Below, piece after piece: positions 1 through 64,000 of a stretch of 64,000 nt of DNA. The stretch is from Pseudomonas sp. 21 (GTDB lineage Bacteria > Pseudomonadota > Gammaproteobacteria > Pseudomonadales > Pseudomonadaceae), in NCBI RefSeq assembly GCF_000955805.1, contig NZ_JYOA01000004.1:181406-245405 (forward strand), written 5' to 3'. The number at the start of each line of letters is the position of its first letter. Within the stretch, counting starts at the first letter, position 1. The notes under the pieces are model-generated. The model saw only the letters and a program-made list of their open reading frames with translations. It was not told the DNA's origin and did no database searches. Both the position numbers and the translations under genes were made by a program.

Positions 1-14
1 TCGCTCCTACAAAA
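1..14. repeat. Truncated REP element at window edge
   Basis: The first bases read TCGCTCCTACA, which is the outer end of the right arm seen in the other REPINs of this window. The element is cut by the window boundary and lies just beyond the hrpA stop codon. Confidence 0.6.
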
Positions 15-24
15 AGCCTGAGCG

Positions 25-3000
25 TCAGGCCTCGACCTGGCTCCACTGCTTCGACAAGCGCTTGTCCGACACCGGAATCTTCGTTCCCAGCTGCTGGGCG
101 AACAGCGAGACGCGGTACTCCTCCAGCATCCAGCGATACAGCACCAGCTCCGGGTCGCGCTTGCCTTCCTGGGCGTGCTTGGCCAGGCGCGCCGAATACT
201 GCTCCCAGTAGCCGGCCATTTCGCCGCTCCAGACGCGGTCGCGCTGGACCTGCCCGGCGACCTTGTCCAGGCGCTGCTCGACCGCCTTCAGGTAGCGCGG
301 GTATTCCTTCAGCCACTCCAGCGGCGTGTCACGCACGAAGCCGGGGTAGACCAGCCTGGCCAGTTGCCCCTTCACGTCATTGAGCGGCACCGTCATGGCG
401 AGGTCGACCTTGCCCTTGAAGCGCTTCTGCAAGCCGTGCCAGAGCTTGAGGATCTCCAGGGTCAGGCGGGCGATGCGTTCGGCGTGCTCGGTCCAGGCGC
501 TGCGCTTCTTCTCGGCCAGTGACGCAAGCCCGGCGCCATCGCGCGGCAGGTTGTTTTCGCCGTCGAGGATGGCGCTGTCCAGGCTGGCCAGCAGGATGTC
601 CTCCACCAGCGACTCGACCCGGCCCAGCTCGCGGTAGAGCAGGCCCATGTCGGTCTGCCCCGGCAGCTTGCTGCGCAGGAACTTCGCCGGCTCGGCCAGT
701 TGTTGCAGGAGCAGGCGCTGCAGGGCGCGGCGGTGCTGATAGTCGGCCTCGGCCTGGGTCGGGAAGCGGTTCTCCTTGACCACGCCGGCCTCTTCCACCA
801 GCGCCGGGTAGACCGTCATCGACAGCCCGGCGACCTTCTGCTGGACCTTTTCCGCCACCCCGGCGAAGCCCTTGGCTTCCACCGGTTTCTGCGGCTTGTC
901 GGCCTGCGGGATCGCCAGCGCAGCCTGGCTGGCCTCGGCGAAGCGCGCGGTGAGTTCGGCCAGGTCGCGGCCTTCACCGAGGAACTTGCCACGGGCGTCG
1001 ACCACTTCGATGTTCATCCGCAGGTGGCTTTCCACCTGGGTCTCGGCTTCCGCCCAGGCCTCTTCCGGCACGCGGCTGCCGGTCATTCGCTGCAGCTCGC
1101 GGCCGAGGGCTCCGGACAACGCGCCCTCGGCGAAGACCATCTTGCCCAGCGCGGCGCGGACGAAGTCCGGCACCGGCACGAAGTTCTTGCGGATGGCCTT
1201 GGGCAGGCTGCGCACCAGCTCGATGCACTTGGCCTCCAGCAACCCCGGCACCAGCCATTCCAGGCGCTCGGCGGGCAGCTGCGGCAGCAGCGGCGCCGGC
1301 ACGCGCAGGGTCACGCCGTCGCGCACGTGGCCCGGCTCGAAATGGTAGGTCAGCGGCAGTTGCAGCTCCCCCAGTTGCAGGCGATCCGGGTAGAGGCCGG
1401 CAGTGACTTCACTGGCATCGCGAGCGAGGACATCTTCCTCGCGCATGATCAGCAGGTCCGGCTGCTGCTTGTGTTCACGCTCGTACCACTTCTCGAAGCT
1501 GGCGGACTGGTAGATGTCCGCCGGCAGGCGCTCGTCGTAGTAGGCGAACAGGGTTTCCTCGTCGGCGAGGATGTCGCGCCGGCGCGCCTTGGCTTCCAGC
1601 TCGTCGAGCTTCTCCAGCAACTGGCGGTTGGCCGACAGGCACTTGGCGCGGCTGTTGATTTCGCCGCGCACCAGCGCCTCGCGGATGAACATCTCGCGGG
1701 ACACCGGCGCATCGATCGGGCCGTAGTGCACGGCGCGGCGGCCGATGATGATCAGGCCGTAGAGGGTGACCTGCTCGTAGGCCACCACCTGGCCGCGGCG
1801 TTTCTCCCAGTGAGGTTCCAGGTAGTTCTTCTTCACCAGGTGCCCGGCCAGCGGCTCCAGCCAGTCCGGCTCGATCTTCGCGACCATGCGGGCGAACAGC
1901 TTGGTGGTTTCCACCAGCTCGGCGGCCATGATCCACTGCGGCTTCTTGCGGCCGATCACACTGGAGGGGTGAATCCAGAAGCGCCGCTGGCGCGCGCCGA
2001 GGTAGTCGCCCTCCTCCGCCTTCTGGCCGATCTGGCTGAGCAGGCCGGAGAGGATCGCCTTGTGCACGGCGGCGTAGTCGATGTCGCGCTGCTTAGCCTC
2101 GGGCTCGCCGCTTTTGTGGGAGCGAGCTTGCTCGCGAACGCTCTTCGAGTCTTTACCGACGCCTTTGTTGTCCTGGGGTTTCTCGGCATTGGGCTGTTCG
2201 CGAGCAAGCTCGCTCCTACGGCTGCCACTGTCAGATTTGGTGAAGGGCAGTTGCAGCTCACGGCAGATCAGCGTCAGTTGGCGGTGAGCATCACGCCACT
2301 CGCGCAGCCGCAGGTAATTCAGGAAGTTCTTCCGGCACCAGTTGCGCAGCGGGTTGGAGCCCAGCGCCTGGCGCTGTTCCTCGAAGCCGCGCCAGAGGTT
2401 GATCAGCGCGGCGAAGTCCGAGTCCGGGTCCTTCCACTGCGCATGGGCCTGGTCGGCGGCCTGCTGGCGGTCCATTGGCCGCTCGCGCGGGTCCTGCACG
2501 GACAGCGCGCTGGCCACGGTGAGCACTTCGGGCAGGCTGCCCAGTTGCGCCGCCTCCAGCAGCATGCGGCCCAGGCGCGGGTCGATGGGCAGGCGCGCGA
2601 GCTGGCGGCCCAGCGGCGTCAGCTGGCCCTCGCGGTTCACTGCCGAGAGCTCCTGCAACAGGGTGAAGCCGTCGTTGATGGCCTTGCCATCCGGCGGCTC
2701 GATGAAGGGGAAGGCCTCGATGTCGCCCAGGCGCAGATGCAGCATCTGCAGGATCACCGCCGCGAGGTTGGTGCGCAGGATTTCCGGATCGGTGAAGGCC
2801 GGGCGGCCGTTGAAGTCTTCCTCACTGTACAGGCGTACGCAGATACCCGGCTCGACCCGGCCGCAACGACCCTTGCGCTGGTTGGCGCTGGCCTGCGAGA
2901 CGGCCTCGATGGGCAGGCGCTGGACCTTGGCGCGGTAGCTGTAGCGGCTGATGCGCGCGGTGCCGCTGTCGATCACGTAGCGAATGCCCGGCACGGTCAG

Positions 3001-4086
3001 CGAGGTTTCGGCAACGTTGGTGGCGAGCACGATCTTGCGCCCCGGCATGGGCGCGAAAATCTTCTGCTGCTCGGCCGGCGTCAGGCGCGCATACAGCGGC
3101 AGCACCTCGGTGTGGCGCAGGTTGGCCTTGCGCAGCATGTCGGCGGCGTCGCGGATCTCGCGCTCGCCGGGGAGGAATACCAGCACGTCGCCGGGACGCT
3201 TGCCGATTTCGCGCTCGTGGGCGGCGATCTCGTCCAGCGCGCGGAGAATGCCCTGGTCCACGGAGAGATCGTCGAACAGCGCTTCGCCGTCCTCGTCCAC
3301 TTCCGCCGCCAGCGGGCGGTACCAGGTTTCCACCGGGTAGGTACGGCCGGAAACTTCGACGATGGGCGCATCGCCAAAATGCTTGGAGAAACGTTCCAGG
3401 TCGATGGTCGCCGAGGTGATGATCAGCTTCAGGTCGGGCCGCCGCGGCAACAGCGTCTTGAGGAAGCCGAGCAGGAAGTCGATGTTCAGGCTGCGCTCGT
3501 GGGCTTCGTCGACGATGATCGTGTCGTAGCGCTCGAGGTAACGGTCATGCTGGGTCTCGGCCAGCAGGATGCCGTCGGTCATCAGCTTGATCAGCGTGCT
3601 CTCGTCGCTCTGGTCCTCGAAGCGTACCTGGTAGCCGACCAGCGAACCCAGCGGCGTGCCGATTTCCTCGGCGACGCGGGTCGCCACGCTGCGCGCGGCC
3701 AGCCGGCGCGGCTGGGTGTGGCCGATCAGGCCGTGGGTGCCGCGGCCCAGCTCCAGGCAGATCTTCGGCAACTGGGTGGTCTTGCCCGAACCGGTTTCGC
3801 CGGCGATCACCACCACCTGGCTCTTTTCCAGCGCAGCCTTGATCTCGTCGCGCTTGGCGGCGATGGGCAGGCTGTCGTCGTAGCGGATCTTCGGAATGCT
3901 CGCGCGGCGCGCCTCGACCTTGGCGCAGGAGGCCTGGAAGCGTTCGGCCCACTGGGCGAGCTTGGCGTCGTCCGGATGCTTGCGCAGTTCGTGGAGCTGC
4001 CGGCGCAGGCGATGGCGGTCGCGGATCAGCGCATGATCCATGCGCTGCAGGAGCTGTTCGGGAGTCGGCGTGGTTTCTGGGGTCAT
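25..4086 (-). CDS. hrpA: ATP-dependent RNA helicase HrpA (DEAH box)
   Basis: DEAH-box 3'-5' RNA helicase, about 1353 residues from the chosen start, a little longer than usual for HrpA (about 1300). Visible motifs are Walker A GETGSGKT (residues 96-103), DEAH (193-196), SAT (225-227) and QRKGRCGR (motif VI), followed by the HA2/OB-fold region and the long HrpA-specific C-terminus. The family acts on mRNA and stalled ribosomes in the cytoplasm. The reading frame opens further upstream (to 4218), but ATG at 4086 gives the sequence MTPETTP and avoids a non-conserved leader; neither start has a strong ribosome binding site. A REPIN is translated in frame at about residues 623-657 and is the likely cause of the extra length. 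Confidence 0.95.
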   Translation of the reverse strand: MTPETTPTPEQLLQRMDHALIRDRHRLRRQLHELRKHPDDAKLAQWAERFQASCAKVEARRASIPKIRYDDSLPIAAKRDEIKAALEKSQVVVIAGETGSGKTTQLPKICLELGRGTHGLIGHTQPRRLAARSVATRVAEEIGTPLGSLVGYQVRFEDQSDESTLIKLMTDGILLAETQHDRYLERYDTIIVDEAHERSLNIDFLLGFLKTLLPRRPDLKLIITSATIDLERFSKHFGDAPIVEVSGRTYPVETWYRPLAAEVDEDGEALFDDLSVDQGILRALDEIAAHEREIGKRPGDVLVFLPGEREIRDAADMLRKANLRHTEVLPLYARLTPAEQQKIFAPMPGRKIVLATNVAETSLTVPGIRYVIDSGTARISRYSYRAKVQRLPIEAVSQASANQRKGRCGRVEPGICVRLYSEEDFNGRPAFTDPEILRTNLAAVILQMLHLRLGDIEAFPFIEPPDGKAINDGFTLLQELSAVNREGQLTPLGRQLARLPIDPRLGRMLLEAAQLGSLPEVLTVASALSVQDPRERPMDRQQAADQAHAQWKDPDSDFAALINLWRGFEEQRQALGSNPLRNWCRKNFLNYLRLREWRDAHRQLTLICRELQLPFTKSDSGSRRSELAREQPNAEKPQDNKGVGKDSKSVREQARSHKSGEPEAKQRDIDYAAVHKAILSGLLSQIGQKAEEGDYLGARQRRFWIHPSSVIGRKKPQWIMAAELVETTKLFARMVAKIEPDWLEPLAGHLVKKNYLEPHWEKRRGQVVAYEQVTLYGLIIIGRRAVHYGPIDAPVSREMFIREALVRGEINSRAKCLSANRQLLEKLDELEAKARRRDILADEETLFAYYDERLPADIYQSASFEKWYEREHKQQPDLLIMREEDVLARDASEVTAGLYPDRLQLGELQLPLTYHFEPGHVRDGVTLRVPAPLLPQLPAERLEWLVPGLLEAKCIELVRSLPKAIRKNFVPVPDFVRAALGKMVFAEGALSGALGRELQRMTGSRVPEEAWAEAETQVESHLRMNIEVVDARGKFLGEGRDLAELTARFAEASQAALAIPQADKPQKPVEAKGFAGVAEKVQQKVAGLSMTVYPALVEEAGVVKENRFPTQAEADYQHRRALQRLLLQQLAEPAKFLRSKLPGQTDMGLLYRELGRVESLVEDILLASLDSAILDGENNLPRDGAGLASLAEKKRSAWTEHAERIARLTLEILKLWHGLQKRFKGKVDLAMTVPLNDVKGQLARLVYPGFVRDTPLEWLKEYPRYLKAVEQRLDKVAGQVQRDRVWSGEMAGYWEQYSARLAKHAQEGKRDPELVLYRWMLEEYRVSLFAQQLGTKIPVSDKRLSKQWSQVEA
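2116..2219. repeat. REPIN inside the hrpA coding sequence
   Basis: Two inverted REP arms (GTGGGAGCGAGCTTGCTCGC at 2116 and GCGAGCAAGCTCGCTCCTAC ending at 2219) flank about 57 bases. The element sits inside hrpA and is read through without a stop, giving a hydrophilic low-complexity insert at about residues 623-657. The arms match the intergenic REPINs elsewhere in the window. Confidence 0.9.
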
Positions 4087-4162
4087 CGGCTTCGCTGGCG
4101 TATGCGCGGGGAGCGGCGCAGCGCAAACGAGCGAGGCCGGTCCCGGGAAATGGGCTGTCATG

Positions 4163-4184
4163 GCGACAATCCGGGGATTGTCGC
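4163..4184. promoter_or_regulatory. Perfect 10-bp inverted repeat upstream of hrpA
   Basis: GCGACAATCC and GGATTGTCGC are exact inverted copies separated by GG. They lie about 77 bases upstream of the chosen hrpA start, in the yidB-hrpA gap. The repeat could be an operator or an mRNA hairpin; no regulator is identified. Confidence 0.45.
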
Positions 4185-4231
4185 AGAGGACCGGCAAGGG
4201 CCGCCACGCCGAATGCATCGCGGCCCGGATT

Positions 4232-4252
4232 GGCGGGGCGTCGCGCCCCGCC
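4232..4252 (-). terminator. GC hairpin after the yidB-like gene
   Basis: GGCGGGGCG-TCG-CGCCCCGCC forms a perfect 9-bp stem a few bases beyond the stop of the DUF937 gene. It has no T-run on the minus strand, so termination may be weak or absent. Confidence 0.4.
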
Positions 4253-4257
4253 GGGAG

Positions 4258-4743
4258 TCAGGCCTGCTGGTGCTCGCGCAACTTGGCCAGGGCGATGGCC
4301 AGGGCGGCGCCACCGAGGGTCTTGATCAGCGTGGGATGCTGGGCATAGAAGTGGCCGATGCTTTCGACCACGCCAGGGTTGGCCTTTTCCGCCTGGGCGG
4401 CCATCACCTCCACCTCCGACGCGCTCAACTGTCCGGCCTGTTCCGGCGTCAGTTGCGTCGCGCCCGGCTGCAGCACCTTGCCCAGGCCGCCGCTCATCAT
4501 CTGGGCCAGCAGTGCCGGGCCGGCGACGGCCAGTAACTGGTTCAGCATGCCCGCACGCTGCACATCGCTGGACTGGCCGAACAACTGGCTCACCGTGTTG
4601 GCGAAAGGCGGCGTCTGATCGGAATGGAACATCGCGGTGATGCTCTGCCCCAGCGCGCCGGCGGGGGCATTTTCAAGGTGCTCGTCCAGGTTGCCACCGA
4701 CGGCACCGACCACTTGCTGCAACAATGAATCCATCAAACTCAT
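4258..4743 (-). CDS. YidB-like DUF937 family protein
   Basis: Protein of 161 residues, cytoplasmic by appearance, rich in Gln, Ala and Leu, of the YidB/DUF937 type; the molecular function is unknown. The start at 4743 is preceded by a good ribosome binding site (AGGA, 8 bases upstream); the longer open frame upstream runs through glsB in another frame and is not real. It follows the GlsB-type membrane protein by 11 bases, so the two are probably co-transcribed. A GC-rich hairpin follows its stop. Confidence 0.8.
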   Translation of the reverse strand: MSLMDSLLQQVVGAVGGNLDEHLENAPAGALGQSITAMFHSDQTPPFANTVSQLFGQSSDVQRAGMLNQLLAVAGPALLAQMMSGGLGKVLQPGATQLTPEQAGQLSASEVEVMAAQAEKANPGVVESIGHFYAQHPTLIKTLGGAALAIALAKLREHQQA

Positions 4744-4754
4744 GGCGAATTTCC

Positions 4755-5006
4755 TCAGCTCTTTTTGGCGAACAGCAAGTGGTAGAGGACAAGCAGGGCG
4801 ACGGCGCCAATCACCGCGCCAATGAAGCCCGTGGACTCGCCGGGTTGGTAGAAGTGCAAGGCCTGGCCCGCGAAGGTCGCCAGCAGCGCACCGGCAATAC
4901 CCAGGGCTGCGGTGATGAAGAAGCCCAGGGAGTTGCTCCCGGGCGCCAGCCACCGCGCTACAAGCCCCGCAACGAAGCCGATACAGATTGTCCAGATGAG
5001 GTGCAT
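4755..5006 (-). CDS. GlsB/YeaQ/YmgE family membrane protein
   Basis: Small inner-membrane protein of 83 residues with three hydrophobic segments (about 2-20, 28-50 and 58-78) and the glycine-rich pattern of the transglycosylase-associated/YeaQ family, which is linked to general stress responses. It is the first gene of a two-gene unit with the DUF937 protein. The 288 bases upstream (5007-5294) hold no convincing gene. Confidence 0.87.
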   Translation of the reverse strand: MHLIWTICIGFVAGLVARWLAPGSNSLGFFITAALGIAGALLATFAGQALHFYQPGESTGFIGAVIGAVALLVLYHLLFAKKS

Positions 5007-5294
5007 GGCGCTAGAACTCCGTGACAGTGGGAACGCCGGCCGAGGCTACGAGCGGCAGTGCCATGGAGATATCGGTGATTTCCGAAAGTACCGCGGGGAA
5101 TGTTGACTCTCTCCAGCGCCGAGGCGCCGGTGGATGACCCTTGAGGGGGGCAGGCCTGCGATCGGCCGGGCAGCCGGTGGTTCGGGCTGCCACTGAATGC
5201 GCTACCGGCCTGGCACCCCCGTCGTCGCGCAAGCTCCCTTCCATGGGCGCTTCCGACTCGCCAGCACTGCGACGCCGCCCGTGCGCAGCTCCGC

Positions 5295-6980
5295 TCAGAT
5301 GCGGAACTGCCCCACGAGCTGGCGCAGGCGTTCGCCCAAGCCGTTCAGTTCGGTCGCCGTACGCGCGCCCTTGGCCGCGTCATCCGCCACGCTCTCCACG
5401 CCGCCAGCGATCTGGTGCACGCTGCGGTTGATCTCCTCGGCCACGGCGGTCTGCTCCTCGGCGGCGCTGGCAATCTGCGCGTTCATCGAGTTGATGGTGC
5501 CAATCAATTGAGCGATGGCGTCCAGCGACTGGCCGGCCTGGTTGGCCTGGCCACGGGTGCGCTCGGCCATGTCGCTGGCGCGCTGCATGGCGCTCACCGA
5601 GCCTTCCGTGGTGCCGCGCAGGCGGTCGATCATCTGCTGGATTTCCCCGGTGCTCTGCTGGGTGCGGCTGGCCAGGGCGCGGACTTCGTCGGCAACCACG
5701 GCGAAACCACGCCCGGCCTCGCCGGCGCGGGCCGCTTCGATAGCGGCGTTGAGCGCCAGCAGGTTGGTCTGCTCGGCGATGGAGCGGATCACTTCGAGCA
5801 CGCCGACGATGCCCTGCACGTCCTGGCGCAGCGTGTCGAGGGAGTCGCTGCTGCTGCGCACCTCGCCCACCAGATCATTGATCTGCGAGACGCACAGGTC
5901 CACTTCGCGCTTGGCGGCCTGGCCCTCACGGTCGGTCTGTTGCGCGGCATCGGCGGCCTGTTGCGCGCTGCGCGCGACTTCCTGGGCAGCGGCGGTCATC
6001 TCGTTGATGGCGGTAGCGACCTGGTCGGTCTCGTGGCGCTGGCCGTCCATCGCGCGCTCGGAGCGCTGCGCCTGCTGGGCCACGTCGCCCACCAGTCCGG
6101 ACAACTGGTTCGTGGTGCCGGCCACCTGCTGTACCAGCACGTGGATCTTCTCGACGAAGCGGTTGAAGGAGCCGGCCAGCTCGCCCAGCTCGTCGTGGCG
6201 GCCAAGGTTCAGACGATGGGTCAGGTTGCCGTCGCCGGCGGCCATGTCATCGAGGTTGTCGCGCACCTGGACGATGGGCTGGACGATGGTGCGGCTGAAC
6301 AGCCCCGCAAGCAGGCCGATCACCACCACCAGCGCCAGCGCCGCGCCGCCCATGAGCAGTAGCAGATTGTCGATCTTGGCATCGAAGGCGGCACCAGCCT
6401 CCTTCACTTCGCGCTCGACATCATCGAGGTTCAGCGAGGTGCCGAACACCAGGTTCCACTTGGGCAGGAAGTGGGCGTAGCCGATCTTCGGCACGATGGT
6501 GTTGCCGCCTGGCAGGGTGAAGCTGTAGCGCACATAGTGCTGGCCGCTCTGCCCCGCTGCCACCAGTTCGCGGATGGCATAGACGCCATTGGGATCGCGA
6601 TAGCCGCTGAAGTCTTCGCCCAGGCGCTCGTCGCTGGTGCCCTGGAAGACTCGCACGGAACGGGTGTCGTAACCCCAGAAGTAGCCGCCCTTGCCATATT
6701 CGAGGCGCTTGAGGATCGCAATGCCCTGCTCGCGCGCCTGGGCATCGCCTTGCGTCGCAGCCTGGTAGACCGGGCCGACGGCCGCCAGCGCCACGTCAAC
6801 GAAATTCTTCAGCTGGACTTCGCGGTCCTGGGTGAGGTTCTCGCGAATCTGCGCTTCCTGCTGGGTTGCCAGTTGCCTCAAGGCGACGGTGGAAATGGCG
6901 CAGAGCAACAGGGTGAGGATCAGGATCGGCACGATGGCCAGGAGCAGGACCTTGGCGCGCAAACGGAGTGCAGTGTTCAA
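5295..6980 (-). CDS. Methyl-accepting chemotaxis protein with single Cache sensor
   Basis: Chemoreceptor of about 561 residues. It has an N-terminal membrane helix, a periplasmic single-Cache type domain (GGYFWGYD, then the [10 protein letters not shown] and [12 protein letters not shown] regions), a second membrane helix near residues 200-220, a HAMP domain, and a methyl-accepting signalling domain with the hairpin tip [19 protein letters not shown]. The frame opens at 7028, but that ATG lies against the fadD1 terminator. TTG at 6980 has the ribosome binding site TGAGGTGA 5 bases upstream and is preferred; GTG at 6989 is an alternative. No pentapeptide tether is present; the protein ends GQFRI. 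The ligand is unknown. Confidence 0.93.
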
Positions 6981-7026
6981 GGCGTTCACCTCAGGCGGAT
7001 AAGGGACATGGCTTCCTTGCCCCATC

Positions 7027-7052
7027 AAAAAACCCGCCTTGCGGCGGGTTTC
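7027..7052 (-). terminator. Rho-independent terminator of fadD1
   Basis: Stem CCCGCC-TTGC-GGCGGG with an A-run on the left and a short T-run on the right. On the minus strand it ends in a run of six U just after fadD1. Confidence 0.85.
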
Positions 7053-7064
7053 TTATCTATCGGC

Positions 7065-8750
7065 TCAGGCCCTGATCTTCTTGAGCTCTTCGTCGCGCAA
7101 TTCGCGGCGCAGGATCTTGCCGACGTTGGTGGTCGGCAGGCTGTCGCGGAACTCCACGGACTTGGGACGCTTGTAGCCGGTGAGGTTGTCGTGCATGTGC
7201 TGCATGACTTGCTCCTTGGTCAGGGTGACGCCCGGCTTGGACACCACGAAGACCTTGATCGCCTCGCCGGATTTCTCGTCCGGGATACCGATGGCGGCGC
7301 ACTGCAGCACGCCCGGCAGGGTGGCGAGCACGTCTTCCAGCTCGTTGGGGTACACGTTGAAGCCCGACACCAGGATCATGTCCTTCTTGCGGTCGACGAT
7401 ACGCATGTAGCCGTCGTCCTGGATGATCGCGATGTCGCCGGTACGCAGCCAGCCGTCCTTGTCGAGGATCTCGTCGGTGGCTTCCTGGCGCTGCCAGTAG
7501 CCTTTCATCACCTGCGGGCCCTTGACGCACAGCTCGCCACGCTCGCCCAGCGGCAGGTCCTGGCCGTCATCGCTGATGACCTTGCACTGGGTCGACGGAA
7601 CCGGGATGCCGATGGTGCCGATCTGGATGTTCTGGAACGGGTTCACCGACACCACCGGGCTGGTCTCGGTCATGCCGTAGCCTTCGCAGATGGCGCAGCC
7701 GGTGACGTCCTTCCAGCGCTCGGCAGCGGCCTGTTGCAGGGCCATGCCGCCGGAAAGGGTCAGTTTCAGCGCGGAGAAGTCCAGCTTGCGGAAGCCTTCG
7801 TTATTGCACAGGCCGACGAACAGGGTGTTCAGGCCGACGAATCCGGTGAACTTCCACTGCGACAGCTCCTTGACCATGCTGGCCAGGTCGCGCGGGTTGG
7901 TCACCAGGATGTTGTGGTTGCCGGTGAGCATCATCGCCATGCAATGGAAGGTGAAGGCGTAGATGTGGTACAGCGGCAGCGGGGTGATGAGGATCTCGCA
8001 ACCTTCATTGAGGTTGGCGCCCATCAGCGCCTTGCACTGCAGCATGTTGGCGACCAGGTTGCGGTGGGTCAGCATCGCGCCCTTGGCCACGCCGGTGGTG
8101 CCGCCGGTGTACTGCAGCACGGCAACGTCGTCGTTGTGCGGCGAGACTTCCTTCACCGCCTTGCCACGGCCCTTGGCCAGGACGTCGGTGAGTTTCTGCG
8201 CGTTGGGGATGTTGTAGGCCGGCACCATCTTCTTGATGTTGCGGACCACGAAATTGACGATGAAGCGCTTGAGCGGCGGCAGCATGTCACCCACTTCGGT
8301 GACGATGACGTTGCGGATGCCGGTCTTGGGCAGCACTTCCTCGGCCAGGTGGGCCATGTTCGCCAGGCACACCAGCGCCTTGGCGCCCGAATCGTTGAAC
8401 TGGTGCTCCATTTCCCGCGCGGTGTACAGCGGGTTGGTGTTGACCACGACCAGGCCGGCGCGCATGGCACCGAAGACCACGACCGGGTACTGGAGCACGT
8501 TGGGCAGTTGCACGGCAATGCGGTCGCCGGGCTTGAGATCGGTGTTCTGTTGCAGGTAGGCGGCGAAGTCCCCGGAGAGCTTGTACATCTCGCCGTAGGT
8601 CAGGGTCTTGCCCAGGTTGCTGAAGGCAGGCTTGTCTGCAAAACGTTGGCAGGATTCTTTGAGTACCGCGAGGATGTTCGGGTACTGGTCAGCGTTGATC
8701 TCGGCAGCGATCCCCACTGGGTATTTGTCCTTCCAGAAATTGTCGGTCAT
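7065..8750 (-). CDS. fadD1: Long-chain-fatty-acid--CoA ligase FadD1
   Basis: AMP-forming acyl-CoA synthetase of 561 residues that activates long-chain fatty acids for beta-oxidation. The P-loop YTGGTTGVAKGA is at about 214-225, the adenylate-binding YGMTET at 358-363, and GWLRTGD and the hinge region DRKKD follow. The name fadD1, rather than fadD2, rests on position: it is the copy nearer hrpA, as in P. aeruginosa. It is a close paralogue of the gene at 9597-11285. A terminator follows directly. Confidence 0.95.
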   Translation of the reverse strand: MTDNFWKDKYPVGIAAEINADQYPNILAVLKESCQRFADKPAFSNLGKTLTYGEMYKLSGDFAAYLQQNTDLKPGDRIAVQLPNVLQYPVVVFGAMRAGLVVVNTNPLYTAREMEHQFNDSGAKALVCLANMAHLAEEVLPKTGIRNVIVTEVGDMLPPLKRFIVNFVVRNIKKMVPAYNIPNAQKLTDVLAKGRGKAVKEVSPHNDDVAVLQYTGGTTGVAKGAMLTHRNLVANMLQCKALMGANLNEGCEILITPLPLYHIYAFTFHCMAMMLTGNHNILVTNPRDLASMVKELSQWKFTGFVGLNTLFVGLCNNEGFRKLDFSALKLTLSGGMALQQAAAERWKDVTGCAICEGYGMTETSPVVSVNPFQNIQIGTIGIPVPSTQCKVISDDGQDLPLGERGELCVKGPQVMKGYWQRQEATDEILDKDGWLRTGDIAIIQDDGYMRIVDRKKDMILVSGFNVYPNELEDVLATLPGVLQCAAIGIPDEKSGEAIKVFVVSKPGVTLTKEQVMQHMHDNLTGYKRPKSVEFRDSLPTTNVGKILRRELRDEELKKIRA

Positions 8751-9284
8751 GGAAGCCCACTCCTAAGCAACAGCTCATCTTTACCGCGTTCGCGGTTCTT
8801 TGTTGTGTTTATGTCGCTTTCCCCTGGCTCGGGGAGCGAAAAGCGGGCCGAGATTATCAGCTTTGAGAAACAGCGACCAGCACCAAACACAGGCTTGTCC
8901 GTAAGAAAAATGACCAGAGACAGGCTTTTCGGTCACCACCGCTCCATTCGTCGGAAAAGCCCGTCCCAGAAGGCTCGCAGCCTTGTTGGATTGTCTGACA
9001 AAATGGATTTCAGGGAAATGGAACCGGAAAAAAGAACGGAAATTGGCGGTCAAAGCGCCTTAGGTCACTGGGCAAATCAGCGGAGTTCGAGCAGACGATT
9101 TCGCACCGCTCCAGACCCCGGCCCCTGCTCCCGGGAAAGCACCAAGGCATGCGTCGCGGTATCCCGATCGGTGAAGACTTCTTCCGCCTGGCAACGGCAA
9201 AATCACCTTCCGGGAATGATCTACCTCAACACCAGGCGGGTGCGGATCACGCAGAGTGCTATTGCACTCTCCTGGAGAACCCTC
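8751..9284. other. 534-bp intergenic region without a gene
   Basis: This gap separates the divergent fadD1 and YdcH genes. Open frames here (for example 8781-9053 minus and 9060-9455 minus) have no ribosome binding site and no recognisable protein. The region should carry the promoters of both genes; I found no clear PsrA-type operator. Confidence 0.6.
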
Positions 9285-9521
9285 ATGTTTCCCGAATACC
9301 GTGAAAAAATTACTCGCCTCAAAGCCGAGGATCCGCATTTCGCCAAGCTCTTCCATAGCCACAACGATCTCGACCAGGAGATCAAGAACATGGAAGCCGG
9401 CATCACCCCCGCATCGCACGACGCCATCGAAGCGCTGAAGAGGCAGAAGCTGCAACTCAAGGACGATCTCTACGAGATCCTGCGCAAGAAGGACGGCTGC
9501 TGTGGCGGCTGTGGTGGTTGA
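9285..9521 (+). CDS. YdcH family protein (DUF465) with cysteine tail
   Basis: Small helical protein of 78 residues: MFPEYREKITRLK, then HFAKLFHSHNDLDQEI, which is typical of the YdcH/DUF465 family of unknown function. The start at 9285 has a ribosome binding site (TGGAGA). The C-terminus ends in CCGGCGG (Cys72, Cys73, Cys76), an unusual metal-binding-like tail. It stands alone between fadD1 and fadD2, on the opposite strand, and ends in a shared bidirectional terminator. Confidence 0.9.
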   Translation: MFPEYREKITRLKAEDPHFAKLFHSHNDLDQEIKNMEAGITPASHDAIEALKRQKLQLKDDLYEILRKKDGCCGGCGG

Positions 9522-9546
9522 CTAGCGCTGGCCGACAACCAGCCAT

Positions 9547-9583
9547 AAAAAAGGGGGCTGATCCTGGATCAGCCCCCTTTTTC
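9547..9583. terminator. Bidirectional terminator between ydcH and fadD2
   Basis: A long perfect stem GGGGGCTGATCC / GGATCAGCCCCC is flanked by an A-run on the left and a T-run on the right, so it can end both the plus-strand ydcH and the minus-strand fadD2 transcripts. Confidence 0.92.
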
Positions 9584-9596
9584 ATTCACGCTCGCC

Positions 9597-11285
9597 TCAA
9601 GCCGTTTCGCGCAGCTCCCGGCGCAGGATCTTGCCCACCGGCGTCATCGGCAGGGCATCCTTGAGCACGATGTGCTTGGGCACCTTGTAGCCGGTGAAGT
9701 TTTCCTTGCAGTAGGCCTTGAGCTCTTCCACGGTCACGCCGCCCTCACGGGCCACCACGAACAGCTTCACCGCCTCGCCGGACTTCTCGTCCGGCACGCC
9801 GACCGCCGCGCAGTTGGCGACTTTCGGGTGGGCCATGACCACGTCTTCGATCTCGTTGGGGTAGACGTTGAAGCCGGAGACGATGATCAGGTCCTTCTTG
9901 CGGTCGACGATGCGGGTGAAGCCGTCCGGGTCGATCACCGCGATATCGCCGGTGCGCAGCCAGCCTTCGGCGTCCAGCACCTCGGCGGTGGCGTCCGGGC
10001 GCTGCCAGTAGCCTTTCATCACCTGCGGGCCCTTCACGCACAGCTCGCCGCGCTCGCCCAGGCCGACGTCATTGCCGTCGTCGTCGATGACTTTCAGCGC
10101 GGTGCCCGGCACCGGCAGGCCGACAGTACCCAGGCGCGCCGCATCACCGTAGGGGTTGGTGCTGACCACCGGGGACGTTTCGGTCAAGCCATAGCCCTCC
10201 ACCACGGTGCAGCCGGTCATGGCCTTCCAGCGCTCGGCGGTGGCGGTGACCAGCGCGGTGCCGCCGGAGTTGGTGACCTTCAGGTTGGAGAAGTCCAGTT
10301 CCTTGAATTCGGGGCGGTCCATCAGGGCGACGAACAGGGTGTTCAGGCCCAGCAGCGCGGAGAAGCGCCACTTCTTCAGCTCCTTGATGAAGCCGGGAAT
10401 GTCGCGCGGGTTGCTGATCAGCACGTTGTGGTTGCCGTTGACCATCATGCACATGCAGTTCGCGGTGAAGGCATAGATGTGGTACAGCGGCAACGGCGCG
10501 ATCATCACCTCGTTGCCCACCTGCATCAGCGGCTTGCCGTCCGGGCCGTGCTGCTGCAGACAGGCGTGAACCTGCTGCATGTTGGCGACCAGATTGCCGT
10601 GGGTCAGCATGGCGCCCTTGGCGACGCCCGTGGTGCCGCCGGTGTACTGCAGCACCGCGATGTCTTCCAGGCCGACCTTGATCGGCTGCAGGCCGTGGCC
10701 ACGGCCCTGGCTCAATGCCGCCTTGAAGGAGACGGCCTGGGGCAGGTGGTACTCCGGCACCATCTTCTTCACGTGCTTGACCACGGTGTTGACCAGCAGG
10801 CCCTTGAGCGCGGGCTGCAGGTCGCCCATCTGCGCTTCGATCAGGTACTCGATGCCGGTATCGGGCAGCACTTCCTGCACCAGCTTGCCGAACAGGTTCA
10901 CGTAGACCAGCGCGCGGGCGCCGGAATCCTTGAACTGGTGGCGCATCTCGCGGGCGGTGTAGAGCGGGTTGGTGTTGACCACGATGAGGCCGGCGCGCAG
11001 GGCGCCGAACACGGCGATGGGGTATTGCAGGATGTTCGGCATCTGCACGGCGATACGATCGCCGGGCTTGAGGTCGGTATTTTTCTGCAGGTAGGCGCCG
11101 AAGGCGGCGGACAGGCGGTCCAGTTCGGCGTAGGTCAGGGTCACGCCCATGTTGCTGAACGCCGGACGGTCGGCGAATTTCTTGCAGGAGCGTTCGAAGA
11201 CTTCCACCACCGATTTGTAGGCGGTCAGGTCAATGTCGCTGGGCACGCCGGCCGGGCGTTTGTCGTTCCAGAAATCAGGTTGCAT
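9597..11285 (-). CDS. fadD2: Long-chain-fatty-acid--CoA ligase FadD2
   Basis: AMP-forming acyl-CoA synthetase of 562 residues, paralogue of fadD1. The P-loop YTGGTTGVAKGAMLTH, the GYGLTETSPV motif and GWLRTGDIAV are present. It activates exogenous or membrane-derived fatty acids. In P. aeruginosa the two paralogues differ in chain-length preference and regulation; here each has its own terminator, so they are probably separate units. The start at 11285 gives MQPDFWNDKRP, which matches the N-terminus of FadD1 in pattern. Confidence 0.95.
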   Translation of the reverse strand: MQPDFWNDKRPAGVPSDIDLTAYKSVVEVFERSCKKFADRPAFSNMGVTLTYAELDRLSAAFGAYLQKNTDLKPGDRIAVQMPNILQYPIAVFGALRAGLIVVNTNPLYTAREMRHQFKDSGARALVYVNLFGKLVQEVLPDTGIEYLIEAQMGDLQPALKGLLVNTVVKHVKKMVPEYHLPQAVSFKAALSQGRGHGLQPIKVGLEDIAVLQYTGGTTGVAKGAMLTHGNLVANMQQVHACLQQHGPDGKPLMQVGNEVMIAPLPLYHIYAFTANCMCMMVNGNHNVLISNPRDIPGFIKELKKWRFSALLGLNTLFVALMDRPEFKELDFSNLKVTNSGGTALVTATAERWKAMTGCTVVEGYGLTETSPVVSTNPYGDAARLGTVGLPVPGTALKVIDDDGNDVGLGERGELCVKGPQVMKGYWQRPDATAEVLDAEGWLRTGDIAVIDPDGFTRIVDRKKDLIIVSGFNVYPNEIEDVVMAHPKVANCAAVGVPDEKSGEAVKLFVVAREGGVTVEELKAYCKENFTGYKVPKHIVLKDALPMTPVGKILRRELRETA

Positions 11286-11591
11286 TTATTCTTGTCCTCA
11301 TACCTGAGCGAAACCGAACCGTCATTGCGGTCATTCGACGGAAGCTAGCAGTTCCTTTGGTCATCGCAAAGACTCCAGGCGGCGTCATAGACTGCGTGAA
11401 TCTTGCGCCACCATCCCGGCATGGCGCGGGATAGAGCCGACGGCCGCCTAGGACGGGCCTTACACGACATCAGCCGAGCGCTACCAGCAATCCATACAGA
11501 AGATGTCCCGGCGTGGCAGAATCGCCCCGGCCGGCCCGCTCCATGGCCCCATTCCAATAAGAATCGACGAACAAGAATCAGGATGGACCCC

Positions 11592-12545
11592 ATGCCCTAC
11601 GCCGCCTACTGGCTCCCCGCCAGCGACGAGACACCGCTCTACACCCGCCACTGGGCGCCGGAAGGCCCGTCCCGCGGCGCCCTGATGCTGTCCCATGGCA
11701 TGGCCGAGCACGCCGGCCGCTACGAGCGCCTGGGGCTTGCGCTGAACGCTGCCGGGTACCACCTCTACGCCATCGACCAGCGCGGCCACGGTCGCACCGC
11801 CGAGAACGGCGAATTGGGCCACTACGCCGACCGTGGCGGCTGGGGCAAGGTGATCGGCGACCTGCATACCCTGAACCAGCATGTGCGCGAGGAACACCCG
11901 GACCTGCCGATCATCCTGCTCGGCCACAGCATGGGCAGCTACATCGGTAGCGCCTACCTGATGCAGCACAGCGCCAGCGTGAAGGCAGCGGTGCTGTCCG
12001 GCTCCAACTACCAGCCCGTGGCGCTGTACAAGAGCGCCCGCGTCATCGCCCGCTTCGAGCGCTGGCGCCAGGGCCCGCTGGGACGCAGCGCGCTGATCGA
12101 CTTCCTGTCATTCGGCTCGTTCAACAAGGCCTTCAAACCCAACCGCACGGCCTTCGACTGGCTCAGCCGCGACCCGGTCGAAGTCGACAAGTACGTCGCC
12201 GATCCGCTCTGCGGTTTCCGCTGCAGCAACCAGCTGTGGATCGACCTGCTCGGCGGCCTGGCCGACATCACCCCGGTCGAACACCTGTCGCGCATCCGCG
12301 CCGACCTGCCGGTGATGGTCATCGGTGGCGAGCGCGACCCGGTCAGCCAGGGCAGCCGCCTGCGCGATCTCGCCCAGGCGATGACCCGGGCCGGGGTTCG
12401 AGACGTCCAACTGAAGATCTATCCCGACGCTCGCCACGAATTGTTCAACGAGAGCAACCGCGACGAGGTCACCCGCAACCTGATCGACTGGCTGGCGGCC
12501 CATTGCCCCATCCCGCAGGTCGAGAAAACCGAGGAGCCCCTATGA
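11592..12545 (+). CDS. Alpha/beta hydrolase, monoacylglycerol lipase type
   Basis: Protein of 317 residues with the serine hydrolase fold: nucleophile elbow GHSMGS, later Asp in GGERDPVS and His in DARHELFN, as in the Hydrolase_4 (lysophospholipase or monoacylglycerol lipase) family. No signal peptide, so probably cytoplasmic. ATG at 11592 has AGGA 8 bases upstream; ATG at 11583 is possible. The stop overlaps the next start (ATGA), so it is translationally coupled to the MaoC gene. With the neighbouring fadD genes this suggests fatty-acid release followed by activation. Confidence 0.88.
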   Translation: MPYAAYWLPASDETPLYTRHWAPEGPSRGALMLSHGMAEHAGRYERLGLALNAAGYHLYAIDQRGHGRTAENGELGHYADRGGWGKVIGDLHTLNQHVREEHPDLPIILLGHSMGSYIGSAYLMQHSASVKAAVLSGSNYQPVALYKSARVIARFERWRQGPLGRSALIDFLSFGSFNKAFKPNRTAFDWLSRDPVEVDKYVADPLCGFRCSNQLWIDLLGGLADITPVEHLSRIRADLPVMVIGGERDPVSQGSRLRDLAQAMTRAGVRDVQLKIYPDARHELFNESNRDEVTRNLIDWLAAHCPIPQVEKTEEPL

Positions 12546-13012
12546 CTTCCGTACAGAACGTCCCCTACGAAGAACTCGAAGTCGGCCAGAAGGCCAACTT
12601 CCAGCGCAGCGTCACCGAGCGCGACATCCAGCTGTTCGCCGAGGTCTCCGGCGACCGCAACCCGGTGCACCTGGACGCCGAGTACGCCGCCACCACCCAG
12701 TTCAAGGAACGCATCGCCCACGGCATGCTCACCGGCGCGCTGATCAGCGCAGCGATCGCCACCACCCTGCCCGGCCCAGGCACCATCTACCTCGGCCAGA
12801 ACCTGGCCTTCACCCGCCCGGTGAAGCTCGGCGACGAACTGACGGTGGAACTGGAAGTGCTGGAGAAACTGCCGAAGAACCGCGTGCGCATCAGCACCAC
12901 CGTGCTCAACCAGGACGGCAAGGCCGTGGTCAAGGGCGAGGCCGAAGTCATGGCGCCGACCGAGAAGCTCAACATCGAACTGCCCGCGCTGCCGCCGATC
13001 ACCATCGGCTGA
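12542..13012 (+). CDS. MaoC-like hot-dog dehydratase
   Basis: Protein of 156 residues with the hot-dog hydratase motif FAEVSGDRNPVHLD and then AHGMLTGALIS, as in (R)-specific enoyl-CoA hydratases (PhaJ/MaoC). The expected reaction is hydration of trans-2-enoyl-CoA to (R)-3-hydroxyacyl-CoA, linking beta-oxidation to polyhydroxyalkanoate or lipid synthesis. It is coupled to the upstream lipase by a 4-base overlap. Substrate length is not evident from the sequence. Confidence 0.87.
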   Translation: MTSVQNVPYEELEVGQKANFQRSVTERDIQLFAEVSGDRNPVHLDAEYAATTQFKERIAHGMLTGALISAAIATTLPGPGTIYLGQNLAFTRPVKLGDELTVELEVLEKLPKNRVRISTTVLNQDGKAVVKGEAEVMAPTEKLNIELPALPPITIG

Positions 13013-13154
13013 AGCGCATGTCGGGGCCGGCCATCCGGCCCCGAAAACTTGTATACAGTTTTCCGCTCGACTACCCTGCCCCAGTCATACTAAATCCACT
13101 TGGGATAACCGAAGGCTTCGTGCCCGAAACCCCTCACCGGGAATCGGAGCCGCC

Positions 13155-14333
13155 ATGGACCTTCGACTGCTGTTGCTGTCCCTTTGCACCTTCGCCGCGG
13201 GCCTCGCCGAGGCCATCCTCACCGGCATCCTGCCCTCCCTCGCCGACGACCTGCACGTCTCCCTCAGCCTCGCCGGGCAGCTCACCAGCCTGTTCTCCCT
13301 GAGCTTCGCCATCGCCGCGCCCTTGCTTGGCTGGCTCACCCGTGGCGCCGACTGCCGCCGACTGCTGGTCATCACCCTGCTGGTATTCGCCGCGTTCAAT
13401 GCGGGCGCTGCGCTGAGTCCCGGCTACGTTTCGCTGCTGCTGATGCGCATCGGCATGGCCGCCTGCTGCGGGCTGCTGATCATGCAGGCCAGCCTGCTGG
13501 CGGTGGAGCTGGCGCCGCCGGCCCTGCGCGGGCGCGCCATCGGCCTGATCTTCATGGGCATCAGCGGTTCGCTGGTGTTCGGCGTGCCGGCCGGTGTGCT
13601 GGTCAACGACTGGTTCGGCTGGCGCTGGATCTTCGCCGCCATCGCCCTCTACTCGCTGCCGCTGGCCGCCCTGCTGCGGATCGCCCTGCCCCGCCGCGCG
13701 CTGGATAGCCCGGCCAATGGCGCGGCTTACCAGCGCCAGCTGCGCAATCCTGCGCTGAACCTGGCACAACTGGTATCGATCCTGCTGCTGGGCGGCCACT
13801 TCACGCTGTTCGCCTACATCACCCCGTGGTTCCAGCAGGTCGCTGGGATCACCGACAGCCAGGGCATCGCGCTCACCCTGCTTCTGATCGGCCTGGCGGC
13901 CATCGGGGGCGGCTACCTGGGGGGCTGGCTGAGCGATCACCTCGGCCATCGCCGGGCGCTGCTGGTGGTGCCGGTGCTGTTCGCCCTGGCGATGCTGGCG
14001 ATCCCGCTGAGCCTCGGCCACCCCTGGCTGCTGCTCGGCGCGCTGATGGTCTGGAGCACCATCAGCTGGATGATCTCGCCGGCGGTGCAGAGCTACCTGC
14101 TGGCCAGCGATCCGGCCAGCGGTAGCGCCGGGGTGGCGCTGAACACTTCGGCGATGCACCTGGGCGTAGCCCTCGGTGCGGCGCTGGGCGGCGCGGTGAT
14201 CAGCCTGGCCGGCATCGCCTGGACGCCCTGGGTGGGCGTCAGCCTGGTGGCCGCGTCAGTGCTGTGCGCGGCACTGTCCTGCTGGTTCGGGCGCGAACCG
14301 CAGGCGGCGGGAATCAGCGCTCCTTCACGGTGA
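13155..14333 (+). CDS. MFS transporter, DHA1-type drug efflux
   Basis: Twelve-helix major facilitator of 392 residues. The N-terminus DLRLLLLSLCTFAAGLAEAI and the GWLTRGADCRR loop between helices 2 and 3 fit the AraJ/SotB/CmlA (DHA1) exporters of drugs or arabinose-like sugars. GGAG lies upstream of ATG 13155. The 3' end overlaps the convergent HlyD gene by 20 bases, leaving no room for a terminator between them. The substrate is unknown. Confidence 0.88.
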   Translation: MDLRLLLLSLCTFAAGLAEAILTGILPSLADDLHVSLSLAGQLTSLFSLSFAIAAPLLGWLTRGADCRRLLVITLLVFAAFNAGAALSPGYVSLLLMRIGMAACCGLLIMQASLLAVELAPPALRGRAIGLIFMGISGSLVFGVPAGVLVNDWFGWRWIFAAIALYSLPLAALLRIALPRRALDSPANGAAYQRQLRNPALNLAQLVSILLLGGHFTLFAYITPWFQQVAGITDSQGIALTLLLIGLAAIGGGYLGGWLSDHLGHRRALLVVPVLFALAMLAIPLSLGHPWLLLGALMVWSTISWMISPAVQSYLLASDPASGSAGVALNTSAMHLGVALGAALGGAVISLAGIAWTPWVGVSLVAASVLCAALSCWFGREPQAAGISAPSR

Positions 14334-15171
14334 CGCTGGCGGTCATGCCGGCACTCAGGTGCACGCCCTCGGGCACCTTGTCCAGGTGGATGCGCACCGG
14401 GATGCGCTGGGCCAGGCGTACCCAGTTGAAGGTCGGCTCGACATTGGCCAGCAACTGGCTGTCGGGGATCGCGTTGCGGTCGGTGATGCCGCTGCTGATG
14501 CTTTCCACGGTGCCATCGATGGCGATGTCGCCGCTCATCAACACCACCTGCGCCGGCTGGCCGACGCGAATGCCGGGCAGCTTGGTTTCCTCGAAGTAGG
14601 CGGTGACATAGAAGGACTTCTGGTCCACCAGCGCCATCATCGCCTGGCCCGCCTGCACGTAGTTGCCCTGGGCCAGGCGCAGGTTGGTGATCTGCCCGTC
14701 GCGCGGGGCGCGCATTTCGCTGCGGGTCAGGTTCAGCTGAGCCAGGCGCACCTGAGCCTGCGCCTCGTCGTACTCGCTCTTGGCGATGGAAGCGTTGATC
14801 TGCGCGGTTTCCTTGTCCTCGGCGCTGATCGCCGCGATGCCCAGCTTGCTGCGCCGCGAAGCCTCGCTCACGCGCAGCAGGTACTGCTGGTGCCGGGTCT
14901 CGGCCAACGCCTTGGCCTGCTCCAGGTTCGCCGCGTAGCGCTCGTGGTCGATGCGCATGATCAGGTCGCCGGCCTTGACCTGCTGGTTGTCCTGCACGGC
15001 AAGGTCGGTGACCCAACCGGAGACGTCCGGGGCAATCACCACCACGTCGGCGCGAACCCGCGCATCGCGGGTCCACGGCGACAGCATGTAGTAGCGCCAC
15101 AGCCAGGTGCCGGCCAGGACGGCGGCAATGACCAGGGCGATGGTGACGGTTACGCGAAGGTATCCGCGCAT
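14314..15171 (-). CDS. HlyD/AaeA-type efflux periplasmic adaptor
   Basis: Membrane-fusion protein of 285 residues: one N-terminal membrane helix (about 5-22), then a lipoyl-like barrel (SGWVTDLAVQDNQQVKAGD), a coiled-coil hairpin, and MRAPRDGQITNLRL leading into the beta-barrel. It is the adaptor of the FUSC transporter encoded two genes upstream, as AaeA is for AaeB in E. coli (aromatic carboxylic acid efflux). The start at 15171 has GAGGAG 7 bases upstream; the frame extends further but has no support. Confidence 0.92.
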   Translation of the reverse strand: MRGYLRVTVTIALVIAAVLAGTWLWRYYMLSPWTRDARVRADVVVIAPDVSGWVTDLAVQDNQQVKAGDLIMRIDHERYAANLEQAKALAETRHQQYLLRVSEASRRSKLGIAAISAEDKETAQINASIAKSEYDEAQAQVRLAQLNLTRSEMRAPRDGQITNLRLAQGNYVQAGQAMMALVDQKSFYVTAYFEETKLPGIRVGQPAQVVLMSGDIAIDGTVESISSGITDRNAIPDSQLLANVEPTFNWVRLAQRIPVRIHLDKVPEGVHLSAGMTASVTVKER

Positions 15172-15184
15172 ACAGCTTCTCCTC

Positions 15185-15394
15185 TCAAGGCGCTGCGCTG
15201 AGCGCCCAGGTGATGGCACAGAGAATCAGCACGAACAGCGCACAGTCGAACAGCGCCTCGTGCCAGATCCAGCGCCCGAAGGGGGTGGCCTGCAGCAGCA
15301 GGCGCAATACGACCGTCAGGCCCAGGGCGAGCACCGCATAGATGAACAGCGGGCTCAGGAACACTCCGCCCCAGCCGAACTCATGCAGTCCCAT
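15185..15394 (-). CDS. DUF1656 membrane protein (AaeX-like)
   Basis: Protein of 69 residues with two membrane helices, starting MGLHEFGWGGVFLSPL, typical of the DUF1656/AaeX family that accompanies FUSC-HlyD efflux pairs. It overlaps the end of the FUSC gene by 14 bases and is followed by the adaptor gene 13 bases later, so the three form one operon. A longer upstream extension of the frame is only a shadow of the FUSC gene. Confidence 0.9.
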   Translation of the reverse strand: MGLHEFGWGGVFLSPLFIYAVLALGLTVVLRLLLQATPFGRWIWHEALFDCALFVLILCAITWALSAAP

Positions 15395-17369
15395 TGGTGT
15401 CCTCCAGACGGCACCACTGGCGCCAGGTATGACGCAATTGCGCCAGCGCGGCGCGGGCCAGGCGGTTGGGTTCGTTGTCACCCTGCAGATCGTGCGCGAG
15501 GGCTTCCTCCAAAGGCGGGCAGAGGCTATCCAGGCGTTGCTCGCGCCCGCCTCCGGGCCCTTTTTCCAGCACGCTGCCCAGCGCACCGAGGAACTGGTCG
15601 CGACGCTTGCGCAGTTGCCCCTGCGCTCCGCTGAGGCAGGAGCGCAGATGGATCAGTTCGTTACCCAGGTCCAGCGCCAGCAGGCCGTCCTGCCAGCGCT
15701 TCTGCTCTTCCCTGGGCAACAGGGTGTAGTGCCGCGCCAGGCGGATCAGGCGGTCCGCCATGCGCCCGCCGAACCAGCTCTCGGCTTCGGCCAGCGGCCG
15801 TCGGGTCAGGCGCCCGAGGTCCTCGCAGGTGGCCTGGATCAAGCGGCGGTTGAGCCAGTCCGCCGGCAGGGTGAGCAGGCGGAACACCAGCACCGCGAAG
15901 CCCACGCCGATGACGATGCCCTGGGCGGAATTGAGCAGGTTGGCGAGGTCGTACTTCATCACGTTGCTCGGCGCCACCAGGGTGATGAAGTGGATCGAGA
16001 AGGACGTCGCCGTACCCGCCAGCGCCGGCGTGGCCATGCCCAGCAAGGCGAAGAACAGCGGTACGCCCAGCGCCAGGCAGAGCAGCGGGAAGCCGTTCCA
16101 TTGCGGCAGCAGCCATTGGCTGACCACAGCCGCCGCCGGGATCGCATAGAGGATACCGCGCAGGAAGCCCAGGCCGATGGTGACGGCGTTGTCGCGGTTG
16201 GCGAACAGGCTGCAGATTACCGCCGCCAGCAGCATGCCGCCGGTGGCCGCCGGCCAGGCGGTCGCCATCCAGAAAGCCGACATGCCCAGCAGCGCCAGCG
16301 CGCTGCGCAGGCCGTAGAACAGCGCCATGAGCCAGTCGCGGTGCCAGGACAGCGTGCCGGTGGCGACATCGTCCACCCGCCCGTCCGCCACCGCGCGCAT
16401 GGTCTTCTCCGAATTCAGCGCCTTGAGCAGCAGCAGCGCGCAGCGGGTCAGGCAGTAACGCAGGTCGTTGGAGTAGCTGTCATCCAGGCCGGCCTCCTGC
16501 AGGCGCTCCTGCAGCGAGCGCATGGCGTCGACCTGCGGGTCCTCCAGGGTGGCTCGCAGCTCTTCGAACCAGGGTTGCAGGCGCGCGCGGTCCTCGGCAT
16601 CCAGCACGCTGCGCTGGCGGGCCACACCGCGCGCAGTGCGCAGCAGGCTGAGCAGGTCGCGGGAAAGAATCCGCAGCGCGCGCGAGCGCATCCGGCCGCG
16701 GTAACCCTCGAACCAGGCGTGATCACGCTGCACATCGACTTCGACGATCTTGCCCAGCGCCTGCAACAGCCCCTTGATCTGCCGCGCGTCGGCATCGATC
16801 TCGCTGCGCGCAGCCTGCATGCCGGTGAGCCAGGTGGCATGGGCCTGCTTGCCCAGGTTGGCCTCGACCCGACGCGGCCAGAGGATGGCACTGACCGCGG
16901 AGGCACAGAGAATCCCCAGGCAGATTTCCGTACTGCGCGCCACGGCCTGGTCGAAGACGTCCAGTGGGTGCGTGATCGCCGGCAGGCCGATGATCGCCAC
17001 GGTGTACCCCGACAGCACGAACGCATAGGACACGTGGTTGCGCAGGCTGGTCGAGGCCGCGGTGCAAAGGCCCAGCCAGAGCGAGATGGCCAACAGGAAC
17101 AGCCAGGGCGTCTGAGCGAACAGCGCTATGAACACCACCGACATGGCCGTACCGAACAAGGTACCGATCAGGCGGAAAAGACCCTTGGCCACCACCATGC
17201 CCGACAACGGCTGGGACACGATGAACACCGTCATCAGCGCCCACTGCGGCTGCTCCAGGTCGAAGCGGAAGGCGCACCAGAGCGCCAGGCCACCGGCCAG
17301 GAGGGTCTTGATCGCGAATTTCAGCGCCAGCGTATCCGGCGCGAGGAATGCCTGAAGCGTAGGTCGCAC
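15381..17369 (-). CDS. FUSC family (AaeB-like) efflux transporter
   Basis: Inner-membrane protein of 662 residues with two blocks of about five to six hydrophobic helices (about 13-165 and 345-490) separated and followed by soluble helical regions, the fusaric acid resistance/AaeB layout. The likely role is proton-driven efflux of aromatic acids with the adaptor and DUF1656 protein encoded downstream. The start is GTG at 17369. A promoter with a palindromic operator lies about 75-100 bases upstream (17444-17472), suggesting ligand-induced expression. The exact substrate is unknown. Confidence 0.92.
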   Translation of the reverse strand: MRPTLQAFLAPDTLALKFAIKTLLAGGLALWCAFRFDLEQPQWALMTVFIVSQPLSGMVVAKGLFRLIGTLFGTAMSVVFIALFAQTPWLFLLAISLWLGLCTAASTSLRNHVSYAFVLSGYTVAIIGLPAITHPLDVFDQAVARSTEICLGILCASAVSAILWPRRVEANLGKQAHATWLTGMQAARSEIDADARQIKGLLQALGKIVEVDVQRDHAWFEGYRGRMRSRALRILSRDLLSLLRTARGVARQRSVLDAEDRARLQPWFEELRATLEDPQVDAMRSLQERLQEAGLDDSYSNDLRYCLTRCALLLLKALNSEKTMRAVADGRVDDVATGTLSWHRDWLMALFYGLRSALALLGMSAFWMATAWPAATGGMLLAAVICSLFANRDNAVTIGLGFLRGILYAIPAAAVVSQWLLPQWNGFPLLCLALGVPLFFALLGMATPALAGTATSFSIHFITLVAPSNVMKYDLANLLNSAQGIVIGVGFAVLVFRLLTLPADWLNRRLIQATCEDLGRLTRRPLAEAESWFGGRMADRLIRLARHYTLLPREEQKRWQDGLLALDLGNELIHLRSCLSGAQGQLRKRRDQFLGALGSVLEKGPGGGREQRLDSLCPPLEEALAHDLQGDNEPNRLARAALAQLRHTWRQWCRLEDTNGTA

Positions 17370-17443
17370 GCGGTCTCTCGAAAGGGTCCGGGTCTATCGC
17401 TTAAAGATAGTCGGCAAAGCGGATGACGGAATCGTTACCCATC

Positions 17444-17472
17444 ATATTATTAGCAAGCTAACAATGTGTCAT
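17444..17472 (-). promoter_or_regulatory. Promoter with palindromic operator for the FUSC operon
   Basis: On the minus strand, ATGACA (17467-17472) and TAATAT (17444-17449) are separated by exactly 17 bases. The spacer holds an inverted repeat, ATTATTAGC-AA-GCTAACAAT on the plus strand (17446-17465), with 8 of 9 positions paired. This is a repressor-site layout of the MarR/TetR kind; the regulator is not encoded nearby. Confidence 0.6.
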
Positions 17473-17490
17473 CCCGACTTTCGTAGAGGC

Positions 17491-17518
17491 AAAAAAAACG
17501 GGCGACCTAAGTCGCCCG
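17491..17518 (-). terminator. Rho-independent terminator of the phrS/ccoM transcript
   Basis: Stem CGGGCGAC-CTAA-GTCGCCCG (17499-17518) followed, on the minus strand, by eight U (17491-17498). It ends the short Anr-controlled transcript. Confidence 0.93.
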
Positions 17519-17551
17519 AAGTGCCTTGCGTGCTCTGTGACTCTGTAAGGA

Positions 17552-17662
17552 TCAGCTCTTCTTGTGGCTGTCCTTCCAGATGAAAATTCCGACCCCGCCG
17601 AAGAAAACAACCATCAGTCCGACGGTAAGGATGCCTGCGAGAACCACTTCGTCGATGAACAT
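17552..17662 (-). CDS. ccoM: CcoM-like cbb3 oxidase small subunit
   Basis: Tiny single-helix membrane protein of 36 residues: MFIDEVVLAG, a hydrophobic stretch of about 20 residues (about 7-29), then FIWKDSHKKS. It resembles CcoM, the small subunit that stabilises cbb3-type cytochrome c oxidase in P. stutzeri. The start at 17662 has a perfect AGGAGG 8 bases upstream. It is the only reading frame of a short Anr-controlled transcript, which fits a role in low-oxygen respiration. The family assignment is from memory of the CcoM sequence pattern; the translation signal itself is unambiguous. Confidence 0.8.
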   Translation of the reverse strand: MFIDEVVLAGILTVGLMVVFFGGVGIFIWKDSHKKS

Positions 17663-17704
17663 GATGCTGGCCTCCTGTTGCCTACATCGTCTGGGGATGT
17701 GTGC

Positions 17705-17710
17705 AGATTA
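17705..17710 (-). promoter_or_regulatory. -10 box of the Anr-dependent phrS/ccoM promoter
   Basis: TAATCT on the minus strand, centred 31 bases downstream of the centre of the Anr box at 17732. That is the spacing of a class II FNR/Anr promoter (box at -41.5), and it predicts transcription starting near 17697. Confidence 0.65.
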
Positions 17711-17731
17711 CCGGCGGCCGGGCAGGACAAA

Positions 17732-17745
17732 TTGACCTGGGTCAA
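17732..17745. promoter_or_regulatory. Anr/FNR box (proximal)
   Basis: TTGACCTGGGTCAA, a perfect half-site pair for Anr (TTGAC-N4-GTCAA). It is centred at about -41.5 from the predicted phrS/ccoM start. Confidence 0.85.
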
Positions 17746-17781
17746 TATTGGAAGCCCTGGATACCCGCGAATAAATATAAA

Positions 17782-17795
17782 TTGATATAGATCAA
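17782..17795. promoter_or_regulatory. Anr/FNR box (distal)
   Basis: TTGATATAGATCAA, the canonical Anr/FNR/Dnr sequence. It lies 50 bases upstream of the proximal box and about 150 bases before the glycosidase gene on the other strand, so it may serve either direction. Confidence 0.8.
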
Positions 17796-17945
17796 AAAAC
17801 GAATAGCCAAGGCCCAATGCAAACACAGACCCACAAACCTACAGATATCTCCCACAAAGAAAATGAGCGTTTCAACTTTAAAAAGTAAAACTATCAGCGG
17901 AAAAATTATTTATATATGGGGAACGACATCAATCGAGAACTGCAC

Positions 17946-19244
17946 ATGCGAACACTGAACATAAACACCCTAGGCAAAATCACCTTCGCCATCTCGATGG
18001 CCATGGCAGCCACCGACCATGCTTGCTCAGCTCCAAGCATACAAACAGAGTACGGTTTCACTGCGCACATTGGGGACAGAAGCACAAACACTCAGGAAAG
18101 AATCTCGGCTCATCGCCGTATGATTGACGAACTTGCCAAGAACGATGTCAAGTGGCTACGAATCGGAGTTGACATTGCAATTACAAAATACAACTCACCC
18201 ACCAGCATAACCTTCAACGAAGAAGACTGGACGCCTGCAGTTGAAATCTACAACTATGCGCTAGCCAAAGGCATGAAAGTATTCTTCACGGCCTACCCAG
18301 CCTATGAATTAAGAAAGCTAAACCTCTCAGAAAGTGACTTTCTAAAATCTGTTAACTTTCAATTCTCCCGACTCGCCACGAAATTCCCAAAAGCTGAAGT
18401 ATGGCAAATTTACAACGAGGCTAACCATGCATATAAAGACGACTACTCACCTGTATGCAACCATACAGACTTCACCTGTAAAAACGGTCAAGCCGTTTCC
18501 GTCTCTGATAGCTACATGAACTCTTTAAGAAACACAATTTCTACTGCAAAAAACGCTATAAGGTCCATAAACCCAACCGCAAAAATCACAACCAATGCGG
18601 CAGGAGGTGACGCCTACGCGCAACTCTACATGAGCAAACTAGAGGGAACTCTAGACATATTTTCCTTTGACATATACCCTGACGAGTATGATCACCAACA
18701 AAACTTCACAAGCTTCAAATCAACGTTGAGAACACTCAACAACAAGTACGGCAACAACTTCTGGCTAGTTGAAACAGGAAAGCCATCCAGCACGGGCGCG
18801 TGCAATACCGAAAGCACAGCGCACACCGCTGAACATAAAAAATTTCTTGTAGATTTAGTGCCCGCCATCGCCGAAGAGAAAGTAACCCACGCACTTTTCT
18901 ATGAATTCAGAGACCGCGACACCTCATGGATAGCAGACTGCGAAAAGCACTTTGGAATAATTGATAGGCATGACCTACAAAAGCCAGCCTACAAATCGCT
19001 GCTAGAGCAAATGAAACTGTTCGCCTACATGCCAATCAATAGTGACTCAGCCAAAAACAGCCAAGCTCTCTCCCGGCTTAATCAAGCATTCCAAACATCC
19101 TTTGGACGACCGCCTTCAACTTGGGAGGCATACAATACAAATTACGACGGATGGTTAAGAACGGTCGCATCCAATAACAACTCATATGACGACATAGTAA
19201 ACACAAATAAATACTGGCTATTCAGCCCTGAAGGAGCCAATTAA
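17946..19244 (+). CDS. Secreted clan-A glycoside hydrolase, truncated by in-frame TAA
   Basis: A 432-residue product with a signal peptide (cleavage near residue 29) and a TIM-barrel glycosidase of clan GH-A type: acid/base Glu158 in IYNEAN and nucleophile Glu276 in WLVETG. The remote resemblance is to GH39/GH5 enzymes that cut polysaccharides; the family is not fixed. After residue 374 comes one copy of a repeat (AFQTSFGRPPSTWEAY). The frame then meets TAA at 19242-19244 but continues open for 101 codons with two more repeats, so the original protein was longer. ATG 17946 has GAGA upstream; ATG 17916 is possible. Base composition is far more AT-rich than all neighbours, indicating transfer. 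Confidence 0.8.
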   Translation: MRTLNINTLGKITFAISMAMAATDHACSAPSIQTEYGFTAHIGDRSTNTQERISAHRRMIDELAKNDVKWLRIGVDIAITKYNSPTSITFNEEDWTPAVEIYNYALAKGMKVFFTAYPAYELRKLNLSESDFLKSVNFQFSRLATKFPKAEVWQIYNEANHAYKDDYSPVCNHTDFTCKNGQAVSVSDSYMNSLRNTISTAKNAIRSINPTAKITTNAAGGDAYAQLYMSKLEGTLDIFSFDIYPDEYDHQQNFTSFKSTLRTLNNKYGNNFWLVETGKPSSTGACNTESTAHTAEHKKFLVDLVPAIAEEKVTHALFYEFRDRDTSWIADCEKHFGIIDRHDLQKPAYKSLLEQMKLFAYMPINSDSAKNSQALSRLNQAFQTSFGRPPSTWEAYNTNYDGWLRTVASNNNSYDDIVNTNKYWLFSPEGAN

Positions 19245-19550
19245 AGGTCAGAAGTAATCAAAAGATCTTACCAAGCGACATTTGGCCGACAACCAACAAC
19301 CCACGAAATTAGTGGATGGAGCAGCACCAACTTTATAAATTACGCACAAATACTTAAAAATCATCGGGAATGGTTATCTACCCAAGAAGCTAAAACTGAA
19401 AGAGATGAAACCATTAAGCGTTCCTATCAAGCAATACTCATGCGTCAACCTTACCCCTCAGAATTAGCAAGCTGGGGGGCAGGCCAAGCTACAACCTTTG
19501 ATGACATGGTGGAAAACCACCGAAACTGGCGGGACTACAACGAAAAATAA
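19245..19550 (+). pseudogene. Detached C-terminal repeats of the glycosidase
   Basis: Immediately after the TAA at 19242 the same frame stays open to TAA at 19548-19550. The 101 residues contain two repeats of about 50 residues, beginning IKRSYQATFGRQPTTHEI and IKRSYQAILMRQPYPSEL, and each ending near H-R-x-W. They match the repeat before the stop (AFQTSFGRPPSTWEAY). The pattern recalls DUF4214-type surface repeats. There is no start codon or ribosome binding site, so it is the severed tail of the upstream gene unless the stop is read through or is a sequencing error. Confidence 0.8.
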
Positions 19551-19583
19551 AAATATCAATATATGGACTTCACGCCGCAGCCT

Positions 19584-19745
19584 TCATCGTTTCTTGGGCT
19601 TGCTCTTGCCCTTCTTGCGGGGCTTGCCCAGCGGCAGCGCCTGCTCGAAGGCCTTGCGCACGTCCTGCAGGCGCTTTTCGTGCACGTCGTGGATGCGCTT
19701 GTCGCGCTCGGCGGTGAAGTCGATCAGCTTGTCGTCGTTGCTCAT
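19584..19745 (-). CDS. Small basic protein downstream of alkB
   Basis: Protein of 53 residues: MSNDDKLIDFTAERDKRIHD, a helical charged middle, and a lysine-rich end (KPRKKGKSKPKKR). Start and alkB stop overlap as ATGA, so it is translationally coupled to alkB. I do not recognise a family. The basic tail suggests contact with nucleic acid, but that is inference only. Its stop lies about 20 bases from the edge of the AT-rich island. Confidence 0.72.
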   Translation of the reverse strand: MSNDDKLIDFTAERDKRIHDVHEKRLQDVRKAFEQALPLGKPRKKGKSKPKKR

Positions 19746-20341
19746 GGCAGGGCATGCACCAGGCGGAAAGTCAGATTCAGGCGCGGAGCAACCGGACGGC
19801 GCGTCTTGGCAACCTGATGTTGCCAATAATGCTGTGTCGCGCCGGACATGACCAGCAGCGATCCGCCGGACAACTCGATGGAGTGTTCGATTGTGTTTCG
19901 CCCCTTGCGCCGCAGATCGAAGCGCCGCGTGCCGCCAAGGTTCAGCGAGGCCACCACCGGGTTGCGCCCGAGTTCCGGCTCGTCGTCGCTGTGCCAGCCC
20001 ATGGAGTCCTGGCCGTCGCGGTAGTAGTTGAGCAGCACGCCGTTGAAGCGCTGGCCGGCGACCTGCTCCACCGCCGAGCGGATTTCCGCCAGCAGCGACG
20101 TCCAGGGCAGCGGCGCGTGGGTCTGGCCGGAATAGGTATAGAAAGCCTCGGGATCGCCGTACCAATTGACCAGGCGCGGCACCGGGTAGTCGCGCCCGTG
20201 CAGGTGCACGACGGTCTGTTCCCAGGGGGTCTGTTCGAGCAATTGCTCCAGCCACTGGGCCGCGCACGACGGCGGGCACCAGTCGGGGATCAGGCGCAGC
20301 TCGGCATCGGGGAGAAGGATCGGGGCGTCGTCGAACAGCAT
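19742..20341 (-). CDS. alkB: AlkB-family 2-oxoglutarate/Fe(II) dioxygenase
   Basis: Protein of 199 residues that fits DNA/RNA alkylation repair dioxygenases, closer in spacing to ALKBH2/3 than to E. coli AlkB. Iron ligands are His117 and Asp119 (MGWHSDDE) and His175 (WQHQV); the 2-oxoglutarate-binding arginines are in RLNLTFR, with Arg187 twelve residues after His175. It oxidatively removes methyl groups from N1-methyladenine and N3-methylcytosine. It overlaps the 53-residue gene downstream. Confidence 0.9.
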   Translation of the reverse strand: MLFDDAPILLPDAELRLIPDWCPPSCAAQWLEQLLEQTPWEQTVVHLHGRDYPVPRLVNWYGDPEAFYTYSGQTHAPLPWTSLLAEIRSAVEQVAGQRFNGVLLNYYRDGQDSMGWHSDDEPELGRNPVVASLNLGGTRRFDLRRKGRNTIEHSIELSGGSLLVMSGATQHYWQHQVAKTRRPVAPRLNLTFRLVHALP

Positions 20342-20389
20342 GGAAAGCTCGGGTACTCGGCGGTGGGGCTAGTCTACTCCCCCGCCCGT

Positions 20390-20695
20390 TCAGACCTCGA
20401 CATCGATCCAAAGCCCCTTGCGCTGGGCAGCCTGCACGTCCTCGCCCAGTTCCTCGACTTCCTCCAGCTCTTCCAGCGCCTCGCCCTCGGGCGTGCCGTC
20501 GGCGAGCTGGCGACGCTTGCGCCGGCGCTGGTACTCCTCGCGCAGCGCCTGCTCGTCAGGGCGACGCTCCAGTTCCACGCCGGCATTGCCCGCGCTGGGC
20601 GCAGGCGGAGACACCGGGGTGACATCCGGTCGCGGCTTGAGCACGTCCTGCTGGGCAGTGACGGGTGCCAGACTATGGGGAATGGGCGGCAGCAT
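20390..20695 (-). CDS. Conserved Pseudomonas hypothetical protein
   Basis: Protein of 101 residues. The N-terminal half is proline-rich and disordered; the middle is strongly charged (EEYQRRRKRRQL), followed by an acidic stretch (EALEELEEVEELGED) and the end GLWIDVEV. No domain recognised. It sits between alkB and rapA at the position of PA3307 in P. aeruginosa and is transcribed away from rapA. The function is unknown. Confidence 0.7.
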   Translation of the reverse strand: MLPPIPHSLAPVTAQQDVLKPRPDVTPVSPPAPSAGNAGVELERRPDEQALREEYQRRRKRRQLADGTPEGEALEELEEVEELGEDVQAAQRKGLWIDVEV

Positions 20696-20925
20696 CGATT
20701 GTTCCTGGGGCGGGCCCTGTGGAGAAGTGCGCTGACAAGTCCTCTGGTCAGGCTATCGGCCGGAGCGCTACAGACTTGAGTGCGCCTCGCTACACTTTCC
20801 ACGATTCGCGATGAGTGCGCGCCTCCAACAGGCCCTGCCGATGACTCGGGCGACCGGAGGCACCGACGGCCATCGCTGAACGCTGCGCGTTCCGGTACCA
20901 TAGCCGGCTTTTTTGGGAGGTGTCC

Positions 20926-23772
20926 ATGGCGCAGTATCAACCCGGTCAACGCTGGATCAGCGACAGTGAAGCGGAGCTCGGGCTGGGGACCATCCTTGCG
21001 CTGGACGGCCGCATGCTCACGGTGCTCTATCCCGCCACCGGTGATACCCGCCAGTACGCCGAGCGCAACGCGCCGCTGACCCGTGTGCGCTTCGCCCCGG
21101 GCGATCAGATCACCCACTTCGAAGGCTGGAAGATGACCGTCCGCGAAGTGGACGAGATCGACGGCCTGCTGATCTATCACGGCCTCACCGCGCAGAACGA
21201 GCAGCACACCGTCCCGGAAACCCAGCTGTCGAACTTCATCCAGTTCCGCCTGGCCAGCGACCGCCTGTTCGCCGGGCAGATCGACCCGATGTCCTGGTTC
21301 GGCCTGCGCTACCACACCCTGGAACACCGCACCCGCCTGCTGCAGTCCTCGCTCTGGGGCCTGGGCGGCGCCCGCGCGCAACCCATCGCGCACCAGCTGC
21401 ACATCGCCCGCGAAGTCGCCGACCGCATGGCGCCGCGCGTCCTGCTGGCCGACGAAGTGGGCCTGGGCAAGACCATCGAAGCGGGCCTGGTGATCCATCG
21501 CCAGCTGCTTTCCGGCCGCGCCAGCCGCGTGCTGATCCTGGTGCCGGAGAACCTGCAGCACCAGTGGCTGGTGGAAATGCGCCGGCGCTTCAACCTGGAA
21601 GTCGCGCTGTTCGACCGCGAGCGTTTCGTCGAGAGCGATGCCAGCAACCCCTTCGAAGACACCCAGCTGGCCCTGGTGGCGCTGGAGTGGCTGCGCGAGG
21701 ACGAGAAGGCGCAGGACGCGCTGTTCGCTGCCGAGTGGGACCTGCTGGTGGTCGACGAAGCCCACCACCTGGTGTGGCACCCGGAACAGGCCAGCGCCGA
21801 ATACCAGCTGGTGGAGCAACTGTCCCAGGTCATCCCCGGCGTGCTGCTGCTCACCGCGACCCCGGAACAGCTCGGCCTGGACAGCCACTTCGCCCGTCTG
21901 CGCCTGCTCGACCCGGACCGTTTCCACGACCTGGAAGCCTTCCGCAGCGAAAGCAGCCAGTACCGCCCGGTTGCCGAGGCGGTGCAGGAGCTGGTCGACC
22001 AGGGCACTCTCTCCCCTGCCGCGCGCCAGGCCATCCACGGCTTCCTCGGCAGCGAGGGCGACGAGTTGCTGGCCAGCGTCGAGGCCGGCAATGAAGAAGC
22101 CCGCGCCCGCCTGGTACGCGAGCTGCTCGACCGCCACGGCACCGGCCGCGTGCTGTTCCGCAATACCCGCGCCGCCGTGCAGGGCTTCCCTGAGCGCCAG
22201 TTGCACCCTTACGTGCTGACCAACCCGATCGAGTACATGGAGTTGCCGCTGGGCGAGCACCCGGACCTCTACCCGGAAGTCAGCTTCCAGGCGCAATCCG
22301 AGGATGTCGACGAGAACAACCGCTGGTGGCGCTTCGACCCGCGCGTCGAGTGGCTGATCGACACCCTGAAGATGCTCAAGCAGTACAAGGTGCTGGTGAT
22401 CTGCGCCCACGCCGAGACCGCGATGGACCTGGGCGATGCCCTGCGCCTGAAGTCCGGTATCCCGGCCACCGTGTTCCACGAAGGCATGAGCATCCTCGAG
22501 CGCGACCGCGCCGCTGCCTACTTCGCCGATGAAGAATTCGGCGCCCAGGTGCTGATCTGCTCGGAAATCGGCAGCGAAGGCCGCAACTTCCAGTTCGCCC
22601 ACCACCTGGTGCTGTTCGACCTGCCGGCCCACCCGGACCAGCTGGAGCAGCGCATCGGCCGCCTCGACCGGATCGGCCAGAAGCACACCATCCAGATCCA
22701 CGTGCCGCACCTGGAGAACAGCCCGCAGGAACGCCTGTTCCAGTGGTATCACCAGGCGCTGAACGCCTTCCTCAACACCTGCCCCACCGGCAACGCCCTG
22801 CAGCACCGCTTCGGCCCGCGCCTGGTGGAGCTGCTGGACGGCGGCGACGACGACGCCTTCGAGGCCCTGCTGGCCGAAGGCACCGCCGCCCGTGAAGCGC
22901 TGGAAGCGGAGATGCACAACGGCCGCGACCGCCTGCTGGAGCTGAACTCCGGCGGCGCCGGCGAAGGCGAGGCGCTGGTGGAAGAGATCGAGGAACAGGA
23001 CGACCAGTTCGCCCTGCCGATCTACATGGAGCGCCTGTTCGACACTTACGGCATCGACAGCGAGGACCACTCCGAGAACGCGCTGATCCTGCGCCCGAGC
23101 GAGAAGATGCTCGACGCCAGCTTCCCGCTGGGCGACGACGAAGGCGTCACCGTCACCTACGACCGCGCCCAGGCCCTGGCCCGCGAAGACATGCAGTTCC
23201 TCACCTGGGAACACCCCATGGTGCAGGGCGGCATGGACCTGGTGCTGTCCGGCTCGCTGGGCAACACCTCCGTGGCGCTGATCAAGAACAAGGCGCTCAA
23301 GCCCGGCACCGTGCTGCTGGAGCTCCTGTTCGTCAGTGAAGCCGTGGCGCCGCGCAAGCTGCAGCTGGGCCGCTTCCTGCCACCGGTGGCGCTGCGCTGC
23401 CTGATGGACGCCAACGGCAACGACCTGTCCTCGCGCGTATCCTTCGAGACCCTGAACGACCAGCTGGAAAGCGTGCCGCGCGCCAGCGCCAACAAGTTCG
23501 TGCAGGCGCAGCGTGATGTCCTGGCCAAGCAGTTCGCCCAGGCCGAGACCAAGATCACCCCGCGCCATGCCGAGCGCGTCGAAGCCGCCCGCCAGCAGCT
23601 GACCGCGACCCTGGACGAGGAACTGGCTCGTCTGACCGCGCTCAAGGCCGTCAACGCGAGCGTGCGCGACAGCGAGCTGGATGCCCTGCGCAAGCAGCGT
23701 GACGACAGCCTGGCGCTGCTGGACAAGGCCTCCCTGCGCCTGGAGGCGATCCGCGTGCTGGTTGCCGGCTGA
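20926..23772 (+). CDS. rapA: RNA polymerase-associated ATPase RapA
   Basis: SWI/SNF-type ATPase of 948 residues that binds RNA polymerase and promotes its recycling. N-terminal Tudor-like region ([18 protein letters not shown]), then helicase motifs [15 protein letters not shown] (Walker A), VVDEAHH (DEAH-type), LLTATPEQ, and the C-terminal lobe with [11 protein letters not shown]. Length fits the family. GGGAGG lies 5 bases before ATG 20926; GTG at 20920 overlaps that site and is less likely. A strong terminator follows. Confidence 0.97.
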
Positions 23773-23796
23773 TCGCAGCAACGCTGAAATGAAGAA

Positions 23797-23828
23797 GCCG
23801 CCACCGGACAACCGGTGGCGGCTTTTTT
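23797..23828 (+). terminator. Rho-independent terminator of rapA
   Basis: Stem GCCGCCACCGG-ACAA-CCGGTGGCGGC followed by six T. Confidence 0.93.
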
Positions 23829-23990
23829 CATGGGCACCGTTCCTACGCCCCGTGGCTCCGAAACACCGCGTTACGCCGCTCTATTCCCGGCATATTCAGA
23901 CACACCGACTACCATTGACGCTGCGCAAGGGATTCTCGCCCATGGGGGGATAGAGTTTCCTTACCAAGCCACTCATTGAGGGAACACATC

Positions 23991-24443
23991 ATGTACGAGC
24001 GCATTCTGGTAGCGGTGGACGGCAGCCCGGTTTCCGACCGTGCCCTGGTCGAAGCGGCCAAGCTGGCCCAGCTGAGCGGCGGCGAGCTGCGCGTCATCAC
24101 CATCGTCGACAGCCCGCTGCGCCATCTGCCCGATTACGCCGTGTACTACAACCCGGAGCCGCTGCGCGAAGCCGCGCTGAAGGCCGCCGATGACATCCTC
24201 GGCAAGGCGAAGGAGAAGATCGCCGAGTTCCCGGTGAAAACCAGCTTCGAGCGGGTTTGCCAGGAACGTGCCAGCGAGGAGATCGCCGAGCGCATCGAGA
24301 TCGAGGCCGAAGCCTCCAAGGCCGACGTCATCGTCATGGGCACCCACGGCCGCCGTGGCGTGCGCCGCCTGATGCTGGGCAGCGTGGCCGAAGGCCTGCT
24401 GCGCGTCAGCAACCGCCCGGTGCTGCTGGTTCGCGAGAAGTAA
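23991..24443 (+). CDS. Universal stress protein (UspA family)
   Basis: Protein of 150 residues with the UspA fold: MYERILVAVDGSPVSDRAL at the N-terminus and the ATP-binding signature near the C-terminus, VMGTHGRRGVRRLMLGSVAE, then RPVLLVR. It belongs to the ATP-binding class; family members promote survival under starvation or anoxia. In P. aeruginosa PA3309, the gene at this position, is Anr-linked and needed for anaerobic survival, but I saw no perfect Anr box in its 218-base upstream region. Confidence 0.92.
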   Translation: MYERILVAVDGSPVSDRALVEAAKLAQLSGGELRVITIVDSPLRHLPDYAVYYNPEPLREAALKAADDILGKAKEKIAEFPVKTSFERVCQERASEEIAERIEIEAEASKADVIVMGTHGRRGVRRLMLGSVAEGLLRVSNRPVLLVREK

Positions 24444-24460
24444 CGGCCCCCGGAAAGACA

Positions 24461-24494
24461 AAAGGCCCTGCGGTTTGCACCGCAGGGCCTTTTT
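24461..24494. terminator. Bidirectional terminator between usp and eptA
   Basis: Stem GGCCCTGCGG-TTTGCA-CCGCAGGGCC flanked by an A-run on the left and a T-run on the right. It serves the convergent usp and eptA genes. Confidence 0.92.
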
Positions 24495-24522
24495 CATGGC
24501 CGCCATTTCGCTCGCCGCAAGC

Positions 24523-26181
24523 TTACTGGGCGGCAGTCATGTCGCGTTTGCAGGAGTGGAAAATATCCAGGTCCGGCTGGTACAGGCTGGTGTGCACGCC
24601 GTACAGGCCGAGCACCGAATGGAACAGGTTGTCGTGGCTCAGCTCGGCGCCGCCGGCCTTCTTCTCCAGGCAACCGCGATCTACGCCCATGCCGCCCAGC
24701 GCGCCGCTGCCGAACCACATCACCATGGGCACGTGGGTCTGCGCCTTCGGGGCGATGGCATAGGGCGCGGCATGCAGGTAGACACCGTTCTCGCCCAGTG
24801 ATTCGCCGTGGTCCGAGACATAGACCATCGAGGTGTCGAAGCGCTCCTGGTTCTGCTTGAGCAACTCGACCACCTTGGACAGGAAGAAGTCGGTGTAGAG
24901 GATGGTGTTGTCGTAGACGTTCACCAGCTCCTCGCTGCTGCAACTGCCCAGCTGGTTGGTGCGGCACACCGGGGTGAAGCGCTCCAGCGACTTGGGATAG
25001 CGGTCGTAGTATTCCGGGCCGTGGCTGCCGTCGGCGTGCAGGACGATGATGGCGTTGTCCTTCAGGCCGTCGATGTAGGCCTGCAGGTTCTGCAGCAGGG
25101 CTTCGTCCAGGCAGTTCTTGCCGTCGCAGAACGGACCGGGCTGGTCCTTGGGAATATCGCGGTTGGGCACGCGCAGGCAGGTGCCCTTGCAGTCGCTGTT
25201 GTTGTCCAGCCAGAGCACCGACACACCGACGCGCTGGAGGATGTCCAGCAGGCCCTGGTTGGTCTTGCCCTTCTTGTCGCTGTAGTCCTCGCGGGGGAAC
25301 TTGGAGAACATGCAGGGCACCGACACCGCGGTGGAAGTGCCGCAGGAGCTGACGTTGGTGAAGTTGAGGATATCGAGCTTCTTCAGTTCCGGGTTGGTGT
25401 CGCGGGCATAGCCGTTGAGGGAGAAGTGGTCCGCGCGGGCGGTTTCACCGACCACGAAGATCATCAGCGACTTGCGGCCATCGGCGCTTACCTTGCGCGG
25501 CATCACCGCGTCCTCGCCGATGGGCTGCACCACCAGGTTCTCCTTGATGCCCAGGCGCTGCTTGGTGAACTTGCTCACCGCGTAGATGTAGTTGGTCGGG
25601 TTGATGAAGTGGGTCAGCTTCTCTTCCTGGCGGAACACCGGGGCGTAGGTGGAATAGAACGCCCCCACGCAGACGGCGACCACCACCAGGCAGCCGAAGA
25701 TCACCAGCACCTTGTTCAGCAGGCCACGGAAGAACGGGCTGTAGCGCACTGGCGTCAGCCAGATGATCGCCGCCGGCAGCACGCCGAGGACCAGCAGGTA
25801 ACCGAACATGCGTGCACTGAACAACGCGGTGGCTTCGCCGGGGTTGGTCTCGACGACGTTCTGCACCATCACGGTATCGATCACGACACCGTAGGAGTTC
25901 ATGAAGTACGCCGCGGCCGCGGAAACCAGCGCCACCAGGGTCAACGCCGGCTTGAGCAGCGGGCGGAACGACACCAGGGTCAGCAGCAGGGTGAAGGCAG
26001 CCCACAGGAAGAAGCCGAAGGAGGCGAAGAACGCCACGCCCCAGAGGCCTTCCATGGGTACAAGGCTGTTCAGCGCCCGCCAGGTGGCGAAGTTGTAGAA
26101 CAGCACCAGTGCCAGCGAGAACAGCAGGACCAGCCGCGCGGAACTGACCTGGGGGAAGAGGCGGCGCTTGCCCTCGGACAT
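24523..26181 (-). CDS. eptA: EptA-type lipid A phosphoethanolamine transferase
   Basis: Protein of 552 residues with five N-terminal membrane helices (about 16-175) and a periplasmic sulfatase-fold domain. The catalytic Thr247 lies in VVGETARADHFS, followed by NGYARDTNP, SCGTSTAVSVPCMF and the metal-binding HADGSHGPEYY and YVSDHGESLGE. Cysteines for several disulfides are present. The family adds phosphoethanolamine to lipid A and can lower polymyxin sensitivity. Start at 26181 with AAGGAG 8 bases upstream. No PmrA box was seen in the 291 bases before it. Confidence 0.92.
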   Translation of the reverse strand: MSEGKRRLFPQVSSARLVLLFSLALVLFYNFATWRALNSLVPMEGLWGVAFFASFGFFLWAAFTLLLTLVSFRPLLKPALTLVALVSAAAAYFMNSYGVVIDTVMVQNVVETNPGEATALFSARMFGYLLVLGVLPAAIIWLTPVRYSPFFRGLLNKVLVIFGCLVVVAVCVGAFYSTYAPVFRQEEKLTHFINPTNYIYAVSKFTKQRLGIKENLVVQPIGEDAVMPRKVSADGRKSLMIFVVGETARADHFSLNGYARDTNPELKKLDILNFTNVSSCGTSTAVSVPCMFSKFPREDYSDKKGKTNQGLLDILQRVGVSVLWLDNNSDCKGTCLRVPNRDIPKDQPGPFCDGKNCLDEALLQNLQAYIDGLKDNAIIVLHADGSHGPEYYDRYPKSLERFTPVCRTNQLGSCSSEELVNVYDNTILYTDFFLSKVVELLKQNQERFDTSMVYVSDHGESLGENGVYLHAAPYAIAPKAQTHVPMVMWFGSGALGGMGVDRGCLEKKAGGAELSHDNLFHSVLGLYGVHTSLYQPDLDIFHSCKRDMTAAQ

Positions 26182-26410
26182 CGAGCGCACTCCTTACATC
26201 GATAGTCGGATAGGAAATGGGATGCCGACCCTGCCGGCCGGCGGCGCAACTCTAGCGGGCAGTTAGTCAAAAAAGTGTCAAGTTGGCTACAAGCTTTCGG
26301 CCAGTGGTCGAATCCGGGACAGGCTGGGCACTTGGCACTACCGTACGTCGCTCGCCTTCCGGCATTACACCGAAAATTCAACGAGTTCCTTGCAGCGCCA
26401 CCCTGGCTTC

Positions 26411-26417
26411 CTAGACT
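26411..26417 (+). promoter_or_regulatory. Candidate RpoS-type -10 box before the nbdA-like gene
   Basis: CTAGACT resembles the sigma-S extended -10 (CTATACT) and lies 55 bases before the start codon. No matching -35 is needed for sigma-S. Weak evidence alone. Confidence 0.3.
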
Positions 26418-26472
26418 TGAAACAAAGTGATATCAATCTGCCTCCTCCCCCGACCTCCGGAGCATCCCGCCC

Positions 26473-28635
26473 ATGGATTGGCACCAGGACGCCGTACCCG
26501 ATGCTGTGCTGCTGGAGTGTTCCCACAACCCCGGGCTGGTCCTGCTGGCCATCCTCATCGCCTGCGTCGCCAGCTTCGTGGCGCTGAACATCACCGCGCG
26601 GATGGTCCGTGCGCCGCAACACGCGCACCGCTGGCAATGGGTCGGCGGCATCTGCCTGGGCAGCGGCATCTGGTCGATGCACTTCGTTTCCATGCTGGCC
26701 TTCCACGCCTCGGTGCCACTGCACTTCGCCGGCGGCCTGACGCTGCTTTCGCTGCTCATCGCCATCGCCATCTGCATCGTCGCCATGCGCCTGCTCGCCC
26801 ACGCCGGGCTGAGCCCGCTGCAATATCTGCTGGCCGCCTGCTGCATCGGTGCCAGCATCGCCAGCATGCACTACACCGGCATGGCCGCCATCGAATCGCC
26901 GCCAATGCAGCACTACGACCCGCTGCTGGTCACCCTCTCGGTGCTGATGGCCGTGCTGGTGGCCTTCGTCGCGCTGGTGCTGGCGCCGGTACTCAATCGC
27001 CAGCCAGCAGGCCGCCAGTGGGTCTACCAGATTCTCGCCAGCCTGCTGCTGGGCGGCGCCATTTCCAGCATGCACTTCACCGGCATGGCCGCGTTGACCC
27101 TGACCCTGCCAAGCTGGGTAGCGCCGGTGGCGGACCTGGGGCGCAACAACGCCATCCAGCTCGGCCTGATGGTCGGCCTGCTGGCTCTCGCCGTGGTGCT
27201 GGCCGGGCTCTGGGCGGCCTGGATCGAGGACAGCCTGGAAAGCAAGGTAAGCGAGCTGAGCCGCGTCAACGCGCTGCTCAACCAGCTCGACAGTGCCAAC
27301 GCCTCGCTGCAGAAACTGGCGCGCTTCGACGGTCTCACCGGCCTGCATAACCGCAACGCGCTCAACGACGAGTTCGAGGCCCGCCTGCAACGCAACCGGC
27401 AGAAGGCCCAGGGCATGGCGGTGATTCTGCTGGACCTGGACCACTTCAAGCGGGTCAACGACTCGCTCGGCCATGCCGCTGGCGACGAACTGCTGTGCAT
27501 CGTCTCCGAACGCCTGCGCAGCGCGTTGCGCAGCACCGACCTGCTGGCGCGCTTTGGCGGCGACGAGTTCTGCATCCTCGCGGACCTAGGCGAGGACCAC
27601 GAGGCGCGCATCCTCGCCCAGCGCCTGATGCAGCGCATGAAGGAGCCGATCAGCATCGCCGGGCGCAGCCTGGTGATGACCATGAGCGTCGGCATCAGCC
27701 TCTTCCCCAACGACAGCGAGCAGCCCGAGGAACTGCTCAAGCACGCCGACCTCGCGCTGTACCAGTCCAAGGGCAACGGCCGCAATGCCACGCATTTCTT
27801 CAGCCCGCATCTGAAAACCAAGGCGACCCAGGAACTGCAGCTGGAGGAGGAACTGCGCAAGGCGCTGTGGGATGACGAGCTGGTGCTCTATTACCAACCG
27901 ATCCTGCGCATCGACCACGGCGAAGTGGAGCAGCTCGAAGCCCTCGTGCGCTGGCGGCACCCAACCCACGGCCTGCTCGCACCGGATCGTTTCATCGGGC
28001 TGGCGACCGCCAACGGCCTGATCGGCGCGCTGGACGCCTGGGTGATGCGCCGCGCCTGCGAGGACCTGCGCCGCCTGCACGACCTGGGCTACAAGGACCT
28101 GCGGGTGGCGGTGAACTGCTGCGCCAGCAACCTGGGCCGCGAGGGGCTGGTCGATGAGGTCCAGCAGACCCTGGCCGACACCGGCCTCGCCGCGCGCTAC
28201 CTGGAGATGGAGGTCACCGAGAACGCCGTGATGTCCAACATCAGCCAGGCCATCCCGCTGCTCAATCGCCTGCGCGACCTGGGCGTGAGCCTGTCCATCG
28301 ACGACTTCGGCACCGGCTATTCGTCGCTGTCCTACCTGCGCCAACTGCCGCTGGATGCGCTGAAGGTGGACCGCTCCTTCATCCGCGATGTACCGCAATC
28401 ACGGCGTGACAGCGAGATCGCCCAGGCGATCATCGCCATGGCGCAGAAGCTGCACCTGAAGGTGATCGCCGAGGGCGTGGAGCACGCGCAACAACTGGCG
28501 TTCCTGCGTGACAACCATTGCGAGCTGGCCCAGGGCTATCTGTTCAGCCGGCCCCTGCCCCTGAGCGCGCTGGTAGAGTTCCTCGAGGCTTACCGCGAGG
28601 ACAGCGACTCGGCACTGATTCGCAGCCAGGCCTGA
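26473..28635 (+). CDS. nbdA: MHYT-GGDEF-EAL cyclic-di-GMP enzyme (NbdA-like)
   Basis: Inner-membrane signalling protein of 720 residues. Seven-helix MHYT sensor (about 1-250) with three metal-binding motifs at residues 69, 132 (MHYT) and 200 (MHFT); such domains are proposed to bind copper and sense NO or O2. The GGDEF domain has an intact GGDEF (362-366) and an intact inhibitory RSTD site five residues before it. The EAL domain has EAL (489-491) and IDDFGTGYSS. The name is by position (PA3311). As I recall, P. aeruginosa NbdA has a degenerate GGDEF, whereas this copy looks active, so the protein may both make and degrade cyclic-di-GMP, as MucR does. Confidence 0.88.
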   Translation: MDWHQDAVPDAVLLECSHNPGLVLLAILIACVASFVALNITARMVRAPQHAHRWQWVGGICLGSGIWSMHFVSMLAFHASVPLHFAGGLTLLSLLIAIAICIVAMRLLAHAGLSPLQYLLAACCIGASIASMHYTGMAAIESPPMQHYDPLLVTLSVLMAVLVAFVALVLAPVLNRQPAGRQWVYQILASLLLGGAISSMHFTGMAALTLTLPSWVAPVADLGRNNAIQLGLMVGLLALAVVLAGLWAAWIEDSLESKVSELSRVNALLNQLDSANASLQKLARFDGLTGLHNRNALNDEFEARLQRNRQKAQGMAVILLDLDHFKRVNDSLGHAAGDELLCIVSERLRSALRSTDLLARFGGDEFCILADLGEDHEARILAQRLMQRMKEPISIAGRSLVMTMSVGISLFPNDSEQPEELLKHADLALYQSKGNGRNATHFFSPHLKTKATQELQLEEELRKALWDDELVLYYQPILRIDHGEVEQLEALVRWRHPTHGLLAPDRFIGLATANGLIGALDAWVMRRACEDLRRLHDLGYKDLRVAVNCCASNLGREGLVDEVQQTLADTGLAARYLEMEVTENAVMSNISQAIPLLNRLRDLGVSLSIDDFGTGYSSLSYLRQLPLDALKVDRSFIRDVPQSRRDSEIAQAIIAMAQKLHLKVIAEGVEHAQQLAFLRDNHCELAQGYLFSRPLPLSALVEFLEAYREDSDSALIRSQA

Positions 28636-28639
28636 GGGA

Positions 28640-29431
28640 TCAGAAGTCGAATTTGCCCGCTCGCCAGCGCGGCAACCAGCGCAGGGAGTCGGCGGTGGTA
28701 CCCGTGGGGCGATACTCGGCGCCCAGCCAGCCTTCATAGCCCACGTCGTCGAGCACCTGCAGCGGTACTTCGAATTCCATCTCGCCCGAGCCCGGTTCAC
28801 CGCGCTCGGGGTAGTCGGCGAACTGCACGTGGCCGATCTGGCCCATCAGCGCATAGATGCAATCCACCAGCTCCAGGCCCATGCGCGCCATGTGGTAGAG
28901 GTCCAGCTGCGCGCGCAGGTTTTCCCGCGCCACGCGCTCGAGCATGTCCTGCAGGTGCTCGGGAGTGTTGAGCAGGAAGTCCTTCATGTCGTGGCAGTTG
29001 ATGGCTTCCATCAGCACATCGGTGCCGCTGCCGGCGAAGGCATCGCAGGTGGCGCGCAGGCGCTCGGCCAGGGTCTGCAGCGCATCCTCACGCTCCAGGC
29101 CTTCCACCAGCCGGCCAGCCAGCACATTGACGTGCTGCGGCTTGACGATCCGCGCATAGTCCAGCGCCTTGGCCAGCGCCGCTTCGAATTCGGCAGCACG
29201 CTCCGGCACGGCGGCGATGCCCGGGCCGCCCTGCATCAGGTCACCGGCCGGCAGGTTGATCAGCACCAGCGGCAGGCCGGCTTCGTCCAGCGCAGCTTTC
29301 AGGTCCTGCGCGGGAACGTCGTAGGGGAACTGGATCTCCACGCCCTCGAAACCGGCCTTGGCGGCGGCGTCGATACGCTGCAGCAGCGGGACTTCGGTGA
29401 ACAGCAGGGACAGGTTGGCGCAGAGTTTCAT
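28640..29431 (-). CDS. hyi: Hydroxypyruvate isomerase-like TIM-barrel protein
   Basis: Protein of 263 residues of the Hyi/OtnI family (xylose-isomerase-like barrel): MKLCANLSLLFTEVP, later MEAINCHDMKDFLL, AQLDLYHMARMG and HVQFADYPERGEPGSGE, which carry the metal-binding Glu, Asp, His and Glu residues. Expected to isomerise hydroxypyruvate and tartronate semialdehyde, or a related sugar acid. The start overlaps the upstream reductase stop (ATGA). It ends four bases from the convergent nbdA-like gene. Confidence 0.88.
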   Translation of the reverse strand: MKLCANLSLLFTEVPLLQRIDAAAKAGFEGVEIQFPYDVPAQDLKAALDEAGLPLVLINLPAGDLMQGGPGIAAVPERAAEFEAALAKALDYARIVKPQHVNVLAGRLVEGLEREDALQTLAERLRATCDAFAGSGTDVLMEAINCHDMKDFLLNTPEHLQDMLERVARENLRAQLDLYHMARMGLELVDCIYALMGQIGHVQFADYPERGEPGSGEMEFEVPLQVLDDVGYEGWLGAEYRPTGTTADSLRWLPRWRAGKFDF

Positions 29432-30327
29432 GCGGGGAATTCCTTCGAAAGACGGTATTGCTCGACCAGGGTAGCCGGGTCGCGTTCGAGATTGCCCTGG
29501 CTGCCATGCAGGCGCATCAATTGCGCGGCGAGGCCACTCATGGGCGTGGCCGAGCCTTCCTCGCGGGAAAGCTTGACGGCGGTATCCAGATCCTTGAGCA
29601 GCGTGCGGACGTGCCACTTCACCGGCTCGAAGCAGCTCTCGGCCATCTGCGGGGCAAGGATCTGCAGGGGCTTGGAGTCGGCGAAACCGCCAGCCAGGGC
29701 CGGGGCGATCAGACGGGCATCGACGCCGGACTGCTCCGCCAGCGCCACCACTTCGGCGATCACCAGCGCATTACAGGCGACGATCATCTGGTTGCACACC
29801 TTGGTCACCTGCCCGGCGCCTACGTCGCCCATGCGCGTCAGTCGCTGGCCGAGGTGGGCGAGGATCGGCCGCACGCGTTCGACATCCTCGACGCGGCCGC
29901 CGGCCATGATCGCCAGGGTGCCGGCCTCGGCGCCCGGCGTGCCGCCGGAAACCGGAGCATCGACCCAGCGCATGCCGGTACGCGCTTCCAGCTCGGCGGC
30001 CATCTCGCGGGTAGCGGCCGGTTCCAGGCTGGAGAAGTCCACCAGCACCTGGCCGGCGCGGGCGCTCTCGACGATGCCACCGGCGCCGAACACCACTTCG
30101 CGCACGGCGGCGGTATCGGCCAGGCAGAGCATCACCACTTCGGCTTCGGCGCAAAGCTGTGCGGGCGTTTCCACGGCCGTGGCGCCGTCGGCGGCCAGCA
30201 GCTCACGCTTGCCGGCAGAGCGGTTCCACACCGTCAGCGAGTAACCGGCGGCCAGCAGGCGGCGTGTCATGGGTACTCCCATCAAGCCGAGACCGGCAAA
30301 AGCGAGGGATGGCAAAAGAGACGACAT
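29428..30327 (-). CDS. Tartronate semialdehyde reductase-like NAD(P) dehydrogenase
   Basis: Beta-hydroxyacid dehydrogenase of 299 residues: Rossmann motif GLGLMGVPM near the N-terminus, substrate-binding DAPVSGGTPGAE, catalytic Lys region GQVTKVCNQMIVA. Paired with hyi, it most likely reduces tartronate semialdehyde to glycerate (GlxR) or acts on a related acid; 3-hydroxyisobutyrate dehydrogenase is the alternative name for the fold. No glyoxylate carboligase or glycerate kinase gene lies in the window, so the full pathway cannot be confirmed. Confidence 0.85.
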   Translation of the reverse strand: MSSLLPSLAFAGLGLMGVPMTRRLLAAGYSLTVWNRSAGKRELLAADGATAVETPAQLCAEAEVVMLCLADTAAVREVVFGAGGIVESARAGQVLVDFSSLEPAATREMAAELEARTGMRWVDAPVSGGTPGAEAGTLAIMAGGRVEDVERVRPILAHLGQRLTRMGDVGAGQVTKVCNQMIVACNALVIAEVVALAEQSGVDARLIAPALAGGFADSKPLQILAPQMAESCFEPVKWHVRTLLKDLDTAVKLSREEGSATPMSGLAAQLMRLHGSQGNLERDPATLVEQYRLSKEFPA

Positions 30328-30482
30328 GGGATGAGCTCCAGTTCGACAACAGGGCGGGCACGGGGGTGCGGCATTCTAACAGGCACGAACGCCGGCAGAC
30401 CTGTAATCGCCGACTGCGGAAAAAGCGCGCCGCCACTATACTCCCGGAGTTTTTTCCGCCATTGACCCGGAGAACTCTCCCC

Positions 30483-31340
30483 ATGCTCAAACGCACCCTG
30501 GCGCTCGCCGCCGGTTTCGCCCTGTCCCTGTCCGCCGCTTTCGCCCACGCCGATACGCCCAAAGAACTGAAAGTCTCGGCCATTCCCGATGAAGCTCCCA
30601 CCGAACTGCTGCGCAAGTTCAAGCCGCTGGGTGCCTATCTGGAAGAGCAACTGGGCATGCCGGTGAAGTTCATCCCGGTGTCCGACTATGCCGGCGTGGT
30701 CGAAGCCCTGGCTTCGGATCGCCTGGACATGGCCTGGCTGGGCGGCTTCACCTTCGTCCAGGCGCGCCTGAAGACCGGCAACGCCATTCCGCTGGTGCAG
30801 CGCGAGCAGGACCAGCAGTTCACCAGCAAATTCATCACCGCCGACCCGAACGTGAAATCGATCCAGGACCTCAAGGGCAAGACCTTCGCCTTCGGTTCCG
30901 TGTCGTCCACTTCCGGCAGCCTGATGCCGCGCTATTTCATGCAGAAGGACGGCGTGGTGCCCGAGCAGTTCTTCTCCCGCGTGGCCTATTCCGGCGCCCA
31001 CGATGCCACCGTCGCCTGGGTCCAGGCCGGCAAGGTCGACGCCGGCGTGCTGAACGCCTCCGTCTGGCAGAAGCTGGTGGACAGCGGCAAGGTCGACACC
31101 AACAAGGTGAAGGTCTTCGCCACCACCCCGACCTATTACGACTACAACTGGACCGTACGCGGCAACCTCGACCCGGCCCTGGCCGAGAAGATCAAGAAGG
31201 CCTTCCTCGCCCTTGATCCAAGCAAGCCGCGCGACAAGGAAATCCTCGACCTGCAGGCGGCCAGCCGCTTCATCGAGACCCAGCCTGACAACTACAAGGG
31301 CATCGAGGAATCGGCGCGCGCCGCCGGCCTGCTGAAGTGA
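30483..31340 (+). CDS. PhnD-like ABC transporter substrate-binding protein
   Basis: Periplasmic protein of 285 residues with a signal peptide (cleavage after AFAHA, about residue 23) and the PhnD/SsuA fold: [20 protein letters not shown] and [14 protein letters not shown], then the hinge [14 protein letters not shown]. First gene of an importer with an ATPase and two permeases, overlapping the ATPase start (GTGA). The family binds phosphonates or similar small oxyanions; a selenate-type importer has also been proposed for homologues. No C-P lyase or phosphonatase genes are nearby, so the substrate is open. Confidence 0.85.
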
Positions 31341-32143
31341 CCCTGAAACTGACCGGCGTGGAGCACATCCACGCCAACGGCCAGCGCTCGCTCGCCGGCA
31401 TCGACCTCAGTGTCGCTGCCGGTGAACGGGTGGCGATCATCGGCCCGTCGGGCGCCGGCAAGACCACGCTGCTGCGCATCCTCGCCACCGCACTGAAACC
31501 CGCTTCCGGCAGTTTCGACCTGCTCGGTACCCAGCCCTGGGCGCTGAGCGGCCCGGCACGCCAGCGCCTGCGCTCGCGCATTGCCCTGGTGCACCAGGCT
31601 CCGCCGCTGCCACCGCGCCAGCGAGTGGTCACCGCCGTGCTCGCCGGCCGCCTCGGCCAGTGGCCGCTGTGGAAAAGCCTGGCCAGCCTGCTCTACCCCG
31701 TCGACAGCGCCGGCGCTCGCAGCGAACTGCAGCGCCTGGACCTGGGTGACAAGCTTTTCGAGCGCTGCGACCAGCTATCCGGCGGCCAACTGCAACGCGT
31801 CGGCATCGCCCGTGCGCTGTACCAGCAGGCCGAAATTCTGCTGGCGGACGAACCCGTCTCGGCCATGGATCCGGTGCTCGCCGGCCACACCCTCGGCGTG
31901 CTCACCCGTGAAGCGCAGAACCGTGGCGTGACGTTGCTTGCCAGCCTGCACGCGGTGGACCTGGCGCTGGAGCACTTTCCGCGCATCGTCGGCGTGCGCG
32001 ACGGTCGGATCGCCTTCGACAAGGCGGCGGAGAACGTCACTCCCGAGGACCTGCGCGCCCTCTACGCCAACGAGCAGCTCGGCCAGCAGGACGCTTCCTC
32101 GCCGGTGGGCAAACCGGTGGTGGTGCAGATTCCGCGATGCTGA
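31337..32143 (+). CDS. PhnC-like ABC transporter ATP-binding protein
   Basis: ABC ATPase of 268 residues: Walker [11 protein letters not shown]-loop [10 protein letters not shown], signature [15 protein letters not shown], Walker [10 protein letters not shown], and the H-loop. It powers the PhnD/PhnE-type importer of this operon. It starts with GTG at 31337, coupled to the binding-protein stop, and overlaps the permease start by 7 bases. Confidence 0.92.
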
Positions 32144-32979
32144 ACCCGGCACTTTCCAAGAGCCCGCCCCGCGACCCGGCGGCGCTGCCGCGCCTGCTGC
32201 TCACCCTGCTCGCCCTGGCTTTACTGTGGCCGGGCCTGCGCCTGTCCGAGCTGGATATCACCGGCCTGTTCAGTGGCGACAACGCGCGGACCATGGCCAA
32301 CTTCCTCGGCGGCTTCTGGCCGCCGGCCCATGACGACAAATTCCTCGCCCTGCTCGGCCGCGCGACCCTGGAAACCCTGGCCATCGCCACGGCCGGCATG
32401 GCCCTGGCCTGGCTGATTGCGTTCCCCGCGGCACTGCTGGCAACCCGAGCGCTGTCGATCTCCGCCCTGCCCCGCGGCGGACTGCCGGCCTGGTGGGCGC
32501 GTGCGCTGCGCTGGCCGGTGCGCGGCCTGCTGATCGTGCTGCGCAGCGTGCCGGAAATCGTCTGGGCGCTGCTGTTCGTCCGCGCCGTGGGCCTGGGCCC
32601 CACCGCTGGCGTGCTGGCCATCGCCATCACCTACGGCGGCATGCTCGGCAAGGTCTACGCGGAAATCTTCGAATCGGTGGACCCACGCCCGACCCGCGCC
32701 CTGCTGCTGGGCGGTGGCTCGCGGCTGCAGGCCTTCGCCTACGGCGTGCTGCCCTCAGCCGCGCCGGAACTGATCTCCTACACCGTCTACCGCTGGGAAT
32801 GCGCGATCCGCGCCTCGGTGGTGATGGGCTTCGTCGGCGCCGGTGGCCTCGGCCAGCAGATCGACCTGTCGCTGCGCATGTTCGCCGGCGGCGAAGTGGC
32901 GAGCATCCTGCTGACCTTCCTGGTGCTGGTGCTGGGCGCCGACCTGCTCAGCCGCTTCCTGCGCGGGAGGCTCGAATGA
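32137..32979 (+). CDS. PhnE-like ABC transporter permease 1
   Basis: Inner-membrane permease of 280 residues with about six helices and the cytoplasmic EAA-like loop ([20 protein letters not shown]) that docks the ATPase. The last helix region reads [17 protein letters not shown], as in PhnE. Its stop overlaps the next start (ATGA). With the second permease it should form a heterodimeric channel. Confidence 0.9.
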
Positions 32980-33746
32980 CCGGCCTGCTGCGCAGCCTGG
33001 GCTGGCTGCTGCTGATCCTGCTCGCCATAGGAGCATCCTTCGCCTACCTGGAGATGGACACCGGCGGGCTGTTCGACGCGCGCGGCCTCGGCCAGATGCT
33101 CGACTACGGCCGCGACTTCCTCTCGCCGGACCTGAGCGCGGCGCACCTCACGGCCGTCGGTCGTGGCGCCCTGGAAACCCTGGCCATGTCCGCCATCGGC
33201 ACGCTGCTCGCGGCGCTGCTGGGCATGCTCCTGGCGCTGCCGGCGGCAGGGCGCTTCGGACGCATCGCACAAAGCCTTTCGCGGTTGCTGCTCAACGCCC
33301 TGCGCGCTGTGCCGGAGCTGGTCTGGGGCGCGCTGATGGTGCTGGCCGCCGGACTCGGCCCGAACGCCGGCACCCTCGCGCTGGCGCTGCACACCGGCGG
33401 CGTGCTCGGCCGGCTGTTCGCCGAGGCGCTGGAGAATACCCCGACCGCTCCGGCAGAAGCCGTGCGCCTGGCCGGCGGCGGACGCGTCGCCGCCTTCGCC
33501 TACGGCACCCTTCCGGCGGTCTGGCCGCAGTTGGTGGCCTACATGCTTTACCGCTGGGAAAACAACATCCGCATGGCCAGCGTACTCGGCTTCGTCGGCG
33601 CGGGCGGCCTGGGGCAGATGCTGTATTTCAGCCTCAGCCTGTTCCAGCAGGCCCAGGCCGCCACGGTGATCATCGCCATGCTGCTGCTGGTGCTGTGCGT
33701 GGACTCGCTCAGCGCCTGGGCGCGGCAGCGCTGGGTGAGCCACTAG
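32976..33746 (+). CDS. PhnE-like ABC transporter permease 2
   Basis: Permease of 256 residues, paralogue of the preceding one, with the EAA-like loop EALENTPTAPAEAVRLAGGG and the shared end [17 protein letters not shown]. Last gene of the four-gene importer. A REPIN begins within about ten bases of the stop codon, followed by a terminator. Confidence 0.9.
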   Translation: MTGLLRSLGWLLLILLAIGASFAYLEMDTGGLFDARGLGQMLDYGRDFLSPDLSAAHLTAVGRGALETLAMSAIGTLLAALLGMLLALPAAGRFGRIAQSLSRLLLNALRAVPELVWGALMVLAAGLGPNAGTLALALHTGGVLGRLFAEALENTPTAPAEAVRLAGGGRVAAFAYGTLPAVWPQLVAYMLYRWENNIRMASVLGFVGAGGLGQMLYFSLSLFQQAQAATVIIAMLLLVLCVDSLSAWARQRWVSH

Positions 33747-33750
33747 CGCT

Positions 33751-33844
33751 CGTAGAAGCCAGGGGGACGCCCGGTTCCTGCTCGCGAACCGCCCCACGAC
33801 GAAGTCACCGGTGTATCCGTTCGCGAGCCAGCTCGCTCCTACAG
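33751..33844. repeat. REPIN with degenerate left arm
   Basis: The right arm TTCGCGAGCCAGCTCGCTCC (33820 onward, ending ...TACAG) is well kept. The left arm is eroded, with only TGCTCGCGAA recognisable around 33780. It lies directly after the importer operon. Confidence 0.75.
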
Positions 33845-33884
33845 GTAAACCGCTGCCGCCCGGCGGGGCTGAACTGCACGCAAT

Positions 33885-33914
33885 AAAAAGCCCGGCACAT
33901 GGCCGGGCTTTTTA
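33885..33914. terminator. Bidirectional terminator
   Basis: Stem AGCCCGGC-ACAT-GGCCGGGCT flanked by A- and T-runs, between the importer operon and the convergent DUF5064 gene. Confidence 0.92.
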
Positions 33915-33927
33915 TTGAATGCGTCGC

Positions 33928-34293
33928 TTACGAATCGCCGTGGATCACCTTGTCCAGATCGATCGGGTCGCCCGGCTGGGTGCCGAGCTTCTGACGGATG
34001 TCCTCGAACATCGCGTCGTACTCCTTGTGGTTGCGCACCATCGAGCCAAACCGGGGATGCAGGCCATGTTTCTGCGCAATGCGAGTGGCATCGCTGGCAA
34101 AGTTGAAGGCCTGCTCCTTGGGCATGTCCCACTCTTCGGTAAAGGCATTGCCGTCGATCTCGCCCTTCATGATGAAGTGAACGATGGTGCCTTTTTCCAC
34201 ATCCTTGCGGACTTCATAGTTGATGTGAGCGTCGATTTCCTGCTGTCCCAGCCCCGGCAGGGACTGGAGGTGCAGATGGCCCGGTTCGAACAT
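33928..34293 (-). CDS. DUF5064 family protein
   Basis: Protein of 121 residues, MFEPGHLHLQSLPGLGQQEI, then ending IDLDKVIHGDS. The central segment AFNFASDATRIAQKHGL fits a small Pseudomonas family annotated as DUF5064, with no known function. No signal peptide or membrane helix. It lies downstream of the DUF2288 gene on the same strand. Confidence 0.8.
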   Translation of the reverse strand: MFEPGHLHLQSLPGLGQQEIDAHINYEVRKDVEKGTIVHFIMKGEIDGNAFTEEWDMPKEQAFNFASDATRIAQKHGLHPRFGSMVRNHKEYDAMFEDIRQKLGTQPGDPIDLDKVIHGDS

Positions 34294-34359
34294 GGCGAAT
34301 CTCCTTCGATGGAATCCCGACAGTCTAGCCGGCCTTTGCGAATTGGAAATCGCCCCGTG

Positions 34360-34677
34360 TCAGTGCACGGACTCTTTTCGAACTCTTTCCTGTACCAGCA
34401 CCCAGGGGGCGATCACCACCGCCCAGAGTTCCGGGTCGCGGTCGAGAAAATCCTGCGCCAGCTTTTCGTCGACCTTGCTCAGCTCACCACTGGCCAGCCA
34501 GGCCGATACCTTGGCCCTGTCGTCCTCGGCCACGCCCATCGCGACCTCCACCAGATCGGCGGAACCCGCGACCTTGAGCAGGTTGCCGCGGGCAAAAAAA
34601 GGCGCGAGCTCCTGCCAGGAAATCTTCGCGGTTTCGCCAAGCAACTTGGCATAGAGGGTGCTAGCTTGTTCAGTCAT
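34360..34677 (-). CDS. DUF2288 family protein
   Basis: Protein of 105 residues: LYAKLLGETAKISWQELAPF, then ARGNLLKVAGSADLVEVAMG and the C-terminal FLDRDPELWAVVIAPWVLVQ, the pattern of the DUF2288 family found in many proteobacteria and cyanobacteria; function unknown. ATG at 34677 is chosen, with AGGTGA shortly upstream. Confidence 0.85.
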   Translation of the reverse strand: MTEQASTLYAKLLGETAKISWQELAPFFARGNLLKVAGSADLVEVAMGVAEDDRAKVSAWLASGELSKVDEKLAQDFLDRDPELWAVVIAPWVLVQERVRKESVH

Positions 34678-34985
34678 GAATCTCACCTGGTAAACGAACG
34701 GCGCCATGATAGCGCCGGGACCGCGCCAGGCAAGGTTCGGACGGCGTTTTCGCTGGTGACGGAACCCCATAAGGAAAAGTCATATAGCGCCGTTTTTCTG
34801 TACGTTTGTTTCAATCTTGCGACATGCCCACGATCGGCTGCCCGCCACCTGCTTTTCAAGCGGTCCGGCGGCACTCTACACTGTACCGGTACAGTTGCCG
34901 GTGGGTCTGTCCGGGGCAATCCCGGTCCGGTGAGCCGCTGGCAACCAGGACTACAAAAACGAAAACACAAGAAGAGTGGAGCATT
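34678..34985. other. 308-bp intergenic region upstream of braC
   Basis: The gap separates the divergent DUF2288 and braC genes. It holds a perfect 16-bp palindrome at 34880-34895 and must contain the braC promoter. No gene is seen. Confidence 0.6.
34880..34895. promoter_or_regulatory. Perfect 16-bp palindrome upstream of braC
   Basis: ACTGTACCGGTACAGT is fully self-complementary and lies about 90 bases before the braC start. It looks like an operator for a dimeric regulator. The half-sites CTGT/ACAG are six bases apart, which does not fit LexA. Confidence 0.5.
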
Positions 34986-36107
34986 ATGAAAAAGGGTACT
35001 CAGCGTCTTTCCCAGCTGTTCACCGCCATGGCCCTGGCCGGCGTTGCCAGCTTCTCCATGGCCGCCGACACCATCAAGATTGCTCTGGCCGGCCCGGTGA
35101 CCGGCGCAGTCGCCCAGTATGGGGAGATGCAGTTCATTGGCGCCAAGATGGCCATTGAGCAGATCAACAAGGCCGGCGGCGTCGACGGTAAGCAACTGGA
35201 AGGCGTGGTCTACGACGACGCTTGCGATCCGAAACAAGCCGTGGCCGTTGCCAACAAGATCGTCAACGATGGCGTCAAGTTCGTCGTTGGCCACCTGTGC
35301 TCCAGCTCCACCCAACCGGCTTCGGATATCTACGAAGACGAAGGCGTGATGATGATTACCGCCGCTTCCACCAGCCCGGACATCACCTCCCGTGGCTACA
35401 AGCTGATCTTCCGCACCATCGGTCTGGACAGCCTGCAGGGCCCGACCGCCGGCAAGTTCATCGCCGAACACATCAAGCCCAAGACCGTGGCCGTGATCCA
35501 CGACAAGCAGCAGTACGGCGAAGGCATCGCCACTGCCGTGAAGAAGACCCTGGAAGACGCTGGCATCAAGGTCGCCCTGTTCGAAGGCATCAACGCCGGC
35601 GACAAGGACTTCTCCGCGATGATCGCCAAGCTCAAGCAGGCCAAGGTCGACTTCGTCTACTACGGCGGCTACCACCCGGAGCTGGGCCTGATCCTGCGCC
35701 AGGCTTCCGAGAAAGGCCTGAAAGTCGGCTTCATGGGCCCGGAAGGCGTGGGTAACAAAGAGATCTCCGCCATCGCCGGCCCGGCTTCCGAAGGCCTGTA
35801 CGTGACCCTGCCGAAGTCCTTCGACCAGGATCCGAAGAACCAGGCCCTGGTTGACGCCTTCAAGGCCAAGAACGAAGACCCGAGCGGTCCGTTCGTGTTC
35901 CCGGCCTACGCCGCTGTCCAGGTCATCGCCGAAGGCATCAAGAAAGCCGGCAGCGAAGACACCGACAAGGTGGCAGCAGCGCTGCGCTCCAACACCTTCG
36001 CGACCCCGACTGGTGACCTGGCCTTCGACGAGAAGGGCGACCTGAAGAACTTCAACTTCGTGGTCTACCAGTGGCACAAGGACGGCACCAAGACCGAAGC
36101 CAAGTAA
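34986..36107 (+). CDS. braC: Branched-chain amino acid-binding protein BraC
   Basis: Periplasmic Leu/Ile/Val/Ala-binding protein of 373 residues, signal peptide cleaved after FSMA (residue 26). Type I periplasmic binding fold: DTIKIALAGPVTGAVAQYGE, conserved DDACDPKQAVAVANKIVNDG and GHLCSSSTQPASDIY. It delivers substrate to BraD-BraE. A terminator-like hairpin separates it from braD, so binding protein can be made in excess over the membrane complex. Confidence 0.96.
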   Translation: MKKGTQRLSQLFTAMALAGVASFSMAADTIKIALAGPVTGAVAQYGEMQFIGAKMAIEQINKAGGVDGKQLEGVVYDDACDPKQAVAVANKIVNDGVKFVVGHLCSSSTQPASDIYEDEGVMMITAASTSPDITSRGYKLIFRTIGLDSLQGPTAGKFIAEHIKPKTVAVIHDKQQYGEGIATAVKKTLEDAGIKVALFEGINAGDKDFSAMIAKLKQAKVDFVYYGGYHPELGLILRQASEKGLKVGFMGPEGVGNKEISAIAGPASEGLYVTLPKSFDQDPKNQALVDAFKAKNEDPSGPFVFPAYAAVQVIAEGIKKAGSEDTDKVAAALRSNTFATPTGDLAFDEKGDLKNFNFVVYQWHKDGTKTEAK

Positions 36108-36124
36108 GCCACCCGCCTCCACAC

Positions 36125-36156
36125 AAAGCCCACTGCCCACGCAGTGGGCTTTGTTT
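36125..36156 (+). terminator. Hairpin between braC and braD
   Basis: Stem AAAGCCCACTGC-CCAC-GCAGTGGGCTTT followed by GTTT. A partial terminator here would lower braDEFG expression relative to braC. Confidence 0.8.
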
Positions 36157-36223
36157 ATCCGAGTATTCCGGGGGTCCGTCGCGCCACAAGCGCCGCTTCA
36201 CGCGACGCCCGAGGAGTTAGGTA

Positions 36224-38396
<2,173 letters not shown>

Positions 38397-38400
<4 letters not shown>

Positions 38401-39164
38401 GCCGACCGATTCTTGAAGTAGCCGGCCTCACCATGCGCTTCGGCGGGCTGCTGGCCGTCAACAACGTGGCCCTGAAGGTCCAGGAAAAACAGGTGATCTC
38501 GATGATCGGCCCCAACGGCGCCGGCAAGACCACCGTGTTCAACTGCCTGACCGGCTTCTACGCGCCCACCGGTGGCGAGATCCTGCTGCGCGGCGAGCCC
38601 ATCCAGGGCCTGCCGGGCCACAAGATCGCCCACAAGGGCGTGGTGCGGACTTTCCAGAACGTGCGCCTGTTCAAGGAAATGACCGCGGTGGAGAACCTGC
38701 TGGTGGCGCAACACCGGCACATCAACACCAACTTCCTCGCCGGCCTGCTCAAGACCCCGTCCTTCCGTCGCGCGGAAGCCGAGGCCCTGGACTACGCCTC
38801 GCACTGGCTGGAAATCGTCAACCTCAAGGACATCGCCAACCGCCCGGCGGGCACCCTCGCCTACGGCCAGCAGCGCCGCCTGGAGATCGCCCGCTGCATG
38901 ATGACCCGTCCGCAACTGCTGATGCTGGACGAGCCGGCAGCCGGCCTGAACCCGCGGGAAACCGAGGACCTCAAGGCGCTGATCGCCATGCTGCGCTCCG
39001 AGCACGGCGTCACCGTCCTGCTCATCGAGCACGACATGAAGCTGGTGATGAGCATTTCCGACCATATCTACGTGATCAACCAGGGCACCCCCCTGGCGGA
39101 CGGCACCCCGGAGGAAATCCGCGGCAACCCGGATGTGATCAAAGCCTATCTGGGGGAGTCCTGA
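38397..39164 (+). CDS. braF: Branched-chain amino acid ABC transporter ATPase BraF (LivG)
   Basis: ABC ATPase of 255 residues: Walker [10 protein letters not shown], LivG-type long insert after Walker A ([20 protein letters not shown]), signature [13 protein letters not shown], Walker [14 protein letters not shown]. One of two different ATPases in the complex. The start overlaps the braE stop. Confidence 0.96.
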
Positions 39165-39167
39165 GTC

Positions 39168-39869
39168 ATGCTGAAGTTCGACAAGGTTTCCACCTTCTAC
39201 GGCAAGATCCAGGCGCTGCACGACGTCAGCATGGAAGTCCAGCAGGGCGAGATCGTCACCCTGATCGGCGCCAACGGCGCCGGCAAGTCGACCCTGCTGA
39301 TGACCCTGTGCGGCTCGCCGCGCGCCTCCTCCGGCAGCATCACCTACATGGGCGAGGAGCTGGTCGGCAAGGAATCCTCCGTGATCATGCGCAAGAGCAT
39401 CGCCGTCGTGCCCGAAGGCCGTCGCGTGTTCGCCCGCCTGACCGTGGAAGAGAACCTCGCCATGGGCGGCTTCTTCACCAGCAAGGGTGACTACCAGGAA
39501 CAGATGGACAAGGTCCTGGGGCTCTTCCCGCGCCTGAAGGAACGCTTCAACCAGCGCGGCGGCACCATGTCCGGCGGCGAACAGCAGATGCTCGCCATCG
39601 GCCGTGCGCTGATGAGCAAGCCCAAGCTGCTGCTGCTCGACGAGCCGTCGCTGGGTCTGGCGCCGATCATCATCCAGCAGATCTTCGACATCGTCGAACA
39701 GCTGCGCCAGGAAGGCGTGACCGTCTTCCTCGTCGAGCAGAACGCCAACCAGGCGCTCAAGCTCGCCGACCGCGGCTACGTGCTGGAGAACGGTCGCATC
39801 GTCATGCAAGACACCGGCGCCAACCTGCTGGTGAACCCCAAGGTGCGCGACGCATACCTCGGCGGCTGA
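39168..39869 (+). CDS. braG: Branched-chain amino acid ABC transporter ATPase BraG (LivF)
   Basis: ABC ATPase of 233 residues: Walker A GANGAGKST, MRKSIAVVPEGRRVFARLTV, signature MSGGEQQMLAIGRALMSKPK, Walker B LLLLDEPSLGLAP; these are LivF features. It pairs with BraF. Last gene of the operon, closed by a terminator 20 bases after the stop. Confidence 0.96.
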   Translation: MLKFDKVSTFYGKIQALHDVSMEVQQGEIVTLIGANGAGKSTLLMTLCGSPRASSGSITYMGEELVGKESSVIMRKSIAVVPEGRRVFARLTVEENLAMGGFFTSKGDYQEQMDKVLGLFPRLKERFNQRGGTMSGGEQQMLAIGRALMSKPKLLLLDEPSLGLAPIIIQQIFDIVEQLRQEGVTVFLVEQNANQALKLADRGYVLENGRIVMQDTGANLLVNPKVRDAYLGG

Positions 39870-39886
39870 TCCTCGCGCTGCACAGA

Positions 39887-39910
39887 AAACGGCCCTTCGG
39901 GGCCGTTTTT
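39887..39910 (+). terminator. Rho-independent terminator of the bra operon
   Basis: Stem CGGCCC-TTCG-GGGCCG with a UUCG tetraloop and five T. Confidence 0.93.
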
Positions 39911-39930
39911 GATGGCGCCCTGAAAGGGGC

Positions 39931-40013
39931 CTGTAGGAGCGAGCTTGCTCGCGAACCACCTCCAACGACGGCGCTGAAGGGAAAACCATTCGCGAGCAAG
40001 CTCACTCCTACAG
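39931..40013. repeat. REPIN after the bra operon
   Basis: Left arm CTGTAGGAGCGAGCTTGCTC and right arm GAGCAAGCTCACTCCTACAG are inverted copies separated by about 32 bases. Nearly complete on both sides. Confidence 0.92.
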
Positions 40014-40117
40014 TCAGCCCGCCCTCCTCCGCCGTTTCTCCCTTCTCTCCCGACTCTGCCGACAGACAGCCCATAAGCGCGCGCCAAGCATCTGCGGACA
40101 AAACCAGGAGAGCCGCC

Positions 40118-40450
40118 ATGAACGCCGACCACTACACCGAATCCCTCGTGCTGTTGCGCAAGCTGGCCCACGGCATCGACCCGCGCCACGATGCTCCCTT
40201 GGCAGTAGACGATCCCTGCCAGGCCCCGGAAGTGATCCGCGCGCTCTTCCACGCTATCCAGGCACTGGAAGCTCCACCGGCCAAGCCGCGCGTATTGCCC
40301 CAGCAGGCCGGCAAACCCTGGCAGGAGGCAGGAGAGAAAGCCTTGCTGGAGCGCTTCGCGGCTGGCGAGACGGTGGCAGCCATTGCCCGCGAGCATGGGC
40401 GCTCCAGCGGCGGCATCCGGTCCCGGCTCAAGTACCTGGGCAAGCTCTGA
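40118..40450 (+). CDS. Hypothetical protein with C-terminal HTH-like segment
   Basis: Protein of 110 residues with AGGAG before ATG 40118. N-terminal helices (ESLVLLRKLAHGIDP), a proline-rich middle, and a C-terminal segment LERFAAGETVAAIAREHGRS followed by SGGIRSRLKYLGKL that looks like a small helix-turn-helix of the type seen near helicase tails. No family name is recognised. It stands alone between a REPIN and a terminator. Confidence 0.7.
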   Translation: MNADHYTESLVLLRKLAHGIDPRHDAPLAVDDPCQAPEVIRALFHAIQALEAPPAKPRVLPQQAGKPWQEAGEKALLERFAAGETVAAIAREHGRSSGGIRSRLKYLGKL

Positions 40451-40462
40451 GCGGCAGAAAAC

Positions 40463-40490
40463 AAAAACGCCGCCCAGTGGGCGGCGTTTT
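40463..40490. terminator. Bidirectional terminator
   Basis: Stem ACGCCGCCC-AGT-GGGCGGCGT with an A-rich left flank and a T-run on the right, between convergent small genes. Confidence 0.9.
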
Positions 40491-40503
40491 CGTTGGCTGG
40501 CGT

Positions 40504-40785
40504 TCAGGTGCCGTAGCTCAGCACCTGTGCTCGCTGGCGCAATTGGGAGACCACGTCGTCCTCCATGCGGCCCTCGGAGATCAGCAGGTCGCGGCGAATG
40601 GTCTGCACCGCCTCTGCACTCTGGTCATGGTCGGCCAGATGCTGGCCCTCGATGACTCGCCGCAGTACCACGTCTCCTTCGTCGTTGGTGAGGGTCAGAA
40701 TACGGCCGCCGTCGGGGCGTGCCGGGCCCAGGGAGGGAGCGTAGGGAGCGAAGGTCTCGGTCAGCAGGGCGCTTAGCCGGTCCAT
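40504..40785 (-). CDS. DUF3509 family protein
   Basis: Protein of 93 residues, MDRLSALLTETFAPYAPSLG, with GRILTLTNDEGDVVLRRVI and the end QLRQRAQVLSYGT; the pattern fits the Pseudomonas-specific DUF3509 family of unknown function. ATG at 40785 has AAGGAGA 6 bases upstream; the open frame further upstream lacks support. Confidence 0.82.
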   Translation of the reverse strand: MDRLSALLTETFAPYAPSLGPARPDGGRILTLTNDEGDVVLRRVIEGQHLADHDQSAEAVQTIRRDLLISEGRMEDDVVSQLRQRAQVLSYGT

Positions 40786-40910
40786 GTCGTATCTCCTTGT
40801 TGCGAAATGAAAAAACACAGGAAGAAGACCGCACGTTCGGCGATAAAGTTCGTGGGTTTCAGTACCGTTGGTCATGACGGCATGTTTCACGACCCACTCA
40901 TGCGGGCATG

Positions 40911-40937
40911 AAAAAGCCCGCCGATTGGCGGGCTTTT
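40911..40937 (-). terminator. Rho-independent terminator of hom-thrC
   Basis: Stem AAGCCCGCC-GATT-GGCGGGCTT with an A-run on the plus strand, giving U-run termination on the minus strand after thrC. Confidence 0.9.
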
Positions 40938-40956
40938 CCGGACAGCGAGCCGCGTT

Positions 40957-42366
40957 TTAGAGCGGTTTGCCGCGGTTGCCGTGGGCGCTGACGAAGGCCT
41001 GGACCTTGGCCAGTTCGTTCGGCAGAACGGTGCAACGCTCCTCGCGCTGGAACAGGTCGGCCAGGTGTGCCGGCAGTGCCGGAACAGCCTCGATGCCGGC
41101 CTTCTCCACCGCTTCCGGGAACTTGACCGGATGCGCGGTACCCAGGGTGACCATGGGCACGGCCAGGCTGCGGCGGCACTCGCGAGCGGCGCGCACGCCG
41201 ATGGCGGTGTGCGGGTCCAGCAGTTCGCCACACTCGGCGTAGACCTGGGCGATGGTCTCGCAGGTCTCTTCGTCGTTCACCGCCAGGGAATCGAACAGGC
41301 GGCGGGCTTCGGTCCAGCGGTCATCCTCGACGGCCAGCTTGCCGGTGGCCTTGAAGTTGTCCATCAGCTCGGCGACGGACTTGCCGTTGCGACCGTGCAG
41401 GTCGAACAGCAGGCGCTCGAAGTTGGACGAGACCATGATGTCCATGGACGGCGACAGCGACGCGTGCAGGGTGTCCTTGTCGTAGCGGTTGCCGGACATG
41501 AAGCGGTGCAGGATGTCGTTGCGGTTGGTCGCGACGATCAGCTGGCTGACCGGCAGGCCCATGTTGCGCGCGAGGTACCCGGCGAAGATGTCGCCGAAGT
41601 TGCCGGTGGGCACCGAGAAGGCCACGGAGCGGGCCGGGGCGCCGAGCTGCAGGGCGGCGTGGAAGTAGTAGACGATCTGGGCCATGATCCGCGCCCAGTT
41701 GATCGAGTTCACCGCCACCAGACGGGTGCCCTTGAGGAAGCCCTGGTCGGCGAAGCTGGCCTTGACCATTTCCTGGCAGTCGTCGAAGTTGCCTTCGATG
41801 GCGATGTTGTGGATGTTCTCGCCGAGGATGGTGGTCATCTGGCGGCGTTGCACCTCGGACACACGGTTGTGCGGGTGCATGATGAAGATGTCGACATTCT
41901 CGCAGGCCTTGCAGCCTTCGATGGCGGCCGAGCCGGTGTCGCCGGAGGTGGCGCCCATGATCACCACGCGCTCGCCGCGCTTGGTCAGCACGTGGTCGAG
42001 CAGGCGGCCGAGCAGTTGCAGGGCGAAGTCCTTGAAGGCCAGGGTCGGGCCGTGGAACAGCTCCAGCACCCACTCGTTGCCGTTGAGCTGGCGCAGCGGC
42101 GCCACGGCGTTGTGGGCGAAGACACCGTAGGTCTCTTCGAGGATCTTCTTGAAGTCGGCGTCGGAGATGCTGCCGGCAACGAACGGGCGCATCACGCGGA
42201 AGGCCAGCTCGTGGTACGGCAGGCCGGCCCAGGAGGCGATCTCCTCGACGGTGAAGCGCGGCAGGTTTTCCGGCACGTAGAGGCCGCCGTCGCTGGCCAG
42301 GCCAGCCAGCAGCACGTCTTCGAAGTTCAGCGCGGGCGCCTGGCCGCGGGTACTGATGTAACGCAT
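40957..42366 (-). CDS. thrC: Threonine synthase
   Basis: PLP enzyme of 469 residues that converts O-phosphohomoserine to threonine. It starts MRYISTRGQAPALNFEDVLL, has the PLP-lysine region HGPTLAFKDFALQLLG and the phosphate loop MGATSGDTGSAAIEGC. The length fits the longer ThrC class of gammaproteobacteria and yeast. It follows hom by 51 bases on the same strand, so the two form the threonine branch operon. Confidence 0.97.
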   Translation of the reverse strand: MRYISTRGQAPALNFEDVLLAGLASDGGLYVPENLPRFTVEEIASWAGLPYHELAFRVMRPFVAGSISDADFKKILEETYGVFAHNAVAPLRQLNGNEWVLELFHGPTLAFKDFALQLLGRLLDHVLTKRGERVVIMGATSGDTGSAAIEGCKACENVDIFIMHPHNRVSEVQRRQMTTILGENIHNIAIEGNFDDCQEMVKASFADQGFLKGTRLVAVNSINWARIMAQIVYYFHAALQLGAPARSVAFSVPTGNFGDIFAGYLARNMGLPVSQLIVATNRNDILHRFMSGNRYDKDTLHASLSPSMDIMVSSNFERLLFDLHGRNGKSVAELMDNFKATGKLAVEDDRWTEARRLFDSLAVNDEETCETIAQVYAECGELLDPHTAIGVRAARECRRSLAVPMVTLGTAHPVKFPEAVEKAGIEAVPALPAHLADLFQREERCTVLPNELAKVQAFVSAHGNRGKPL

Positions 42367-42417
42367 GGTGTGAAACCTTCGGGTTGGCGGCGGCGCGCAG
42401 GCGCCGCCGCGTTCGAT

Positions 42418-43722
42418 TCAGTTCAGTTGTTCGACGCGGATGCGTACGACATTGCCGACGACGTCATCCAGCGCTTCCAGCGCGGCGATGGCTTCGATGA
42501 TGCGGGACTCGAGCACGCGGTGGGTAACCAGGATCATCGGCACCAGACCGTCATGCTCTTCGACTTCCATCTGCATGATCGATTCGATGTTGATGCCGCG
42601 CTCGGAGAGGATGGTCGCCACCTGGGCCAGTACGCCCGGATGGTCCTTGGCCTGGATGCGCAGGTAGTAGGCGCTTTCGCAGGCGTCGATCGGCAGGATC
42701 GGGTGGTCGGAGAGCGAGTCCGGCTGGAAGGCCAGGTGCGGTACGCGGTTCTCCGGGTCGGCGGTCATGGCGCGAACCACGTCCACCAGGTCGGCGACCA
42801 CCGAGGAAGCGGTGGGCTCCATGCCGGCGCCAGCGCCGTAGAACAGCGTGGAGCCAGCAGCATCGCCGTTGACCATGACGGCGTTCATCACGCCGTTCAC
42901 GTTGGCGATCAGGCGGTCGGCCGGGATCAGGGTCGGGTGTACGCGCAGCTCGATACCCTTGTCGGTACGGCGGGCGACGCCCAGGTGCTTGATGCGGTAG
43001 CCCAGCGCCTCGGCGTAGTTCACGTCGGCGGTGGTCAGCTGGGTGATGCCTTCGGTGTAGGCCTTGTCGAACTGCAGCGGGATGCCGAAGGCGATGGACG
43101 CCAGGATGGTCAGCTTGTGCGCGGCGTCGATGCCTTCGACGTCGAAGGTCGGATCGGCTTCGGCGTAGCCCAGCGCCTGGGCTTCCTTCAGGACGTCGGC
43201 GAAGGCGCGGCCTTTCTCGCGCATCTCGGTGAGGATGAAGTTGCCGGTGCCGTTGATGATGCCCGCCAGCCAGTTGATGCGGTTGGCGGCCAGGCCTTCG
43301 CGGATTGCCTTGATCACCGGGATGCCGCCGGCCACGGCGGCTTCGAAGGCGACGATGACGCCCTTCTCGCGGGCCTTGGCGAAGATCTCGTTGCCATGCA
43401 CGGCGATCAGCGCCTTGTTGGCGGTGACTACGTGCTTGCCGTTCTCGATGGCCTTGAGCACCAGCTCGTGGGCCAGGGTGTAACCACCGATCAGCTCGAT
43501 GACCACGTCGATTTCCGGGTTGTTCGCCACGTCGAAGATGTCGGCAGTAATGGGGGTACTGCCGGTTTCACACTTCGGATTGGGGCGACGGGCGGCAATC
43601 TGCGCAACCTCGATACCACGCCCGGCACGGCGGGCAATCTCCTCGGCGTTGCGTTTGAGTACATTGAAGGTACCGCCACCGACGGTCCCCAACCCACAGA
43701 TTCCCACTTTCACCGGTTTCAC
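42418..43722 (-). CDS. hom: Homoserine dehydrogenase
   Basis: NAD(P)-dependent homoserine dehydrogenase of 434 residues. Rossmann motif GICGLGTVGGGT at the N-terminus, catalytic region ILASIAFGIPLQFDKAYTEG, and a C-terminal ACT domain (HPGVLAQVATILSERGINIE) for threonine feedback. The GTG start at 43722 (MKPVKVG) has GGGAG 7 bases upstream; the frame extends five codons further to an ATG with no advantage. It is preceded by its own promoter and a hairpin-rich leader. Confidence 0.97.
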   Translation of the reverse strand: MKPVKVGICGLGTVGGGTFNVLKRNAEEIARRAGRGIEVAQIAARRPNPKCETGSTPITADIFDVANNPEIDVVIELIGGYTLAHELVLKAIENGKHVVTANKALIAVHGNEIFAKAREKGVIVAFEAAVAGGIPVIKAIREGLAANRINWLAGIINGTGNFILTEMREKGRAFADVLKEAQALGYAEADPTFDVEGIDAAHKLTILASIAFGIPLQFDKAYTEGITQLTTADVNYAEALGYRIKHLGVARRTDKGIELRVHPTLIPADRLIANVNGVMNAVMVNGDAAGSTLFYGAGAGMEPTASSVVADLVDVVRAMTADPENRVPHLAFQPDSLSDHPILPIDACESAYYLRIQAKDHPGVLAQVATILSERGINIESIMQMEVEEHDGLVPMILVTHRVLESRIIEAIAALEALDDVVGNVVRIRVEQLN

Positions 43723-43848
43723 GCTGAAACTCCCCATGATTACAGCATCGGGGCGCCTGAGACGCCGATGCCCGCAACGAGGCGGGCATGGGGGCAGGCA
43801 CCATGTCAGAACAGGCGAAGTGCCTGTTCCCTAGTCAAAAGGAACCGA

Positions 43849-43877
43849 ACATTACGAAGCGGTTCCGCATTAGTCAA
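43849..43877 (-). promoter_or_regulatory. Sigma-70 promoter of hom-thrC
   Basis: On the minus strand TTGACT (43872-43877) and TAATGT (43849-43854) are separated by exactly 17 bases. It lies just after the dsbC stop and about 130 bases before the hom start. The spacer contains GGAACCG, paired with CGGTTCC inverted just downstream. Confidence 0.75.
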
Positions 43878-43896
43878 TCAGAGCGCAAGCCGCGGC

Positions 43897-44625
43897 TTAC
43901 TTGGCTTCCAGCGCCAGCTTGGCAATCTGGCCGGCCGGCTGGTAGCCCGGCAGCATGGTGCCGTCGGCGAGGATGATCGCCGGGGTGCCCTGCACACCGA
44001 CCATCTGGCCCAGGGCGAACTGCGCGTCCACCGGGTTTTCACACTTGGCGGCCTTCACTTCCTTCTCGTGGAACATGTCGCTCATGGCCGCCTGGCGATC
44101 CTTGGAGCACCACACGGCCTGCAACTGCGCATCGCCCGGCGAGTTCGGGCCCTGGCGCGGGAAGGCCAGGTAGCGCACTTCGATGCCGCGTTTCTGCAGT
44201 TCCGGCACTTCGGCGTGCAGCTTCTGGCAGTACGGGCAGGTCGTGTCGGTGAAGACGGTAATGTGCGCCTTGGTCTCGCCCTTGGCCGGGAACACGACCA
44301 TGTCCTTGGCGGCGATGGCATTGATGGTCTTGGCCACGCCGGCGCTCTCGGCTTTCTCGGTCAGGTTGGTCGGCTTGCCGTCCTTCACCTGGTAGATATT
44401 GCCCTGCACGACGAACTGGCCGTCGGCGCTGGCGTAGAGGATGCGACCGCCCTTGAGCTGCACCTGGTAGATACCTTCCAGGGGCCCCTTGGAGATGTTC
44501 TCGATGGGCAGGTCGGGCTGCAGGGATTGAAGGGTGGTACGGATCGCCTGGTCCGGTTCGGCAGCCAGGGCGAGGGTGCTGGCGAGGCCGATAGCCATAC
44601 CAGCCAGAAGTCGAGACAAACGCAT
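43897..44625 (-). CDS. dsbC: Thiol:disulfide interchange protein DsbC
   Basis: Periplasmic disulfide isomerase of 242 residues. Signal peptide to residue 22 (LALA-AEP), N-terminal dimerisation domain, then a thioredoxin fold with active site CPYC (Cys130, Cys133), a second cysteine pair (VWCSKDR...AAKCENP) and the cis-proline loop VQGTPAII. It corrects wrongly formed disulfides, kept reduced by DsbD. Upstream of hom on the same strand, but hom has its own promoter. Confidence 0.95.
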   Translation of the reverse strand: MRLSRLLAGMAIGLASTLALAAEPDQAIRTTLQSLQPDLPIENISKGPLEGIYQVQLKGGRILYASADGQFVVQGNIYQVKDGKPTNLTEKAESAGVAKTINAIAAKDMVVFPAKGETKAHITVFTDTTCPYCQKLHAEVPELQKRGIEVRYLAFPRQGPNSPGDAQLQAVWCSKDRQAAMSDMFHEKEVKAAKCENPVDAQFALGQMVGVQGTPAIILADGTMLPGYQPAGQIAKLALEAK

Positions 44626-44733
44626 GGAAAACTCCTGATGTCAGTCGGCGAAGACTATCACACCGGGCCGGCAAGACCGAGCCAAAGGCTGTAGCGGGAA
44701 GCTTCCAGGTATTTTCCTGCTTCCGTGGCATTT

Positions 44734-44810
44734 CTGCAGGAGCGAGCTTGCGCGCGAAGCGCTTGATGCCTCGTCGTCCAGGCCGGTTCGCGAGCCAGCT
44801 CGCTCCTACA
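44734..44810. repeat. REPIN between dsbC and xerD
   Basis: Left arm CTGCAGGAGCGAGCTTGCGC and right arm CGAGCCAGCTCGCTCCTACA are inverted copies about 28 bases apart. Confidence 0.9.
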
Positions 44811-44874
44811 AGATCATGCTGAACATTGGCGTGAAGCCGCACAGTTCGAAGGATGTCTAGCGACCCAACGAAGC

Positions 44875-45771
44875 TCACCCACGGGGGTGGTGCTGCGCAT
44901 GCAGGTCCTGCAGGCGAGCGCGGGCAATGTGCGTATAGATCTGCGTGGTAGAGAGGTCGCTGTGGCCCAGCAGCATCTGCACCACGCGCAGGTCGGCGCC
45001 GTGGTTGAGCAGATGGGTGGCGAAGGCGTGGCGCAAGGTGTGTGGCGACAGGCTCTTGCCGATCCCGGCAACCTTCGCGTGGAGCTTGATCCGGTGCCAG
45101 AAGGTCTGCCGGGTCATCTGCTCGCCACGCAGGCTGGGGAACAGCACGTCGCTGGGCCGCCCGGCCAGCAGGTCGCCGCGCGCCTCACGCACGTAGCGCT
45201 CGATCCAGCGGATCGCCTCCTCGCCCAGCGGCACCAGGCGCTCCTTGCTGCCCTTGCCGAGCACGCGCACCACTCCCTGGCGCAGGTTCACCTGCTCCAG
45301 GGTCAGGCCGACCAGTTCGCTCACGCGCAGCCCGCAGGCGTAGAGCACCTCCAGCATGGTGCGGTCGCGCAGGCCCAGCGGGTCATCGGTCTCAGGCGCC
45401 GCCAGCAGTGCCTCCACATCCGCCTCGGACAGCGACTTGGGCAGCGGCTTGCCCAATTGCGGCAGGTCCACCAGCAGCGTCGGGTCCTCGGCGATCAGGC
45501 CTTCGCGCAGGCAATAACGGTAGAAGCCCCGCAGGCCAGAGAGAAAGCGTGCGGTGGAGCGGGCCTTGTAGCCCTCGCCCAGGCGCCAGGCCAGGTGATC
45601 GAGGATCACGTCGCGACCAGCCGCCTCCAGCACCACGCCGCGCTGGTCCAGCCAGCCATTGAACAGGGCGAGATCGCTCCCATACGCACTGCGGGTGTTG
45701 TCGGAGAGCCCCTTCTCCAGCCAGAGGGCATCGAGGAAGCGGTCGATCAGGGGATGAGCAATCGGAGTCAT
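44875..45771 (-). CDS. xerD: Site-specific tyrosine recombinase XerD
   Basis: Tyrosine recombinase of 298 residues that with XerC resolves chromosome dimers at dif. N-terminal SAM-like DNA-binding domain, then the catalytic arginine in YACGLRVSELVGL, and the C-terminal HTLRHAFATHLLNHGADLRV (HxxR) with the nucleophile tyrosine in STTQIYTHIAR. Start at 45771 (MTPIAHPLI) gives the usual length; TTG at 45786 is possible. It is a housekeeping gene here, not part of an integrated element: no attachment repeats or phage genes are near. Confidence 0.95.
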   Translation of the reverse strand: MTPIAHPLIDRFLDALWLEKGLSDNTRSAYGSDLALFNGWLDQRGVVLEAAGRDVILDHLAWRLGEGYKARSTARFLSGLRGFYRYCLREGLIAEDPTLLVDLPQLGKPLPKSLSEADVEALLAAPETDDPLGLRDRTMLEVLYACGLRVSELVGLTLEQVNLRQGVVRVLGKGSKERLVPLGEEAIRWIERYVREARGDLLAGRPSDVLFPSLRGEQMTRQTFWHRIKLHAKVAGIGKSLSPHTLRHAFATHLLNHGADLRVVQMLLGHSDLSTTQIYTHIARARLQDLHAQHHPRG

Positions 45772-45859
45772 TTCAAGCCAGTACAAAGGAAAAAGCGGCG
45801 CCGGTAGTCTTTCATAGACACCACCCCCCTAACCACTGCGACACAACCTCGGACGGTCC

Positions 45860-47704
45860 ATGGACGAACACAGCACCTACTACGCCTTCGCCGGTATCGG
45901 CATCGCCGCCCTCATCAGCCAATGGCTGGCCTGGCGCCTGCGCCTGCCGGCGATTCTCTTCCTGCTGCTGAGCGGCATCCTGGTCGGCCCGGTCCTGCAC
46001 GTGCTGTCACCCGAGGCCCTGTTCGGCCCGCTGTTGTTCCCCGTGGTTTCCCTGGCGGTCGCGCTGGTGCTGTTCGAGGGCAGCCTGACGCTACACCTGG
46101 ATGAGTGGAAGGAAATCGGCACCGTCGTACGCCGCATGGTGACCATCGGCGCCCTGGTCACCTGGGGCGTGATCGCCCTGGCGACCCACTACCTGCTGGA
46201 CTTCACCTGGGAAATGGCGCTCCTGTTCGGCACCCTGACCCTGGTCACCGGGCCCACGGTGATCGTACCCATGCTGCGAGTGGTGCGCCCCAACGCCACC
46301 ATCGCCAACATCCTGCGCTGGGAAGGCATCGTCATCGACCCCATCGGCGCCATCCTCGCCGTGGTGGTCTACACCTTCATCGCCGCAAGCGACGCAGGCT
46401 CGGGCTGGACGGACAGCCTGCTGACCTTCATCAGCGTGATCGGCTGCGGCATCCTCTTCGGCCTGCTTGGCGGCCAGGCGCTGGGCGTCGCGCTGCGCCG
46501 CCACTGGCTGCCGGACTACTTGCACAACCTGGCCTCCCTGTCGGTCGTCCTCGGCGTATTCGTGCTGTCCAACACCGTGATGTCCGAGTCAGGCCTGCTC
46601 GCCGTCACCGTGATGGGCTTGCGCATGGCCAACATGCAGGGCGTCGATGTGCGGCACATCCTGCACTTCAAGGAGAACCTCAGCGTCCTGCTGATCTCCG
46701 GTCTTTTCGTGCTGCTCGCCGCTCGCCTCGATTTGCCCGCCCTGCTCGGACTGGGGCCGATCGCTCTGCTGGTACTGCTGCTGATCCAGTTCGTCGCCCG
46801 GCCTCTTAACGTGCTGATCGCCACCGCCGGCTCGTCGCTGAACTGGCGCGAACGGGCGCTACTGAGCTGGATCGCACCACGGGGAATCGTTGCCGCAGCG
46901 GTCTCGGCGATCTTTGCCATCCGCCTGCAGGAGGCCGGCCACGCCCAGGCCGGCGTGCTGGTGCCGCTCACCTTCCTGGTGATCATTGGCACCGTGATCC
47001 TGCAGAGCGCCACGGCGCGGCCGCTGGCGCGCCTGCTGAAGGTGGCCGAGCCGGTGCCTACCGGCTTCCTGATCATCGGCGCCAACCCGGTAGCCCGCGC
47101 CATCGGCACCGGCCTGCAGAACGCCGGCGTGGAGGTACTGCTCACCGACTCGAGCTGGGAGAACACCCGCGCCGCGCGCATGGACAACCTGCCCACCTAC
47201 TTCGGCAATCCGGCCTCGCAGCACGCCGAGGCGCACCTTGACCTGATCGGCCTGGGTCGCCTGCTGGCCCTGTCGCCCAACGCCGAGCTGAACGCGCTGA
47301 TGTGCATGAGCTTCCGCCACGAGTTCAACCCACGCCAGCGCTTCATCCTGCCCAGCAGCCAGGACAGCCGCCGCAGCGAGAAGCATCGGGTCAGCGACCG
47401 TCATCGTGGCCGCCCGCTGGGCCAGTCGGCGATCACCTATCCACAGATGGCCGGGCTGATCGCACGCGGCGCGGAGATCCGCTCGACGCTGCTCAGCGAG
47501 AATTTCGGCTGGGAGCACTACCAGGCCCTGCACGAAGGCCGCGCGCTACTGCTGTTCGCCAAGGACCCGAACGGCCGCCTGCATATCGCCACCCCGGAAC
47601 GCCCACTGGCGCCCGATACCGGCTGGACGGTGATTTCGCTCATCGAGGAGACGCCTGGAAACACAGCGAGTACGAACGAAACGGCTCGGGCCGTAACAAC
47701 CTGA
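45860..47704 (+). CDS. CPA1-type cation:proton antiporter with regulatory domain
   Basis: Protein of 614 residues. About 12-13 membrane helices (residues 8-410), with TGPTVIVPMLRVVRPNATIA and EGIVIDPIGAILAVVVYTFI, the conserved transport-site region of NhaP/YjcE-type sodium (potassium)/proton exchangers. The C-terminal 200 residues are soluble and begin with a TrkA-N-like nucleotide-binding fold (GFLIIGANPVARAIGTGLQN). Likely role is pH and salt homeostasis. ATG 45860 is chosen. Confidence 0.9.
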   Translation: MDEHSTYYAFAGIGIAALISQWLAWRLRLPAILFLLLSGILVGPVLHVLSPEALFGPLLFPVVSLAVALVLFEGSLTLHLDEWKEIGTVVRRMVTIGALVTWGVIALATHYLLDFTWEMALLFGTLTLVTGPTVIVPMLRVVRPNATIANILRWEGIVIDPIGAILAVVVYTFIAASDAGSGWTDSLLTFISVIGCGILFGLLGGQALGVALRRHWLPDYLHNLASLSVVLGVFVLSNTVMSESGLLAVTVMGLRMANMQGVDVRHILHFKENLSVLLISGLFVLLAARLDLPALLGLGPIALLVLLLIQFVARPLNVLIATAGSSLNWRERALLSWIAPRGIVAAAVSAIFAIRLQEAGHAQAGVLVPLTFLVIIGTVILQSATARPLARLLKVAEPVPTGFLIIGANPVARAIGTGLQNAGVEVLLTDSSWENTRAARMDNLPTYFGNPASQHAEAHLDLIGLGRLLALSPNAELNALMCMSFRHEFNPRQRFILPSSQDSRRSEKHRVSDRHRGRPLGQSAITYPQMAGLIARGAEIRSTLLSENFGWEHYQALHEGRALLLFAKDPNGRLHIATPERPLAPDTGWTVISLIEETPGNTASTNETARAVTT

Positions 47705-47802
47705 CGACCGGCCATGTCTGCCTATCTTAAGACTGGTGACAGAATGTGTCCGAAAGACAATGATTGCACCACGCCATCATAGCGCCCCACGAAGCCCACG
47801 CC

Positions 47803-48480
47803 ATGCCCAGTCAACAGAACTCCCGTCTCGGCCAGATCCTTGTCAGCAAGGGCCTGATCACTTCCCACCAGCTGGATAAGGCCATCCAGCTCCAGCTCAC
47901 CAACGGACTGCGCCTGGGCGAAACCCTGATCCAGCAGGGCTGGATCAGCGAGCGCCAGCTCGGCCGCGCGCTGAAGAAGCAGAACAACCTGCGCCTGGCA
48001 GCGACACTGGTCGCCGCCCTGCTCAGCCCGTTCCAGCTGGCCAGCGCCGATGTGCAGCGCCAGGCGCCAACGAGCATTACCCGCCACGAAGCGCCCAAGG
48101 GCCTCAAGCCGCTGAGCGACCGCGAGATGAGCGACGTCAGTGCCCAGGGGTTCGACGACACGCTGCAGAGCCTGCTGGTGAGCGCCGAGAGCGGCGATGG
48201 CGTCGGCGCCATCAAGCAGCTGTCGCGCCTGGTGATGCCGGTGGTCGACAGCCTCGATGCCGAGACCTCGCTGCATGATGTGCAGTACGACACCGCGCAC
48301 GCCTCCTCGTCCCTCAACCCCGATGGCTCGATCAACGTGCGCCTGCCCAGCTCCATCGGCGAGGTGCGCTTCGACAACATTCGTGTCGCCGGAGCACCCA
48401 AGACCCAGAGCATGGGCAGCCTCAGCCTGCAGAACATCGACCTGTCCCAGGCCTCGCTGAAGATCAGCCTGCGCCACTGA
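47803..48480 (+). CDS. Hypothetical exported protein with GspE-N-like domain
   Basis: Protein of 225 residues. The N-terminal 55 residues (LGQILVSKGLITSHQLDKAI, LGETLIQQGWISERQLGRAL) match the GspE/PilB N-terminal helical bundle pattern. A hydrophobic stretch follows (about 58-76), then LSDREMSDVSAQG, a motif seen in several exported Pseudomonas proteins, and a beta-rich C-terminus. The topology is odd: a cytoplasmic-type domain placed before a membrane or export segment. The function is unknown. Confidence 0.75.
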   Translation: MPSQQNSRLGQILVSKGLITSHQLDKAIQLQLTNGLRLGETLIQQGWISERQLGRALKKQNNLRLAATLVAALLSPFQLASADVQRQAPTSITRHEAPKGLKPLSDREMSDVSAQGFDDTLQSLLVSAESGDGVGAIKQLSRLVMPVVDSLDAETSLHDVQYDTAHASSSLNPDGSINVRLPSSIGEVRFDNIRVAGAPKTQSMGSLSLQNIDLSQASLKISLRH

Positions 48481-48491
48481 GGCGTTCTCTT

Positions 48492-48571
48492 TGCAGGAGC
48501 GAGTTTGCACGCGAACAGCCCAGCGCCGAATTGGCCGGCGAAAAGCTTCGCGAGCGAGCTCGCTCCTACAG
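48492..48571. repeat. REPIN between the exported protein gene and the thioesterase gene
   Basis: Left arm GCAGGAGCGAGTTTGCACGC and right arm GCGAGCGAGCTCGCTCCTAC, inverted, about 31 bases apart. The left arm has a few substitutions. Confidence 0.88.
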
Positions 48572-48591
48572 AAAGCGGATAGGCATGAAGC

Positions 48592-48617
48592 AAGAAGGCG
48601 CCCTCGGGCGCCTTCTT
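48592..48617. terminator. Bidirectional terminator
   Basis: Stem AAGAAGGCGCCC-TC-GGGCGCCTTCTT between convergent genes; the flanking T/A content is within the stem. Confidence 0.8.
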
Positions 48618-48622
48618 GCGTT

Positions 48623-49036
48623 TCAGGCCTCGAAGCCGGGCAGGACCGCCACCGGGCGCTTTTCGTCGTCGATGGCGACGAAGCTGAACAGCCCATGGAT
48701 GGCCTTCTCGCGGCCGTCGGCGGACATGCTCTCGACGAACACTTCCACCTCGACCTTGAGGCTGGTGTTGCCAACCTTCACCACCCGGCCGATCAGCTCG
48801 ACGATGGAGCCGGCGGGAATCGGGTGCTTGAAGTCGATGCGGTCGGTGGACACGGTCACCAGCGGCAGGCGGCAGAAGCGCGTCGCGGCGATGAACGAGA
48901 CTTCATCCATCCAGGCCAGCGCGGTGCCGCCGAACAGGGTGTTGTGGTGGTTGGTGGTGGGCGGGAAGATCGCCTTGGTCACGCGGGTTTCGGAAAGCTC
49001 CGTACGGCGGAGGATTTCCTGCTCTCTGAGGCTCAT
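48623..49036 (-). CDS. Acyl-CoA thioesterase (hot-dog fold, YciA type)
   Basis: Protein of 137 residues: PPTTNHHNTLFGGTALAWMD carries the hot-dog active-site segment (Asn/His then the Asp of WMDE), and FKHPIPAGSIVELIGRVVKV is the second conserved strand. The family hydrolyses acyl-CoA to free acid. The start is MSLREQE. It lies between a terminator and rplS and is probably its own unit. Confidence 0.88.
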   Translation of the reverse strand: MSLREQEILRRTELSETRVTKAIFPPTTNHHNTLFGGTALAWMDEVSFIAATRFCRLPLVTVSTDRIDFKHPIPAGSIVELIGRVVKVGNTSLKVEVEVFVESMSADGREKAIHGLFSFVAIDDEKRPVAVLPGFEA

Positions 49037-49150
49037 GCCACTGCTACCTGATGCAATGAGTGTGGCTGCCGGTGCTGCGGGTGTTGTGCTTCTAATGCGC
49101 TGCCGGGGCAGATGAAGGCGCCGGACCCAAGGTCAAAAACGCCAGGCAAG

Positions 49151-49178
49151 AAAAAAGCAGCCCGTGGGCTGCTTTTTT
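49151..49178 (-). terminator. Rho-independent terminator of the rpsP-rplS operon
   Basis: Stem AAAAAAGCAGCCC-GT-GGGCTGCTTTTTT, 18 bases after the rplS stop on the minus strand. Confidence 0.93.
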
Positions 49179-49195
49179 CGGAAACAACCGGCGAA

Positions 49196-49546
49196 TTAGG
49201 CCAGTTTTTCCTTGATACGAGCTGCCTTGCCGGACAGTTCGCGGAGGTAGTACAGCTTGGCCTTGCGCACGTCGCCGCGACGCTTGACGCTGACGCTGTC
49301 AACCAGCGGGCTGTAGGTCTGGAAGGTACGCTCGACGCCTACGCCGTTGGAGATCTTGCGAACGGTGAAAGCGCTGTTCAGGCCGCGGTTACGCTTGCCG
49401 ATCACGACGCCTTCGAAGGCCTGCAGACGCTGACGGTCGCCTTCCTTCACTTTAACCTGGACGATTACGGTGTCGCCGGGGGCGAACGCCGGAATCTCTT
49501 TGCTCATCTGTTCAGCTTCGATCTGCTGAATGATCTTGTTGGTCAT
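49196..49546 (-). CDS. rplS: 50S ribosomal protein L19
   Basis: L19 of 116 residues: [60 protein letters not shown] and [19 protein letters not shown]. It sits at the 30S-50S interface. Last gene of the conserved operon rpsP-rimM-trmD-rplS. Confidence 0.99.
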
Positions 49547-49589
49547 TTCGTGCTCCTAAGACAAGCGCTCGGCGCTCGCCATCGATACG

Positions 49590-50333
49590 TTAACTATCGT
49601 TCCGCTGGCGGATGTATTCCTCCAGCAGCTTTTTCTCTTCTCCAGAAAGCGAGCGGCAATCCAGAAGATCGGCACGTCGTTCCCAGGTCCTGCCTAAGGA
49701 CTGCTGCAAACGCCAGCGCCGGATGTGTTCGTGGTTGCCGCTGAGCAGCACCTCCGGAACACGTTTGTCTGCGTACACCTCGGGTCGGGTGTAGTGCGGA
49801 CAGTCGAGCAGGCCATCCGTGAAGGAGTCCTCCTCGGCGGAGTCCACGTGGCCCAGTGCACCGGGCAACAACCGCGTGACCGCGTCAATCAGCACCATGG
49901 CCGGAAGCTCACCCCCGGACAGGACATAATCGCCAACTGACCATTCCTCATCGACATGCTCTTCAATGAAGCGCTCGTCGATGCCTTCGTAACGCCCGGC
50001 GATCAGGATCAGTCGTTCCTCGTTCGCCAGTTCTTTCACGGCCGCCTGCGTGAGCTTGCGACCTTGCGGCGAGAGGTAGATCACCTTCACCGGTCCGCCT
50101 GCGGCTTGCCGGGCATCGCCCAGTGCGCCTTCGAGCGGCTTGATTTTCATCACCATGCCGGGACCACCGCCGAAAGGCCTGTCGTCCACCGTCTGGTGAC
50201 GGTCCTCGGTGTTGCTTCGCGGGTTGAAGCACTGAAGCTGGATCAGCTCCTGCTTGACCGCGCGACTCGTGATGCCATAGTCGCTGATGGCGCGAAACAT
50301 CTCCGGAAAGATGCTGATTACTCCTATCCACAT
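49590..50333 (-). CDS. trmD: tRNA (guanine-N1)-methyltransferase TrmD
   Basis: SPOUT methyltransferase of 247 residues that makes m1G37 in tRNA, preventing frameshifts. It starts [20 protein letters not shown]; it has [19 protein letters not shown], the knot region YLSPQGRKL and [20 protein letters not shown]. Only three bases after rimM, so coupled. Confidence 0.98.
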
Positions 50334-50336
50334 GGG

Positions 50337-50873
50337 TTAGAAGTCCGCGTCCCAGTCCACCCGCATCTCGCCAGCTTCCAGGTCTACCGACTGCACGCAC
50401 TGATCCGTATACGGGAGCAGGCGTTCACGGTCGTCCAGGCTGCCTGCGCAGGGCTTGACTACCATCACATCGTTGGCGCCGGTCTCCAGCATGTGGTCGA
50501 GAATCCCGAACAGTTGCCCGTTCTGGTCGATCACCTTGAGACCTTCCAACTGACTCCAGTAGAACTCGCCATCGTCCAGCACCGGCAGCTCGCTGCGCGG
50601 GACCAGGATTTCGAATTCAGCGAAGGTGCGGGCGATCTCGCGATCATCCAGTCCCTTCAGCTTCGCGACCAGGACATTGCCCTGCACGCGACCTTGGACC
50701 AGTTCAGCCTGTCGAACTTCGTTGCCACGCTTGAGCGTCCAGCGGCGATAGTCCAGCAGGTTGTCCAACGGATCGGTAAAGGAATACACCTTCACCTCAC
50801 CACGAATACCGTGCACCGATACGATCTTGCCGAGAACAACCATCTCCTCGGCGGGAGCAGGATTCGTGTTCAT
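50337..50873 (-). CDS. rimM: Ribosome maturation factor RimM
   Basis: RimM of 178 residues: VVLGKIVSVHGIRGEVKVYS, then the PRC-barrel C-terminus (EFYWSQLEGLKVIDQNGQLF, LLPYTDQCVQSVDLEAGEMR). It helps 30S assembly near ribosomal protein S19 and 16S helix 31/33b. Located between rpsP and trmD as usual. Confidence 0.98.
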   Translation of the reverse strand: MNTNPAPAEEMVVLGKIVSVHGIRGEVKVYSFTDPLDNLLDYRRWTLKRGNEVRQAELVQGRVQGNVLVAKLKGLDDREIARTFAEFEILVPRSELPVLDDGEFYWSQLEGLKVIDQNGQLFGILDHMLETGANDVMVVKPCAGSLDDRERLLPYTDQCVQSVDLEAGEMRVDWDADF

Positions 50874-50878
50874 TGATC

Positions 50879-51127
50879 TCAGGCAGCCTTGGCGGCGTCC
50901 TTGATCAGCTGAGCAACACGCTCAGAGGGTTGAGCGCCTTGGCTCAGCCAGTAGTTCAGACGCTCCTGGTTGACCGAGAACTTGACTTCGGCGCCAGTGG
51001 CGACAGGGTTGAAGAAGCCGACGCGCTCGACGAAACGGCCGTCACGAGCGTTGCGGCTGTTGGTCACGGTCAGGTGATAGAACGGGCGCTTCTTGGAGCC
51101 GCCACGAGCCAGACGAATGGTTACCAT
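50879..51127 (-). CDS. rpsP: 30S ribosomal protein S16
   Basis: S16 of 82 residues, [20 protein letters not shown], then [15 protein letters not shown] at 51127 is the family start; the frame extends to 51229 but that part is not conserved. First gene of the operon, so the promoter lies between it and ffh (51128-51271), in a GC-rich gap. Confidence 0.99.
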
Positions 51128-51271
51128 GCGTACGTTGTTCCTATGGTTTGCTTGCAAAAAAGAAATGCAGCCCTCGGGCACATAGCCCGAAAGGCCGCAT
51201 ATTCTATGAGCTAAAGCCCCGCGCCGCAAGCCGCAGCGCGTCCGGCCCGCCGGGCGGCGAGCCGTCTGGCC

Positions 51272-52645
51272 TCACATCTTGGGCATGCCGCCGGGGAACA
51301 TGCTCCCCATGCCGCGCATCATCTTGGCCATGCCGCCCTTGGCGGTGACCTTCTTCATCATCTTCTGCATCTGCTTGTGCTGCTTGATGAGGCGACCAAC
51401 GTCCTGCACCTGGGTACCCGAACCCATGGCGATGCGGCGCTTGCGCGAGCCGCTGATCACTTCCGGATCACGGCGCTCGGCAGGGGTCATGGAGTTGATG
51501 ATCGCCTCCATCTGCTTGAACTGCTTCTCCGCCGCGTTCTGCGCGTTGCCCATCTGCGACAGGTTGACGCCGCCGAGCATCGGCAGTTTGTCCATGAGGC
51601 TGCCCAGGCCGCCCATGTTCTTCATCTGTTGCAGCTGATCGCGGAAGTCTTCCAGGTCGAAGCCCTTGCCCTTCTTGATCTTCTTCGCGAGTTTCTCGGC
51701 CTTCTCGCGATCCATGCTCTGCTCGGCCTGCTCGATCAGGCTGAGCACGTCACCCATGCCAAGGATGCGCGAGGCCACGCGGTCGGGGTGGAACGGATCG
51801 AGCGCTTCGCTCTTCTCGCCCATGCCGAGGAACTTGATCGGCTTGCCGGTGATGGCGCGCACGGACAGCGCGGCACCGCCACGGGCGTCGCCGTCGACCT
51901 TGGTCAGCACCACGCCGGTCAGCGGCAGCGCGTCATTGAAGGCCTTGGCGGTGTTGGCGGCGTCCTGGCCGGTCATGGCGTCGACCACGAACAGGGTTTC
52001 CACCGGCCTGATCGCCGCGTGGACCTGCTTGATCTCGTCCATCATGTCGGCGTCGATGTGCAGACGGCCGGCGGTGTCGACGATGACCACGTCGATGAAC
52101 TTCAGCTTGGCTTCGCGGATCGCCGCTTCGGCGATCGCTACCGGCTTCTGGCTGGTATCGGACGGGAAGAAGGTCACGTCCAGGTCTTTGGCCAGGGTTT
52201 CCAATTGCTTGATCGCCGCCGGACGGTAGACGTCGGCAGACACCAGCAACACGGATTTCTTCTTGCGCTCCTTGAGGAAGCGCGCCAGCTTGCCGGCGGT
52301 AGTGGTCTTGCCCGCGCCCTGCAGGCCGGCCATCAGGATGACCGCCGGCGGGGCTGCGTTCAGGTCGAGGTCCTCGTTGGCCGCGCCCATCAGCTCGACC
52401 AGTTCGGCCTGGACGATCTTCACGAAGGCCTGGCCCGGGGTCAGGCTCTTGGAAACTTCGGTGCCGACCGCGCGATCCTTGATCTTGGCGACGAAGTCCT
52501 TGACCACCGGCAGGGCCACGTCGGCTTCCAGCAGGGCCATCCGCACTTCGCGGAGCGTGTCCTTGATGTTGTCCTCGGTCAGCTTGGCCTTGCCGGTGAC
52601 GTGGCGCAGCGTTTGCGAGAGGCGATCTGTAAGGTTTTCGAACAT
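51272..52645 (-). CDS. ffh: Signal recognition particle protein Ffh
   Basis: SRP54 GTPase of 457 residues: N domain, G domain with Walker A GLQGAGKTTT, DTAGRLH and TKVDGDARGG, and a methionine-rich M domain (MKNMGGLGSLMDKLPMLGG, QHKQMQKMMKK, MMRGMGSMFPGGM) that binds 4.5S RNA and signal sequences. It directs nascent membrane proteins to FtsY. It lies upstream of rpsP on the same strand, divergent from the ypjD-like gene. Confidence 0.98.
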   Translation of the reverse strand: MFENLTDRLSQTLRHVTGKAKLTEDNIKDTLREVRMALLEADVALPVVKDFVAKIKDRAVGTEVSKSLTPGQAFVKIVQAELVELMGAANEDLDLNAAPPAVILMAGLQGAGKTTTAGKLARFLKERKKKSVLLVSADVYRPAAIKQLETLAKDLDVTFFPSDTSQKPVAIAEAAIREAKLKFIDVVIVDTAGRLHIDADMMDEIKQVHAAIRPVETLFVVDAMTGQDAANTAKAFNDALPLTGVVLTKVDGDARGGAALSVRAITGKPIKFLGMGEKSEALDPFHPDRVASRILGMGDVLSLIEQAEQSMDREKAEKLAKKIKKGKGFDLEDFRDQLQQMKNMGGLGSLMDKLPMLGGVNLSQMGNAQNAAEKQFKQMEAIINSMTPAERRDPEVISGSRKRRIAMGSGTQVQDVGRLIKQHKQMQKMMKKVTAKGGMAKMMRGMGSMFPGGMPKM

Positions 52646-52865
52646 GCGCGTTCCTAATCAGCCCGGTCGGGCCTGGGTTTGGCTTGTCAGCAAGCCGCCG
52701 ATTATAACGAAGTGCAGCCAACGCCAACACCGCCGATGATCCCGATGTGACGGAGCGCTTCGCAGGCCAGAAGCGAACTGTTCTCAGCGGCTTTCTAGGC
52801 GCGGGCGATCTGTGCCAAACTCAGCACCTTTCGGGTCCCCCGTCGAAGGACTGTTCCAAGGACTT

Positions 52866-53666
52866 ATGCAACCTCTGCTGCCCAGCCTGATCGCCGCCGT
52901 CCTTTATATCGGCACAACCGTCTACCAGGGCGCAAGCCTGGCCCGCCGCACCCCGCCGCAGAAACCGCTGCTCCTCCTGCTGGGCCTCGTCGCCCTGCTC
53001 TGCCAGGCCTACAGCCTGAGCCAGGAGCTGCTGACGCCCGCGGGCCTGGCACTGGACTTCTTCAACGCCGCCAGCCTGATCTCCGCCGCGGTCACCGCCC
53101 TGACCCTGCTGGCCTGCCTGCGCATCCCGGTGCAGAACCTGCTGCTCTTCCTTTATCCGCTCGGCGCGCTGACCACCCTGCTGGCCTTGCTGATGCCCCA
53201 CGGCACCATCGAGCCGATCAACGAGCAGCCCGGCATCCTCGCCCACATCCTGCTGTCGATCCTCGCCTATGGCCTGCTGACCATCGCCGTGGTCCAGGCG
53301 CTGCTCCTGCTGGTGCAGGATCATCAGCTCAAGCACAAGCACCCGTCGGGCCTGATCCGCAACTTCCCGCCGCTGCAGACCATGGAAAGCCTGCTGTTCG
53401 GCTTCCTCTGGGGCGGCTGGTCGCTGCTTTCGCTGTCGCTGATCTCCGGCTGGCTGTTCGTCGATAACCTCTTCGCCCAGCACCTGGCGCACAAGACCAT
53501 CCTCTCCTGCTTCGCCTGGGTGGTATTCGGCGTACTGCTGTGGGGCCGCCACCAGCTCGGCTGGCGTGGCCACAAGGCGATCCGCTGGACCCTTGCGGGT
53601 TTCTGCCTGCTGATGCTGGCCTACTTCGGCAGCAAGCTGGTCAAGGAATTCATCCTGCACATCTGA
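52866..53666 (+). CDS. YpjD-like cytochrome c assembly family membrane protein
   Basis: Polytopic protein of 266 residues with about eight helices in the CcsA/HemX fold: LSQELLTPAGLALDFFNAAS, a His in AHILLSILAYGLL, GFLWGGWSLLSLSLISGWLF and AHKTILSCFAWVVFGVLLWG. The histidines could bind haem. The role in gammaproteobacteria is not established. The order ffh / ypjD / corC-like is conserved from E. coli to Pseudomonas. ATG 52866 has AAGGA close upstream. Confidence 0.9.
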   Translation: MQPLLPSLIAAVLYIGTTVYQGASLARRTPPQKPLLLLLGLVALLCQAYSLSQELLTPAGLALDFFNAASLISAAVTALTLLACLRIPVQNLLLFLYPLGALTTLLALLMPHGTIEPINEQPGILAHILLSILAYGLLTIAVVQALLLLVQDHQLKHKHPSGLIRNFPPLQTMESLLFGFLWGGWSLLSLSLISGWLFVDNLFAQHLAHKTILSCFAWVVFGVLLWGRHQLGWRGHKAIRWTLAGFCLLMLAYFGSKLVKEFILHI

Positions 53667-53708
53667 CGCTTACGGCGGCGCCCGAGCACCGCTGAAGGAC
53701 CTGCGCGC

Positions 53709-55001
<1,293 letters not shown>

Positions 55002-55285
55002 GCCGCCCCGCCCGCCCCTATAATCCGGACGGCTTACCCAGCCTCCCGCCTGTGCCCGCCGCTATCCGCGACGCCGTGCCGGCCAGTCAATCGCACGCCC
55101 CGCCGAGCCTCGACCCGCGTCGTTGCCTTGCGAAGCAGCCGGCCTCGCCCTGACCCGCCGCGAGCCGCGCCCACCCTGCCCCGATCCCGGGCCGCGCTCG
55201 CACTCGCGCCATGGCGATGCCTCCTATGACGCTGGACATGACCAGAGAGTCGTCGCCAGCCGTGACTGCCAGGGATATTCCCCGT

Positions 55286-56599
55286 ATGACCAGCGCCACC
55301 CTCGAAGCCGCACAGCCGGCCGAACAGACCAACTCCACCACCCGCGTCGCGGTGGCCAGCTTCATCGGCACCGCCATCGAGTTCTACGATTTCTACGTCT
55401 ACGCCACCGCCGCCGCGCTGGTGATCGGCCCGGTATTCTTCCCGCAGACCTCAGGCACCGCCCAGGCGCTCAGCGCCTTCATCACCTTCGGTATCGCCTT
55501 CCTTGCCCGTCCGCTGGGCTCGGCGCTGTTCGGCCACTTCGGCGACCGCATCGGGCGCAAATCCACCCTGGTGGCCTCGCTGCTGCTGATGGGCATCTCC
55601 ACCACCCTGATCGGCCTGCTGCCGGGCTACGACAGCATTGGCGCCTGGGCGCCGATCCTGCTCTGCGTGCTGCGCTTCGGCCAGGGCCTTGGACTGGGTG
55701 GCGAATGGGGCGGCGCCGCGCTGCTGGCCACGGAGAACGCGCCAAAGGGCCGCCGCGCCTGGTTCGGCATGTTCCCGCAGATGGGCCCGTCGATCGGCTT
55801 TCTCGCCGCCAACGGCCTGTTCCTCTGCCTGGCCATGCTGCTCAGCGAAGAGCAGTTCCGCGCCTGGGGCTGGCGCATCCCCTTCGTGCTCAGCGCCGTG
55901 CTGGTCATCGTTGGCCTGTACGTACGCCTGAAGCTGGTGGAAACCCCGGTGTTCGCCAAGGCCATGGAACGCCACGAGCGTTCCAGCCTGCCGATCGCCG
56001 AGCTGTTCGCCAAGCACTGGCGGCCGACCCTGCTGGGCGCCCTGGCGATGGTGGTGTGCTACGCGCTCTTCTATATCTCCACGGTGTTCTCGCTGAGCTA
56101 CGGCGTCAGCACCCTGGGTTACAGCCGTGAGGACTTCCTCGGCCTGCTGTGCATCGCCGTGCTCTTCATGGCCGCCGCCACGCCGGTCTCCGCCTGGTTG
56201 AGCGACCGCTTCGGGCGCAAGCCGGTGCTGATCGTCGGCACCCTCGCGGCCATCGCCTCGGGCTTCGCCATGGAGCCGCTGCTCAGCCAGGGTTCGTCGG
56301 TGGAAGTGGCGGTGTTCCTGTCGCTGGAACTGTTCCTCATGGGCGTGACCTTCGCCCCCATGGGCGCACTGCTGCCGGAACTGTTCCCCACCCACGTGCG
56401 CTATACCGGCGCTTCGGCGGCCTACAACCTGGGCGGCATCCTCGGCGCCTCGGTGGCGCCGTACATCGCGCAGAAGCTGGTGGGAATGGGCGGATTGAGC
56501 TGGGTGGGTGGTTACGTTTCGGTCGCGGCGGCGCTCAGCCTGCTGGCGGTGCTGTGCCTGCGCGAGACGCGCGGGGATGACCTCAACGATATCCGCTGA
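55286..56599 (+). CDS. MFS transporter, metabolite:proton symporter type
   Basis: Protein of about 437 residues with twelve helices. SFIGTAIEFYDFYVYATAAA, ARPLGSALFGHFGDRIGRKS and GGEWGGAALLATENAPKGRR are signatures of the MHS family (ShiA, KgtP, proline/betaine porters), so it should import an organic acid or osmolyte with protons. ATG 55286 is chosen because conservation begins shortly after; the frame opens at 55211. The 284-base gap upstream holds TATAAT at 55019-55024 but no good -35. Confidence 0.9.
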   Translation: MTSATLEAAQPAEQTNSTTRVAVASFIGTAIEFYDFYVYATAAALVIGPVFFPQTSGTAQALSAFITFGIAFLARPLGSALFGHFGDRIGRKSTLVASLLLMGISTTLIGLLPGYDSIGAWAPILLCVLRFGQGLGLGGEWGGAALLATENAPKGRRAWFGMFPQMGPSIGFLAANGLFLCLAMLLSEEQFRAWGWRIPFVLSAVLVIVGLYVRLKLVETPVFAKAMERHERSSLPIAELFAKHWRPTLLGALAMVVCYALFYISTVFSLSYGVSTLGYSREDFLGLLCIAVLFMAAATPVSAWLSDRFGRKPVLIVGTLAAIASGFAMEPLLSQGSSVEVAVFLSLELFLMGVTFAPMGALLPELFPTHVRYTGASAAYNLGGILGASVAPYIAQKLVGMGGLSWVGGYVSVAAALSLLAVLCLRETRGDDLNDIR

Positions 56600-56608
56600 G
56601 GTCAAATC

Positions 56609-56690
56609 CTGTAGGAACGAGCTCGCTCGCGAACGCTCTGCACCGGTCGTCTCAGTGTGAAGCGGGTTCGCGAGCAAGCTCGCTCCTACA
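56609..56690. repeat. REPIN after the MFS gene
   Basis: Left arm CTGTAGGAACGAGCTCGCTC and right arm GCGAGCAAGCTCGCTCCTAC, inverted, about 33 bases apart. Its right end is 8 bases from the stop of the SGNH hydrolase gene. Confidence 0.92.
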
Positions 56691-56698
56691 AAAGGGCG

Positions 56699-57427
56699 TC
56701 AGCGCTGGGACACCAGCCACTGCGCGAGATGCTCGCCCCACACCTGATAACCCAGCGCCGAGGGGTGATAGCCATCGATGGCAAGGAACTGCGGCTGCAT
56801 CTCCAGGCTGACGCCGCAATACCCTGCCCCCTGCGCCAGCGCCAGGCTGCTGAGCTGTCGATCCAGCAGCGCTGCGCGCCAGCCGAGCAGCTGGCGCAAC
56901 AACCAGGGGAGCGCCGTGAAATGCTGCAACGGCGGCACAGCCGTGCAGACGACCCGTGCACCGCAACCACGGAAGTGCGCGATCAACTGCCCAAGGCCCC
57001 CCAGCCAACGCTGGCCGGAGCTGAAATGCGTGGTGTCGTTGACGCCGAAGACCAGCGCCACCAGCTCGTAATCCTGATCAGTCGCCAGCGGCAGGAGGCG
57101 CTCGCAGGCCTCTGCGGCGGTAATGCCGTTCTCCCCGACCGCGCGCCAGGCAACGGGGCGCTCCAGGTGGCTCGATAGCGCCAGCGCCAGCCGCCCGGCC
57201 AGGGCAAAGTCCAGGCAGGACGCACCAACGCCGGCGACCGTGGATTCACCCAGCAGGAGAAGACGAAAAGGTTCGCCCGGAAACTCTGCGCCCGCAACGC
57301 CTTCGCAGACGCCCGCGGCAGGAGCCAGGCGCAAGGCCGTGCGCCGGGTACGCACGGCCATGGGCAGGGCCAGCGGCAGCAGCGGCAATGCCGCCGCCCA
57401 CCACATCAGCCCCGCCCAGCGGCTCAC
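56699..57427 (-). CDS. SGNH/GDSL hydrolase
   Basis: Protein of 242 residues, N-terminal hydrophobic anchor (about 5-22), then the SGNH blocks: [17 protein letters not shown] (nucleophile Ser), the glycine block [20 protein letters not shown] (Asn) and the catalytic pair in [14 protein letters not shown] (Asp, His). It probably acts on esters at the membrane face. The start overlaps the purT stop, so it is the last gene of the purT operon. Confidence 0.87.
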
Positions 57428-58605
57428 AGCTCGACTTTGACCGCCTGGGCCGAACGGGTGGCCTTGGCGCGGGCGGCATCGATCGACTCGTCGCGCGCCA
57501 GGGCTACGCCCATGCGGCGCTGGCCATCCACCTCCGGCTTGCCGAACAGGCGCAGCGCGGTATCAGGCTCGCTCAGCGCGGCGCCGAGGTTGCCGAAGGA
57601 AACCTGCTGCGACTTGCCTTCCACCAGGATCACCGCCGAAGCGGAATCGCCCAACTGGCGGATCACCGGGATCGGCAGACCGAGGATGGCGCGGGCGTGC
57701 AGGGCAAATTCGGAGAGGTCCTGGGAGATCAGGGTGACCAGGCCGGTGTCGTGCGGGCGTGGCGAGACTTCGCTGAACCACACCTCGTCACCTTTGACGA
57801 ACAGCTCCACGCCGAACAGGCCGCGGCCGCCCAGCGCTTCGGTGACCGCCCTGGCCACGCGCTCGGACTCGGCCAGCGCCTTCGGGCTCATCGCCTGGGG
57901 TTGCCAGGACTCGTGGTAGTCGCCCTTCACCTGGCGGTGGCCGATGGGCGCGCAGAAGGTAGTGCCGCCAATATGGCGCACGGTCAGCAGGGTGATCTCG
58001 TAGTCGAAGTCGATGAAGCCCTCGACGATGACCCGGCCCTTGCCGGCGCGGCCGCCTTCCTGGGCGTAGTCCCAGGCGGTCTTCAGGTCGGCGTCGGACT
58101 TGAGCACGCTCTGGCCCTTGCCCGAGGAACTCATGATCGGCTTCACCACGCACGGGTAGCCCACGGCGGCGACGCCAGCGGCGTAGTCCTCATAGGTGTC
58201 GGCAAAGTGGTAGGGCGAGGTCGGCAGGCCCAGCTCTTCGGCGGCCAGGCGACGGATGCCCTCGCGGTTCATGGTCAGCTGAGCGGCACGGGCGGTGGGG
58301 ATGACGGTGTAGCCTTCGCTCTCCAGCTCGACCAGGGTCGCGGTGGCGATGGCTTCGATCTCCGGCACGATGTAGTGCGGCTTCTCCTGCTCGATCACCG
58401 CACGCAGGGCGACACCGTCGAGCATGCTGATCACGTGGCTGCGGTGCGCGACCTGCATGGCCGGCGCGTTCTCGTAGCGGTCGACGGCGATGACTTCGCA
58501 GCCCAGGCGCTGCAGCTCGATCGCCACTTCCTTGCCCAGCTCGCCGGAGCCACAGAGCAGTACGCGGGTCGCGCTCGGCGACAGGGGAGTTCCAATACAG
58601 GGCAT
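57424..58605 (-). CDS. purT: Formate-dependent GAR transformylase PurT
   Basis: ATP-grasp enzyme of 393 residues; it makes formyl-GAR from GAR, formate and ATP in purine synthesis, an alternative to PurN. Motifs: [20 protein letters not shown], the ATP-grasp loop [17 protein letters not shown], and [20 protein letters not shown] with the metal-binding Glu residues, then [20 protein letters not shown]. Length matches the family (about 392). Confidence 0.97.
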
Positions 58606-58663
58606 TGCGGGAAACCTCAGGACGGGAAAGTTCGAAACGGGGAAGCTCTCGGGCGTGCAGGCT

Positions 58664-58852
58664 CTAGACCAGCACGCCCTGCTCGCGGGCGCGCTGTTCG
58701 CAACGCAGGAGCACCTCGCGGCGCTCGGCGTTGTCCATCAGGCCCCAGCGAGTGATTTCGGCGGCGCTGCGCTGGCAGCCCAGACAGATGTCGGCATCGT
58801 CCAGCGCGCAGACGTGCACGCAGGGCGAGGCGACGGGACGTTCTTCAGTCAT
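58664..58852 (-). CDS. DUF1289 family cysteine protein
   Basis: Protein of 62 residues with the DUF1289 pattern: [20 protein letters not shown] followed by EITRWG. Four cysteines (CxxxC and CxxC) suggest a zinc or iron-sulfur site. Its start overlaps the end of the gamma-carbonic anhydrase gene by 8 bases, so it is in the same operon. Function unknown. Confidence 0.9.
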
Positions 58853-59372
58853 CTTCCTGCTCGGCCAGATCGCGGGCGTAGCGCTGGGCGTTGTGGACGT
58901 AATGGGCGGCGCTGGCTTCGAGCATCTTCTTCTGCGGCTCGGTCAGCTCGCGCACCACCTTGCCGGGGGAGCCCATGACCAGGGAGCCGTCGGGGATTTC
59001 CTTGCCCTCGGGGATCAGCGCGTTGGCGCCGATGATGCAGTACTTGCCGATCTTCGCGCCGTTGAGGATGACCGCGTTGATACCGATGAGGCTGTAGTCG
59101 CCCACCTGGCAGCCATGCAGCATGGCGTTGTGGCCGATGGTCACGCCCTTGCCCAGGGTCAGCGGGAAGCCCATGTCGGTGTGCATGACGGTGCCGTCCT
59201 GCACGTTGCTGTGCTCGCCGATGTGGATCAGCTCGTTGTCGCCGCGCAGCACAGCGTTGAACCACACGCTGGCGCCGGCGTCGAGGCGCACCTTGCCGAC
59301 CACCGTGGCGTTGGGGGCGATCCAGCTTTCCGGATGGGTTTCGACTCGGGACGAGCCCAGGCGGTACTTCAT
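58845..59372 (-). CDS. Gamma-carbonic anhydrase family protein (YrdA/PaaY type)
   Basis: Left-handed beta-helix protein of 175 residues built of hexapeptide repeats ([40 protein letters not shown]), with the metal-ligand histidines in HTDMGFPLT and [10 protein letters not shown]. It resembles carbonic anhydrases; many YrdA-type members show little activity, so the role is uncertain. The C-terminus forms a helix that packs on the trimer. Confidence 0.9.
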
Positions 59373-59413
59373 GGGTTTCTCCTCAGGCGGGTGCCGCTCT
59401 TTATTATCGGGTC

Positions 59414-60010
59414 TCAGCTCAGCTTGATGAACTTCGACGGCGGCTGGTGCAGGTCGATGCGGGCGTCGTACAGCAGGTTCAGCAACTCGACCAGCATGAT
59501 CGCGGACAGGCCCCAGATCTTGTAGCCCTCGAACAGGTAGCTCGGGACGTACCAGCTGCGGCCGAAATAATCGATGCGGTGGGTGGTTTCCCGCGGGTCA
59601 CCGCGGAAGAACTCCAGCGGCACCTTGAACACGGCATCGATCTCGCCGTCGTTGGGACGGTACTCCACGAAATCGGGGACGAAGCCGACGAATGGCTTGA
59701 CCAGGATACCGTGCCTCGACACCAGGGTACTCAATGGCCCGACGACCTCCACCAGTCCCGGTGGCAGGGCGATCTCCTCCTGGGCCTCACGCAGGGCGGT
59801 GTGGATCAGGTCCACGTCCTCCGGGTCGCGGCGCCCACCGGGGAAGGCAACTTCCCCGCCATGGGTCGAAAGCCCGGTCGCGCGCAGGGTGAGCACAAGC
59901 TCTTCCTGGGGAGTGATGGGGAGCAGGACCGCCGCTTCCGGGAAGCTGTGGTCCGTTTCAAGGTCGCTTGGCGTGTGCGTCTGTATGCGTTGGCGCAGCT
60001 GGTCCAGCAT
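59414..60010 (-). CDS. Nudix CoA pyrophosphatase (NudL/YeaB type)
   Basis: Protein of 198 residues. UPF0035 segment [20 protein letters not shown], then the Nudix box [20 protein letters not shown] followed by EEI. The family hydrolyses CoA and related pyrophosphates. ATG 60010 has AGGA 8 bases upstream; ATG 60019 and a much longer open frame are less likely. First gene of the operon leading to purT. Confidence 0.9.
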
Positions 60011-60145
60011 GCCGAACATCCTGCGGGGGCCGATTCTTCTAATGGAACGATCATGGCACGAAAGACGCCCCTGCCCAACCCCCGCCCCTTGCTGGGCGCA
60101 CCGCGCAACGCGCAAGATTGTTCCATTCAATAACAAGGAAGCAGC

Positions 60146-60697
60146 ATGAAATTCTGCAGCCAGTGCGGCGCCAGCGTGAGCCTGCGCATCCCCAGCGGCG
60201 ACAACCGCCCGCGCTTCGTCTGCGACCAGTGCCAGACCGTGCATTACCAGAACCCGCGTATCGTCGCCGGCTGCCTGCCGGTCTGGGAGGGGAAAATCCT
60301 CCTCTGCCGCCGCGCCATTCAGCCGCGCCAGGGTTTCTGGACACTGCCAGCGGGCTTCATGGAGAACGGCGAGACACTGGAACAGGCCGCCGCCCGCGAA
60401 ACCCTCGAAGAGGCCAATGCCCGGGTCCGCGGCCTGCAGCTTTATACGGTCTTTGATCTTCCGCATATCAGCCAGGTTTATATCTTCTTCCGCGCGGAAC
60501 TGGCCGACCTGGACTTCTGTGCCGGCGAGGAAAGCCTGGAAGTGCAACTCTTCGAAGAATCCGACATTCCGTGGGACGAGCTGGCTTTCCCCACCGTGGG
60601 CCGTACCTTAGAATATTTCCTGGCGGATCGGATCGTTCAGAACTTCCCGATACGCAATGAAGGGATTCTCCCAATGCTCGCACAGAAAAAGAACTAA
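60146..60697 (+). CDS. Zinc-ribbon Nudix hydrolase
   Basis: Protein of 183 residues: an N-terminal four-cysteine zinc ribbon (MKFCSQCGA, FVCDQCQTVHYQNPR), then a Nudix domain with GFMENGETLEQAAARETLEE. The final glycine of the Nudix box is Ala here (EEANARV). Such proteins act on ADP-ribose, FAD or NADH-like substrates; which one is not clear. AAGGAAG precedes ATG 60146. Divergent from the CoA pyrophosphatase gene. Confidence 0.9.
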   Translation: MKFCSQCGASVSLRIPSGDNRPRFVCDQCQTVHYQNPRIVAGCLPVWEGKILLCRRAIQPRQGFWTLPAGFMENGETLEQAAARETLEEANARVRGLQLYTVFDLPHISQVYIFFRAELADLDFCAGEESLEVQLFEESDIPWDELAFPTVGRTLEYFLADRIVQNFPIRNEGILPMLAQKKN

Positions 60698-60750
60698 TAA
60701 GCTCATTTACCGCCTCTAAGGCTTTAGGAACTACCGGGGAACACCACTCG

Positions 60751-61251
60751 ATGCGCTGGTTGATTGCCGTACTTTGTCTGACCTTCGCAGCGTTCTCGCA
60801 TGCCAACGCGACGCCCACGCTCGACGGTCACATCGACAAGATTCTCGTGCTCAAGTCCGAGCGCAAACTGCACCTCATGAGCAACGGCAAAGTGCTCAAG
60901 AGCTACCGCGTGTCCCTGGGCAAGCGCCCGCAGGGCCCGAAGCTGGCCGAGGGCGACAACCGCACGCCGGAGGGCTTCTACTGGGTCGACTGGCGCAAGA
61001 CCAGCGACAAGTACAACCTCTCCATGCACATCTCCTACCCCAACGCCCGCGATGTGGCCAAGGCGCGGGAAAAGAGCCTGCAGCCGGGCGGCATGATCAT
61101 GATCCACGGCACGCCGATGGATGACGACTACCCCGAGTGGTACTTCTCGACCCTGGACTGGACCAACGGCTGCATCGCCATGACCAATGCCGACATGCGC
61201 GAGGTCTGGAGCCTGGTCAAGGACGGCACACTGATCGAGATCCGCCCCTGA
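60751..61251 (+). CDS. L,D-transpeptidase family protein (YafK type)
   Basis: Exported protein of 166 residues with a signal peptide (about 1-20, SHANA). The YkuD-type catalytic domain shows His119 in MIMIHGTP and Cys141 in TNGCIAMTN. Such enzymes form or cut 3-3 cross-links or lipoprotein links in peptidoglycan; in E. coli the YafK (DpaA) group removes Lpp. Single-gene unit, with a weak hairpin after the stop. Confidence 0.9.
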   Translation: MRWLIAVLCLTFAAFSHANATPTLDGHIDKILVLKSERKLHLMSNGKVLKSYRVSLGKRPQGPKLAEGDNRTPEGFYWVDWRKTSDKYNLSMHISYPNARDVAKAREKSLQPGGMIMIHGTPMDDDYPEWYFSTLDWTNGCIAMTNADMREVWSLVKDGTLIEIRP

Positions 61252-61282
61252 CGCGACCACACTGATACCAGTGTTCGTCCAA

Positions 61283-61313
61283 AACGCCGCCACGGCCCTG
61301 CCCTGGCGGCGTT
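61283..61313 (+). terminator. Possible terminator after the L,D-transpeptidase gene
   Basis: ACGCCGCCA and TGGCGGCGT are inverted with an 11-base loop, but the T-run after it is poor. Confidence 0.4.
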
Positions 61314-61440
61314 CTACGTTGCGCGCCCGGAACAGCCTCCGACCTCAGCAAGCCTTCCTACACCGACGCTGCAGACTTTTCGCCGATTGCGACGAGGGTT
61401 GCACTTCGTCGGCTGACGCCTGGCAACCGGCCTGGTGACA

Positions 61441-61469
61441 TTGACGTGGTATCTAAGTGGTATTAGCGT
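61441..61469 (+). promoter_or_regulatory. Promoter and direct-repeat operator of nagR
   Basis: TTGACG (61441-61446) and TAGCGT (61464-61469) are 17 bases apart. Two direct copies of GTGGTAT (61446-61452 and 61457-61463) fill the spacer, and CCACTACC follows inverted at about 61475. This suits autoregulation by a GntR/HutC-type repressor such as the gene product 30 bases downstream. Confidence 0.55.
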
Positions 61470-61499
61470 AAATTCCACTACCTCGCCAACGAGCCGACC

Positions 61500-62261
61500 A
61501 TGCCCCGCCAGCCCACCCAGATCAGCGCCGAGCAACGCCTGCAGGCCCTGCGACCGGACGTGACCCTGTCCACCCCGCTCTATCTGCAACTGGCCCGCAG
61601 CCTGGAGAGCGCCATCCACGCCGGCCACTGGCGCGCCGAGGAAGCCCTGCCTTCCGAGCGCCACCTCAGCGAGTACCTCGGCCTGTCACGGGTCACCGCG
61701 CGCAAGGCACTGGAGGTCCTGCTCGAGCAAGGGCTGGTGCACCGCATCCAGGGCTCCGGCACCTTCATCACCCCGCGCCTGGAGCAGCCGCTGTCGCGCC
61801 TCTCCAGCTTCAGCGAAATGCTTCGCCTCAAGGGCTTCACCCCCAGCTCCACCTGGCTGGAGCGCGAGATCAGCTTGCCGACCCATGAGGAAGTGATCCG
61901 CCTGGGCCTGTCGCCCACCGAGAAAGTCGTGCGCATGAAGCGCCTGCGAAAGGCCGACGGCGTGGTCATGGCCATCGAGCAAAGCAGCCTGCCGGCGCGC
62001 CTGATGGGCGACCCGACGGCGGTCGGCGACTCCCTCTACGCCCACCTGGACGCCATCGGCCGCCCGGTGGTCCGCGCCCTGCAACACGTGCAGGCGGTCA
62101 ACGCATCGGCCGAGGAAGCCGCGCTGGTGGGCATCCGGCCCGGCACCGCGATGCTGCTGATGACCCGTATCGGTTACCTCGAAGACAACACCGCCATCGA
62201 GCTCACCGACACCTACTGCCGCAACGACTACTACGACTTCGTCGCCGAACTGCGGCGCTGA
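61500..62261 (+). CDS. nagR: GntR/HutC-family regulator of GlcNAc use
   Basis: Repressor of 253 residues. Winged helix-turn-helix at about residues 25-95 (LPSERHLSEYLGLSRVTARK, then LVHRIQGSGTFI) and a C-terminal UTRA ligand domain (TPSSTWLEREISLPTHEEV onward, ending ELTDTYCRNDYYDFVAEL). First gene of nagR-nagA-nagB2; the expected effector is GlcNAc-6-phosphate or glucosamine-6-phosphate. The name rests on context. Confidence 0.88.
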   Translation: MPRQPTQISAEQRLQALRPDVTLSTPLYLQLARSLESAIHAGHWRAEEALPSERHLSEYLGLSRVTARKALEVLLEQGLVHRIQGSGTFITPRLEQPLSRLSSFSEMLRLKGFTPSSTWLEREISLPTHEEVIRLGLSPTEKVVRMKRLRKADGVVMAIEQSSLPARLMGDPTAVGDSLYAHLDAIGRPVVRALQHVQAVNASAEEAALVGIRPGTAMLLMTRIGYLEDNTAIELTDTYCRNDYYDFVAELRR

Positions 62262-62276
62262 TCCGGGACGACACCC

Positions 62277-63383
62277 ATGCTCGAAGGCAACATCCTCACC
62301 CCCCAGGGCTGGATCGTCGGCCAGCTGCACCTGCACGCAGGCCGCATCCAGCGTATCGAAGGTTCGCTCGGCGATCCGTCGCACAACGACCTGCCCTACC
62401 TGCTGCCCGGTTTCATCGACCTGCACGTCCACGGCGGCGGCGGCCACGACATCATGGAAGGCGCCAGCGCCTTTGCCGCCATTGCCCGCACGCACCTGCG
62501 CTTCGGCACCACCTCGCTGCTCGCCACCACCATGACGGCGCCGCGCGACGAGATCGCCGGCGTGCTCGGTGCGCTGGGCGACTACTGCCAGGCGCCACGC
62601 GGCAAGGCCGCACGCGTGCTGGGCGTGCACCTGGAAGGCCCGTTCATCAACTCCGGCAAGCTCGGTGCACAACCCAACTTCGCCCATGCCGCGGTACTGG
62701 ACGAAGTGGACGAGTTCCTGCGCCTGGCACCGATCCGGGTCATCACCATTGCCCCGGAAATCGCCGGCCACCTGCCGCTGATCAGCGCTCTGGTCGAGCG
62801 CGGCGTGCGCCTTCAGATCGGCCACACGCTGGGCAGCTACGAGGACGGCGTGGCCGCCATGGAAGCCGGTGCCACCAGCTTCACCCACCTGTACAACGCC
62901 ATGACCGGCCTGCACCACCGCGAACCCGGCATGGTCGGTGCCGCATTGGCCCACGCGCAGTTCGCCGAGCTGATCCCCGACCTGCTGCACGTGCACCCCG
63001 GCGCGATCAAGGTCGCCCTGCGCTCGATCCCGTGCCTGTACTGCGTGACCGACTCCACCGCCGCAGCCGGCATGCCCGACGGTGAATACAAGCTGGGCCG
63101 CCACACCGTCACCAAGTGCCTGGGCGGCGTGCGCCTGCCCGACGGCACCCTGGCCGGCAGCACGCTGACCATGGACCAGGCGCTGCGCAACCTGGTGAAG
63201 ATCGGCCTGCCTATCGCCGAGGCCTCCCAGCGCCTGTCGCAGTTCCCCGCCGACTACCTGGGCATCGCCGAGCGTGGCCGCCTCACCCCCGGAGCCTGGG
63301 CCGACATCGCGCGCCTGGACCGTTCCCTGACCCTCGAGACCGCCTGGGTCGAAGGAGACCAGTTTGACCTCGCTGATGCTTGA
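62277..63383 (+). CDS. nagA: N-acetylglucosamine-6-phosphate deacetylase
   Basis: Amidohydrolase of 368 residues that converts GlcNAc-6-P to GlcN-6-P and acetate. Metal and catalytic residues: His50 and His52 in FIDLHVHGGGG, Glu119 in GVHLEGPFIN, His in LQIGHTLGSY and TSFTHLYNAMTG, and the catalytic Asp in YCVTDSTAAAG. It starts 15 bases after nagR and overlaps the start of nagB2. Confidence 0.96.
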   Translation: MLEGNILTPQGWIVGQLHLHAGRIQRIEGSLGDPSHNDLPYLLPGFIDLHVHGGGGHDIMEGASAFAAIARTHLRFGTTSLLATTMTAPRDEIAGVLGALGDYCQAPRGKAARVLGVHLEGPFINSGKLGAQPNFAHAAVLDEVDEFLRLAPIRVITIAPEIAGHLPLISALVERGVRLQIGHTLGSYEDGVAAMEAGATSFTHLYNAMTGLHHREPGMVGAALAHAQFAELIPDLLHVHPGAIKVALRSIPCLYCVTDSTAAAGMPDGEYKLGRHTVTKCLGGVRLPDGTLAGSTLTMDQALRNLVKIGLPIAEASQRLSQFPADYLGIAERGRLTPGAWADIARLDRSLTLETAWVEGDQFDLADA

Positions 63384-64000
63384 AGAAGCGCTGTCCGCTG
63401 CCGACGTGGTCGCGCGCCAGCTCACCGTACTGGACAGCAGCCTGCCGGACCTGGGCGAGCGCCTGCGCGCCATCGCGCCGAGGCTGGCGATGACCGTCGC
63501 CCGAGGCAGCTCCGACCACGCCGCCAGCTACTTCGCCTACCTGACCATGCAGCACGCCGGCCTGCCGGTGGCCTCGCTGCCGATGTCGGTGGTGACCCTG
63601 CGCCAGGCGCCGCTGCAGGTGGACGGTCAGGTCGCGTTCGCCTTTTCCCAGTCCGGCCAGAGCCCGGACCTGGTCGACACCCTGAGCCGCCTGCGCGAGC
63701 GCGGCGCCCTCAGCGTCGCCCTGGTGAATGCCGAGAACTCTCCGCTGCAAGCTGCCGCCGAGTTCACCGTGCCGCTGTGCGCCGGCCCCGAACGCAGTGT
63801 CGCCGCCACCAAGAGCTTCATCGCCACCCTCTGCGCCGCCACCCGCCTGCTGGCGCATTGGCAACGCGACCAGGCCCTGCTCGAAGCGGGAGTCGGGCTT
63901 TGCGCCGACCTGCGGCGCGCCGCAGCCCTGGACTGGACGCCGGCCATCCACGCCCTGCGCGACTGTGAGCGGCTAATGGTGATCGGCCGCGGCACCGGCT
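63364..64000 (+). CDS. nagB2: SIS-domain glucosamine-6-phosphate deaminase-like protein (partial)
   Basis: The 5' part (about 212 codons) of a GlmS-like isomerase without the glutaminase domain; it runs off the window. SIS motifs: MTVARGSSDHAASYFAYLTM, FAFSQSGQSPDLVDTLSRLR and RSVAATKSFIATL. Family members deaminate glucosamine-6-phosphate to fructose-6-phosphate and replace NagB in many proteobacteria. TTG at 63364 has AAGGAG 7 bases upstream and overlaps the end of nagA; ATG 63376 is the alternative. Confidence 0.88.
   Translation, partial: MTSLMLEEALSAADVVARQLTVLDSSLPDLGERLRAIAPRLAMTVARGSSDHAASYFAYLTMQHAGLPVASLPMSVVTLRQAPLQVDGQVAFAFSQSGQSPDLVDTLSRLRERGALSVALVNAENSPLQAAAEFTVPLCAGPERSVAATKSFIATLCAATRLLAHWQRDQALLEAGVGLCADLRRAAALDWTPAIHALRDCERLMVIGRGTG

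Follow-up and report, generated by a model that had tools for sequence, protein, structure and literature searches.

The phrS locus in our window (the whole 64-kb stretch of DNA that was analysed) yields, with high probability, a single RNA of about 207 nt under Anr activation, from which two separable products arise: the cbb3 oxidase subunit CcoM and a trans-acting element, creg. The same reading holds that ccoM and its Anr promoter are older than the family, that creg was added in the Pseudomonadaceae, and that the ORF has been lost or cut about six times. The original prediction, that this transcript is both regulatory and coding, is supported on sequence evidence.

In P. aeruginosa, PhrS is described as Anr-controlled (PMC6700203, PMC9308961, PMC12101431) and as associated with Hfq (PMC8545117), and sizes of 213 nt for the PAO1 RNA and 37 aa for its peptide are printed in PMC9308961. 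A search of the window with the PhrS covariance model (RF01673) bore out the predicted identity of the RNA, returning a full-length match (1-212 of 212) on the minus strand (17698-17491) at 173.6 bits against a gathering score of 37, with an E of 4.2e-43 in 64 kb. Strong matches over the cut-off were likewise found in all 25 genomes of the genus; one of these genomes (G014) held an additional weak RNA match below the cut-off. We treated this match as chance, together with a second weak match in G051 and the model matches in genus g12 (G035, G059); all of these were left out of the loci examined, while g12 was still counted among the genomes without creg. A further genome, G033, carries besides its main PhrS match a weaker PhrS-like one some 700 bp away (L154; 35.2 bits, below the cut-off). 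A PhrS match alone proves no regulator, because a ccoM locus outside the family that carries no creg (L360) also passes the gathering score at 56.5 bits, and three of the five ORF-less loci that were scored (L157, L159, L156) fail it; we therefore rejected the model match as proof of regulation. To judge by these scores, what the covariance model recognises is largely the ORF. Folding of the complete transcript was unremarkable relative to shuffles (z -1.31) and so uninformative as evidence for an RNA.

The features of the locus are collected in Table 1. The claim of two perfect Anr boxes was confirmed: the window contains just these two TTGAYNNNNRTCAA sites, both on the minus strand and at the promoter, against 0.07 expected, and two such sites were reached in none of 100 shuffles of the window. 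The centre of the proximal box lies 41.5 bp from a start at 17697, which is class II spacing, with the distal box 50 bp further up. A -10 at this spacing had also been proposed. The placement of the box relative to 17697 held, and the hexamer itself was read by eye and is not reported by a consensus promoter scan, which requires a -35. The remaining parts of the predicted transcript were found as described: a 36-codon ORF preceded by AGGAGG, with 8 nt between this motif and the ATG, and an intrinsic terminator, the distance from the predicted start at 17697 through the terminator agreeing with a transcript of about 207 nt.

Table 1. Features of the phrS/ccoM locus, in window coordinates.
Feature	Position	Strand	Basis or remark
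Distal Anr/FNR box TTGATCTATATCAA	17782..17795	-	by sequence; centre -91.5
Proximal Anr/FNR box TTGACCCAGGTCAA	17732..17745	-	by sequence; centre -41.5, class II
-10-like hexamer TAATCT	17705..17710	-	read by eye
phrS/ccoM transcript	17491..17698	-	Rfam PhrS RF01673; predicted start 17697-17698
Shine-Dalgarno AGGAGG	17671..17676	-	sequence
ccoM, 36 codons, cbb3 oxidase subunit CcoM	17552..17662	-	NF041600, 5djq_N, pN/pS
creg element GCACGCAAGGCA	17522..17533	-	18 nt past ccoM stop codon
Intrinsic terminator, 8-pair stem + T8	17491..17518	-	stem 17518-17499

Across the family, a perfect TTGAN6TCAA lies within 330 nt upstream of creg at 128 of 129 scored loci. The DNA between and above the two boxes of the window is unlike that of any of five relatives compared, and the distal box nevertheless stands at the equal 50-bp spacing in these relatives despite dissimilar surrounding DNA; a perfect distal box at this spacing in unrelated sequence looks as if it had been regained. 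GC-poor DNA (43.5%, compared with 64.8% for the window) extends to the phrS promoter (17746-17800, 17780-19560) and contains a glycoside-hydrolase-like gene (17916-19244, plus strand). In the other direction, phrS is followed by a FUSC gene (15381-17369, minus strand), close to the 3’ end of which lies a match to the Rfam P18 sRNA (RF01671; 15236-15370, minus strand; 76.8 bits against a gathering score of 60).

The peptide had been predicted to resemble CcoM, and both comparisons made here agree. The 36-codon ORF scored 74.9 bits against the NCBIfam equivalog NF041600 CcoM (cut-off 40) and aligned end to end, over 36 of 36 residues, with PDB chain 5djq_N (E 9.2e-14). The PDB listing names this chain ‘Putative uncharacterized protein’; we take 5djq to be the P. 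stutzeri cbb3 structure and its chain N to be CcoM. A Pfam search with the peptide gave no match. In P. stutzeri, CcoM is described as a 36-aa subunit of the cbb3 oxidase (PMC10433244). One genome, G146, encodes an ORF whose 36 letters are identical to 5djq_N inside a PhrS match of 158.9 bits, and the known ccoM therefore itself appears to be a PhrS-type locus. From the other side, G012 has a 213-nt PhrS match and a 37-codon ORF, whose peptide scored 77.6 bits against the CcoM model; since these sizes equal those printed for PAO1 PhrS, we place G012 in the P. aeruginosa group. A CcoM search of the window’s genome found no second match beyond the ORF in phrS, and each of the 25 genomes of the genus had one CcoM match, in every case over the cut-off and inside the strong PhrS match.

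We compared the first 30 codons of the window ORF with those of 131 others (the 132 ORFs comprising those of the 128 CcoM-bearing family genomes described below and four more of the genus). The median pS was 0.60 and the median pN 0.147, with pN/pS below 0.5 in 130 of the 131 comparisons; the ratio of means over all 8646 pairs was 0.289. By these substitution patterns the ORF is under purifying selection.

We scored CcoM and the cbb3 gene ccoN in a family sample of 148 genomes from 19 genera. With CcoM counted as present at E <=0.001 (128 genomes, 127 of them over the cut-off) and ccoN at E <1e-50 (the gene being counted as absent in five genomes whose match had an E of 1e-6 to 1e-8), 126 genomes had both, including the window’s own (G000) for ccoN, 2 had CcoM alone, 4 had ccoN alone and 16 had neither. 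The association gave a Fisher p of 6e-16, a value that ignores kinship: of the 16 genomes with neither, 11 belong to one genus. Four genomes (G026, G048, G068, G069) have ccoN without a CcoM match, so some owners of a cbb3 oxidase seem able to do without CcoM. Two genomes without ccoN (G105 and G115; loci L137 and L139) keep a diverged CcoM ORF, at 38.9 (below the cut-off) and 41.8 bits respectively, together with an exact creg, which suggests a decaying or re-used peptide.

The second part of the transcript lies between the ccoM stop codon and the terminator, where creg is mostly unpaired in the predicted centroid fold. From its place and conservation we take GCACGCAAGGCA to be creg, for which a position downstream of the ORF is given in PhrS (PMC9308961). 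A PhrS-model match with an examined locus was obtained for 146 of the 148 family genomes (exceptions G050 and G069). Searching these loci for creg with a T-run behind it, we found it exact in 121, variant in 16, weak in 1 and not at all in 8; the variants comprised 15 in genus g5 (GCTCGCAAGGCC or near) and one in g7, and the loci where it was not found were six of g5 and two of g12. Among 125 contexts selected for an exact creg, so that its own 12 columns are invariant by construction, 23 of the 25 columns preceding the element had a majority base at 0.31-0.66, the last two columns before it stood at 0.81 and 0.62, and two of the eight columns after it were invariant. A core-anchored count over 136 loci again gave the creg block as the most constant. 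In genus g5, CcoM was kept in 21 of 21 genomes, creg being altered in 15 and not found in 6. As far as these alignments go, creg is conserved independently of the ORF, and the two are not inseparable.

The converse separation was found in genomes that have no CcoM match anywhere, which number 20 of the 148. Sixteen of them retain an exact creg, a terminator and an Anr-like box: eleven in g6 (which we take to contain the P. oryzihabitans group), G033 and G048 in g10, G036 in g13, G068 in g14 and G026 in g3. Those without creg are three g12 genomes, whose weak model matches are chance-like, and G069. In ten of the g6 loci the unit is reduced to an Anr box followed, after about 41 bp, by a 5’ hairpin, creg and a terminator, and measures 68-74 nt from the predicted start; all ten have the FUSC gene downstream and co-oriented, as it is in the window. 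This synteny held in 12 of 25 loci compared, and for the ORF-less G068, G036, G026, G099, G048 and G033 the 3-4 kb examined gave no FUSC match. Short units occur elsewhere too, in G068 (72 nt) and in G026 (104 nt, its box having one mismatch), and longer ORF-less units of 181 to 270 nt in G036, G099, G033 and G048. The 5’ hairpins are of unrelated sequence between lineages. Five short ORF-less RNAs folded better than their shuffles, with z of -2.72 to -5.40, values that are not evidence for the 5’ hairpin alone because the terminator was included.

Traces of the peptide remain in several of these loci. G099 has a decayed ORF followed by an intact creg; G048 has a CcoM remnant of 22 codons (23.5 bits, under the cut-off), and G033 a 22-codon frame in the same place. 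Since these 22-codon frames persist, ‘cut short’ is, for the g10 ORF, more exact than ‘lost’ as a reading of the sequence. On an rpoB tree of 30 genomes, ORF state takes 6 changes over 29 rows (g12 excluded), and grouping the nine ORF-less rows as a single clade was rejected (p-AU 0.001). The backbone of this tree is largely weak; G068, G036 and G099 each stand beside an ORF-bearing genome on starred branches. We read the six changes as probable losses because CcoM occurs outside the family. Taken with the conservation described above, the coding and RNA parts are, on comparative grounds, separable and separately selected, as a dual-function sRNA should be.

In a survey of the order, 82 of 293 genomes had a CcoM match (over the cut-off in 74), spread over 37 of 117 genera. 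Of the genomes with a match, 69 lie outside the family, and we examined the loci of 50 of these. An Anr-like box with at most one mismatch lay within 160 nt upstream of ccoM in 48 of these 50 (perfect in 38), and an exact creg within 300 nt past the ccoM stop in none of the 50, one locus having it with two mismatches. Anr-controlled ccoM therefore appears to predate creg. Because ccoM occurs outside the family without creg, and ORF-less loci within it keep creg, PhrS looks like an element acquired in the 3’ UTR of a ccoM mRNA that already existed, and set free from it more than once afterwards. Other motifs were seen by eye before the terminator in ccoM 3’ UTRs of two outside families: GCGCTGAGTACC-TTGCCT in 4 of 11 loci of f35 (L364, L366, L369, L370), and GTCAGGGGAGGGGG in 6 of 6 loci of f33 (L382-L387). 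It is as if ccoM mRNAs had gained different 3’ elements in different families.

Three other readings deserve consideration. The transcript could be the ccoM mRNA and nothing else, with the PhrS model matching by way of the ORF and regulation being a peculiarity of P. aeruginosa. The passing score of the creg-less locus outside the family (L360, 56.5 bits) is what such an account would lead one to expect. However, creg lies outside the ORF, and an mRNA-only account gives no reason why 121 of 146 family loci have it exactly, why it is exact in 16 of the 20 genomes lacking CcoM, or why ten of the latter retain little besides Anr box, 5’ hairpin, creg and terminator; we regard it as very unlikely. 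Those ORF-less loci raise a related doubt, that creg persists in them by chance or as part of the terminator rather than as a regulator. The terminator does follow directly after creg, and two of the eight columns behind it are invariant as well, but creg stands outside the stem of the terminator, and all 12 of its positions are unchanged in 16 loci from five genera even as the upstream columns drift and the 5’ hairpins are of unrelated sequence. Persistence of this kind we hold to be unlikely.

The peptide, in turn, might resemble CcoM and do another job: it might be a regulator, for example, or its reading frame might serve only to protect the RNA. Similarity arises easily between short peptides of one helix, two genomes have the ORF but no ccoN, and regulation of CRISPR by PhrS in P. 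aeruginosa is stated to be independent of the ORF (PMC6700203), all of which would suit a peptide unconnected with the oxidase. Resemblance by chance accords poorly, however, with an ORF of a PhrS locus (G146) that is letter for letter identical to 5djq_N, with a score over the cut-off of a curated equivalog model (NF041600), with a single CcoM match in each of the 25 genomes of the genus, and with the joint absence of ccoN from 16 of the 20 CcoM-less genomes, and we judge this account the most improbable of those weighed here. We accordingly retain the reading in which one RNA yields both CcoM and creg.

In the mechanism that we propose for that RNA, a fall in oxygen would lead Anr to activate the promoter; ribosomes would make from the ORF a one-helix cbb3 oxidase subunit, CcoM; and creg, a mostly unpaired 12-nt seed in the 3’ untranslated part, would pair with target RNAs, Anr thereby supplying an oxidase part and a trans-acting regulator together. 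In its history, ccoM with its Anr promoter would precede the Pseudomonadaceae, creg would have joined the 3’ UTR within the family, and the promoter, creg and terminator would have stayed through each of the roughly six losses or cuts of the ORF. For the window’s organism, we infer transcription, translation, cbb3 assembly and RNA pairing from these sequences.

In P. aeruginosa, creg is reported as required for regulation of pqsR and of the CRISPR leader (PMC9308961, PMC6700203). That an RNA acting on quorum sensing should be the mRNA of an oxidase subunit fits the published PhrS of P. aeruginosa, and both identities pass curated models; the quorum-sensing part of the claim may need broadening, as the conservation of creg across the family suggests a role wider or older than pqsR. 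A 2025 review lists cyoAB as lowered by PhrS (PMC12101431). Of 30 chosen genomes, 16 had a cyoA match above the cut-off. The best duplexes of creg with the 17 cyoA 5’ regions of these genomes (G068 contributing two) were weak, scattered and differently placed, and do not support cyoAB as a conserved target; indirect control of cyoAB by PhrS may still be compatible with this result. Exact 11-mer complements of creg numbered 38 sites in 10 genomes, the one in G012 being PhrS itself. Among the 30 complement sites with a locus, 10 were PhrS, and the other 20 never lay beside related ORFs in two genomes. Two perfect complements in G145 (L330, L349) fall 26 nt inside ORFs and encode LNALRAFE, presumably the start motif of LysR-type regulators; these are possibly a target class, and possibly chance.

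The window locus resembles P. aeruginosa PhrS: the model matches over its full length, the size agrees, and an Anr box, a short ORF within the RNA, creg downstream of that ORF and a terminator are all present. The setting differs, since most genomes surveyed here belong to other species; pairing with pqsR and the CRISPR leader is reported for P. aeruginosa. Its peptide resembles P. stutzeri CcoM in length, end-to-end alignment, equivalog score and co-occurrence with ccoN. The dual-function RNAs SgrS/SgrT, RNAIII and VcdRP likewise combine a peptide and a base-pairing part on one transcript; unlike in those systems, the peptide here would be one of the structural subunits that make up a respiratory complex, the seed is placed in the 3’ UTR of an mRNA that looks older, and several lineages have the RNA part with no ORF. 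Bacterial sRNAs derived from 3’ UTRs are a known class, with which this locus shares a regulatory element placed between the stop codon of an mRNA and its terminator. In contrast to them, the ORF-less lineages would need no processing, as the Anr promoter would make the short RNA directly.

Excerpts from earlier papers describe the PhrS peptide as an unnamed protein (PMC5521070, 2017), as of unknown function (PMC8672173, 2021) and, for the 37-aa form, as having a function yet to be elucidated (PMC9308961, 2022). Among the literature matches listed for PhrS, CcoM, cbb3 and dual-function RNAs, the portions seen made no CcoM-PhrS link and tied the ccoM mRNA to no regulatory RNA, primary papers lying outside that scope. 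Annotation pipelines may already call the ORF CcoM, because NCBI has its own family model. PhrS has been studied in depth as an sRNA of an important pathogen. Naming its peptide CcoM makes the function directly testable. Strains deleted for phrS may also lack an oxidase subunit, and some published phenotypes could for that reason be respiratory.

The larger finding, as the genomes compared here present it, is the separable RNA half that is kept without the peptide in several lineages. Seed, promoter and terminator retained after loss of the ORF amount to a natural separation-of-function experiment in several lineages, and the minimal ORF-less RNAs allow conserved targets to be searched for without the coding part. 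On balance, though with less assurance than for the two products of the transcript, we favour a history in which PhrS began as a 3’-UTR element of an oxygen-regulated oxidase-subunit mRNA in the ancestor of the Pseudomonadaceae, its peptide being the cbb3 subunit CcoM. The RNA half would then have come free on about six occasions, leaving in one genus no more than Anr-driven RNAs of 68-74 nt, with the 12-nt seed unchanged even where there is no cbb3 oxidase; PhrS would be an ancient low-oxygen regulator, of which the quorum-sensing target is one local use.
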